From the NCBI GenBank assembly GCA_016781505.1, contig JADDQF010000127.1, positions 1 to 39,619 on the forward strand: a stretch of 39,619 nt of DNA, written 5' to 3'. The notes under the pieces are model-generated. The model saw nothing but the letters and a program-made list of their open reading frames with translations, was not told the DNA's origin and did no database searches. A program made the position numbers and the translations under genes. This document shows, piece after piece, positions 1 to 39,619 of this stretch. This stretch comes from a bacterium (GTDB taxonomy: Bacteria; Chloroflexota; Chloroflexia; Chloroflexales; Kallotenuaceae). Within the stretch, counting starts at the first letter, position 1; the number at the start of each line of letters is the position of its first letter.

Positions 1-100
1 GTCAGCAATAGCGCTGAAGCCGCGCCGCACAACGGTTCGTGCTTGGTTCTCGGAAGATCTTCATCTGGTCAATTTTTATCATCGCCAAAGGCAGGAAACC

Positions 101-601
101 ATGGCCCTCGATCCGCAACTAACAAGCTTGATCGTGCCACCCGAAGAAACGGCGCGTATTGAGGAAGTCCTCAACCGGCTCGTCGAAGAAACCGGAGGTA
201 ACCACGCGTTGCTCCTGGACAAGAGCGGTCAAGTGATCGCCTGCCACGGCGATGCAAACCGACAAGACACGACGGCGCTTGGAGCACTGATCGCCGGCAC
301 CTTCGCCTCATCGCGTGAAGTTGCCAAGCTGCTGCGTGAAAAAGATTTCAAAATGCTGTTTCAACAGGGCGTGCGCGAAAATTTGTTTATTGCCCTGATC
401 GCCGACCAGTGGATTTTGACCATTATCTTCAGCAAAGAAACCCATATCGGGCTGGTCAAGGTGTTGATCAAAAAAGCATCCGAAGAGCTGGCCGCGATCT
501 TCCAACGCGTTCGCCAATCCCGTCGGGTGCGCGACGATGTTCTCGGCGCCAGCTTCCGCACGTCGATGGAAGACACGATCGATCTGCTATTCCGCGACTA
601 A
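101..601 (+). CDS. mglB: Roadblock/LC7 protein, MglB-like GTPase regulator
   Basis: A 166-residue protein with one Roadblock/LC7 fold (about residues 15-125). Its core strand is the hydrophobic-charged pattern NHALLLDKSGQVIA, and an alpha-helical tail rich in Arg and Glu follows. The family acts as homodimeric regulators, and the MglB members are GTPase-activating proteins for MglA. The start is ATG at 101, preceded by an AGGAAA Shine-Dalgarno. The gene is followed 22 bp later by an unmistakable mglA, the same order as the mglBA operon of Myxococcus. I see no clear promoter in the first 100 bases; the transcript may begin outside the window. The family is clear. The GAP activity is inferred from the neighbour and was not read from specific residues. 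Confidence 0.85.
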   Translation: MALDPQLTSLIVPPEETARIEEVLNRLVEETGGNHALLLDKSGQVIACHGDANRQDTTALGALIAGTFASSREVAKLLREKDFKMLFQQGVRENLFIALIADQWILTIIFSKETHIGLVKVLIKKASEELAAIFQRVRQSRRVRDDVLGASFRTSMEDTIDLLFRD

Positions 602-623
602 CAGCCAGGGAGCTCCTTAAACT

Positions 624-1199
624 ATGGCACTTATCAACGTTGCAGCGCGTGAAATTCACTGCAAAATTGTGTATTACGGCCCCGGTATGTGCGGCAAAAC
701 CACCAACCTTCAGTGGATCCATGGGCAGGTGCCGCAGGCTACCAAGGGTAACTTGCTGTCGATTGCTACCGAAACAGAGCGCACGCTGTTTTTTGACTTC
801 CTGCCGCTGGACTTGGGCAAGGTACGTGGGTTTCAGACCCGTTTCCATTTGTACACGGTTCCCGGCCAGGTGTTGTACGAGCGTACCCGGGTGGCGGTGC
901 TGAATGGGGCTGATGGCGTCGTTTTCGTCGCCGACTCGCAACGAAGCAAGCTGGAAGAAAATGTTAACAGCTTGAAGGAACTCGCCCGCAACGTCCAAAA
1001 GCAGGGCAAGCGGTTCCAGGAGTTTCCGCTTGTGCTCCAATACAACAAACGCGACCTGCCGAATGCCTTGCCGGTCGCGGTGCTCGATAAATACCTCAAC
1101 CCATTCAACTGGCCCCGCTTCGAAGCGTGTGCCGCGTCGGGACCAGGTGTATTCGATACCCTGAAGGGCATCAGCAAAATCGTCATTGGCAAACTGTAG
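624..1199 (+). CDS. mglA: MglA-type small Ras-like GTPase
   Basis: A 191-residue cytoplasmic GTPase. It has a P-loop GPGMCGKT (residues 19-26), the MglA hallmark TETERTLFFDFLP (49-61), TVPGQ (78-82) in place of the usual DxxG of the G3 motif, VFVADSQ, and the G4 motif NKRD (141-144). The Thr in G3 and the absence of a lipidation tail are typical of MglA, which cycles between a GTP-bound polar form and a GDP-bound diffuse form to set cell polarity and drive gliding or twitching motility. The gene lies 22 bp after the Roadblock gene and is surely co-transcribed with it. Downstream sits a short heptamer repeat (1204-1224) before the next gene. Identification is strong. The cellular role here (motility, polarity or envelope growth) is inferred. 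Confidence 0.95.
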   Translation: MALINVAAREIHCKIVYYGPGMCGKTTNLQWIHGQVPQATKGNLLSIATETERTLFFDFLPLDLGKVRGFQTRFHLYTVPGQVLYERTRVAVLNGADGVVFVADSQRSKLEENVNSLKELARNVQKQGKRFQEFPLVLQYNKRDLPNALPVAVLDKYLNPFNWPRFEACAASGPGVFDTLKGISKIVIGKL

Positions 1200-1203
1200 G
1201 AGC

Positions 1204-1279
1204 TGTCAGTTGTCAGCCATCAGCCGTGGCGCCATCGTGGGATGGCGCGAAAGCGGGCCTGATTGCTGATCGTTGATTA
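1204..1279. repeat. Two short tracts of 7-bp tandem repeats
   Basis: Between mglA and the DUF4388 gene there are three 7-bp units at 1204-1224 (TGTCAGT, TGTCAGC, CATCAGC) and three more at 1259-1279 (CTGATTG, CTGATCG, TTGATTA). The units are imperfect but keep exact 7-bp phase. Comparable tracts occur at 5250-5277, 5305-5339 and 36546-36566, always between genes. They resemble the heptanucleotide tandem repeats (STRRs) known from cyanobacteria. No function can be assigned from sequence. Confidence 0.7.
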
Positions 1280-1287
1280 CTACCATT

Positions 1288-2136
1288 ATGGCGCTTCAAG
1301 GTGATTTGAGCGATTTCGGTCTCGTCGATATCATCCAACTTATTGACCTTGGCAAGAAAACCGGCGGCGTCGAGGTGCATGCCCGCCGCGGTAACGAGCA
1401 GTTCGACGGGTGGCTGTATTTCAACGAGGGCAAAATTTGCGGGGCACAGCTGGGCCGACTCAGCGGCGAAGAGGCTGCGTACACGCTCTTCACCTGCAAC
1501 GCCGGACCATTTACGCTGCACGAGCAGATTGCGCTGCCGGCGCCCAACGTCCGGGTCTCGAACGAAGTTGTGATCATGGAAGGGATTGGCCGGCAGGATG
1601 AGTGGGCTACCTTGGCTGAGCGCATGCCGCCCAAGGCAATGATTCTGCGCCTGGTAGCCAATCCACGCTCGTCAACCCGCGAAATCAATCTTGAGGCCGA
1701 CAAGTGGCGCGTGCTCACCATGATCAACGGCAAGAACACTGTCGGCGACATTATTCAGCTGTCGGGCTTGGGCGATTTTGTGAGCTGCCGAATTATCATC
1801 GAGATGCTGGACGCGGGCCTGATCGAGGGCCGGATGATCGAGCCAACTGCGGTACCAGCGGTTGCGCCAGTGGTGCCGCCTGCTGCGTTGCCAGCCGCGC
1901 CGCTGTATCCCGAACTGGAAAAACTGGCGGTGGCTGGTATCGGGAACAGCGCGCGGGTGCTCTTGGCAGATGCATTCCGCCGGGCTGGGCTTAAGCCCGA
2001 CGACTCAACCAAGCCACAGCAGATGTTACGAGCCGTCACCGGTTTTGAGCAATCTACGACCCTGCTGCTCGGCCCATCCCGTGCCCGTGCGCTCGCCGAT
2101 CAGCTGCGGACCAGGATTCAACAAGCGGGCCACTAA
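1288..2136 (+). CDS. DUF4388 (PATAN) domain protein
   Basis: A 282-residue soluble protein. Residues 1-100 form a PATAN/DUF4388 domain, recognisable from the opening MALQGDLSDFGLVDIIQLID, then GG-E-H and WLYFNEGKI. PATAN domains are protein-interaction adaptors in bacterial signalling, often beside MglA-type GTPases or response regulators. Residues 105-185 look like a winged-helix-like segment (MILRLVANPRSSTREINLEA, then NGKNTVGDIIQL). An Ala/Pro/Val linker and a helical C-terminal region of about 80 residues follow. I chose ATG 1288 because it begins the conserved domain; an in-frame TTG at 1273 is the alternative. Neither has a good Shine-Dalgarno. The position after mglA suggests an effector or adaptor of the GTPase (inference). 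Confidence 0.8.
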   Translation: MALQGDLSDFGLVDIIQLIDLGKKTGGVEVHARRGNEQFDGWLYFNEGKICGAQLGRLSGEEAAYTLFTCNAGPFTLHEQIALPAPNVRVSNEVVIMEGIGRQDEWATLAERMPPKAMILRLVANPRSSTREINLEADKWRVLTMINGKNTVGDIIQLSGLGDFVSCRIIIEMLDAGLIEGRMIEPTAVPAVAPVVPPAALPAAPLYPELEKLAVAGIGNSARVLLADAFRRAGLKPDDSTKPQQMLRAVTGFEQSTTLLLGPSRARALADQLRTRIQQAGH

Positions 2137-2172
2137 GCAGACCGCGGCTAAGGAGCAGCAGTACGCGGAGGC

Positions 2173-2193
2173 CAAAGGAGAAACACTCCCTTT
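2173..2193 (+). promoter_or_regulatory. Shine-Dalgarno within a small hairpin
   Basis: The sequence AAAGGAG (2175-2181) is followed by AAACA and CTCCCTTT, so the ribosome-binding site can pair with the bases just before the ATG at 2194 (7 bp with one bulge). Spacing from SD to ATG is long (13 nt) when unfolded. The hairpin could mask the site. This is seen in sequence only; any regulatory role is inference. Confidence 0.35.
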
Positions 2194-3111
2194 ATGCAAC
2201 GTAAAGCTTATGCCATGCCGTTCGCCGTGCCAACCTTTGAACGGCTGCGCTCGGCAGACCTTTTCATCCCCATCATCCTAAGCTTGGCGTTTGCGTTGCC
2301 GCTTGCGCTCGCATTTTTGGGTGTCGGCATTCGCCGCGATAAGCATACGCCGCTGGTGATCAACGAAGCCTTTGTTAATCCCCAAGCTCCCAGGGCGGGA
2401 GCTTGGGTCGAGCTGTATAACGCGTCGGATGAACCAATTTCGGTTGATGGGTGGAAGTTGAGCACGGCAGCCACCGATGTGCAAACCCTGCGAGGAACCG
2501 TCCAGCCGCATAGCTATCTCCTGGTCAAAACCGCTGGCGCATGGAATGCTCAAGCCGACGCAGTTATTTTGCGCGGCGTCGACAACGACAAAGTTGATTA
2601 TGTCCAATGGGGCCCGGCACCGGAGAAAAGCCCAATCAGCGATTGGAACAGAACAGCCGTAAAAGCGCCAGCTCCGAACGCCGCGCTGGTACGCAATCCA
2701 CAAGGCTTGGACTCAGATACAAGCAAGGACTGGCGCACAGCCAAGCCGTCGCCAAACACGCAATCACCGGCGTCCCTGAACACCGGTTTGTATCGCTTGC
2801 TCTTTGACATCACCAACTATGTTAGCCTGATGGCGGGTTTCCTTCTGTGGGGCGCATTTATTCTGATTGGCCTGATCGCTAAGCGCTTTGAGATGCTGAC
2901 CGGCCAGCGCGCCTACTGGAGCGCGATGATTGTGGCGCCGATCGGTATCGTGGTGTACAACAGCATTCAATCGTACGCCTTTTTCACCGCCGGCATCATG
3001 ACTCCCCGCCAGCAGCTGTGGGCCTTCTCGGCGCTGTTTGTGTCGGCTGCGGCCATGGCGTATGTTGTGTATCGCTTTTATGGCATTGCCCGGCGCATTC
3101 TTGAGGTATGA
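2194..3111 (+). CDS. Lamin-tail (LTD) domain membrane protein
   Basis: A 305-residue membrane protein. An N-terminal transmembrane helix (about residues 29-46, LSLAFALPLALAFLGVGI) precedes an extracytoplasmic lamin-tail domain at about residues 52-150. That domain has the typical pattern LVINEAFVNP, then WVELYNASDEPISVDGWKLS, then YLLVKTAG. A Pro/Ser-rich linker follows. Three further transmembrane helices fill the C-terminal 105 residues (LMAGFLLWGAFILIGLIA, IVAPIGIVVYNSI and ALFVSAAAMAYVVYRF). Bacterial LTDs are immunoglobulin-like modules found on exported proteins and their ligands are mostly unknown. The start is the first ATG after AAAGGAG; ATG 2215 is also possible. The gene lies 57 bp after the PATAN gene and 3 bp before the next one, so it probably belongs to the mglBA operon. 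Confidence 0.75.
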   Translation: MQRKAYAMPFAVPTFERLRSADLFIPIILSLAFALPLALAFLGVGIRRDKHTPLVINEAFVNPQAPRAGAWVELYNASDEPISVDGWKLSTAATDVQTLRGTVQPHSYLLVKTAGAWNAQADAVILRGVDNDKVDYVQWGPAPEKSPISDWNRTAVKAPAPNAALVRNPQGLDSDTSKDWRTAKPSPNTQSPASLNTGLYRLLFDITNYVSLMAGFLLWGAFILIGLIAKRFEMLTGQRAYWSAMIVAPIGIVVYNSIQSYAFFTAGIMTPRQQLWAFSALFVSAAAMAYVVYRFYGIARRILEV

Positions 3112-3114
3112 GCT

Positions 3115-3453
3115 ATGACAATTCAATGGTTACACATTGGGCTGATCCTGGAGATTGGCGTCGTTATTTTGGCGCTGGTGTTGTTTCGCTTCTCCCGTGT
3201 TCTGGGCGGCCTGCTTGATCTGATCCATCGTCCACCGCTGGAAGTATGGCTTAAGCTGTCGGGCTGGGTCATGATCCTGGGCTTTGCGATCCCCCATTAC
3301 ATTGCCGTCGGCATCTTGTATCCCAACGTGGCCAATCCGCAAATGCTGCAGCTGCTGTGGATCGCGCGGACCTTCTCATTCTTTTCGCTGTTCATTGCCG
3401 CTGTGCTCGCGTTTGTGCCGTCGTTTATGTATTATCGCTGGACGAACCAATAA
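3115..3453 (+). CDS. Small membrane protein, function unknown
   Basis: A 112-residue integral membrane protein with three to four predicted helices (about residues 6-23, 44-66 and 80-105), among them IGLILEIGVVILALVLF and FFSLFIAAVLAFVPSFM. I do not recognise a family. It starts 3 bases after the stop of the lamin-tail gene, with GAGGT upstream that lies inside the previous gene's last codons, so translation is probably coupled. The tight linkage suggests a partner subunit of the lamin-tail membrane protein (inference). A 12-bp hairpin follows the gene at 3499-3541. Confidence 0.7.
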   Translation: MTIQWLHIGLILEIGVVILALVLFRFSRVLGGLLDLIHRPPLEVWLKLSGWVMILGFAIPHYIAVGILYPNVANPQMLQLLWIARTFSFFSLFIAAVLAFVPSFMYYRWTNQ

Positions 3454-3498
3454 TCGGGAAGTGCGAGGTAGGTTCCCAACGGTGCAGTTTGCGACAAA

Positions 3499-3541
3499 CA
3501 GGCAAGCAGTTTCGAGCGCCAAGCTCACGACTGCTTGCCTG
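3499..3541 (+). other. 12-bp perfect hairpin after the mglBA cluster
   Basis: CAGGCAAGCAGT (3499-3510) pairs perfectly with ACTGCTTGCCTG (3530-3541) across a 19-nt loop. No T-run follows, so it is not a classical intrinsic terminator. It could protect the 3' end of the upstream transcript or assist Rho-type termination. It lies 14 bp before the -35 element of the purH promoter. Confidence 0.5.
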
Positions 3542-3554
3542 GAATTACGTACCT

Positions 3555-3582
3555 TTGACCTGGAAGCCGATAGCGGTATAAT
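3555..3582 (+). promoter_or_regulatory. Sigma70-type promoter for purH
   Basis: TTGACC (3555-3560) and TATAAT (3577-3582) are separated by 16 bp. Transcription is expected to start at about 3589, just ahead of the riboswitch aptamer. Confidence 0.85.
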
Positions 3583-3593
3583 GTTCGCCGTAA

Positions 3594-3668
3594 CCGACGT
3601 ACGGATGACTGGCGTCAAACGTGGAGAACCACGAGGAAGTCCGTACATTACGAGCCGTTCGCCTGGGC
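3594..3668 (+). ncRNA. ZTP (pfl) riboswitch aptamer
   Basis: The sequence matches the pfl/ZTP riboswitch plan. P1 is GTACGGA (3599-3605) with TCCGTAC (3640-3646). The conserved internal loop GACTGGCG lies at 3607-3614. P2 is CGTGG-AGAA-CCACG (3620-3633), followed by AGGAAG. After a short linker comes the P3 element GCCGTTCGCCTGGGC (3654-3668). GGCG (3611-3614) can pair with CGCC (3660-3663) to form the diagnostic pseudoknot. The class senses ZTP/ZMP, the AICAR intermediates that build up when 10-formyl-tetrahydrofolate is short. It lies directly upstream of purH, whose product consumes ZMP. In known members the ligand turns expression on by blocking a terminator. Confidence 0.92.
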
Positions 3669-3670
3669 TA

Positions 3671-3699
3671 GGTTCCGAACAGTGATTCGGGGCCTTTTT
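3671..3699 (+). terminator. Riboswitch expression-platform terminator
   Basis: GGTTCCGAA (3671-3679) pairs with TTCGGGGCC (3686-3694) over a 6-nt loop, nine base pairs including two G-U, followed by TTTTT. It stands 3 nt after the ZTP aptamer and 20 nt before the purH ATG, so it is the expression platform. An alternative pairing, GTTCG (3657-3661) with CGAAC (3676-3680), overlaps both aptamer P3 and the terminator arm and may take part in switching. Confidence 0.88.
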
Positions 3700-3719
3700 C
3701 ATTGGCGGAAGAAGGCGTT

Positions 3720-5240
3720 ATGCGGGCAATCATCAGCGTATCGAACAAAACAGGCGTAGCTGAGCTGGGTCATGCGCTCCAGGCACGAGGTGTTGAAATT
3801 TTTTCGACCGGGGGCACGCTCACAGCGTTGCTCCAAGCGCGTGTAACTGCTCAGTCGGTCAGCAAGCTCACCAATTTTCCAGAAATCCTGGCAGGTCGGG
3901 TCAAGACCCTACATCCAGCGGTGCATGGCGGTATTCTGCATCGCCGTGACCGACCGGACGACGTGGCGCAGCTTGCGGCTCATGGTCTGGCGGCCATCGA
4001 CCTTGTGATCGTCAACCTGTACCCGTTCCGCGAAACAATCGCGCAGCCGGGGGTGCAGCTCGCGGATGCGCTCGAACAGATCGATATTGGCGGGCCGACG
4101 ATGCTGCGCGCGGCTGCTAAGAACTTTCCGGATGTGCTGGTCGTCGTCGATCCCCAGGATTATCTCCGTTTGCTCGCTGCTTTGGAAGAGGGCGCTGTTT
4201 CGCCCGAATTTCGACGCGAGCTGGCAGCCAAAGCTTTTGCCCACACTGCAGCATACGACAGCGCTATTGCGGCCTACCTGACCGCCGAGCAATTTCCCGC
4301 AACGCTGCCGCTCGCTTTTGAGAAAGCCCAAGACCTGCGCTACGGCGAGAATCCGCATCAGCCCGCCGCTTTTTACCGTGATGCTAGTGCTGCGGGCGGT
4401 TCCATTGCCGCCGCGCGTCAGCTGCAGGGCAAGGAGCTTTCGTTTAACAACTTGCTGGACGCCGATGCCGCGCTCCAGATCATCCAGAACTTCCCAAGTC
4501 CAACCGTCGCCATCTTGAAACATTCCAACCCGTGCGGCCTCGCCTCCAACGACGACCTGGTAGCAGCACACGCTGCTGCACGGTCGGGCGATCCGGTCTC
4601 GGCCTTCGGCGGGATCGTCGGCATCAATCGGCCGGTCGATGGGCGGATGGCCGCGGCAATGCAGCGTTTCTTCTACGAGGTGATCATCGCGCCGGCATTC
4701 GACGACGAAGCCCGATCCATCTTAGCGGCCAAGCCTAACCTACGCCTGCTGGAGCTCGATTTGATCCAGCAATCCGCGCAGGCGTGGGATTATCGCCGGG
4801 TGAGCGGAGGACTGCTGGTCCAGGCGCAAGATCGCGTGGCCGACGACGATCCGGCTGGCTGGCAGGTTGTTTCGGAACGGAAGCCGACCGACGAGCAGCT
4901 GGCAGCACTCGCGTTTGGGTGGCGCGCCTGTGCCTTTGTGAAGTCGAACGCGATCGTGCTGGTGCAGGGCCAAACGCTGGTGGGCATGGGTGCCGGCCAG
5001 CCTTCACGCGTCGATTCGGTGCATATTGCCGTGCGCAAAGCCGGGGAACGCGCCCAAGGCAGCGTGCTGGCCTCGGATGCGTTCTTTCCCAAGCCGGATG
5101 GCGTAGAAGCAGCGGCCGCCGCCGGCGTTGCGGCGATCGTGCAGCCCGGTGGCTCACAGGCCGACGACGAAGTGCTGGCAACGGCGAACCGGCTGGGCCT
5201 GGTACTGCTGCTGACCGGCCGACGACATTTTCGACACTAG
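3720..5240 (+). CDS. purH: Bifunctional AICAR transformylase/IMP cyclohydrolase
   Basis: A 506-residue enzyme catalysing the last two steps of de novo purine synthesis: formyl transfer from 10-formyl-THF to AICAR, then cyclisation to IMP. The N-terminal MGS-like cyclohydrolase domain (about 1-150) carries SNKTGV, STGGT and GRVKTLHPAVHGGIL. The transformylase domain follows with RYGENPHQPAAFY, SFNNLLDADAAL, KHSNPCGLA (catalytic Lys/His region) and AFGGIVGIN. Length is close to the usual 510-530. I chose ATG 3720 because GGAAGAAGG ends 5 bp before it; the in-frame TTG at 3702 would sit too close to the terminator. Expression is expected to be governed by the ZTP riboswitch immediately upstream. 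Confidence 0.96.
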   Translation: MRAIISVSNKTGVAELGHALQARGVEIFSTGGTLTALLQARVTAQSVSKLTNFPEILAGRVKTLHPAVHGGILHRRDRPDDVAQLAAHGLAAIDLVIVNLYPFRETIAQPGVQLADALEQIDIGGPTMLRAAAKNFPDVLVVVDPQDYLRLLAALEEGAVSPEFRRELAAKAFAHTAAYDSAIAAYLTAEQFPATLPLAFEKAQDLRYGENPHQPAAFYRDASAAGGSIAAARQLQGKELSFNNLLDADAALQIIQNFPSPTVAILKHSNPCGLASNDDLVAAHAAARSGDPVSAFGGIVGINRPVDGRMAAAMQRFFYEVIIAPAFDDEARSILAAKPNLRLLELDLIQQSAQAWDYRRVSGGLLVQAQDRVADDDPAGWQVVSERKPTDEQLAALAFGWRACAFVKSNAIVLVQGQTLVGMGAGQPSRVDSVHIAVRKAGERAQGSVLASDAFFPKPDGVEAAAAAGVAAIVQPGGSQADDEVLATANRLGLVLLLTGRRHFRH

Positions 5241-5249
5241 GAGCAACGA

Positions 5250-5339
5250 GGCAACAGGCAACAGGTAACAGGCATCAGGTTGGAAGCAATCTTAAACATC
5301 GATACCTGAAACCTGAAACCTGAAACCTGAAACCTGAAA
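5250..5339. repeat. Two adjacent heptanucleotide tandem repeat tracts
   Basis: Four 7-bp units lie at 5250-5277 (GGCAACA, GGCAACA, GGTAACA, GGCATCA). Five perfect copies of CCTGAAA lie at 5305-5339. They fill nearly all of the 102-bp gap between purH and hisIE, and the second tract ends 3 bp before the hisIE start codon. Both tracts use the same 7-bp period as the repeats at 1204 and 36546. Confidence 0.9.
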
Positions 5340-5342
5340 GCT

Positions 5343-5957
5343 ATGATCAACTTCGATACCAACGGCTTAATTCCGGCGATTGTGCAGCACGCGCGTAGCG
5401 GCGAAGTGCTGATGCTCGGATATATGAACGAGGCGGCGCTGGCGCAGACCCAGCAAAGTGGACTGGTCACCTTTTGGAGTCGCTCACGGGGCGAGCTGTG
5501 GCAAAAAGGAGCGACCAGCGGCAACGTGCTGCGACTGGTCGAGCTGCGGCAGGACTGCGACGGCGATGCGCTGCTGGTGCTGGCCGAGCCGGCCGGACCA
5601 ACCTGTCATACCGGCGCGCCGTCGTGCTTTTTCCGGACGCTTGACGAGCAGCCGGTGACTCAGGCCCAACCGCCAAGTGCGGTGCTGGCGCAGCTCGCCG
5701 ACCTGATCGAGCGGCGGCGCCAAGAGCAGACCGAAGGATCGTACACAGTGAAGCTGCTCAACGGTGGGCCAGAACGGATTGGCAAAAAGGTCGGCGAGGA
5801 AGCGACCGAGGTAGTGATCGGCGCGATGAAGGGCGACGCCGACGAACTAGCCTACGAGGCTGCCGATTTGGTGTACCACACGCTTGTCCTGCTGGCAAGC
5901 CAAGGGGTAGCGCCGGAGCGGGTTTGGGCCGAGCTAGCGCGCCGCTATAACAAGTAG
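5343..5957 (+). CDS. hisIE: Phosphoribosyl-AMP cyclohydrolase/-ATP diphosphatase
   Basis: A 204-residue fusion catalysing steps 2 and 3 of histidine synthesis. HisI occupies about residues 1-105, with [33 protein letters not shown], the metal-binding DCDGD, and Zn ligands in TCHTG and PSCFF. HisE follows at about 115-204, with [22 protein letters not shown] and the MazG-like metal-binding run [12 protein letters not shown]. Length and domain order match the common bifunctional form. The start at 5343 abuts a CCTGAAA repeat tract and has only a weak Shine-Dalgarno (GAAAG). There is no other his gene in the window. It may be read through from purH; histidine and purine synthesis are linked because the his pathway releases AICAR. 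Confidence 0.95.
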
Positions 5958-5968
5958 CAAACACAAAA

Positions 5969-6014
5969 CCGAGAGCGAAGCAGTGCCTCCGATTGAGGCA
6001 CTGTTCGCTCTCGG
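5969..6014. terminator. Strong bidirectional terminator hisIE/rimM
   Basis: CCGAGAGCGAA-G-CAGTGCCTC (5969-5989) pairs with GAGGCACTGTTCGCTCTCGG (5995-6014): 20 bp with one bulged G and a 5-nt loop. It is flanked by an A-rich run on the left (ACACAAAA) and CTTATT on the right. It lies between convergent hisIE and rimM and should stop transcription from both sides. Confidence 0.85.
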
Positions 6015-6032
6015 CTTATTCTGGCAACAGGC

Positions 6033-6557
6033 TTAGTCCAACAATCCAGGGATCGGGTCGATCATGACGAGGCCGCCCGCAAGGTCAAGCTGTTTCACAA
6101 TATCCTTGACCATCGGAATCAGCACTTCGCCACCTTCGGGCCGCGTCACCACCAAAACCTCATTCGCGCCCGTTTCGATCACTTCCTTAACCACGCCAAC
6201 CACGGTTCCAGCCGTGGTCTGGACATTAAGGCCGGGCAGGTCGTGCAAGAAATATTCGTCTTCGTCGAGCGGAGCGGCGTCGCTTTGGCGCATATACACT
6301 TCTTGGCCACGCAGCGCTTCGGCGCCTTCGCGGGTGTCTACGCCAGCCAGCGTGACAATCATGACCGCGCCCTTGTGCACGGCAGCGCGCCGCAACGAAT
6401 AGGGCGTCAGCCCCTCGCCGATAAACACGGTTTTGACCCGCTGCAAATGTTCGGGACGGCTGGTGATGGTGTGCAGCTTAAGCTGGCCACGCACGCCATG
6501 CGGCAGCGTAATCTGGCCAACCAGCAACAAATCGTCAAGCAATACACGATTAGTCAT
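6033..6557 (-). CDS. rimM: Ribosome maturation factor RimM
   Basis: A 174-residue 16S rRNA processing factor that binds ribosomal protein S19 during 30S assembly. The N-terminal RimM barrel has LLVGQITLPHGVRGQLKLH (about residues 10-28) and LRGQEVYM. The C-terminal PRC-barrel has YFLHDLPGLNVQT, GVVKEVIETGANEVLVV and VLIPMVKDIV. ATG 6557 lies 6 bp after the stop of khpA, and the order rpsP-khpA-rimM is the usual bacterial one. It is the last gene of a minus-strand operon and ends at the strong terminator at 5969-6014. Confidence 0.95.
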   Translation of the reverse strand: MTNRVLLDDLLLVGQITLPHGVRGQLKLHTITSRPEHLQRVKTVFIGEGLTPYSLRRAAVHKGAVMIVTLAGVDTREGAEALRGQEVYMRQSDAAPLDEDEYFLHDLPGLNVQTTAGTVVGVVKEVIETGANEVLVVTRPEGGEVLIPMVKDIVKQLDLAGGLVMIDPIPGLLD

Positions 6558-6563
6558 ATGCGG

Positions 6564-6794
6564 CTACGAGTTAATATCGAGATGCACACGCTTCCGCTCG
6601 CGCGCAGCGGCCACGCCCAATACATCGCGGATAGCCTTCGCTACCCGACCGCTGCGACCAATCACTTTGCCCGCATCGCCGGGAGCTACCGTAAGCTCAA
6701 ACGTAATGGCAAAGCGACCATCGCGCTCGCGAACACGAACCGCGTCTGGCTCGTCCACCAGCTCTTTCACAATAAAGATCAACAATTCTTTCAT
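6564..6794 (-). CDS. khpA: KH-domain RNA-binding protein KhpA
   Basis: A 76-residue single KH domain, the normal size for KhpA (YlqC). The GxxG loop is GRSG (about residues 44-47), followed by RVAKAIRDVLGVAAA. KhpA forms dimers with KhpB and binds many RNAs. It affects cell-division proteins in Gram-positives, and its position between rpsP and rimM is conserved. I chose ATG 6794 because it begins the standard MKELLIFIVKELVD. The longer frame to 6827 runs into a repeat hairpin, and no good Shine-Dalgarno is visible for either. Confidence 0.92.
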   Translation of the reverse strand: MKELLIFIVKELVDEPDAVRVRERDGRFAITFELTVAPGDAGKVIGRSGRVAKAIRDVLGVAAARERKRVHLDINS

Positions 6795-6813
6795 AGATGC
6801 AAGCAGCACTTTA

Positions 6814-6859
6814 ACGCAAAGACGCAAAGACGTGCAAGTTTATGTTTTTACGTCTTTGC
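6814..6859. repeat. Direct and inverted CGCAAAGA repeat, rpsP-khpA gap
   Basis: ACGCAAAG-ACGCAAAG is a 7-8 bp direct repeat, and GCAAAGACG (6824-6832) pairs with CGTCTTTGC (6851-6859) over an 18-nt loop. In the minus-strand transcript this 9-bp hairpin sits between rpsP and khpA. It may moderate read-through or mark a processing site; it may also be part of an interspersed repeat. Confidence 0.5.
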
Positions 6860-6891
6860 CCCCTTACGGCAGCGTGGTTGTCGGATCGTGC

Positions 6892-7191
6892 TTATGCTTC
6901 GGTCGTCGGCTGCGTCGGCTCGGCCTCGGGCGTGTACGGCGTGCCGGGCTTGGCATCCACGCCCACCTTGCCGAGCAGATACGCGACGGTATCCGACGGC
7001 TGCGCGCCGACGCTCAACCAGTAGCGCGCCCGGTCGGTCTTGACGTTGAGCACCTTGGGCTGCTGCACCGGATTGTAGTTGCCGATGATTTCGATGAACT
7101 TGCCGTCGCGGGGCGAGCGAGCGTCGGCGACGACGATCCGATAGGTTGGCTTTTTGTTCTTGCCGCGGCGCAGCAAACGAATACGAACCAC
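6892..7191 (-). CDS. rpsP: 30S ribosomal protein bS16
   Basis: A 99-residue ribosomal protein. It has the signature start [20 protein letters not shown], followed by [20 protein letters not shown] and a C-terminal Pro/Thr/Glu-rich tail of about 15 residues. It binds 16S rRNA in the 30S body. The start is GTG 7191 with GGGAGGAT just upstream. It follows ffh by 44 bp and precedes khpA and rimM, the common ffh-rpsP-khpA-rimM operon. The tail beyond about residue 85 is a lineage extension. Confidence 0.97.
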
Positions 7192-7235
7192 GTGTATCCT
7201 CCCAAACAGATAACAAACGACGAATTAATCCAGGC

Positions 7236-8735
7236 TTACTGATCTTTGCGCATATTGCGCAGCATGCTCTCAATATCGGACGGGCTGCTGTTTGGCCCCA
7301 GACCAGCCTGCGGCCCAAAACCAGGCATACCAGGCCGCGCTCCCGGCAGCTGGGGCGCGCGCGCTTTCTTCTTTTTGCTCTTGCCTTTTTTGCCGCTGCC
7401 ACCCTTGTTATTGGTGGGCGCAGGCCGACCACTACCGGCGCCGGGCATCATGCCCATCATGCCCTTCATCATGCGCTGCATTTCGCGGAACTGCTTGAGC
7501 AGCTCGTTGACGTCCTCAAGCTCGGAGCCCGAGCCGCGCGCGATGCGCTCCTTGCGGCTTTGCTTAATGATGTCGGGATTGCGCCGCTCTTCCAGCGTCA
7601 TGGATTGGATGATCGCCTCGATATGCTTGAGGTCATCCTCGTTGATATGCTCATCCAGCTTAAGCTGCGACATACCCGGCAGCATACCCAGGATCTGCTG
7701 CAGCGGACCCAAACGACGCATCTGCTTCATGGCACTGAGAAAATCTTCAAAGTCGAACTTGCCCTTTTGCATTTTCTTCTGCATCTTGGCAGCTTCTTCT
7801 TTGTCGATGTTCTCCTCAGCCCGCTCGATCAGCGTCAGCACGTCGCCCATGCCCAGGATGCGCGAGGCCAGACGCGGTGGATCAAAGGGCTGGAGGCCGT
7901 CTACCTTTTCGCTGGTGCCCAGGAACTTGATCGGAACGCCGGTAACCTGGCGAATCGAGAGCGCTGCGCCACCACGGGCATCGCCGTCGATTTTGGTCAT
8001 CACAAAGCCAGACAAGGGCACTCGCCGGTTGAATTCCTCGGCTACCCGCACCGACTCCTGACCGATCATCGCGTCCACAACCAGCAGCGTTTCGTGCGGA
8101 TTGGTTGCGGCGCGGATCTCCTCCAGCTCCTGCATCAAAGCTTCGTCGATCTGCAAACGACCGGCGGTATCGAGAATCACCACGCCATGCCCGTTTTTGC
8201 GCGCCTCGGCAATGCCGTTGCGGGCAATCGTGACCGGCGAAACCTGCGTACCTTCGCTATGGACCGGAACCTGGATCTGCTTGCCGAGCGTTTCCAGCTG
8301 CTTGATGGCGGCGGGACGGTACACGTCACAGGCAACCAGCAGCGGATTGCGGTGCTTTTTGCGCAGAAACAGGCCGAGCTTGCCGGCCATGGTCGTCTTG
8401 CCGGCGCCGTTGAGGCCAACCAGCAAAATAATGGTGGGGCTGGGCTGCGCCGAAGCAAGCGGCACGGCCTCGTCGCCCAGCAGATGGATCAGCTCGTCGT
8501 TGACGATCTTGACGACCATCTGGGCCGGCGACAGGCTTTTGGTGATGTTTTCACCAATCGCTTGCTCACGGACACGCCCGACAAAATCTTTGACAACCTT
8601 GAAGTTAACGTCGGCTTCCAGCAGCGCCCGCCGCACTTCTTTGAGCGCCTCGTCGACATCGGCCTCGCCGAGCCGGCCACGCGCCCCAAGCCGCGAGAAC
8701 GTATTTTGGAGCCGATCAGAAAGACTTTCAAACAT
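7236..8735 (-). CDS. ffh: Signal recognition particle protein Ffh (SRP54)
   Basis: A 499-residue GTPase that binds 4.5S RNA and delivers signal sequences to the membrane via FtsY. The N domain is residues 1-95. The G domain has GLNGAGKT (107-114), DVYRPAAI, DTAGRL and TKIDGDARGG. The Met-rich M domain begins near residue 300 and contains QILGMLPGMSQLK and RKERIARGSG. The last 65 residues are a Gly/Pro/Lys-rich low-complexity tail that includes a lysine cluster, longer than in E. coli. I chose ATG 8735 because it starts the conserved MFESLSDRL. A longer reading frame upstream runs through the promoter and is not used. The promoter is at 8809-8837. No SRP RNA gene is seen here. Confidence 0.96.
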   Translation of the reverse strand: MFESLSDRLQNTFSRLGARGRLGEADVDEALKEVRRALLEADVNFKVVKDFVGRVREQAIGENITKSLSPAQMVVKIVNDELIHLLGDEAVPLASAQPSPTIILLVGLNGAGKTTMAGKLGLFLRKKHRNPLLVACDVYRPAAIKQLETLGKQIQVPVHSEGTQVSPVTIARNGIAEARKNGHGVVILDTAGRLQIDEALMQELEEIRAATNPHETLLVVDAMIGQESVRVAEEFNRRVPLSGFVMTKIDGDARGGAALSIRQVTGVPIKFLGTSEKVDGLQPFDPPRLASRILGMGDVLTLIERAEENIDKEEAAKMQKKMQKGKFDFEDFLSAMKQMRRLGPLQQILGMLPGMSQLKLDEHINEDDLKHIEAIIQSMTLEERRNPDIIKQSRKERIARGSGSELEDVNELLKQFREMQRMMKGMMGMMPGAGSGRPAPTNNKGGSGKKGKSKKKKARAPQLPGARPGMPGFGPQAGLGPNSSPSDIESMLRNMRKDQ

Positions 8736-8737
8736 AA

Positions 8738-8977
8738 CACTCTTGCCCTGTGCCACCCGCTTTGTTGCAGCAGGCACGAAGAACGCGGCTGCGCCGCGTC
8801 GATACCGCATTGTAGCGGATTGGACGGGCTGCGTCAAATATTTGAGCTATATTCACGGGTAAACCAATCGGCCCATACCAGCACAGTTTTGCCGTTTCTA
8901 GCTCGTACTCGGCCCGTTTTAGCGCGGCCAGCTCGATCATCCGCGGCATGTCGGACAGCCCGGCAACCCGCATCATG
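8738..8977 (-). other. prfA-ffh spacer with a weak overlapping reading frame
   Basis: The 242-bp gap between prfA and ffh holds the ffh promoter. An 85-codon open frame on the minus strand (8728-8985) runs through it, overlapping the last codons of prfA and the ffh start. Its first half has a plausible amphipathic pattern (PRMIELAALKRAEYELE). It has no Shine-Dalgarno, crosses the promoter and matches no family I know. It may be the remnant of a lost gene after prfA; I do not call it a gene. Confidence 0.3.
8809..8837 (-). promoter_or_regulatory. Sigma70-type promoter for ffh-rpsP-khpA-rimM
   Basis: Read on the minus strand, TTGACG (8832-8837) and TACAAT (8809-8814) are 17 bp apart. The expected start at about 8802 leaves a leader of about 66 nt before ffh. 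Confidence 0.85.
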
Positions 8978-10075
8978 TTACGCACTGCTTACGTCGCGCA
9001 TGCGCTCGGCATTGTCGGCCACCGTCAGGGCGTCGATCATCCGATCAAGATCACCGCTAAGCACGACCGGGATATTCGAAAAGTTGTGGCCGATGCGATG
9101 GTCGGTGATGCGATCCTGGGGGAAGTTGTAGGTCCGAATTTTTTCGGCCCGCTCGCCGGTTCCCACCTGCGCAATGCGCGACGAGCCCAGCTCTTTTTGC
9201 CGCTTTTCCTGCTCGATGGCGTACAAGCGCGAGCGCAGCACGGCCAACGCCCGCTCCCGATTCTTGATCTGCGAGCGGGTATCCTGACAGGTGACGATCA
9301 TTTGCTCGGACGTGCCCGGTTTGTAGGTAATGCGCACGGCCGAGTCGGTGGTGTTCACGCCCTGGCCGCCATGGCCACCCGCCCGGAATACGTCGACGCG
9401 ATAATCTTCGGGCTTGACGTCCAGATCGGTCTCTTCGACCTCCGGCAGCACCGCCACAGTGGCAGTTGAGGTATGGATGCGGCCACGGGCCTCGGTCGCC
9501 GGCACCCGTTGGACGCGATGCACACCGCCTTCGTACTTCAGGCGGCTGTACGCTCCGTCGCCATGAACCTCAAACACAACTTCTTTGAAGCCGCCGGCGG
9601 CATTCTCGTTGGAATTGAGCAGCTCGACCTTCCAGCCTTTTTGCTCGGCATAGCGGCTATAGGCGCGGAACAGGTCGGCCGCGAACAGCCCGGCCTCGTC
9701 GCCGCCTTCGCCGGCCCGGATCTCCACGATCACGTCTTTTTCGTCGTTGGGATCGCGGGGCAGCAGCAACAGCTTGATCTCTTCGTCCAGCGGCTCGATC
9801 CGGGCGCGCAGCTCGTCCAGCTCCATCTGCGCCAGCTCACGGAACTCGGGATCATTGCTTTCTTTGAGCAGCTCTTCGGCGTCACGAATGCCGCGCAGTA
9901 CCTGCGCATACTCCTGATATTTGGCCACAACCGGGCCGATCTGGTTTTGCTCCTTCACATACTGTTGGAGCTGAGCAATATCGGTAGCCACGGCGGGATC
10001 GGCCATCAGCTCGTTAAGCTGGTTGTAACGGGCCTCGATCACCGCGAGCTTTTGTAGCACATTTTGGTCAAGCAT
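8978..10075 (-). CDS. prfA: Peptide chain release factor 1
   Basis: A 365-residue class-I release factor recognising UAA and UAG. The anticodon-like tripeptide PAT occurs in RVPATEARGRIHTST, which makes it RF1 rather than RF2. The catalytic GGQ lies in GGHGGQGVNTTDSAVR, followed by CQDTRSQIKNRERAL. Length is normal. I chose ATG 10075 because it begins the conserved MLDQNVLQKL and has AAAGGTG upstream. The next gene, ffh, lies 242 bp on and has its own promoter. A prmC gene often follows prfA, but none is seen here. Confidence 0.97.
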   Translation of the reverse strand: MLDQNVLQKLAVIEARYNQLNELMADPAVATDIAQLQQYVKEQNQIGPVVAKYQEYAQVLRGIRDAEELLKESNDPEFRELAQMELDELRARIEPLDEEIKLLLLPRDPNDEKDVIVEIRAGEGGDEAGLFAADLFRAYSRYAEQKGWKVELLNSNENAAGGFKEVVFEVHGDGAYSRLKYEGGVHRVQRVPATEARGRIHTSTATVAVLPEVEETDLDVKPEDYRVDVFRAGGHGGQGVNTTDSAVRITYKPGTSEQMIVTCQDTRSQIKNRERALAVLRSRLYAIEQEKRQKELGSSRIAQVGTGERAEKIRTYNFPQDRITDHRIGHNFSNIPVVLSGDLDRMIDALTVADNAERMRDVSSA

Positions 10076-10139
10076 ATCTTCACACCTTTGGCAGCCGCGC
10101 AACAATGCACGGGAGCATTTCGCCGATAAACACAAGGAG

Positions 10140-10174
10140 ACGGGGGCGCGCACCTGTTGGTGGCGTACCCCCGT
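10140..10174 (-). terminator. Hairpin between rpsU and prfA
   Basis: ACGGGGG (10140-10146) pairs with CCCCCGT (10168-10174). In the minus-strand transcript it follows the rpsU stop by about 20 nt, and a pyrimidine-rich CTCCTTGTGTTTAT comes after. The T-run is imperfect, so termination may be partial, leaving prfA partly co-transcribed. Confidence 0.5.
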
Positions 10175-10195
10175 CCGTGGATCTGCAGAATCCGG

Positions 10196-10390
10196 CTACC
10201 CTTGCGTCACGCGCTCCCGCTTGCGCCGGTTTCGCTCCGCGCGGCGCTGCTTCTCCTTGCGCTGCTCGCTCTTGGAGACAAAATGCATCTTTTCGCGAAA
10301 GGTTTTTGTGATCCGCTCAGCGACCACGCCCTTGTTAAAGCGGCGGATCAGCTGCTCAACGGATTCACCGTCACGTCGATCTACATGCAT
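10196..10390 (-). CDS. rpsU: 30S ribosomal protein bS21
   Basis: A 64-residue very basic protein. The S21 pattern is clear: a GES-EQLIRRFNKGV N-terminal helix, then ITKTFREKMHF, then a run of Lys and Arg (KEKQRRAERNRRKRER). S21 helps position the anti-Shine-Dalgarno helix of 16S rRNA. The start is ATG 10390 because it gives the standard N-terminus, and an in-frame stop lies 21 bp upstream. No good Shine-Dalgarno precedes it, while a perfect AAAGGAGGTGA lies about 65 nt further upstream with no matching start. The promoter is at 10496-10524. Confidence 0.88.
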   Translation of the reverse strand: MHVDRRDGESVEQLIRRFNKGVVAERITKTFREKMHFVSKSEQRKEKQRRAERNRRKRERVTQG

Positions 10391-10452
10391 AGCATACTGG
10401 CTGTGCAGGCTTCATTTCAACCGAAATGATGAGCCGACAATGTGCCGCGCTC

Positions 10453-10463
10453 ACCTCCTTTGG
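10453..10463 (-). promoter_or_regulatory. Orphan consensus Shine-Dalgarno in the rpsU leader
   Basis: On the minus strand the leader contains AAAGGAGGTGA, a perfect match to the 16S rRNA tail, about 65 nt before the rpsU ATG. Downstream there is only a possible TTG-started heptapeptide frame (MSAHHFG, then stop). It may drive a leader peptide or hold the 30S subunit. Because S21 contacts the anti-SD region, autoregulation is conceivable (inference). Confidence 0.45.
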
Positions 10464-10495
10464 CCACAAATTCGCCGAGGGCGGGTGGTACGCTC

Positions 10496-10524
10496 ATTAT
10501 ACAAGATGTGTAGGTTGGATGCAA
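10496..10524 (-). promoter_or_regulatory. Sigma70-type promoter for rpsU
   Basis: On the minus strand, TTGCAT (10519-10524) and TATAAT (10496-10501) are separated by 17 bp. The predicted start near 10489 gives a leader of about 100 nt. Confidence 0.75.
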
Positions 10525-10530
10525 ACGCCG

Positions 10531-10595
10531 GGGCGTGATGTATCACGTCCGAACACGCGTAGACCGCAGGGCATGGAGCGTGATACATCACGCCC
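10531..10595. repeat. REP-like nested palindrome
   Basis: GGGCGTGATGTATCACG (10531-10547) and CGTGATACATCACGCCC (10579-10595) are perfect 17-bp inverted repeats, 31 bp apart. Each arm also contains its own near-palindrome, CGTGAT-N2-ATCACG. It lies between the dGTPase stop and the rpsU promoter. The structure resembles REP-type interspersed elements or a double operator site. It may also end transcription of the dGTPase-like gene. Confidence 0.7.
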
Positions 10596-10630
10596 GCACG
10601 ACTGCGGCGATTGGTGCGAAAGGCAACAAT

Positions 10631-11725
10631 TTACGCATCCCAGGTGTTGGGCACATACACTGCGTTGAACACTTTGAGCGCATAGCGATCGGTCATGCCC
10701 GCGATGTAGTCGATGGCCGCGCGCTCTGTTGGCTCACCCCGCTCTGCCGTAATGCGGCGCAATTCGGCCGGAATCTGCTCGGGCTGGGCAACGAAGTGCC
10801 GGTACAGGTGATCCACGATGAAGCGCACCTTGTCGTCGTCTTTGGCCGGGCTATTGCGATAGACACGTTGAAACATGAACTCACGGAGAGCATTGGTTGC
10901 TGCCAACACTGGCCGACTCATGGATATTACCGGCTGCGCAGGTGGATCTTCTTCGCCGGTCGCCCACCAGTTCGCGTCGATCATGTCGCACACCATGGTA
11001 TTGATGCGCGTGGCATGCTGAGCCCCCAGCACCGCGATGGCCTCACGCGGTAAATCCTCCTCGCGCAGGATCCCGGCCCGCATGGCGTCGTCGATGTCGT
11101 GGTTGATATAGGCAACGCTATCGGCGAGCTTGATGATCTGCCCTTCCAACGTGGAGGCGACACCCCAGCCGGTGGAGGTGATATCTTTACGTACCTTGGA
11201 ATGCATGTAGATGCCTTCACGGACCTGCCACGTCAAATTTAGACCCTGGCCGCCCTTGGCCAAACACTCCACAATCCGCCGACTCTGCTCGTTGTGTCGG
11301 AAGGCGTGACCCTGCGCGTGTGACAACGCGGTTTCACCGGCATGGCCGAAGGGCGCATGGCCAATATCATGGCCCAGGCCAATCGCCTCAACTAAATCCT
11401 CGTTCAGCCGCAGCGCGCGGGCGACCGTACGCGCAATCTGGGTGACCTCAAGCGTATGGGTAAGGCGGGTACGATAATGATCGCCGAGCGGCGCGATAAA
11501 GACCTGCGTTTTATGCTTAAGCCGGCGGAACTCTTTGGAGTGCAGAATCCGGTCTCGGTCGCGCTGAAACGAGGTACGCACCGGCGAAGGCGTTTCGGGC
11601 CGCTCACGCGTTGCATCGGCACTTCTGGCGGCATGGGGAGACAGCCGCTGTTCGCTCGCTTCCAGCCAGCGCCGGACGTCGGAGCGACGACTACACGGAC
11701 GCTCGTCCCCGATCGGTTCGGCCAT
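10631..11725 (-). CDS. dgt: dGTPase-like HD-domain triphosphohydrolase
   Basis: A 364-residue member of the dGTPase family (type-2-like, shorter than E. coli Dgt). These enzymes cleave dNTPs to deoxynucleoside and triphosphate and control nucleotide pools. Conserved segments are RDRDRILHSKEFRRLKHKTQV, HYRTRLTHTLEV (first metal His), GLGHDIGHAPFGHAGE (HD pair) and ADSVAYINHDIDDAM (late Asp). The N-terminal 45 residues are variable and Arg-rich. ATG 11725 gives the longest version, and internal starts cannot be excluded. It lies 265 bp after the EVE-domain gene. Substrate preference cannot be read from sequence. Confidence 0.9.
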   Translation of the reverse strand: MAEPIGDERPCSRRSDVRRWLEASEQRLSPHAARSADATRERPETPSPVRTSFQRDRDRILHSKEFRRLKHKTQVFIAPLGDHYRTRLTHTLEVTQIARTVARALRLNEDLVEAIGLGHDIGHAPFGHAGETALSHAQGHAFRHNEQSRRIVECLAKGGQGLNLTWQVREGIYMHSKVRKDITSTGWGVASTLEGQIIKLADSVAYINHDIDDAMRAGILREEDLPREAIAVLGAQHATRINTMVCDMIDANWWATGEEDPPAQPVISMSRPVLAATNALREFMFQRVYRNSPAKDDDKVRFIVDHLYRHFVAQPEQIPAELRRITAERGEPTERAAIDYIAGMTDRYALKVFNAVYVPNTWDA

Positions 11726-11990
11726 ACACGCAGCTCCTTCCCGCTCGTAGGCTTAATCCGCACCTGCCTATCATCGTACGACGGGAATAGCTCGATGGCA
11801 ATGGCAGGCGGGGCGGGAATTGCCTCCGCGGGTACCCACCGGTGGGTGCAGTCCCCGGCTACACGCGAGGGCAGGCCGCCTGCGCGGCCTGATCTGGAGC
11901 CTGTGGGAACAGAATTTGTCCTCGATAGCCTGAACCTTGGCTGTCTCGGCAAGCCAGGCTGGAGCAGCTGCGGCCACATAACGGAGTGAG
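11726..11990. repeat. Spacer with two REP-like palindromes
   Basis: No gene is supported in this 265-bp gap. It contains the perfect 14-bp palindrome ACCCACCGGTGGGT (11834-11847) and the hairpin CAGGCCGC-CTGC-GCGGCCTG (11872-11891). Compact GC-rich palindromes about 40 bp apart suggest an interspersed non-coding element. The open frames across it look like shadows. Confidence 0.5.
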
Positions 11991-12404
11991 TTAGCTCAGC
12001 GAGCTCCCCAGCGCCTGCAGCTTCGCCCATAATTCGTCGGGGACGGGCATGACGGATAGGCGGGGCAGGCGGACCAGCCCGAACTGAGCAAAGGCCGGAT
12101 CGGCTTTGATTGCAGCAAGGGCGATGGGCTGTGGCAGTCGCTGCCTGACCTGCACATCCACGACCACGCGCTTCGGATCACCGAGCTGGGGGTCAGGGTA
12201 GGGCGTGCTCACAATTTCGGCCCGGCCAACCACTGCCCGCTCGTCACCACTGTGGTAGATGAGCAGCTGGTCGCCGAGCTGCATCTGGCGGAGATAGATC
12301 AATGCCTGAGCATTCGCGACACCATCCCAAACAGTCGTGCCGTCGCGCTCTAGATCGGCAAAAGAATAGGTCGAAGGCTCGGTTTTGAGCAGCCAGCCGG
12401 CCAT
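11991..12404 (-). CDS. EVE-domain protein
   Basis: A 137-residue protein made of one EVE domain, a PUA-like fold that binds modified bases in nucleic acids. Diagnostic pieces are WLLKTEPSTYSFADLERDG near the N-terminus, WDGVANAQALIYLRQMQLGD, then LLIYHSGDERAVVGRAEIV and PYPDP. I chose ATG 12404 because it begins the conserved MAGWLLKTEP; ATG 12422 is possible. It lies 20 bp after folC and is likely co-transcribed with it. Its biological role in this lineage is not known. Confidence 0.9.
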   Translation of the reverse strand: MAGWLLKTEPSTYSFADLERDGTTVWDGVANAQALIYLRQMQLGDQLLIYHSGDERAVVGRAEIVSTPYPDPQLGDPKRVVVDVQVRQRLPQPIALAAIKADPAFAQFGLVRLPRLSVMPVPDELWAKLQALGSSLS

Positions 12405-12424
12405 GAAGCTTGCCTCCCGCAACG

Positions 12425-13765
12425 CTAGTCGATCTCGGTCGCCACACCCAACGCCTCACGCGCCGCGGCGACGGGAAAGAGTGAACCAGTAACGCAGATC
12501 AGATCATTTGGGCCGGCGATGCGACGCGCTGCCTCGATTGCCGGCGGCACATCATCGGTGAAAATCAACGGCACATCGGAGCTAGCCAGCAGGGGCCGGA
12601 CATGCGCAGCCAGGAGCTCGGTATCGGCTGCGCGAGGGTGATACGAACGGGTGAGCACAACCGCGCTGGCAGCGGGAACGAGCTCACGCGCTAGTCCGGC
12701 AATATCTTTATCACGCGAGGTGCCCAGCACCAACACCAGCCGTTGATACGACAGCGTGTTGAGCGACTCGCGCAGCCGCTGGGCCGACGCCGCATTCATC
12801 GCCCCATCGACCACGATCGTTGGCTGCTGCGCGACGATCTCGAAGCGACCCGGCCACGAAGCAGTTTGGAGACCTGCCAGCACATCCGCCTCGGCCACCA
12901 AAAAGCCGTGCGCGCGCAACAGCACGACGACGCCCACGGCGGTGCGTGCGTTTTCGAGCTGATACGCTCCCCCAAGCCCGATCTGCTCCCCTTGAATTGG
13001 CAGTGGATAGGGGATTGTCTGCATGTCCGTCCCACCGACTCGACGCAGCCCGCCAAGCTCGGCACGAAAGAGCGGGGCACCTTGAGCAGTGGCTTCGGCC
13101 GCGATCACATTTTCGGCCGCTAGCCACTGCGGCGTGATCACCACCGGCACCTGGGGCTTGATAATGCCCGCTTTGGCCGACGCGATCTGCTCAATCGTGT
13201 TACCCAGCACAGTCATGTGATCGAACGAGATGGGCGTGATCACCGAGACAAGCGGCGTCGCGACGTTGACGGTATCGTAGCGGCCGCCCAGGCCGACTTC
13301 CAACACGGCGATATCGACCTGCTGGTCTGCAAAGTAGCGCAGCGCTAGCGCGGTGGCCAGTTCAAAGACCGTGGGCTGGTCCTGGTCGGCGAGCCGCGCA
13401 ACAAGCGGCTTGAGCTGCTCCACATACGTCACAACATCGGATTGGGAGATCAGCGTGCGATTAACCTGGATGCGCTCCCGCCATGAATGCAGATGCGGCG
13501 ACGAAAAAAATCCGGTTTTATGGCCGGCCGCGCGCAAGATCGACTCAAGCAGCGCGCAGGTTGAGCCTTTACCCTTGGTGCCGGCCACAACAACGCTCGC
13601 GAATGCAAGCTGCGGATCGCCAAGCTCACGGAGCAGCCAGCGCATCCGATCCAAGTTGAAGCGGGCATGCTCCGGCGAGGACGGCATCTTGTTTTCATAG
13701 TTAATGAATGAATACAGGTAGTCCAGCGCCGCCTGATAGGCGGGCGGCACGTTGCGCCTGCGCAT
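12425..13765 (-). CDS. folC: Folylpolyglutamate/dihydrofolate synthase
   Basis: A 446-residue Mur-ligase-family enzyme that adds glutamate to folates (and often joins glutamate to dihydropteroate). Visible motifs are the P-loop AGTKGKGST (residues 61-69), GFFSSPHLHSWRERIQVN, VLEVGLGGRYDTVN, SFDHMTVLGNTIEQIASAKAGI and VDGAMNAAS. I chose ATG 13765 with GAGGGA 6 bp upstream; a longer frame reaches 13924 across the opposite promoter. It is divergent from the lytic transglycosylase gene. With purH it forms part of one-carbon and folate metabolism. Confidence 0.95.
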   Translation of the reverse strand: MRRRNVPPAYQAALDYLYSFINYENKMPSSPEHARFNLDRMRWLLRELGDPQLAFASVVVAGTKGKGSTCALLESILRAAGHKTGFFSSPHLHSWRERIQVNRTLISQSDVVTYVEQLKPLVARLADQDQPTVFELATALALRYFADQQVDIAVLEVGLGGRYDTVNVATPLVSVITPISFDHMTVLGNTIEQIASAKAGIIKPQVPVVITPQWLAAENVIAAEATAQGAPLFRAELGGLRRVGGTDMQTIPYPLPIQGEQIGLGGAYQLENARTAVGVVVLLRAHGFLVAEADVLAGLQTASWPGRFEIVAQQPTIVVDGAMNAASAQRLRESLNTLSYQRLVLVLGTSRDKDIAGLARELVPAASAVVLTRSYHPRAADTELLAAHVRPLLASSDVPLIFTDDVPPAIEAARRIAGPNDLICVTGSLFPVAAAREALGVATEID

Positions 13766-13780
13766 GGGTCCCTCAATCTT

Positions 13781-13789
13781 TGGTAAAAT
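13781..13789 (+). promoter_or_regulatory. Possible extended -10 promoter for the SLT gene
   Basis: TGGTAAAAT (13781-13789) fits an extended -10 element in the 100-bp divergent folC-SLT spacer. No convincing -35 lies upstream. Confidence 0.4.
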
Positions 13790-13865
13790 ACGAGCAGTCG
13801 GGTCATCGACCGATAACATTCCGGCCGCTACCCGCCGATTATACACCCCCGACGAGGAACAAGGT

Positions 13866-16235
13866 TTGCCGAAACGCGTCCCACTGTTGCTGCTGATCCT
13901 GCTTTTATCTGCTTGCCAGGCCATTCAGCCCAAGGGCCAGGCACAGCCTGCGGCGGCGGATCAGCCGCTTGCCGCCGCATCAGTGCCGCCTGCGGCGGAG
14001 CAGACCGGTGCCGGCCTCGCGGCGCTTTCCAACGATCAACTGGTAGCTCTCGCCGCCGACCAACGGTTGTCGGGCGAATACGAGGCGCAAGCGGCGACGC
14101 TGCAGCAGCTCCTAACACAACAACCCAGCGCGGCACAAGCACGCCAAGCTCAGTTTGGAATAGCCGAGGCTGCGCTGCTGGCGGGCCAGGCGGATAGTGC
14201 CGCGCAGGGTTTCAACGTGTTTTTGGCCGATGGCCAAACCGATGCTCTGGCCGGGCGTGGCCTGTTTTTGCTTGCCAGAGCGCATGAGGAAGCAGGCCGT
14301 TCTCAAGCGGCGATTGCGGCGTATGAGCGCTACCGCACCTTGCAAACCCCGCTCGAACCCTACGCGGCGCTCCGTTTGGCGGCCCAGCAGGAGGCTTTGG
14401 GTCAGGTCGAAGCGGCGCTGGTGAATTACGAGTATGTGGGCCAGCAGCCGATCGGCCGAGCGCGCCGAGCCGAGGCACTGGAAGCGCTGATCAAACTGTA
14501 CGGCGCGGCGGAGCGAACGGACCTGCAGCTCGCCCGCTATCGCGATCTGCTCGGTATCTCGCGCAATCCTGAATACCGGCCGCTGATCCTGTGGCGGGCG
14601 GCACAGCTGATTCCCGGCACGGACGAAGCGCGCGCCTGGCTGCGGGAGCTGGTAGATGCATTTCCGCTACGTGGGGAAGCAGTGGAAGCAGTCAACGTGC
14701 TCCAGGCCGATCCGGCAGGCGGATTAGCACCCCTGCAAGCGGCCAATGTGTATTTCGCGCATGAGCGCTACGTCGACGCCCGGCCGCTGTTCGAGGCGGC
14801 CCTGGCCGGTCAGCTTGCAGCTGAGGAGCAGTTTGAGGCTCGGCGGCGTTATGCGCTATGTTTGCGGGCCGAAGCGCGCTACGACGAAGCGCTGCACGAG
14901 CTGGGAGCGCTTGCACAAGCACGACCAGCCGTGGCCGGCACGGCTCAGGCCGAGCTGGATTACATCCAAACGGCGGGCTGGGCTGGCAATGTTCCGTGGG
15001 CAATGGAGAATTACCGCCGCTTTCCCGACCGCTTCCCTCAGCACAAGCTCGCGCCCGAAGCACTATGGCGCGTTGTGCAGCTGATGGAAAGCGCGGCTGA
15101 CGTCGACGGGGCGATGGCAGTGGCTCTGGAGCTTGGGCAGCGCTATCCCCAGAGCGAGCAGGCGCATCTGGCGCTCACTCGGGCCGGCATGCACTTTTAC
15201 CAAAGCGGGCAGCGCGAGCAAGCCATCGCCGCTTGGCGCCGTTTGGGCGATGGAGCGACGGGCTGGGACAGCGCCGAGGGGCATTTTTGGGCAGGAAACG
15301 CGCTCACCCAGCTCGGACAAGCGGCCGACGCAGGCGCGCGGCTCACAGCCGCCCAGGAGGCCGCGCCACAGTCGTTCTACGCTCAACGAGCGCGCGAGCT
15401 GCTGAACCAAGCCGCGAACAGCACAACGCCACTGGCCAGCGGTCCTAGCGCCGAGGAGCAGCAAGCCACAGCCGATTGGATTGTGGGTTGGAGCAAGACG
15501 GAAGCCCAAAATGTCGCCGAAGAGGTGGTCAATGCTCCGGAGGTGGTGCGAGCGCGCGAGCTAGGCGCGCTCGATCTACGCAGCGAAGCGCGGGACGAAT
15601 GGTTTGCGGCGCGCGACAGATGGAATGATGATCCGCAGCGGCTTTGGCACCTCGCGCTGCAAGCCGCTGCGGCGGATGTGCCCTATGTTGCGCTGAAAGC
15701 GGCGGAGCGGGTCGTGGCGCTGAGCCCGGACAAACGCATAACGCCAGCCACGCCCACTGGCTTGCTGCGGTTGATCTTTCCGACACCCTACACCCGGGTC
15801 GTGCAGCGGGAAGCGGCGAACTTCAAGATCGACCCGCGCATTATATACGCCCTTCTGCGGCAAGAAAGCTTGTTCAATCCGGATGCAACCTCGTGGGTTG
15901 GGGCCCGGGGACTGGGGCAAGTCATGCCGGCGACCGGCGAAGGCATTGCGCAAAATCTCAAGGTCGAGAACTATGCGGCAGATCAGCTGTATCGCCCGGC
16001 GGTCTCGATTCGCTTCGCCGCGCACTACATCAGCCATCAGCTCCGCACCTTCGACAACAATTTTTTGGCCGCGGCCTCGGCCTATAACGGTGGCCCCGGC
16101 AATGCGGCGCGCTGGCTGGAACTCACCAATGATCGTGACCTGTTTCCCGAGCTGATCGATTACCGTGAAACCCGCGATTATGTCAAAATAGTGTACGGCA
16201 ACTGGGGCATGTATCGGCTGCTGTATGGTCAATAA
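13866..16235 (+). CDS. Lipoprotein soluble lytic transglycosylase (SLT)
   Basis: A 789-residue secreted murein-cleaving enzyme. The start TTG 13866 follows GAGGAACAAGG and gives a short basic signal (PKR) with a Leu-rich helix ending in the lipobox LSAC near residue 17, so a lipoprotein is likely. Residues about 60-600 are a helical superhelix of TPR/Slt70-like repeats. The SLT domain lies in the last 150 residues, with catalytic Glu at about 667 (LLRQESLFNPDA), then GARGLGQVMPATGEGIA and SAYNGGPGNAARW. It lacks the LysM domains of some relatives. It is divergent from folC and convergent with pgl. I see no clear terminator after it. Confidence 0.92.
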   Translation: MPKRVPLLLLILLLSACQAIQPKGQAQPAAADQPLAAASVPPAAEQTGAGLAALSNDQLVALAADQRLSGEYEAQAATLQQLLTQQPSAAQARQAQFGIAEAALLAGQADSAAQGFNVFLADGQTDALAGRGLFLLARAHEEAGRSQAAIAAYERYRTLQTPLEPYAALRLAAQQEALGQVEAALVNYEYVGQQPIGRARRAEALEALIKLYGAAERTDLQLARYRDLLGISRNPEYRPLILWRAAQLIPGTDEARAWLRELVDAFPLRGEAVEAVNVLQADPAGGLAPLQAANVYFAHERYVDARPLFEAALAGQLAAEEQFEARRRYALCLRAEARYDEALHELGALAQARPAVAGTAQAELDYIQTAGWAGNVPWAMENYRRFPDRFPQHKLAPEALWRVVQLMESAADVDGAMAVALELGQRYPQSEQAHLALTRAGMHFYQSGQREQAIAAWRRLGDGATGWDSAEGHFWAGNALTQLGQAADAGARLTAAQEAAPQSFYAQRARELLNQAANSTTPLASGPSAEEQQATADWIVGWSKTEAQNVAEEVVNAPEVVRARELGALDLRSEARDEWFAARDRWNDDPQRLWHLALQAAAADVPYVALKAAERVVALSPDKRITPATPTGLLRLIFPTPYTRVVQREAANFKIDPRIIYALLRQESLFNPDATSWVGARGLGQVMPATGEGIAQNLKVENYAADQLYRPAVSIRFAAHYISHQLRTFDNNFLAAASAYNGGPGNAARWLELTNDRDLFPELIDYRETRDYVKIVYGNWGMYRLLYGQ

Positions 16236-16376
16236 GGCAAGCACAAAGCCCCGGATGTACGCCCTTAACTGATTCCGGCTTCGCATCCAAGCTTGGTCCG
16301 CCGATCACGAATTGACAGCTACGATACACTTGCGCCACATCCGCAGGACTCCAACGCGCAAGGGGGCTTGGGTGGA

Positions 16377-17129
16377 TCAACCGTAGCTGTGTTTAAGCTC
16401 CTGCGCTGCGGCTTGATCGATCATCCAGCTCAGCACGCCATTCGTCGGCCTTACAAGCTGGGCGGGCAGCGTGTCGGGGGCTTGCGGTCCTTCCAACACC
16501 TCAGCCAGCCGGCCCGCCTTGTCGGCGCCCGCAACCAAAAAGACCACTTCCGCGGCAGCATTGATCAGTGTTGCGGTAAAGGTGATCCGCCGCATGTGGG
16601 GCTTAAGTGGCGCAACCGGCGTCGCCGTGACGAGTGCGTTGGTCACGGCCAGGGCCGGGCTATGGGGAAAGAGCGAGGCTGTATGACCGTCGGGACCCAT
16701 GCCCAGCAGGATCAGGTCGAAGCACGGGGGCGATCCCGGCACGAAGCTCTGAATAACACGCTCATAATGTTGAGCGGCGGCATCAAGATCGTCGCATTGG
16801 GTCAAGATCGGCTTGATCTGCTCTTTCGGCAGCGGCACATGCTGCAACAGGCTTTCGGATGCCATCCGATAGTTACTGTCGGGATGATCGGGCGGCACAG
16901 CGCGGTCGTCGCCCCAAAACACGTAGGTCTTGGCCCACGGCAGCTGCTCCTTAAGCAGTGATGCGGCGAGTCGCTCGAAAACGGCGCGGGGAGTCGAGCC
17001 GCCGGACAAGGCGATCGTGAAACGATCATGATCGGCAACGGCTGCCTGGGCGCGCGTCACAATCTGCTGTGCCACGGCAGCGGCCAGCTCGGAAACATCC
17101 GCAAATATCTGTATGCGTTGATCCGTCAT
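16377..17129 (-). CDS. pgl: 6-phosphogluconolactonase
   Basis: A 250-residue enzyme hydrolysing 6-phosphogluconolactone in the oxidative pentose phosphate pathway. It belongs to the DevB/NagB-like fold: ALSGGSTPRAVFERLA (about residues 43-58), WGDDRAVPPDHPDSNYRMA, and the active-site region LLGMGPDGHTASLFP. I chose ATG 17129, with GGAG 7 bp before it; ATG 17141 is the alternative. The other pentose-phosphate genes (zwf, gnd) are not in this window, so it appears to be a single-gene unit. Confidence 0.95.
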   Translation of the reverse strand: MTDQRIQIFADVSELAAAVAQQIVTRAQAAVADHDRFTIALSGGSTPRAVFERLAASLLKEQLPWAKTYVFWGDDRAVPPDHPDSNYRMASESLLQHVPLPKEQIKPILTQCDDLDAAAQHYERVIQSFVPGSPPCFDLILLGMGPDGHTASLFPHSPALAVTNALVTATPVAPLKPHMRRITFTATLINAAAEVVFLVAGADKAGRLAEVLEGPQAPDTLPAQLVRPTNGVLSWMIDQAAAQELKHSYG

Positions 17130-17181
17130 TGTATGCTCCATGCTATGCGCGTGCAGTGTAGCACAGAGTGCCAGCAGCATT

Positions 17182-17201
17182 AAAACGCCCGGCTACGGGC
17201 G
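17182..17201 (-). terminator. Small hairpin plus T-run upstream of pgl
   Basis: On the minus strand CGCCCG-TAGC-CGGGCG is followed by TTTTA. It has the form of a compact intrinsic terminator but lies upstream of pgl, with no minus-strand gene before it for over 3 kb. It might act as an attenuator or block antisense transcription from the CvpA-CAP gene. Confidence 0.4.
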
Positions 17202-17329
17202 AGAATACGGACATACCGTCCGGGTCATGTACGACCACGAAACACCCTAATCAGCTACAGGTATCATGGCTGCAGGTATGCTAAATGGTGCAGCACAAAT
17301 CTGCCAGTTTCAAATGAAAAAGGTGCGGA

Positions 17330-18295
17330 ATGCTCGGCGGGAATTGGATCGACCTGTTGTTTGTCGCGATTGTGCTGCTGTCGATGTTCCGCGGCTGGCG
17401 CTCCGGCCTGATCTACGGCTTGATCGACCTCGGAGTCTGGATCGGCAGCATTGTGCTTGCGCTCCACGTGTATCAGCCCGTTGCGGGTTGGCTAGGCGAA
17501 ATAGCACCTTGGTCAGAGGCGTGGGATCGGCCGGCAGCCTTTGTGCTGCTCACCCTTGGCGCCGGGCTTGGGCTCAATCTGATCGGAACGGCATTAGCCG
17601 CACGCCTACCAAAACATGTGCATGCACAATGGGTCAATCGCCTGTTCGGCATCCTGCCCGGTTTGGTGAACGGTCTGATCTCGGCGGCGATCCTGGCCAC
17701 ACTGCTGCTTGCCATTCCGCTGCCGACGGCACTACGCGAGGCAAGCCGCACAAGTCCGCTTGTTGGACGTTTGGCTGGGCTTACCGAGCGCGCGGAAGCA
17801 GCGCTCACGCCGATCTTCGGCGATGCAATCAACCAAACCCTCACCACGCTCACGATCCACCCCGACTCCGACGAAACCGTCCAGCTGCCGTTTACCGTAG
17901 CCGAGGCGCAACCAGCGCCGGATCAAGAAGCCGAAATGTTGCGGCTGATCAACCACGAGCGCGCGCGGATAGGCCTGGCACCACTCGCGGCGGATGCGGA
18001 GCTGACGGCAGTTGCGCGGAGCCATTCCGCCGATATGCTGAGGCGGGGCTACTTTGCGCATACCTCGCCCGAAGGACGTTCACCCTTTAATCGGATCGAT
18101 ACGGCGGGTATTCGGTATCGCACAGCTGGCGAGAACTTAGCCCTGGCGCCGACCCTGGAGATGGCCCATACGGGCTTGATGAATTCACCCGGACATCGCG
18201 CCAATATTCTGCGACCGGAGTTTGGCAGGGTCGGCATTGGCATCTTGGATGCAGGTGTCCACGGGCTCATGGTGACCCAGAATTTTCGCGATTAA
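17330..18295 (+). CDS. CvpA-family membrane protein fused to a CAP domain
   Basis: A 321-residue fusion. Residues 1-165 form a CvpA/colicin V production-like membrane region with four hydrophobic helices (start GGNWIDLLFVAIVLLSMFRGWRSGL, later AAILATLLLAIPL). Residues about 200-320 form an extracytoplasmic CAP/SCP domain: LRLINHERARIGLAPL, AVARSHSADMLRRGYFAHTSPEG, GENLA, and MNSPGHRANILRPEFGRVGIGI. The typical CAP His and Glu residues are present. ATG 17330 follows AAAAAGGTGCGGA. CvpA proteins are widespread with poorly defined function, and CAP domains are secreted adhesive or hydrolase-like modules. The joint protein probably displays CAP outside the membrane (inference). Confidence 0.9.
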   Translation: MLGGNWIDLLFVAIVLLSMFRGWRSGLIYGLIDLGVWIGSIVLALHVYQPVAGWLGEIAPWSEAWDRPAAFVLLTLGAGLGLNLIGTALAARLPKHVHAQWVNRLFGILPGLVNGLISAAILATLLLAIPLPTALREASRTSPLVGRLAGLTERAEAALTPIFGDAINQTLTTLTIHPDSDETVQLPFTVAEAQPAPDQEAEMLRLINHERARIGLAPLAADAELTAVARSHSADMLRRGYFAHTSPEGRSPFNRIDTAGIRYRTAGENLALAPTLEMAHTGLMNSPGHRANILRPEFGRVGIGILDAGVHGLMVTQNFRD

Positions 18296-18298
18296 CGA

Positions 18299-18454
18299 GC
18301 TTTCCCCGCCTACCAAGCCGTGCTGAGCTGGATCGAAACCCATGGCTACGCAGTAAACGGGCCATCTCGGGAGGTGTACCACAAGTGCGAGAGCAACCGC
18401 ATGGATGATGTGATGATCGAGATTCAGTTTCACGTGGCCAAGACGGAAGCCTAA
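18299..18454 (+). pseudogene. GyrI-like effector-binding domain, 5'-truncated remnant
   Basis: Frame 18299-18454 reads AFPAYQAVLSWIETHGYAV, then NGPSREVYHKC and MIEIQFHVAK, ending in TAA. This is the C-terminal half of a GyrI/AraC-type small-molecule-binding domain (the AVLxWIExxGY..GPxREVY..EIQxPV pattern). There is no start codon, Shine-Dalgarno or N-terminal half; the preceding CvpA-CAP gene ends 4 bp before in another frame. It is therefore a broken gene or the scar of a deletion. Confidence 0.75.
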
Positions 18455-18917
18455 ACCAGAGACGATCAACGGGCAGGACGGGTGGCGTCCCGCCTGTATT
18501 GTACGCAATTGCGCTTGCCGACCAATAATTGGTCGTCCAGGTTCCAGAACTGACAGACACTGCCGACGAGGGTCGGCTCTGCATTCCAACCACCATCACG
18601 TTGGATGAATCCAGCCACCAGCTTTGTTAGAATGAGCAGCATCTAACTGACGGGATACCCTTGCGAGGCGGACTCCAAGAGCCGGAATGCACCAGCGATC
18701 TTGACACTTCGATTCAGATGGTATAATGTCGGCTGGCGCGAACCGATTGTGATGTAGCTAGAAAGACCACAAACACAGTACGTTTCCATGCAAGCCGTCC
18801 CCTTGGACACCAGATCTCGCTCGTTTCTCCGTATGCTGCACATTGCCTGTCGTTAGCTTTCGCCCATGTCGATTGTCACGCAGGTCTATGCGCCTATTAC
18901 CCATGAGGAATTCGCCC
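18455..18917 (+). other. Spacer before the glycosidase-like gene
   Basis: This 463-bp stretch holds a short GC-rich hairpin (GGACG/CGTCC at 18476-18490), the promoter at 18701-18727, and a leader of about 185 nt. A 22-codon frame (18789-18857) starts with ATG but has no Shine-Dalgarno. No other gene is supported. Confidence 0.6.
18701..18727 (+). promoter_or_regulatory. Promoter for the secreted glycosidase-like gene
   Basis: TTGACA (18701-18706) and TATAAT (18722-18727) match consensus, with a short 15-bp spacer. TG at -14 (ATGGTATAAT) gives an extended -10, which can compensate. Confidence 0.7.
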
Positions 18918-20348
18918 ATGAAGGTCCGCACATCCACCATGCTGTGGTTTTTGAGCCTTTCGCTCGTCGGCTGCTTATTGTTGGCCGGACAGAACCAGCG
19001 TATCGAGGCCAAAAGCTCCGCTTCCGCACCAAACCCAATCAGCCGGAATGTCGCAGCAAATGCAAGCCGCTCTGTGTTTCTACCGCTTACTCGGAATGAT
19101 CGGGCAGCTACACCCTTTGGCGTCGCAATGTATCACGGGGTTAATCAAGCCAAGGGCGTGGCCCAAATGCAGGCTGCGGGGGCAAGCCGGGTAACGGTTG
19201 CGCTAGACTGGGGCAGTGTTGAGCCGTCGGAAGGCGCGCGGAACTGGTCCGATTTCGACGCTAGTGTGCGCAATGCGGAAGCGGCCAAAATGGAGGTTTT
19301 CGTCCTCTTCACGGGCGACCCAACCTGGGCTCGCTTACCCGGGCAAAATGTCACCGATCCGGCGAAACGCCTAGCGTTTGTACGGGCCATGGTTGATCGT
19401 TACGATTGTGATGGCCTGAACGACATGCCCGAGCGTATTTGCGTGCGCGACTGGTCTTTCTATGCCGAGCCTGATGCAGACTACGGTTCAAACGCACCGT
19501 CCGGCACGAAAGGCTACTGGGGATCGCGGCCCCAGGCCTATGCCCAGATGCTTGCGAGCGTCGCGAATGTAGTCCATCAAGAAAATTCAAACGCGCGGGT
19601 CATGATCGGAGGGCTGGCCTACGATTGGTTCGCGGAGGATGGGAATGGCGGTTTGTTCCGGCGCTCCTTCTTGCCCAGAGTCCTGCAAGAGTTGAACGCC
19701 AACTATGGCGGCGCTGCCAAATACCTCGACCAGATGGCCGTGCACTATTATCCGATTCAGTTCGCCAGCATTGGGGACAAGGTGCGCGAGGTACGCACCA
19801 TTCTGCAGCAGCATGGCGTCGGTCATCTGCCACTCGTTATACCCGAGGCCGGCTACTGGAGCGACCCTGCTGCCAGCAGCTCCGAAGCACAACAGGCCGC
19901 GAGGCTGGTTAAGTACTACGTCGAAGCGCTGTCGCTTGATGTCGCCCATCTGTCCTGGTACACCGTCTTCGACGGCGGCCCCGGCACGGAAACATCGGGG
20001 CTGTTCCGCGGCACCAACCTGAACAGTCCGAAGCCGGCCTACGCCGCCTACCACACGATCACGCGGGAGCTGGCGGGAGCACACTTTGCTCGCACGGTCA
20101 ACCAGCCGAATGCCGCCGGTGGTGTTTTCCGTATGCCGAGCGGGTTGGAAAAGAGCGTCGTTTGGGCGGCTAACGGCAGCGCCAACGTTTCCTTCCCATA
20201 CCGCTGTGTACGGGTGGTCGATACAACCGGCGCGGTTACACCTGCCGTCGGCGACGGCACACCAGGCGGGGATCGGGATGGACAGGTCAACAATGTGGTT
20301 ACGCTACGTGTGAGCGACAACCCGGTCTACGTGGAGGCCTGCCGTTAG
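18918..20348 (+). CDS. Secreted glycoside-hydrolase-like protein (clan A type)
   Basis: A 476-residue exported protein. ATG 18918 has GAGGAA 8 bp upstream and begins a signal sequence (MKVRTSTMLWFLSLSLVG). It ends in LVGC, a plausible lipobox. A short Ala/Ser linker and the surface-anchor-like FLPLTRND follow. The rest is a (beta/alpha)8-type glycosidase domain: VTVALDWGSVEPSEGARNW, WARLP, YAEPD (candidate acid/base Glu), MAVHYYP, and VIPEAGYW (candidate nucleophile Glu). The C-terminal 80 residues form a beta-rich module. The resemblance is to GH39 and related clan-A families; the substrate cannot be named. It is a single-gene unit with its own promoter and terminator. Confidence 0.75.
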   Translation: MKVRTSTMLWFLSLSLVGCLLLAGQNQRIEAKSSASAPNPISRNVAANASRSVFLPLTRNDRAATPFGVAMYHGVNQAKGVAQMQAAGASRVTVALDWGSVEPSEGARNWSDFDASVRNAEAAKMEVFVLFTGDPTWARLPGQNVTDPAKRLAFVRAMVDRYDCDGLNDMPERICVRDWSFYAEPDADYGSNAPSGTKGYWGSRPQAYAQMLASVANVVHQENSNARVMIGGLAYDWFAEDGNGGLFRRSFLPRVLQELNANYGGAAKYLDQMAVHYYPIQFASIGDKVREVRTILQQHGVGHLPLVIPEAGYWSDPAASSSEAQQAARLVKYYVEALSLDVAHLSWYTVFDGGPGTETSGLFRGTNLNSPKPAYAAYHTITRELAGAHFARTVNQPNAAGGVFRMPSGLEKSVVWAANGSANVSFPYRCVRVVDTTGAVTPAVGDGTPGGDRDGQVNNVVTLRVSDNPVYVEACR

Positions 20349-20690
20349 CGGGTGTTTGCCAGCCCCACGGCCTTACGCGGGAAGCTGACGACGCACCCAC
20401 GCCCTGTTGGCTCGGTAACGGTCGTTCAACACGCGGCAGCTAGTGGCTGCGCACGCGCGCACAAGCGGAGTCGAGCTCATCGACTCCGCTTTCTCCTTGC
20501 CCAAGCATTCGGTGGTTGCCAGGAGTCCAGCAAGCTGTGGAGCAATGGAGGGGCCTCATTTTGGCATCACTTTGCATTGGTAGCGCAGACGGCATTCGAC
20601 ACTTAGTGGCTAGCTCGAAGGCGGTTCCGCCGATCTGCTACAATGCCGGCGGCGAGCAACGGCTTGCCACTGCCGCTTGACGGAAGCCTG
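20349..20690 (+). other. Spacer with terminator and -10 element
   Basis: The gap between the glycosidase-like gene and the HD gene contains the terminator at 20464-20496 and an extended -10 TGCTACAAT (20637-20644). I see no gene here. The -10 overlaps an upstream ATG at 20643, which argues for the later start of the HD gene. Confidence 0.6.
20464..20496 (+). terminator. Intrinsic terminator of the glycosidase-like gene
   Basis: AGCGGAGTCGA (20464-20474) pairs perfectly with TCGACTCCGCT (20480-20490) over a 5-nt loop, followed by TTCTCCTT. It lies 116 bp after the stop codon. Confidence 0.75.
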
Positions 20691-21350
20691 ATGTTGGCAC
20701 AACTGCGATTGAGGTGGGAGCTGCACTTCCAAGAATTTGTGGAGCGCGCGGCAGGTAGCGCCGATGCGGCGCATGACCTGGAACATATTCGGCGGGTGGT
20801 GGGCAATGCGATCATGCTGGCTGAAATGGAGCAGGCAGATCTTGGCGTTGTGCTGCCGGCCGCGTGGCTGCATGACTGCGTTGTGATTGCCAAAGACTCA
20901 CCCGTACGCCGTCAAGCATCGACGTTAGCCGCACAGGCGGCGGAAACCTTTCTCCGCAGCATTGCGTATCCCGAACAATATCTGCCGGCGATCCACCACG
21001 CTATTATTGCCCACAGCTTTGCGGCGAATATCACGCCCCGCTCGCTGGAAGCGCAGGTTGTGCAAGACGCGGATCGACTTGATGCCTTGGGAGCTATCGG
21101 ACTAGCTCGTTGTTTGATGGTTGGTGGAGTGCTCGGCCGCCGCTTATATGACCCCCAAGCACCATTTCCCGCGGACCGTCCATTGGACGACCAACGCAAC
21201 ACCATCGATCATTTTTACGTCAAGCTGCTGCAGCTACCCGACCACATGCAGACGCGGGCTGGACGAGCAGAGGCGCATACCCGCGCTGATTTTCTGCGTG
21301 CCTTTTTGGCACGGCTTGGCCATGAGCTGCGCCTGGCAGGACAATGGTGA
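20691..21350 (+). CDS. HD-domain phosphohydrolase (YedJ-like)
   Basis: A 219-residue metal-dependent HD-domain protein. Key elements are HDLEHIRRV (first His), AAWLHDCV (HD pair), HHAIIAHSF and VQDADRLDALGAIGLAR (late Asp). This layout matches the YedJ/YpgQ-like family, whose studied members act on nucleoside triphosphates or cyclic nucleotides; the substrate is unknown here. I chose ATG 20691 because the earlier ATG (20643) lies inside the -10 element; the longer form would be 235 residues. The stop overlaps the region just before recQ, so the two are likely co-expressed. Confidence 0.85.
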   Translation: MLAQLRLRWELHFQEFVERAAGSADAAHDLEHIRRVVGNAIMLAEMEQADLGVVLPAAWLHDCVVIAKDSPVRRQASTLAAQAAETFLRSIAYPEQYLPAIHHAIIAHSFAANITPRSLEAQVVQDADRLDALGAIGLARCLMVGGVLGRRLYDPQAPFPADRPLDDQRNTIDHFYVKLLQLPDHMQTRAGRAEAHTRADFLRAFLARLGHELRLAGQW

Positions 21351-21364
21351 AAGGTTCTTCGCGC

Positions 21365-23311
21365 ATGTCTAAGCCCTTCCAATCGCGCGATCAGCTCGAC
21401 GCGCTGCTCCATGAGCGATTTGGACTCAACGCCTTCCGGCCGGGGCAGCGTGCGGTGCTGGACGCGCTTGTCGATCACGGTGCGGCCTTGGCCGTCTTTC
21501 CGACGGGTGGCGGGAAGTCGCTCTGCTATCAGCTGCCAGCCTTGCTCTTTGACGGCATCACCATCGTCGTGTCGCCGCTGATCGCGTTGATGAAAGATCA
21601 GATCGATGCCCTGCGCGGACGGGGCATTCCCGCAGCGCGACTGGATAGCACGCTTGCGGCCGCTGAGGTGCGCGCGGTAATCCAGCAGCTGCGGACGGGA
21701 AACTTGAAGCTCTTGTATGTCGCGCCCGAGCGCTTCACCAACGAGCGCTTCCTCGATCTGCTTGCCCAGCTGCCGATTGCGCTCTTCGCGGTCGATGAAG
21801 CGCATTGTATCTCGGAGTGGGGGCATAACTTCCGACCCGACTACCTCAAACTCGCGGACACGGCGCGCAGCCTCCAGGTTGAACGTGTGTTGGCGCTGAC
21901 CGCGACAGCCACGCCCGCCGTGATCGCCGATATCTGCGACAGCTTCGCCATCCCGCGCTCCTGCGCCATCGTGACGGGCTTTCACCGCCCTAATCTCCGC
22001 TTACGCACAACACCTACTGCCCAGGCCACGCGTGATGCCATGCTGGTTGAGCGGCTACGAACGCGTCCGCGGGGCGCTCAGATTGTTTATGTTACGCTGC
22101 AAAAAACCGCCGAGCGTGTAGCGGCGTTGCTTACGGAAGCCGGTATTGGAGCACGCCCGTATCATGCCGGGATGGATGATGCGGAGCGCAGCGCGGTCCA
22201 AGAATGGTGGCAAGCCTCGGATGGTGCCGTGGTAGTCGCGACGATTGCGTTTGGTATGGGCATCGACAAGGCGGATGTGCGCGCGGTTTACCACTACAAC
22301 TTGCCGAAAAGCTTGGAAAGCTACAGCCAGGAGATCGGCCGCGCCGGACGTGATGGTGCTCCCGCGGTGGTGGAACTGCTGGGCAGCCTCGAGGATGTTG
22401 CGCTCCTCGAAGCATTTGCCGCGGGCGACACGCCAACGGATGAGTCGCTGCGGAACCTGCTGGACGAGCTGCTGGCGGCCGACGCCACCTTCGACATCAA
22501 TCTGCTCGACCTGGCTAACCGGCACGATATTCGCCCGCTGGTGCTCCGCACGGCGCTCACCTATCTTGAGCTCCGCGGCGTGCTCCGCCAAGGCACGCCC
22601 TATTACGCAAGCTACAAGGCCAAGCTCCTCCACCCGCTCGACGCCATTACTGGGGCGTTCAGCGGGGAGCGGGCGCAGTTTGTGGCAGACGTTTTTGCTC
22701 ACGCCGAGCTGGGGCGCACCTGGTACACGCTTGACCCAACAGCCATAACCGCGGCACTTGGGCAGGAGCGTAGCCGGCTGATCCGGATGCTGGAGTATTT
22801 GAGCGAGCAGGGTTGGATCGAATTGCAGGTCGCCGATGCGCGCCAACGCTATACCCGCCTCGACACAACAATGCAGGCCGAAACCCTGACACGCGAGCTC
22901 GGCGAGCGCTTCGCGCAGCGGGAACATCAAGAGCTAGCCCGCGTCCAGCAGGTGGTAGCATTAGTGACCGAGCCTGGTTGCCAAACGTTTGCGCTGCTGC
23001 GCTACTTTGGCGAGAAGCGCGACGGCGGCTGTGGTCAGTGCACATTCTGTGAGACCGGCAGGCCGGTTGTCTTTCCCCCGCTGCCAGCACCGCTGCCAAT
23101 CGCCAGGCTGGTCGAACCGGCCAGCTGGCGGACATTATGCACGGACCATCGGACGGCGCTGGGCCATCCGCGCCAACAGGCCCGCTTTCTGTGTGGCCTG
23201 AGCAGTCCCACGTTGACGCGATCCAAGCTCACCAAACATCCATGGTTTGGTATCAGCGCCGGCCATCCCTTTCACGAGGTGCTGCAATGGTGCGAGGGTG
23301 TCCGCCCATGA
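21365..23311 (+). CDS. recQ: ATP-dependent DNA helicase RecQ
   Basis: A 648-residue superfamily-2 3'-to-5' helicase in recombination and repair. It shows FRPGQ (Q-motif region), FPTGGGKS (P-loop, 45-52), VDEAHCISEWGHNFRPDY (DEAH and RecQ aromatic-rich loop) and QEIGRAGRDG (motif VI). Near residues 550-570 a Zn-binding Cys cluster, CQTFALLRYFGE then CGQCTFC, marks the RecQ-Ct region. The C-terminal HRDC domain is not recognisable. I chose ATG 21365; ATG 21344 overlaps the HD gene stop (ATGGTGA) and would allow coupled translation. Both are in frame and AAAGG lies between them. Confidence 0.92.
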   Translation: MSKPFQSRDQLDALLHERFGLNAFRPGQRAVLDALVDHGAALAVFPTGGGKSLCYQLPALLFDGITIVVSPLIALMKDQIDALRGRGIPAARLDSTLAAAEVRAVIQQLRTGNLKLLYVAPERFTNERFLDLLAQLPIALFAVDEAHCISEWGHNFRPDYLKLADTARSLQVERVLALTATATPAVIADICDSFAIPRSCAIVTGFHRPNLRLRTTPTAQATRDAMLVERLRTRPRGAQIVYVTLQKTAERVAALLTEAGIGARPYHAGMDDAERSAVQEWWQASDGAVVVATIAFGMGIDKADVRAVYHYNLPKSLESYSQEIGRAGRDGAPAVVELLGSLEDVALLEAFAAGDTPTDESLRNLLDELLAADATFDINLLDLANRHDIRPLVLRTALTYLELRGVLRQGTPYYASYKAKLLHPLDAITGAFSGERAQFVADVFAHAELGRTWYTLDPTAITAALGQERSRLIRMLEYLSEQGWIELQVADARQRYTRLDTTMQAETLTRELGERFAQREHQELARVQQVVALVTEPGCQTFALLRYFGEKRDGGCGQCTFCETGRPVVFPPLPAPLPIARLVEPASWRTLCTDHRTALGHPRQQARFLCGLSSPTLTRSKLTKHPWFGISAGHPFHEVLQWCEGVRP

Positions 23312-23649
23312 TGCCACAGCAGGCGCCTGGGGAACACCCTGCTGTTTCGCAAGCAGCTATACTCACACGGGCTGATGGTTTAGCCGCCACACTGCCTGGC
23401 CTACTGCGACCACTCCGTGGGCTCCCGATCCCAGCGATGCGCGCGCAGCTGCTCCACCAGATCGTCGGAGATCATCACCTGCCCGCTGCCACCGTTCATC
23501 ACGCGCCCACGCATCTTCCCATACATGAAATTGCTGCAGATCGATGTGGTCAAGTGGACCATACAAACGTCCTACCGACGCGCCCCCGATGGCAATGCCG
23601 TGCTGGATGCGTGGTATGTGTATTGCGGCATAAGCCAAGCCTGTCTTAG
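23308..23649 (+). CDS. Possible small gene after recQ, doubtful
   Basis: A 113-codon frame begins at ATG 23308, overlapping the recQ stop (ATGA). It has a Leu/Ala/Pro-rich N-terminal half (LPGLLRPLRGLPIPAMRAQLL) and a His-rich middle. The tail is rich in Cys and Arg and looks unlike a folded protein. I recognise no family. Overlapping frames on both strands make it uncertain. It may be a degraded gene; the 387-bp gap between recQ and the SDR gene holds nothing else I can support. Confidence 0.25.
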   Translation: MMPQQAPGEHPAVSQAAILTRADGLAATLPGLLRPLRGLPIPAMRAQLLHQIVGDHHLPAATVHHAPTHLPIHEIAADRCGQVDHTNVLPTRPRWQCRAGCVVCVLRHKPSLS

Positions 23650-23698
23650 GCAGACCATTTGCTGAACACGTGCGAGCGGCGCACAACACAAGGAGCGC

Positions 23699-24496
23699 AT
23701 GATGGCCGAGCTGACCCAACACGTTGCCCTGGTAACGGGCGCCGGGCGCGGTATCGGGCGGACAACCGCTTTTGAGCTAGCAAGGCGGGGAGCGCGCGTA
23801 GGAGCGCTGGCGCGGACCGAGCCCGAGATCACCGAAGTTGTGGAGCAGATCAACGCCATGGGCGGGACAGCCCTCGCGCTCACGTGTGACATCGCTCATC
23901 TCGAATCACTGACAGCGGCGGTGGAGCAGCTAACCCAGCAGCTCGGAGTGGTGGATATCCTGGTCAACAATGCAGCGATCATCGGGCCCCTCGGCCCTAC
24001 TACCGAGGTCGACCCGCAGGCGTGGACCCAAACGCTAGCCATTAACCTGCTTGGGTCATTTTACGCTGCGCGCCTGGTGCTGCCAGGCATGATCGATGGC
24101 GGCTGGGGCCGCATCATTAACGTTTCATCCGGCGCTGCTCAAGGTCAGGGCATTGTGCGGGCCAGCGCATACTCGGTTTCAAAGGCCGGCCTTGATATGC
24201 TCACACGCACCCTGGCGGCGGAGCTTGACGGGAGCGATGTAGCCGTGGCCTCGGTCTATCCCGGCGTGGTCGATACCGAAATGCAGGCGGAGCTGCGGCA
24301 AGCACCGCCTGAGCAGTTTGGCGCGGCGACGTCGGCCCGCTTCCATGGCTTGCACGTGCGCGGCGAGCTGCTCAACCCCACGCTTCCAGCCAAGCTGATC
24401 GCCGCACTGTGTGGACCAGCCGGACAGCGCTACCATGGGCAAGGCGTGCGCATTTCCGATCCAGCTGGGCAGAAGCTGTTGGCTGGACTCGTTTAA
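23699..24496 (+). CDS. SDR-family NAD(P)-dependent oxidoreductase
   Basis: A 265-residue classical short-chain dehydrogenase. The cofactor loop is TGAGRGIG (13-20), followed by LVNNAAIIGPL (NNAG-like motif), NVSSGAAQ (catalytic Ser) and YSVSK (Tyr158, Lys162). The PG motif in VASVYPGVVDTEM is typical. The start ATG 23699 follows AAGGAG; the second ATG (23702) is equally likely. Substrate is not readable; many such enzymes are 3-oxoacyl-ACP reductase-like or sugar/alcohol dehydrogenases. It lies 68 bp before the deoxynucleoside kinase gene. Confidence 0.93.
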   Translation: MMAELTQHVALVTGAGRGIGRTTAFELARRGARVGALARTEPEITEVVEQINAMGGTALALTCDIAHLESLTAAVEQLTQQLGVVDILVNNAAIIGPLGPTTEVDPQAWTQTLAINLLGSFYAARLVLPGMIDGGWGRIINVSSGAAQGQGIVRASAYSVSKAGLDMLTRTLAAELDGSDVAVASVYPGVVDTEMQAELRQAPPEQFGAATSARFHGLHVRGELLNPTLPAKLIAALCGPAGQRYHGQGVRISDPAGQKLLAGLV

Positions 24497-24563
24497 ACAC
24501 AAGCTCCGCCTGTGGGTCGGACCTGGTTTTGTACGATTCTTTGCGACACCGACAGGAATGCCC

Positions 24564-25172
24564 ATGGCGAAACTGATCGCAGTGCTTGGCAACGTGGGCG
24601 CGGGCAAGACTACCTTTGCCCAACGCTTATGTCAGTTCGCTTCGTACACCTTGGCACGCGAGGATCATGCCGACCGCGCGTTTCACCATGCATTTGCGCA
24701 GGGCAACTATTCCGCTGCGCTCGCAAACCAGATGGATTATCTACTGGTACGCGCCGAGCAGGAGGCGGCAATCCGCAGCGGAACAAGCGTCGGGGTGCTG
24801 GACGGCGGTTTAGAACAAGACTTTTTTGTCTTTACGCGCTACTTTGCCCACAGCGGCCTGTTGACTCCTCCCGAATATGCCTTGTGTCAGCGGTTGTACC
24901 ACTTCGTGCGGGGCACACTCCCGCAACCCGATCTGCTGATCTATCTGCACGCTCCCGTGGAAGTGCTCCTCGAGCGTTACACGCGGCGCCAACGCACCGT
25001 CGAGGTCATCAAGCACGCTGATATTGCACTTCTGGAACGTTTTGTCCAGGACGGGCTAGCCGCCCTCGCCGCTGTTCCAACGCTGCAGGTTGACGCCAGC
25101 GCCGATGATCCCACCTTTGCCGCGACGCTGGCCACCCTGCAGGAACCGCTGCAGCGGATCGTCGGCCCATAA
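24564..25172 (+). CDS. Deoxynucleoside kinase (dNK family)
   Basis: A 202-residue kinase that phosphorylates deoxynucleosides with ATP in nucleotide salvage. Motifs are the P-loop GNVGAGKT (9-16), LDGGLEQDFFVFTRYF (place of the usual DRS-type substrate loop), LLIYLHAPVEVLLERYTRRQR (lid region with Arg) and ALLERFVQ. It resembles the bacterial dGK/dAK-type group. I chose ATG 24564 with AGGA upstream; a longer frame reaches 24411 inside the previous gene. The DRS segment is modified, so base specificity is open. It lies upstream of the CphA-like ligase gene. Confidence 0.85.
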   Translation: MAKLIAVLGNVGAGKTTFAQRLCQFASYTLAREDHADRAFHHAFAQGNYSAALANQMDYLLVRAEQEAAIRSGTSVGVLDGGLEQDFFVFTRYFAHSGLLTPPEYALCQRLYHFVRGTLPQPDLLIYLHAPVEVLLERYTRRQRTVEVIKHADIALLERFVQDGLAALAAVPTLQVDASADDPTFAATLATLQEPLQRIVGP

Positions 25173-25241
25173 GTCGTGGGCATTGCACCTGCTTGCCGCT
25201 TGGCGCTTCGCCCCTAAGCACGATGCGCCGAGCGGCAGTGG

Positions 25242-25247
25242 TACAAT
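25242..25247 (+). promoter_or_regulatory. Extended -10 promoter for the CphA-like ligase
   Basis: TGGTACAAT (25239-25247) is an extended -10; no clear -35 is seen. It gives a leader of about 35 nt to ATG 25288. Confidence 0.5.
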
Positions 25248-25287
25248 CAAAGCAGCATCGCAACCTCAGCTGGGAAAGGACCGCTGC

Positions 25288-26994
25288 ATGCCGCTGCACA
25301 TCCGAGACCTCCGCGGACTCGAAGGCCCGAATATCTACTACCCTGTACCCGCTGTCAAGCTTCAGGTATGGGCAGACCGCGACATCAGCCGTCCGTTGAG
25401 CGACGCCATTAAGCAGTGGGCTCAGCAAGTCGGCGTGGTGATCGGCGCGTTGCAGCAGGAGGTCCAACCCCAAGACGGCGGCTACCTGGTTACAACAACC
25501 TGGACCACACCTTTGCCCAATATTGGCGAGCGGATCGCCGAAGCTGTGGTCGCCGATCTGCAGGCGGCCGAGAGCGGTGACGAAGAGTACAGTCACGACG
25601 ATGCGTTGTTTGCGGCCATCGGCGAGCGGAAACGCGCGGAGCCGTCGCTGGCACAGCTGCAGCTGTACGCCGAAGCCCGTGCCCGCGATCTGCCCATGAT
25701 GCCGCGTGGCGACGGCAAGCTCGTCTTTGGCAGCGGCTCTGCCGGCTATGTTTTTGATCCGGCCACGCTCAGCCTCGGCATGCCGGCCGAGATTCCATGG
25801 GACAGCATCGGCGCCATTCCCGTTGTGGCTATCACCGGCACCAATGGCAAAACCACGACCACCCGACTAATCGCGCATATTTTGAGCACCTCCGGTCGAC
25901 GCGTTGGCCACACCGATACCGACGGGATTGTGATTAATGGTCAGCAGGTTGAACAAGGCGACTGGGCGGGTTGGGGTGGTGCGCGGCGAGTGCTGACCGA
26001 TCCCGACGTCGACGTGGCGGTGCTTGAAACATCGCGCGGCGGCATTCTGCGCCGCGGCCTTGGCTTCAGCAGCTGCAACGTGGGCGTGATCACCAATATA
26101 TCTGCCGACCACCTGGGCGAGCTCGGCGTGGAAACGCCGGAACAAATGGCCGAGGTCAAAGGCATAGTGGTGCTGGCAACCGAGGCAGATGGCTATGTCG
26201 TCCTCAACGCCGACGATCCCCTGGTCTTGGCGCTGCGGCAGTGGTCGTCGGCGCCGCTGATTCTGTTCAGCCGTGATCCCGGCAACCCCGCGGTGGCCCA
26301 ACACCTGGAGCAAGGCGGCGGCGCGGTATGGAGCGACGGCGAAGCGATCAAGCTCAAGGCTGCCGGTCAACAAGGGCAGATCGCGCTTGCCGACATGCCG
26401 ATCACCTTTGGTGGAGCCGCGTTCCACAACGTCGAAAACGTGCTGGCGGCGATTGGCGCGTGCCTTGGGTTGGGCCTCGACCTTGCCACGATTGAAGCGG
26501 GCCTGCGCACGTTTACGCCCGATGCCACCCATAATGCGAATCGGTTGAATGTGTTTAGGCGCGTGAACATGTCGGTCGTCTTCGACTACGCCCACAACGT
26601 AGCTGGCATACAGGCGCTGATTCGGTTTGGCCAAGCCTTGCAGCGGCAACAAGGGGGACGCTTGCTCTTTGTCCTTGGCGGCCCTGGCGACCGGAGCGAC
26701 AACCAGATTCGGGCCATGGGACAATTAGCCGGGGAGGCCGCCGATCTGCTGCTGCTGCATGAGGAAGAGCGGTATTTACGAGGCCGCCAGCTCGGCGAGA
26801 TTACTCGGCTGTATCAGCAAGGCGCGGCCGCGGCACAGGTAGCCGACAACCGGATCTTGTGCTTTCCGGACGAGCTAGCAGCGCTGGAAGCAGGCCTAGC
26901 GGAGCTGCAGGGCGCGGACGTGATGTTGGTCGCCGCGCATGCCGAGCGCGAAACCATGCTCCAACGCCTCGAACAGTGGTCAAGGGAGGAGTAG
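25288..26994 (+). CDS. Cyanophycin-synthetase-like Mur ligase, no ATP-grasp
   Basis: A 568-residue protein. Residues 1-130 resemble the N-terminal domain of cyanophycin synthetase (DLRGLEGPNIYY, VKLQVW). The CphA-type Mur-ligase domain follows directly, with P-loop TGTNGKTTTT (from residue 183), DTDGIVINGQQVEQGDWAGW, the CphA signature VAVLETSRGGILRRGLGF, NISADHLGELGVE and FDYAHN. The central ATP-grasp domain (about 320 residues) that adds aspartate in CphA is absent. It is thus likely to use ATP to ligate one amino acid to an unknown acid, not to make cyanophycin. ATG 25288 has GGGAAAGGA 7 bp upstream. The start-domain assignment is by eye; the Mur-domain match is strong. Confidence 0.85.
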   Translation: MPLHIRDLRGLEGPNIYYPVPAVKLQVWADRDISRPLSDAIKQWAQQVGVVIGALQQEVQPQDGGYLVTTTWTTPLPNIGERIAEAVVADLQAAESGDEEYSHDDALFAAIGERKRAEPSLAQLQLYAEARARDLPMMPRGDGKLVFGSGSAGYVFDPATLSLGMPAEIPWDSIGAIPVVAITGTNGKTTTTRLIAHILSTSGRRVGHTDTDGIVINGQQVEQGDWAGWGGARRVLTDPDVDVAVLETSRGGILRRGLGFSSCNVGVITNISADHLGELGVETPEQMAEVKGIVVLATEADGYVVLNADDPLVLALRQWSSAPLILFSRDPGNPAVAQHLEQGGGAVWSDGEAIKLKAAGQQGQIALADMPITFGGAAFHNVENVLAAIGACLGLGLDLATIEAGLRTFTPDATHNANRLNVFRRVNMSVVFDYAHNVAGIQALIRFGQALQRQQGGRLLFVLGGPGDRSDNQIRAMGQLAGEAADLLLLHEEERYLRGRQLGEITRLYQQGAAAAQVADNRILCFPDELAALEAGLAELQGADVMLVAAHAERETMLQRLEQWSREE

Positions 26995-27420
26995 GATCCA
27001 GCGCACACTCCTGCCTCCGTAGTGCGCCACATGGAAAAACACGTCGGCTTTGCGCGCAAGCGCCTCGCTTTCAACCGCAGAGCTGCGGCGGACGGTTGAA
27101 GCCGCGATCGCGCAACCGTAGTCCTTCGCCACCAACATGTAGCCACAGCCAGCTCTTGCACGCTTAACCACGCTTCCCCAGCACGCGGCTCGGTACAGCG
27201 CCTGCCTCTGCTTTTTGCCAGCACCTAGCCTCGATTGCCACTGTGCCTCAGTCGCAGGCTCCACAGGCGCAGCCTGATCTCGGCGTGTGGACCGACGATT
27301 TTGGCAGCTTGCTGAGCGCTTGGAAGTGGAATAAGCTTCCGCCCCACCGGCATCAGTTTCGAGGACGTGACGTTGGCCCCATTCCTGCCTGATCTTCAGC
27401 AAACAAAGGAGGTAGGCCAT
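26980..27420 (-). CDS. Unassigned minus-strand frame, possibly a real gene
   Basis: A 146-codon frame occupies most of the 424-bp gap after the CphA-like gene and overlaps its last 15 bases. The C-terminal half looks protein-like (GYMLVAKDYGCAIAASTV, then EALARKADVFFHVAHYGG), with high third-position GC. The N-terminal part is Gln/Arg-rich and weak. A better start could be internal. I recognise no family and see no Shine-Dalgarno. On the plus strand the gap shows nothing but the leader of the 40-residue gene at 27419. Confidence 0.3.
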   Translation of the reverse strand: MAYLLCLLKIRQEWGQRHVLETDAGGAEAYSTSKRSASCQNRRSTRRDQAAPVEPATEAQWQSRLGAGKKQRQALYRAACWGSVVKRARAGCGYMLVAKDYGCAIAASTVRRSSAVESEALARKADVFFHVAHYGGRSVRWILLLP

Positions 27421-27541
27421 GCGAAACTTTATTCTGCGCTTGTTACGGCTGCGAACATTGCTACGCTTGCTGCGGTCGCCGTTTAGCTGGTCTTCGGTGC
27501 TGTTTATGGTGCTTACGTGGCTGCTGGGACGTAAGCGCTAG
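27419..27541 (+). CDS. 40-residue Arg-rich membrane peptide
   Basis: A small gene, too short for usual annotation. AAAGGAGG (27405-27412) stands 6 bp before the ATG, the best ribosome-binding site in the window. The product begins MRNFILRLLRLRTLLRLLRS, a Leu/Arg amphipathic helix, followed by PFSWSSVLFMVLTWLLGRKR, one short hydrophobic segment with a basic end. The total is 40 residues and net charge is strongly positive. It fits a small membrane protein or a toxin-like or regulatory peptide; no family is recognised. The TPR gene follows 122 bp later with its own promoter. Confidence 0.6.
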   Translation: MRNFILRLLRLRTLLRLLRSPFSWSSVLFMVLTWLLGRKR

Positions 27542-27625
27542 GCTGCGCACCACTGTCAATCACGCGGGGGACCGGTCCCCCGCGCGCTTTCCGAACGGGC
27601 CATTGCTGTTTACGACCCGTTGTAA

Positions 27626-27654
27626 TTGCTCCCGGCACGCAGTCGCGGCATAAT
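27626..27654 (+). promoter_or_regulatory. Promoter giving a near-leaderless TPR mRNA
   Basis: TTGCTC (27626-27631) and CATAAT (27649-27654) are 17 bp apart. The start codon is at 27664, so transcription would begin only about 3 nt before it. Confidence 0.55.
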
Positions 27655-27663
27655 GCCCTCCGT

Positions 27664-30342
27664 ATGCGATCTCGCCTTGCCATTCCTCGCCTGCAGCGCT
27701 CCACCCTGCTCAGCTGTGCACTGATCGCAGTGCTGCTTGTGCCGCTCGCGTTATATCTTGAAACGCTGCCCAACGTCAGCCCCGGCGTTCGGTGGCTTTT
27801 TTTTGCGGTGCGTGTAGCGATTGCCATGGTGCTGCTCGCGGTCTGGGCGCTGCTCAACGTGCCGCCCCGCAAGCCGATCGCCGGCCGGGTGGTTGTGGGC
27901 GTGGCCAGCTTTGGCGACGCTGGGCCCGTAGAGGTACGTGAGCCGCGCCGAACACTGCTGCAAATGCTCAGGCCACGACCAACCTGGGAACCAGTGCTCA
28001 GCGAGGAAGGAGAAACGCTGTTGCCGCTGCCGGATGGCGGGATCGAGGTGGGCGAAATGCTGGCACACGCCATTCGCAAGCTCGTCGCGCCGATTCCGGA
28101 CGTCAGACTGGTGCAACTACCCTACGTCGCGGACGAGCGGCAGGCCTTGCTCACCGCCGATGCCGCCAATGTCGATATCATGGTGTGGGGCACGACCCAA
28201 CGCCCGGCGGGCGGTGCGCTGCTCTTCGCCCCCCATGTCACGTTCACGCGCCGGCTCGAGCCGCCCATTCCGCAAAGCGACCTCCGCCTCTGCGGGCTGA
28301 ACAGCATCGTGCTTCCGGCGCAGCATCTGCGCGTCTGGCAGGGGCGCTATGTTGGCGTCCAGCAGCTCTGGTCATTCTTGTTGGGGGTGGTCTTTTACGC
28401 CTACACCGCCGATGAGGAAGCGCTCAACGAGCTGGCAGCCGTGCGCGTAACGCCCGAAACCAACGGGCATATCAGCTCTGCCGTTGCAGCAGCTCAGCTC
28501 CTGGCAGGCAACCTCCATGTCACCAACGAACACTGGGAGCCGGCGCTGGCAGCCTATCGGTCGATCTTGCATGAGCCCAGCTACGCTGCCGAAGCTGCCG
28601 TCAACCTTGGGGTCGTGTATGCGTTACGCGGTGAAACCGTGGCCGCCCTGGATCAGCTCAGCACCACGATCAAACAGCACGAGTTTCTCGCGCTCGCGCA
28701 TCACAATCTCGCGGTGCTGCAACAGCGGATCGATCGGCAGCGCGAAGCCCAAACGCATTTTGAGCGCGCAATTCAGCTCGATCCTACCCTTAGCGAAAGC
28801 TACCGCGGGCTGGCTGCGATCTTGCGCCAACAAGGCAATCCCCAAGCAGCCCAGCAGGCCCTGGAACAGGCACTTGGGGTCCAGCCGAACGACGTCCAAG
28901 CGTGCCGCGATCTGGCTGCGATTTTGATCGATCAAGGGCAACTTGGGCGGGCAGAACATCAGCTGGAGCGCGCATTGGCGCTCGATCCGCAGCACGCCAC
29001 AACCTACTACCTGTTCGGCCTCCTGCGCGAGCAAGCGAACGATGCGGCTAGTGCGATCGACGCACTGGAGCAGGCTATTGCGCTCGAAGCCAACTATGCC
29101 GAAGCGTACACTGCTCTGGCTCGACTATACAAGCAGACCGGCACAACCACCGGTGCCCTCAGCCCGATCACACGACCCTCCATGGTTACAGCCGATGCCA
29201 AGGCGCACATGGATCTGGGGCTCGCCTTTCTGCGGCAATTTCGGAATGCCGAGGCAGAGCACGAATTTCGGGCAGCGCTTGCGAAAGAGCCCGCCTACGC
29301 CGCGGCGCATATCCAGCTGGGCAAGGTGTTACGACGCAACGGTCGCACAGCCGAAGCGCTACAGGCCCTTAAAGCAGCGCTGGAGATCGATCCGCATCTG
29401 CTCAGCACCTATCATGAGCTAGCCGAGCTGCGCGCTGAGCAGGGCGAACTGGAGCGGGCCGCGCAAACGCTGGAACAAGCTGGTCGGATCGCGCCCAACG
29501 ACGCCAATACCGCCTATCTGCTGGGTAACATCCGTGCCTCGCAGGCCCGTGAAACCGGCAGTCGCGCTCCGCTCGAACAGGCGATTGCTGCGTATCACCG
29601 CGCCACGACGTTGGATCCAACCCTGGCCGCCGCACACTACAACCTGGCGATTGCCGCGCTCACCGATGGCGACGTTTCCGGCGCCGTGGACGCGCTCCGC
29701 CGAACCATCGGCATTAATCCCACCGACGGCGAGGCGCATCGTCTGCTGGCAACGGTTTACAACGACCTCGGTCGTGGTCGCGAGGCCCTGCAGCTCATGC
29801 TCCGGGCCGCCGAGCTCCTGCCGGGACACGTTCCCACGCTGCTGCAGCTGGGCCAGCTGCAGCGTCAAAACGGCCAGCTGGACGAAGCGATCGCCACCCT
29901 GCGCCAAGCCCAAAAAGCCGATGCGCAAAACGTGCGCGTGCTTCGGGAGCTGGGCGCGCTGTATGTAGCGGCCAAGCAGTTCGACCGTGCCATCAGCGCG
30001 TTTAACCGGGCGCGCGATCTTGCTCCTGATCAACCCGAAACCTTTTTTGGCCTTGGCGTGGCCTATAGAGCGGCCGGGCGCCTGGGCGACGCGATCTCCG
30101 CCTTTGGCGACGCGAGCAAGCTCGATCCCCAAGACGCAACCACCTTGACCCAGCTCGCCGAAACATTGTACGCCGTGGGCAAGCCGGATCGGGCAATAAC
30201 CATGTTGCAGCGCGCCATCGCCGTCAAACGCAACGATCCGCAGCTTTATTATGCCCTGGGCCAGATGTACGGCGCGCTTGGCCAAGCCGACCGCGCCAAC
30301 GAAGCCTATCGAATGTACGCAGAGCTGCGCGCCGCCGCATAA
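27664..30342 (+). CDS. Large TPR-repeat membrane protein
   Basis: An 892-residue protein. Two transmembrane helices lie at about residues 16-33 and 43-61 (CALIAVLLVPLALYL and VAIAMVLLAVWALL). Residues 75-240 are a compact domain with a FlgO/TolB-N-like look (VVVGVASFGD, then ERQALLTADAANVDIMVWGT). From about residue 275 to the end are some 16-18 tetratricopeptide repeats with the classic A-x4-LG-x7-A-x4-A pattern (for example YRGLAAILRQQGNPQAAQQA). TPRs make protein scaffolds, and the repeat part probably faces the cytoplasm or the outside after the helical hairpin. Partners are unknown. There is no Shine-Dalgarno, in line with a leaderless start. Confidence 0.85.
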   Translation: MRSRLAIPRLQRSTLLSCALIAVLLVPLALYLETLPNVSPGVRWLFFAVRVAIAMVLLAVWALLNVPPRKPIAGRVVVGVASFGDAGPVEVREPRRTLLQMLRPRPTWEPVLSEEGETLLPLPDGGIEVGEMLAHAIRKLVAPIPDVRLVQLPYVADERQALLTADAANVDIMVWGTTQRPAGGALLFAPHVTFTRRLEPPIPQSDLRLCGLNSIVLPAQHLRVWQGRYVGVQQLWSFLLGVVFYAYTADEEALNELAAVRVTPETNGHISSAVAAAQLLAGNLHVTNEHWEPALAAYRSILHEPSYAAEAAVNLGVVYALRGETVAALDQLSTTIKQHEFLALAHHNLAVLQQRIDRQREAQTHFERAIQLDPTLSESYRGLAAILRQQGNPQAAQQALEQALGVQPNDVQACRDLAAILIDQGQLGRAEHQLERALALDPQHATTYYLFGLLREQANDAASAIDALEQAIALEANYAEAYTALARLYKQTGTTTGALSPITRPSMVTADAKAHMDLGLAFLRQFRNAEAEHEFRAALAKEPAYAAAHIQLGKVLRRNGRTAEALQALKAALEIDPHLLSTYHELAELRAEQGELERAAQTLEQAGRIAPNDANTAYLLGNIRASQARETGSRAPLEQAIAAYHRATTLDPTLAAAHYNLAIAALTDGDVSGAVDALRRTIGINPTDGEAHRLLATVYNDLGRGREALQLMLRAAELLPGHVPTLLQLGQLQRQNGQLDEAIATLRQAQKADAQNVRVLRELGALYVAAKQFDRAISAFNRARDLAPDQPETFFGLGVAYRAAGRLGDAISAFGDASKLDPQDATTLTQLAETLYAVGKPDRAITMLQRAIAVKRNDPQLYYALGQMYGALGQADRANEAYRMYAELRAAA

Positions 30343-30364
30343 TCAGCTAACATGCGAGCTACAA

Positions 30365-30398
30365 GCGGGCGCCCTCAGCGGGTGCCTGCTCGGCTTTT
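30365..30398 (+). terminator. Intrinsic terminator after the TPR gene
   Basis: GCGGGCGCCC (30365-30374) pairs with GGGTGCCTGC (30380-30389), 10 bp with two G-U, followed after 5 nt by TTTT. It is 23 bp after the TPR stop. A TACAAT box at 30424-30429 may start the next transcript. Confidence 0.7.
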
Positions 30399-30532
30399 AA
30401 GCATCTGCAATTAAAAGTTGCGCTACAATATGGCCGAGATGTGCTCAACCGGGGCTATTTTGATCTGATGCAGCCGACCCTGCGAACGTCATCGAGTCGC
30501 AATCCCCGCTGCCAGGTCATAGGAGAACGGGC

Positions 30533-31744
30533 GTGCGAGTTCTGATGCTCTCGTGGGAGTTTCCGCCGCATATTGTCGGCGGGCTCGGCAAGCATGTCGC
30601 TGATCTCGCGCCCGCGCTGGCCCAGGCTGGACTGGATATCCATGTTGTGACCCCGGATTTACGTGGCGGGCCGAGCGTTGAGCAAATCTGCGCAGGAGCT
30701 ACTGTGTACCGCGTGCCCACGGCCGACCGCGTGATCGAGCAGCAGAGCGTTATCGCCTTCAGCCAAACCAGCAATTTGTATCTGGAACGCAAAGCCCGGG
30801 AGCTAGCCAGCACGCTGGGCGGGTTTGATATTATCCATGGACACGACTGGCTGGTGGCTTATGCCAGCGTAGCGATCAAGTATGCGTTGAGGCGGCCACT
30901 GGTGGTGACTGTCCATTCCATGGAGCGCGGCCGGATGCAAGGAACCCTCGTAAGCGAGCAGTCCTTGGCGATTAACGGCGCCGAATGGTGGCTCACCTAT
31001 GAGGCCTGGCGCGTTATCACCGTCAGCCACTACATGGCACAGCAGGTTTCAAGCTATTTCAGCATCCCCGCCGACAAGCTCGACGTTATCTATAATGGCG
31101 TTATGAAGCCGCAAAACGCGCCGCTCGGCCCGGCTGAGCGAGCAGCATTTCGCCAAACATATGCCGCTCCTGACGAAAAGATCGCCTACTACGTCGGGCG
31201 TTTGGTGCACGAAAAAGGCGTGCACGTGCTGATCGAGGCTGCCCCGTTGATTTTAAGCAAACAGCCCCATATCAAGTTCCTCATCGCCGGAACTGGCGTG
31301 TACACCGACGTGCTGCGACAGTTGGTCGAGGAGCGCGGGGTTGCTGCCAACTTCATTTTTACCGGCTTTATAACCGACGACGTTCGTGATAAGCTGTATC
31401 AAGTAGCCGATGTGGCTGTGTTTCCAAGCTTATACGAGCCGTTTGGCATTGTGGCGTTGGAAGCTATGGCGCATGGCTGTCCTGTTGTGGTATCCGAGAC
31501 AGGCGGGCTGGCTGAGTTTGTTACCGCTCACGAAACCGGCATCCTGACCCGCTGCGGCGATCCGGAATCACTCGCCTGGGGCGTACTGCACACCTTGCAG
31601 AATCCGGTCTGGACTGCCCGGCGGGTGGCTAATGCGCTACGGATGGTGGAGGAGGTGTACAACTGGCAACGGATCGCGGGCCAAACGGCGAACACCTACT
31701 GTCGGGTCCATGACGAGTGGCAGGCGAGTGACTGGGGCCAGTAG
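30533..31744 (+). CDS. GT4-family glycosyltransferase
   Basis: A 403-residue GT-B fold glycosyltransferase. The N-terminal part opens with LMLSWEFPPHIVGGLGKHVA, containing the GGLGKH donor-phosphate loop typical of glycogen-synthase-like and GT4 enzymes, then HGHDWLVAY. The C-terminal domain has YYVGRLVHEKGVHVLIEAAP, and the EX7E-like motif PSLYEPFGIVALEAMAHGCPV with ETGGLAEFV. Such enzymes transfer a sugar from an NDP or ADP donor. The start is GTG 30533 with TAGGAG upstream. It could be an alpha-glucan or trehalose-like synthase; the acceptor is not readable. Confidence 0.9.
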   Translation: MRVLMLSWEFPPHIVGGLGKHVADLAPALAQAGLDIHVVTPDLRGGPSVEQICAGATVYRVPTADRVIEQQSVIAFSQTSNLYLERKARELASTLGGFDIIHGHDWLVAYASVAIKYALRRPLVVTVHSMERGRMQGTLVSEQSLAINGAEWWLTYEAWRVITVSHYMAQQVSSYFSIPADKLDVIYNGVMKPQNAPLGPAERAAFRQTYAAPDEKIAYYVGRLVHEKGVHVLIEAAPLILSKQPHIKFLIAGTGVYTDVLRQLVEERGVAANFIFTGFITDDVRDKLYQVADVAVFPSLYEPFGIVALEAMAHGCPVVVSETGGLAEFVTAHETGILTRCGDPESLAWGVLHTLQNPVWTARRVANALRMVEEVYNWQRIAGQTANTYCRVHDEWQASDWGQ

Positions 31745-31839
31745 CACGCTAGGCAGAACCGCACATCGCGCTGACGACCTTTACGTACTGCGGTAGTGAT
31801 AACTGTACATGGGGTGTTTACATGACCGAAAGAGAAGTT

Positions 31840-32979
31840 ATGAGCGACAATCGGCGTATCACGCTGGATGAGGCGATTGCCGCCGCACGCAGCGGTCACC
31901 GGGATGACGCCACGCGGATGCTGCGGCAGATCGTCGCGGAAGATCCGTTCACGGTGGATGGCTGGATCTGGCTGGGCGGCGTGGCCACCGATCCACGGGA
32001 ACAGCGCTCAGCACTGGAGCACGCGCTCACCATCGCGCCCCAAAACCAGCGGGCCCAGCAGGGGCTGTCTTGGCTGCGCCAAACCCATCCCGACATCTTT
32101 AACACGCCGTCCAGCCCGGCCGAAGGCCCGACTACCCCGCTGGAATCCGTGGCAGCGCAACCGCCGAGCCAAGCCATGGTTTATGAGCCAACCGATCAGT
32201 CCCACTCGTCGCACACCTCGACGGTCTATGACGCGCCGACACAGGCTAATCCAGCGCACAGATCGACGATCTATGACGCGCCGACTCAAGCCATGCCGGT
32301 GACGTATCGGGCCCAATCCGATACGCTGGCCAACGAGCCTCCCTTCCAAACCGACCGCCTACCCGTGCACAGCGATACTGCAGGGAGCACCCGGCCCGCA
32401 GCTAGGATCGGGCAGACCGACCGCATGGCGGTAGCGCCACTGCCCCGCGCTGCTGGAGGCGAAACGGTTGGGGAGCGGCGCAGCCCGTTTGCCAACTTTT
32501 CCCGGTGGCTGATTTTGGCGCTGTATTTGCTGAGCTTCGGAGCCAGCGCCACCCTCGCGGCATTGACGTTGTGGGACAACAACGGCTTTGTGCAGGTGGC
32601 CAACGGCATCCTGGCCCAGCCACCTTTACGCGTTCAGCTTGCGCCCGCGGCGGTCAACACCGTCTTCTGGAGCACAGTCGCCGTGCTTGTTGCCGTAGCC
32701 GTGGTCGATCTGATGTTAGCCCTGGGCTTTATCTTTCGACAGCGTTGGGCATGGTGGACCAATCTGTTGATCGCCACGCTGGCGTTGGCGGGCGCGATAG
32801 CCCTGCTGGTGCCCGACGTTTCGTTCACGCCGGCCCAGATCGGAGACTTCACGGCGGACAATGTGATCGTCCAAACGTTGGGCGGCTTGACGATCTTTAC
32901 CGCGATCTTTTGGCTGCTGTCCGTAGCCAGCCGCCGGGCGTTTTATCCACGACGGATTGTGCAGCACGATGGGCGGTAG
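31840..32979 (+). CDS. Membrane protein, TPR-like N-terminus, 4 TM helices
   Basis: A 379-residue protein. Residues 1-90 are a TPR-like helical pair ([20 protein letters not shown], then [23 protein letters not shown]). Residues 95-215 are a disordered Pro/Ser/Thr region with two near-identical copies of ST(V/I)YDAPTQA. Four transmembrane helices occupy residues 225-370 ([57 protein letters not shown] and [16 protein letters not shown]). I chose ATG 31840 with AGAGAAG upstream; ATG 31822 is also in frame. The last codons overlap the start of aroC. The family is unknown. Confidence 0.75.
32218..32291 (+). repeat. Coding direct repeat (ST[VI]YDAPTQA)
   Basis: Two 29-bp copies, 32218-32246 and 32263-32291, differ at only three positions and code for ST(V/I)YDAPTQA inside the disordered region of the preceding gene product. 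A more degenerate copy (MVYEPTDQ) lies just upstream. Such repeats are phosphorylatable, interaction-prone segments in many signalling proteins (inference). Confidence 0.8.
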
Positions 32980-34039
32980 CAGCTTCGGCACCCTGTTCCG
33001 CATCACGACCTTTGGCGAGTCGCACGGGCCAGCCGTCGGCGTGGTAGTGGACGGCTGTCCAGCCGGACTGGAGCTGGACGAGGTCGTCGTGCAGCGTGAT
33101 CTGGATCGCCGTCGGGTTGGGCAAAGCCGCATGACCTCAGCCCGCAACGAGCCCGACGCAGTGCGCATTTTGTCGGGCGTTTTTGAAGGACGCACGACTG
33201 GCACGCCGATCGCGTTGATGGTGGAAAACACCAATGCCCGGTCGCAGGACTACGACACGATCAAGGATCTGTACCGTCCCGGACACGCCGACTACACCTG
33301 GGAAGCCAAGTTCGGATTGCGCGATTACCGGGGCGGTGGTCGGTCATCGGCGCGCGAAACCGTTGGCCGCGTGGCCGCGGGCGGTGTCGCGCGCGCACTG
33401 CTAGGCACCATCGGCGTGCGCGTTTTTGGCTACACCACCCAGCTTGCGCACCTCCACGCCAAGCAGCTGGTCGAGGACGAAATCGAGCGAAATCCGATGC
33501 GCTGCGCCGACCCCGAGGTTGCGCCCCAAATGGTTGCGCTGGTGGAGCAGGCGCGGCGTGATCTGGATTCGCTGGGCGGGGTGGTGGAGGTTCGCGCGAG
33601 TAACGTACCGCCGGGCCTGGGCGAGCCGGTGTTTGATAAGCTGGACGCCGACATCGGCAAGGCGATGCTGAGCATTCCGGCCGTGAAAGGCGTCGAGATC
33701 GGGGCGGGCTTCGACGCAGCCCACCACCGCGGCTCCCAAAACAACGATCCGTTTGAGCGGCGGGCAGACGGCACCATTGGCACAGCTACCAACCATGCCG
33801 GCGGCATCCTGGGCGGTATCTCGACCGGCGAAGAACTGATCGTGCGGGTCGCGGCCAAGCCACCGGCGTCGATCGCGCAGGAGCAGCAGACGGTGAACCG
33901 GATGGGCGAATCGGCGCTGATCACGGTCAAAGGGCGGCACGATCCCACGGTGTTACCGCGCCTGGTGCCGGTCGCCGAAGCCATGCTGCTGCTGGTATTG
34001 GCCGACCACTGGCTGCGCCAGCGCGCCGCACGGGTCTAA
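32969..34039 (+). CDS. aroC: Chorismate synthase
   Basis: A 356-residue FMN-dependent enzyme converting EPSP to chorismate, the last common step of aromatic synthesis. It has the family signatures [20 protein letters not shown] (about residues 12-31), RARxE-like [31 protein letters not shown], and the C-terminal [20 protein letters not shown] chose ATG 32969, overlapping the previous gene by 11 bp, because it gives the usual [12 protein letters not shown] start. tyrA lies nearby (35472), so two aromatic-pathway genes are linked in the same run. Confidence 0.97.
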
Positions 34040-34059
34040 AGGCAGGACTGCACGTATTC

Positions 34060-34503
34060 ATGACCATCGCGCTACGGGAGATTAACCGCGACAACTGGCG
34101 GGAATGTATTCGGCTCCAGGTAGCGCCGGAGCAGGAGCATTTTGTAGCCTCGAATGTGTACTCGCTGGCGCAGGCCAAGGCGCAGCCCGAGTGTGTGCCC
34201 TTGGCGGTCTACGCCAACGCCCAGATGGTCGGCTTCGTGATGTATGCGCTGGATGCCGACGAGCACAAATACTGGATCTATCGCTTGATGATCGCCGCGC
34301 CGTTTCAAGGGCAAGGCTATGGCCGCGCCGCCATGCAGGAAGTGCTGGAGCTCCTGCGGGACAAGCCGGATTGTTTGGAGGTGGTCATCAGCTACGAGAC
34401 AGACAATACCGCTGCAGCGCGGCTGTACGCGAGCGTGGGCTTTTGCGCGACCGGAGAAATTATTGACGGGGAGGTGGTGGCACGTCTTCGTCTAACACCA
34501 TGA
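34060..34503 (+). CDS. GNAT-family N-acetyltransferase
   Basis: A 147-residue acetyl-CoA-dependent acetyltransferase. The acetyl-CoA loop is RxxGxG-type, QGQGYGRAAMQEVL (about residues 87-100), with a beta-4 IYRLMIAAP before it and NTAAARLYASVGF near the C-terminus. The N-terminus (LREINRDNWRECIRL, then HFVASN) resembles spermidine/spermine acetyltransferases of the BltD/PaiA type, which makes a polyamine substrate possible. The stop overlaps the next start (ATGA). Confidence 0.88.
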   Translation: MTIALREINRDNWRECIRLQVAPEQEHFVASNVYSLAQAKAQPECVPLAVYANAQMVGFVMYALDADEHKYWIYRLMIAAPFQGQGYGRAAMQEVLELLRDKPDCLEVVISYETDNTAAARLYASVGFCATGEIIDGEVVARLRLTP

Positions 34504-35378
34504 GCGATTCGACGGTACCTCAGCATGACGAACCAGCCGAGACCGGGCCTGCACTGCCTCCTGCAACAAGCGCTCCGGTGGAGCCGGTTGCGGCAGCGCA
34601 GCCCGAGTCGCCGCCGAACCCGAGCGACGCCGCCGCGCAATCCGTGCACCCTCGCTCACTTAAGCGGCGGATCGAACAGCAGCCACCACCACGCACTGCA
34701 GCTACCTCACGGATTCGCTCCCACCCGTTGCCGGCGCCGGAAAGGCAGGTCGTGCACAAACGGGTGCGCGAGCCGGTACCCTTTGACTGGGAACCCGAGC
34801 CAATGCAGGGTCCGTGGGTAGCCAAGCCGCTCGTGATTGGGCTGGCAGCGCTGGCCTGGCTGGTTGCCCTCGGTTTGCTGCTCGCGGCGCCCGAGCGCTT
34901 GGTAGTCGCGGGCGTTGGGGCACGAGTACTGGTTCCGCTGAGCTGGGGCTTAGCCGCGGCACTCACCTTTGTGCCGGTCCAGCTACGCATGGCCTTGCCC
35001 GGCATCGGGTGGCAAAGCATTGTGGGCTGGGCGCTGCTCGGCTACCTGCTGGCCTTCGTGCCGGCGCCGACGGGCTGGTTGCTCGATCTGCCCGATCTGC
35101 CGGTCTACCTGCTGCTCTTTTTCGCCATGTTTTACACTGTGACGGCCGCCATGGTGCCCCTGACGTATCTGCTGGGACAGCGCTTTTATAAGCTGCGCAT
35201 CCATCGGCTCGACGTTGGCCGCGCCCGGCGCCAAGCGTATGAGATTGGCCTCTTGATCGTGGTTGCGCTGGTGATGGCGGGACTGCGCGTGCTGTCGCCG
35301 ATTACCTTTGGGCTGCTGGCGCTGGTGATGGTGCTGACCGAGGCGCTGCTGCTTTCTCAGGTGCAGCCGGAAGGCTAA
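34500..35378 (+). CDS. Integral membrane protein with disordered N-terminus
   Basis: A 292-residue protein. The first 100 residues are Pro/Ala/Glu-rich and disordered, with a basic run (SLKRRIEQQPPPRTAATSR). The rest has about six hydrophobic helices at roughly 109-129, 133-155, 166-184, 196-219, 244-262 and 265-285 (for example VIGLAALAWLVALGLLLAA). I recognise no family. It starts at an ATGA overlap with the GNAT gene and ends 93 bp before tyrA, so it is part of the same transcript. Confidence 0.75.
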   Translation: MSDSTVPQHDEPAETGPALPPATSAPVEPVAAAQPESPPNPSDAAAQSVHPRSLKRRIEQQPPPRTAATSRIRSHPLPAPERQVVHKRVREPVPFDWEPEPMQGPWVAKPLVIGLAALAWLVALGLLLAAPERLVVAGVGARVLVPLSWGLAAALTFVPVQLRMALPGIGWQSIVGWALLGYLLAFVPAPTGWLLDLPDLPVYLLLFFAMFYTVTAAMVPLTYLLGQRFYKLRIHRLDVGRARRQAYEIGLLIVVALVMAGLRVLSPITFGLLALVMVLTEALLLSQVQPEG

Positions 35379-35471
35379 GCAGCGTTGGCTTGGTGTAGCG
35401 GAAACGGTGTTCTGACTGACCGACCATCGACCGTCTGCTGCCCCGCAGATCCAACTGAGGAGTTTTTGCCG

Positions 35472-36452
35472 GTGAACATTTCCATTATTGGCCTGGATAT
35501 GATTGGCGGAGCGTTGGGCTTGGCGCTCGGCACACTGGACGATACAGCCCTTGCTAGTGGGCGGCCGACGATTACAGGCTGGGACCGCAACAGCCGGGCG
35601 GTGCGGGATGCGCGGGATCGGCTTCAGATCGACCGCGCGGCACGGGATGTCGCGGAGGCTGTGCATGATGCCGATGTGGTGTTTGTGACCGGCACGCCCG
35701 ACGAGGTGGGCGCGGTCTTCCGCGACATTGCACCAGAGCTTAGCCACGGCACCATCGTCAGCGACGTCAGCAGCGTGAAGGGGCAGACCCTCGCCCTGGC
35801 CCAAAGCAGCTTGCCCACCACCATAGATTTTATCGGCGGTCATCCGCTCGTGCACCGCAGCGGCAACCTGCGCGATGCCTCGATTGATTTCTTCCGCGGC
35901 GCCATCTACTGCCTCACGCCAAGTCCCACCGCCCGCCCAACCGCCATTGATACCCTGGCTGCGCTGGTGGAGGCGATTGGCGCCAAGCCCTACTATATCG
36001 ATGCCGCCGAGCACGATGCCTACATCGCCAATACCCAGCATCTGCCACTCGTGCTCAGCGCCGCGCTGATGGAGAGCGTGACCCGCAGCGGCGGGTGGCG
36101 CGAGATGCAAGCGCTGGCGGGCGAGCCATTCCGGCTGGCCACGCAGCTTACGACGCTTGACCCGGCGGCAAGCAGCGCCGTGTGTGCCAACAACAGCGCG
36201 GCGCTCGGCGGCAGAATCGACGAGCTGATCCAGCTGCTGATTGAGTTGCGCGATAACCTGCATAACCGCGAACAGCTGGAGGCGATCTTTGTCCAGGCCC
36301 GCGACGCGCATCAGCAATGGCGGGCAGCCCAGCCGAACATGCGCCCGGGCGAGGCCGCCTTTTACGGCGATACCGAAGATCCCACCGTTAATCGCGGGCT
36401 GGGCGCGCTCTTTTTTGGCCAGCGTAAGCGACCGAACCAGGGCAAGAAATAG
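35472..36452 (+). CDS. tyrA: Prephenate dehydrogenase-like protein
   Basis: A 326-residue protein of the TyrA family, which oxidises prephenate (or arogenate) in tyrosine synthesis. The N-terminal nucleotide-binding domain has IIGLDMIGGALGLAL, then VFVTGTPDEV and DVSSVKG (98-104). The helical C-terminal half has IDAAEHDAYIANTQHLPLVL. GTG 35472 follows GAGGAG by 9 bp; TTG 35466 is an alternative. Two family landmarks are altered: the second Gly of GxGxxG is Asp (D9), and the usual HPMAG segment reads HPLVHRSG (124-131). Either a divergent active enzyme or a changed function is possible; the neighbouring aroC supports an aromatic-pathway role. Confidence 0.8.
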   Translation: MNISIIGLDMIGGALGLALGTLDDTALASGRPTITGWDRNSRAVRDARDRLQIDRAARDVAEAVHDADVVFVTGTPDEVGAVFRDIAPELSHGTIVSDVSSVKGQTLALAQSSLPTTIDFIGGHPLVHRSGNLRDASIDFFRGAIYCLTPSPTARPTAIDTLAALVEAIGAKPYYIDAAEHDAYIANTQHLPLVLSAALMESVTRSGGWREMQALAGEPFRLATQLTTLDPAASSAVCANNSAALGGRIDELIQLLIELRDNLHNREQLEAIFVQARDAHQQWRAAQPNMRPGEAAFYGDTEDPTVNRGLGALFFGQRKRPNQGKK

Positions 36453-36517
36453 CCGGGGCGTCGATCGGCATGCCTGCCGGACTAACTCTACAGATAGATG
36501 ACGCCATGCGGGGCAAG

Positions 36518-36547
36518 TTGCAGCGACTCAGCACACGATGCTACAAT
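36518..36547 (+). promoter_or_regulatory. Promoter for the B12-binding subunit and meaB
   Basis: TTGCAG (36518-36523) and TACAAT (36542-36547) are 18 bp apart. A second TACAAT lies at 36565-36570, after the heptamer tract. Confidence 0.6.
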
Positions 36548-36566
36548 AGCTGATAGCTGATGGCTA
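36546..36566. repeat. Heptamer tandem repeat near the mutase promoter
   Basis: Three 7-bp units (ATAGCTG, ATAGCTG, ATGGCTA) lie between two TACAAT boxes. Same 7-bp period as the other tracts in the window. Confidence 0.75.
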
Positions 36567-36599
36567 CAATCGGGTGCCTCCAACTACAAGGACTACGCA

Positions 36600-37022
36600 A
36601 TGGAGCGTAAAATACGGGTGCTTGTCGCGAAGCCAGGGCTCGATGGGCACGACCGCGGCGCAAAAGTGATTGCGCGGGCGCTGCGCGACGCGGGCATGGA
36701 AGTTGTGTACACCGGCCTGCAACAAACACCTCAAATGATCGTGGACGCCGCCCTGCAAGAGGATGTCGATGTGATCGGGCTGTCAATCCTGTCGGGCGCA
36801 CACATGACACTGCTGCCTAAAGTGATGCAGCTGCTCAACGCTGCGGGCGCTGCCGATGTGCTGGTCGTGGCCGGCGGCATTATCTCGGACGCCGACGCCG
36901 AAATTCTGCGGCGGGAACACGGCATTGCGGCCGTGTACGGGCCGGGCGCGTCCACCAACGCTATCGTCGAGTTTATTCGTGCCAACGTTAAGCCCGAGCG
37001 CTTTTCAGGCGCGGAAGTGTGA
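36600..37022 (+). CDS. Cobalamin-binding subunit of an acyl-CoA mutase
   Basis: A 140-residue stand-alone B12-binding domain. The base-off/His-on motif DxHxxG is DGHDRG (about residues 15-20), followed by [14 protein letters not shown] (SxL motif) and VVAGGII (GG motif). It matches the C-terminal domain of methylmalonyl-CoA mutase, encoded apart from the large subunit as in archaea and many Chloroflexota. The large catalytic subunit is not in the window. It lies 7 bp upstream of meaB, so they form a functional pair. SD is AAGGA, 10 bp before ATG 36600. Confidence 0.93.
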
Positions 37023-37029
37023 GCGCGGC

Positions 37030-37983
37030 GTGGGGTTAGTCGATCAGATGCAGGCAGGCGACCGACGCGCACTGTCGCGGCTCGTCTCCATCGTTGAGAA
37101 CGGCGGCGAAGACAGCCGCCGGGCGCTGGCAAAGCTGTACCAGTACACGGGCCGGGCGCAGATCATCGGCGTGACGGGACCACCCGGCGCTGGCAAAAGC
37201 ACGCTGGTGAACGAGCTCGCGCTTGAGTTTCGCCGCCGTGATACCACCGTCGGCATCTTAGCCGTCGATCCGACGTCACCATATAGCGGCGGCGCGATTT
37301 TGGGCGACCGCATCCGCATGCAGCCGCTCGGCCACGATCCCAGCATCTTTGTCCGGTCGATGGCCAGCCGGGGCCAGCTCGGGGGCATCGCCCGCGCGAC
37401 CGGCGATGTGGTCAAGGTGCTGGACGCCGCCGGCTTTAACAAGATCATCGTTGAAACGATTGGGGCCGGCCAGGCCGAGGTTGAGATTGCGCGCGAAGCA
37501 CATACCACCGTGGTCGTCGAAGTGCCCGGACTGGGCGACGATGTGCAGGCGATCAAGGCGGGCATTTTGGAAATCGCAGATGTGTTTGTGGTCAACAAAG
37601 CTGATCGCGAAGACGCCCAAAAGACGCAGCGCCATCTGCAGGCGATGATGCAGCTGGGCGGCGCGCCCCGCGAAGATTGGCCCGTCCCGATTGTGATGAC
37701 CGTGGCCACCAAAGCCCAGGGCATCGAAGCCGTCGTTGATGCAATTGAAAGCCATCTGTCACACCTCCAAACAACCGGGCATTTCGTTGAGCGCGAGCGC
37801 CAGCGCGTTGAGCGCGAGTTTCGGTCGATCTTGCAAGGACTTGCGCTCGACCTGGTGCAGGAACGGGTAGGGCCCGAGCAGCGCGCTGCCGTTGTTGCAC
37901 GCATTCAAGCGCGGCAGGTCGATCCGTACACTGCCGCGGAAAGGATGCTTGCCGACGCGCTTGGTGTGGCCGAGCTTAAGTAG
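37030..37983 (+). CDS. meaB: MeaB/ArgK-type GTPase chaperone of B12 mutase
   Basis: A 317-residue G3E-family P-loop GTPase that protects and reloads acyl-CoA mutases with adenosylcobalamin. It has GVTGPPGAGKST (P-loop), LAVDPTSPYSGGAILGDRIRM, VRSMASRGQLGG, ETIGAGQAE (switch region), and NKAD (G4). The C-terminal helix region of about 60 residues is the dimerisation arm. I chose GTG 37030, 7 bp after the preceding stop; ATG at 37048 is a shorter option. An upstream in-frame extension overlaps the mutase gene and is not used. Confidence 0.95.
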   Translation: MGLVDQMQAGDRRALSRLVSIVENGGEDSRRALAKLYQYTGRAQIIGVTGPPGAGKSTLVNELALEFRRRDTTVGILAVDPTSPYSGGAILGDRIRMQPLGHDPSIFVRSMASRGQLGGIARATGDVVKVLDAAGFNKIIVETIGAGQAEVEIAREAHTTVVVEVPGLGDDVQAIKAGILEIADVFVVNKADREDAQKTQRHLQAMMQLGGAPREDWPVPIVMTVATKAQGIEAVVDAIESHLSHLQTTGHFVERERQRVEREFRSILQGLALDLVQERVGPEQRAAVVARIQARQVDPYTAAERMLADALGVAELK

Positions 37984-37989
37984 TGCAAG

Positions 37990-38022
37990 ATGGGCTGCGT
38001 ACCGCTACGCGGCCCATTCTTG
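37990..38022 (+). terminator. Intrinsic terminator after meaB
   Basis: ATGGGCTGCGTA (37990-38001) pairs with TACGCGGCCCAT (38006-38017), 12 bp with one G-U and a CCGC loop. TCTTGTTTG follows. It lies 7 bp after the meaB stop. Confidence 0.7.
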
Positions 38023-38243
38023 TTTGGGGGATACGTCGGGCAGCCGCCGGAGCAAAGATGCTGGTTCCTGTGGCACTACTATCTGCCGTATCCCAGCGCA
38101 CTCAGATCGAACATAACAACAAGGAGGTTTCCGCTTCATTTCACTATCCTTGCACGCTGCGGCGCGACAATCCCCCATCCGCGCCGTTGCGCATCAGGTA
38201 TGTGCGTTTCTGTCCCTACTCAACGTAGATCTGGAGGACGAAC
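38023..38243 (+). other. Leader/spacer before the EF-G paralogue
   Basis: No gene is supported here. An AAGGAGGTTT run (38120-38129) has the form of a strong Shine-Dalgarno but no ATG, GTG or TTG stands at usable distance; it lies about 115 bp before the EF-G-like start. The near start-proximal site GGAGG (38233-38237) serves the next gene. Confidence 0.5.
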
Positions 38244-39619
38244 ATGAAGCCCTACGGCCCTGAGCACATCCACAACGTCGGCATCTTTGGTCATGCAGGG
38301 TGCGGCAAAACCACGCTGGTTGAAGCCCTGCTGTACACCGCTCATGTGACCACTCGGCTTGGCCGGGTTGAAGACGGCAACACGGTATCAGACTACGACC
38401 CCGACGAGAAGGAGCGACGCCAGTCGATCAACCTCAGCGTCGCGCCCCTGGAATGGAAAGACCAGAAGATCAACCTGATCGACTGTCCCGGCTCGGCGGA
38501 TTATGCTTCCGAAGTTGCCGCGGCGATGCGTGTGATTGACGGTGCGATTATCGTCATGGACGCATCTGCGGGCGTGGAGGTCGGCACTGAGCTGGTGTGG
38601 CAGGCGGCCAAGGCAGCCAATGTTCCCGTCCTGATCTTTGTCAACAAGATGGAGCGTGAAAACGCCGACTTTGACCAGACGGTAGCGCAAGCGCAGGAGA
38701 TGTTGAGCGATGCTGTGGTGCCGATGCAGATGCCGATTGGCAGCCAGAAGGATTTTCGGGGCATTATTTCGCTCCGCCGCCAGCGCGCCTGGCTGCTCAG
38801 CTCCAAGCGGGACGGATCGTACGAAGAAGCGGATATTCCAGCTGAATACGCCGACCGCGAACAGACGATGCGCGAGGTCGTGATCGACAAGATCGCCGTC
38901 ACCAACGACGATTTGATCGAAAAGTATTTGGAGGGCGGGGCGGACGCACTCTCTATGGACGAGCTCCGCGACGGTATGCGCGCAGGCATCGCCAACAACT
39001 CCATCGTGCCGGTGTATGTCGGCTCGGCGACCGCCATGTCGGGGCTAGCCCAGCTGCTGGATGCTATTTTGGACGCTATTCCCTCGGCTGCGCGCAAAAT
39101 CGCCAACGCCACCGATCTGCTCCACAACCAGCCGATCCAGATCCACCCCAGCTATAACGAGCCATTGGCCGCCCTGGTTTTCAAAACGATGGTCGACCCG
39201 CATGTCGGCAAGCTCAGCTATGTTCGCGTCTATGCGGGCCAGATGCACTCCAACTCCAACGTGCTCAACAGTCGTACGCGCAAGGAAGAGCGCATCGGGC
39301 AGCTCTACAGCATCAAGGGAAAGGAACAGTCGCCGATCCATAATGTCGGTCCCGGCGATATTTGTGCGGTTATCAAGCTGACAGAAACGATCAGCGGCGA
39401 TACGCTGTGCTCGCCGGATCGGCCGGTGCAACTGCGCGGCATTGCCTATCCGGCGCCTGCCTTTACCGGCGGCGTCAAGCCGCATTCGCGCGCCGACCTG
39501 GACAAAATGGGCACGACGCTGCATCGTGTGATGGAGGAAGACCCGTCGTTGCAGATCAGCCGCGATCCGGTCACGGGCGAAACGTTGCTCAGCGGCATCA
39601 GCGAGACCCACCTCCAAAA
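38244..39619 (+). CDS. EF-G2-type translation GTPase paralogue (partial)
   Basis: The first 458 codons of an elongation-factor-G-like GTPase; the gene runs off the window. ATG 38244 has GGAGG 6 bp upstream. It has the P-loop GHAGCGKT (16-23), a G domain to about 280, and domain II at about 300-380 (PLAALVFKTMVDPHVGKLSYV). It is not canonical EF-G: switch I reads RRQSINLSVAPLEW in place of RGITI, the DTPGH motif is DCPGS (80-84) so the catalytic His is Ser, and the G4 motif NKMD is NKME (134-137). The closest known type is the EF-G2/FusA2 group of Thermus and actinobacteria, whose role is unclear. It is not the housekeeping fusA. Confidence 0.9.
   Translation, partial: MKPYGPEHIHNVGIFGHAGCGKTTLVEALLYTAHVTTRLGRVEDGNTVSDYDPDEKERRQSINLSVAPLEWKDQKINLIDCPGSADYASEVAAAMRVIDGAIIVMDASAGVEVGTELVWQAAKAANVPVLIFVNKMERENADFDQTVAQAQEMLSDAVVPMQMPIGSQKDFRGIISLRRQRAWLLSSKRDGSYEEADIPAEYADREQTMREVVIDKIAVTNDDLIEKYLEGGADALSMDELRDGMRAGIANNSIVPVYVGSATAMSGLAQLLDAILDAIPSAARKIANATDLLHNQPIQIHPSYNEPLAALVFKTMVDPHVGKLSYVRVYAGQMHSNSNVLNSRTRKEERIGQLYSIKGKEQSPIHNVGPGDICAVIKLTETISGDTLCSPDRPVQLRGIAYPAPAFTGGVKPHSRADLDKMGTTLHRVMEEDPSLQISRDPVTGETLLSGISETHLQ

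Follow-up and report, generated by a model that had tools for sequence, protein, structure and literature searches.

Described EF-G2 proteins

Within the EFG II (EF-G2/FusA2) subfamily, a Chloroflexi sub-subgroup has been described with the switch I motif r/kxxSI, Ser at the switch I Thr position being the EFG II state, and NKxD at G4 has been given as conserved in EFG II (Margus 2011, PMC3150367). Loss of the P-loop Asp in EFGII has also been recorded before (Atkinson 2015, PMC4342817); in other translational GTPases, this Asp and the switch I Gly bind a monovalent cation.

Three EFG II proteins have been studied. Bacteroides thetaiotaomicron EF-G2 (FusA2, BT2167) is reported to perform translocation without GTP hydrolysis, its GTPase activity being reported missing (Han 2023, as cited in PMC12775393 and PMC10294740). 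Carbon limitation induces its mRNA 238-fold (PMC12775393, PMC10294740, PMC6989115). Thermus thermophilus EF-G-2 lacks the switch II His and is nevertheless credited with GTP hydrolysis and poly(Phe) synthesis (Connell 2007, as relayed in PMC3150367 and PMC9067457). Mycobacterium smegmatis EF-G2 is stated to bind nucleotide and to lack ribosome-dependent GTPase activity (Seshadri 2009, as cited in PMC3150367; PMC9067457), and has been described as incapable of elongation or recycling (PMC9067457). In canonical Escherichia coli EF-G, the His is needed for ribosome-stimulated hydrolysis and more so for Pi release, to a degree that varies with the substitution; the H91Q variant hydrolyses GTP in a wild-type-like manner, its larger defect lying in Pi release (PMC4532990). 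In mitochondrial EF-G2, a recycling-only factor, one of the two translocation-essential glycines of domain IV loop 1 is lost (PMC9067457).

The EF-G2 gene at the end of the window

The window—the whole stretch of 39,619 nucleotides analysed here, from a Chloroflexota genome—ends inside a gene for a protein of this subfamily. Its features are as follows.

38230..38243, + strand: ribosome-binding site region, TGGAGGACGAAC, ahead of the ATG
38244..39617, + strand: EFG II (EF-G2) coding sequence, residues 1–458, with domains G, II, and most of III; remainder past the window
38289..38315, + strand: G1/P-loop, GHAGCGKTT, with Gly16; Gly replaces the monovalent-cation Asp of HIDAGKT, and the EFG II-type Leu25 comes next
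38415..38429, + strand: G2/switch I, RRQSI, aligning to RGITI; Thr to Ser at residue 61
38481..38495, + strand: G3/switch II, DCPGS, with Ser84 at the catalytic His position
38643..38654, + strand: G4, NKME, with Glu137 (GAG); Asp (GAT) in close relatives

The frame opens with ATG at 38244, is preceded by a GGAGG ribosome-binding site (GGAGGACGAAC), and stays open for 458 codons up to the window end, with EF-G domains G, II, and III found by domain scan; a GGAG- or GGAGG-type site likewise stands 5′ of the ATG in four EF-G2 family members. The gene is cut at the window edge only because the scaffold carries 116 N there: the contig continues past the window with these 116 N (L005, 2856–2971), the same 39 bases repeated, and then the remaining EF-G2 frame, which resumes as NIADRMRRKFG.... 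The gap was taken as a scaffolding artefact, as supported by the 39-bp overlap and by an alignment with relatives that runs without gaps, and on that presumption the joined protein is about 699 aa long; intact EF-G2 relatives have 699–703 aa. To an automatic gene caller, the gap with its identical 39-bp flanks makes the gene appear broken. A frameshift at the window end was considered and rejected, since the C-terminal nonsense in two of the retrieved sequences (L005 and L009) is a product of the gap and its repeat.

The dN/dS was about 0.035 against a sister of 92% identity, with dS near saturation, and ranged from about 0.035 to 0.16 over comparisons. The open frame, the full-length relatives, and these low ratios rule out a pseudogene and speak against the decayed-gene alternative that the preliminary description had kept in view: the gene is real, intact, conserved, and under purifying selection.

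Assignment to EFG II

As judged by its diagnostic residues, NCBIfam model, and tree position, the protein is an ordinary, widely conserved Chloroflexota member of the known EFG II subfamily, an accessory EF-G paralogue. The best NCBIfam model, NF009381 (PRK12740; cut-off 583 bits), scored 508 bits on the partial window protein and 866 bits on the 92% identical full-length sister (L010). All six type I residues of EFG II (Gly16, Leu25, Ser61, Thr291, Gly333, and Lys352 in the 1WDT numbering of Margus 2011) are present, as G16, L25, S61, T315, G359, and K378. Of the seven type II residues in the same list (D216, V250, L264, K471, K472, E513, and G603), six are present, the four beyond residue 458 having been read from the sequence 3′ of the N gap; the exception is D216, here N221, and Asn also occupies this position in 36/108 Chloroflexota EFG IIs. 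In a FastTree phylogeny of 132 proteins, EFG II and EFG I were separated by a single split with 100% local support.

The genome's own canonical EF-G (contig C105) is 40% identical to the EF-G2 protein over 692 columns and shares with it the order of domains and the translocase motifs of domain IV. Coexistence of the two is usual: an EF-G2-type paralogue stands beside canonical EF-G in most of the 41 genomes of the order, two EF-G-type matches per genome were usual among 300 Chloroflexota genomes, and EFG II is kept alongside canonical EF-G (EFG I) through most of the phylum. In genus g5 of the same order, with genomes of approximately 3 Mb (G007, G028, G033, G035, G037, and G039), only one strong EF-G-type match was observed, with scores of canonical EF-G and no more than a fragment in G028; EFG II seems to have been lost there. 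The match to the Chloroflexi sub-subgroup of Margus 2011 (PMC3150367) thus covers the loss of RGITI, Ser61, the type I and type II residues, the coexistence with EFG I, and the phylum-wide occurrence, the differences being NKME in place of NKxD and Asn in place of the type II Asp216.

The predicted structure has an EF-G fold (mean pLDDT 83), with the G domain ordered except for switch I, and Foldseek matched the model to EF-Gs, to ribosome-bound Bacteroides EF-G2, and to M. smegmatis EF-G2. A tetracycline ribosomal protection protein of the TetM/O type was also considered and rejected: tet_protect scored 241 bits on the window protein and 341 bits on the full-length sister, against a cut-off of 775.

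Motifs of the G domain

Alignment with the genome's own canonical EF-G set HAGCGKT, RRQSI, DCPGS, and NKME of the EF-G2 protein against HIDAGKT, RGITI, DTPGH, and NKMD; the EF-G2 protein does not have the canonical EFG I signature (HIDAGKT, RGITI, and DTPGH with the switch II His). It retains G1, DxPG, NKx, and the GSA of G5. The preliminary description had correctly read Ser for His in DCPGS and Glu for Asp in NKME, but its pairing of RGITI with RQSIN was one residue off: within the context ...ERRQSIN..., the alignment puts R-G-I-T-I over R-R-Q-S-I. In the corrected register, and judged from sequence, the replacement of the Mg-binding Thr of switch I by Ser is a conservative change. The change from HIDAGKT to HAGCGKT in the P-loop, with loss of Asp, had been overlooked.

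Comparison with the three studied EFG II proteins, whose switch residues were read from deposited PDB chains, showed the same pattern with different details. B. thetaiotaomicron EF-G2 (PDB 8dmf, 7uvp) shares the EFG II fold, an identical DCPGS, a switch I Ser, and a P-loop without the HIDAGKT Asp, but differs in switch I (EYGYSV), G4 (NQLD), and P-loop (GSSGSGKT). T. thermophilus EF-G-2 (PDB 1wdt, 2dy1), 36% identical, shares the EFG II residues, the missing switch II His, and the P-loop Gly, but has DAPGY (Tyr) and TKLD and keeps the switch I Thr. M. smegmatis EF-G2 (PDB 9k0z, 9k10) is likewise an EFG II protein without the switch II His and with a switch I Ser (QQRSV), and differs in DTPGY, TKLD, and the P-loop GPSGGGKT. 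Chain A of PDB 7uvp is named 'Tetracycline resistance protein TetQ', yet its sequence is that of 8dmf, the ribosome-bound B. thetaiotaomicron EF-G2.

Loss of the switch II histidine across the family

In samples from Chloroflexota, Clostridia-class bacteria, and Acidobacteriota, the switch II His was found in 0/163 EFG II and 28/28 EFG I proteins. Among 108 Chloroflexota EFG IIs, the position holds Tyr in 76, Phe in 18, Ser in 6, Ala in 5, Asp in 3, and His in none, as opposed to His in 23/23 Chloroflexota EFG Is. The Clostridia-class EFG II sample has Tyr in 30/30, and the Acidobacteriota sample, with 7 of its 25 sequences classed as EFG II by the diagnostic Lys378, has His in 0/25, with all five EFG I controls having His. 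The P-loop Asp is missing from almost all sampled EFG IIs. The loss of the His maps to one event on the tree, and as read from these sequences, its absence is a family-wide rule of EFG II that goes back to a single ancient loss.

The preliminary description had allowed that relatives might retain both His and Asp, and the two residues part company here: the His is missing from every sampled EFG II, while the G4 Asp is kept by close relatives, apart from one Cys. The conservation that it asked about across Chloroflexota holds for the absence of His (0/108), but not for Ser (6/108) or Glu (5/108) themselves.

Variation at G4

No close relative shares the G4 Glu, which is encoded here by GAG in place of GAT and is the one trait peculiar to this genome. 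In samples chosen without reference to the pattern FVNKMERE, Glu was found in 5/108 Chloroflexota EFG IIs—as five separate changes on the tree, four of them in other lineages—in 12/30 Clostridia-class EFG IIs, and in 1/25 Acidobacteriota. A contig scan with that pattern is Glu-rich by design, and its members were left out of the counts. Independent changes of G4 Asp to Glu were observed in EFG IIs of several phyla (L054, L057, L073, L081, L149–L158, and L182). Other non-canonical G4 forms in EFG II include NR, SK, TK, and GK. Taken alone, the difference between EFG II (Glu in 18/163) and EFG I (0/28) is not significant (p = 0.08).

Thus, the NKxD given as conserved in EFG II is not found in the EF-G2 protein (NKME), and G4 is variable across EFG II at large; being common to EFG I and EFG II, NKxD has no discriminating value between them. 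Because Glu recurs and further non-canonical forms exist, the most probable reading of the Glu is a substitution tolerated by a motif relaxed within EFG II. In this draft genome, the GAG could also be an artefact of sequencing or assembly. Such an artefact would concern the Glu alone, be compatible with any reading of the protein's function, and fit the GAG being limited to this genome while the nearest relatives have Asp (GAT); the recurrence of Glu in four other Chloroflexota lineages and in the Clostridia-class and Acidobacteriota samples, and its presence in several more phyla in the pattern-biased set, make such an error unlikely.

Genomic surroundings

On the 5′ side of the EF-G2 gene lie genes named from their translations as an apparent B12-binding methylmalonyl-CoA mutase subunit and then MeaB (window 36600–38244). 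The order B12-binding subunit–meaB–EF-G2 is kept in the four family relatives with enough contig to show gene order (G002, G003, G004, and G005; L139, L140, L142, and L143), but was not found in G010, from another family of the same order. One further feature lies between meaB and the EF-G2 gene.

37989..38018, + strand: intrinsic-terminator-like hairpin, directly 3′ of meaB

With this hairpin directly after meaB, transcription of the EF-G2 gene in this genome probably starts from a promoter of its own. A comparable GC hairpin stands 3′ of meaB in 3/4 relatives, and the gap between meaB and EF-G2 varies from 45 to 610 bp across the four; given the hairpin and this variation, an operon with meaB is unsupported. 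Elsewhere in the window, a ZMP/ZTP riboswitch (3595–3675, + strand; Rfam RF01750, 60.3 bits) lies immediately 5′ of an apparent purH open reading frame (3702–5240), an ordinary layout for purine control.

Domain IV and probable function

Loop 1 of domain IV reads QTGGAGQ in the EF-G2 protein: both glycines are kept, and the mitochondrial-type loss of one of them was not found. The His of the H-VDS motif is also kept, and the EFG II lysines are present. With nucleotide turnover, translocation, and physiological role inferred from the studied relatives, we consider, at a probability of approximately 0.6, that the best explanation of the whole is an accessory translocase that turns GTP over slowly or not at all and perhaps serves under energy limitation. 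The protein would bind GTP and the ribosome, and its intact domain IV would drive tRNA–mRNA translocation; with the His of switch II and the cation-binding Asp of the P-loop both gone, GTP hydrolysis would be slow or nil. Such a protein would be a low-GTP-cost stand-in for EF-G during starvation or slow growth, a role that may be suggested by analogy with Bacteroides EF-G2.

The earlier proposal of a slow or altered GTPase thus stays plausible on other grounds—the missing His and P-loop Asp, and a DCPGS like that of Bacteroides EF-G2—while its switch I argument falls with the misregister, and the Glu at G4, although present, is not a fixed family trait, with close relatives having Asp or, in one case, Cys. 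The accompanying suggestion of a rescue, recycling, or dormancy factor found no specific support, the translocase features of domain IV being kept.

Loss of the His is insufficient proof of a slow GTPase, because T. thermophilus EF-G-2 hydrolyses GTP without it. It is conceivable, though less likely, that the protein has kept GTP hydrolysis on the ribosome, the part of the His being taken by a different residue or by rRNA, and acts as a slower backup EF-G. The Thermus protein, with DAPGY, is reported to be both an active GTPase and a translocase (as given in PMC3150367 and PMC9067457), and the retained G1, DxPG, NKx, and GSA elements would suit such an activity; however, the EF-G2 protein has, in common with the Bacteroides EF-G2 reported to lack GTPase activity, a Ser and not a Tyr, and the G4 Asp is changed as well. 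At the other extreme, an EFG II translocase fully independent of GTP hydrolysis might have arisen in this Chloroflexota family by convergence with Bacteroides EF-G2 through the Ser, with the G4 Glu, here and in its recurrences across phyla, weakening or changing guanine-nucleotide recognition and binding energy alone driving movement, which we regard as improbable.

EF-G paralogues are known to divide elongation and recycling among themselves (PMC9067457), and the protein could in principle be a partner of RRF dedicated to recycling or rescue, in the manner of mitochondrial or Borrelia EF-G2. Yet this seems highly unlikely, since mitochondrial EF-G2 has lost a loop 1 glycine, whereas the protein here retains the GG pair together with the His of domain IV, and EFG II has extra loop 1 lysines. 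Moreover, Borrelia EF-G2 falls in another described subfamily, spdEFG.

What is new relative to the literature is that G4 of EFG II is not strictly NKxD and that Glu arises there repeatedly, the remainder being a known family. Opinion is still divided on whether translocation requires GTP hydrolysis, a question for which EFG II proteins serve as natural experiments. Because Ser for His is combined here with an altered guanine-binding motif, the EF-G2 protein and its 92% identical, Asp-bearing sister are a ready pair for tests of nucleotide dependence.
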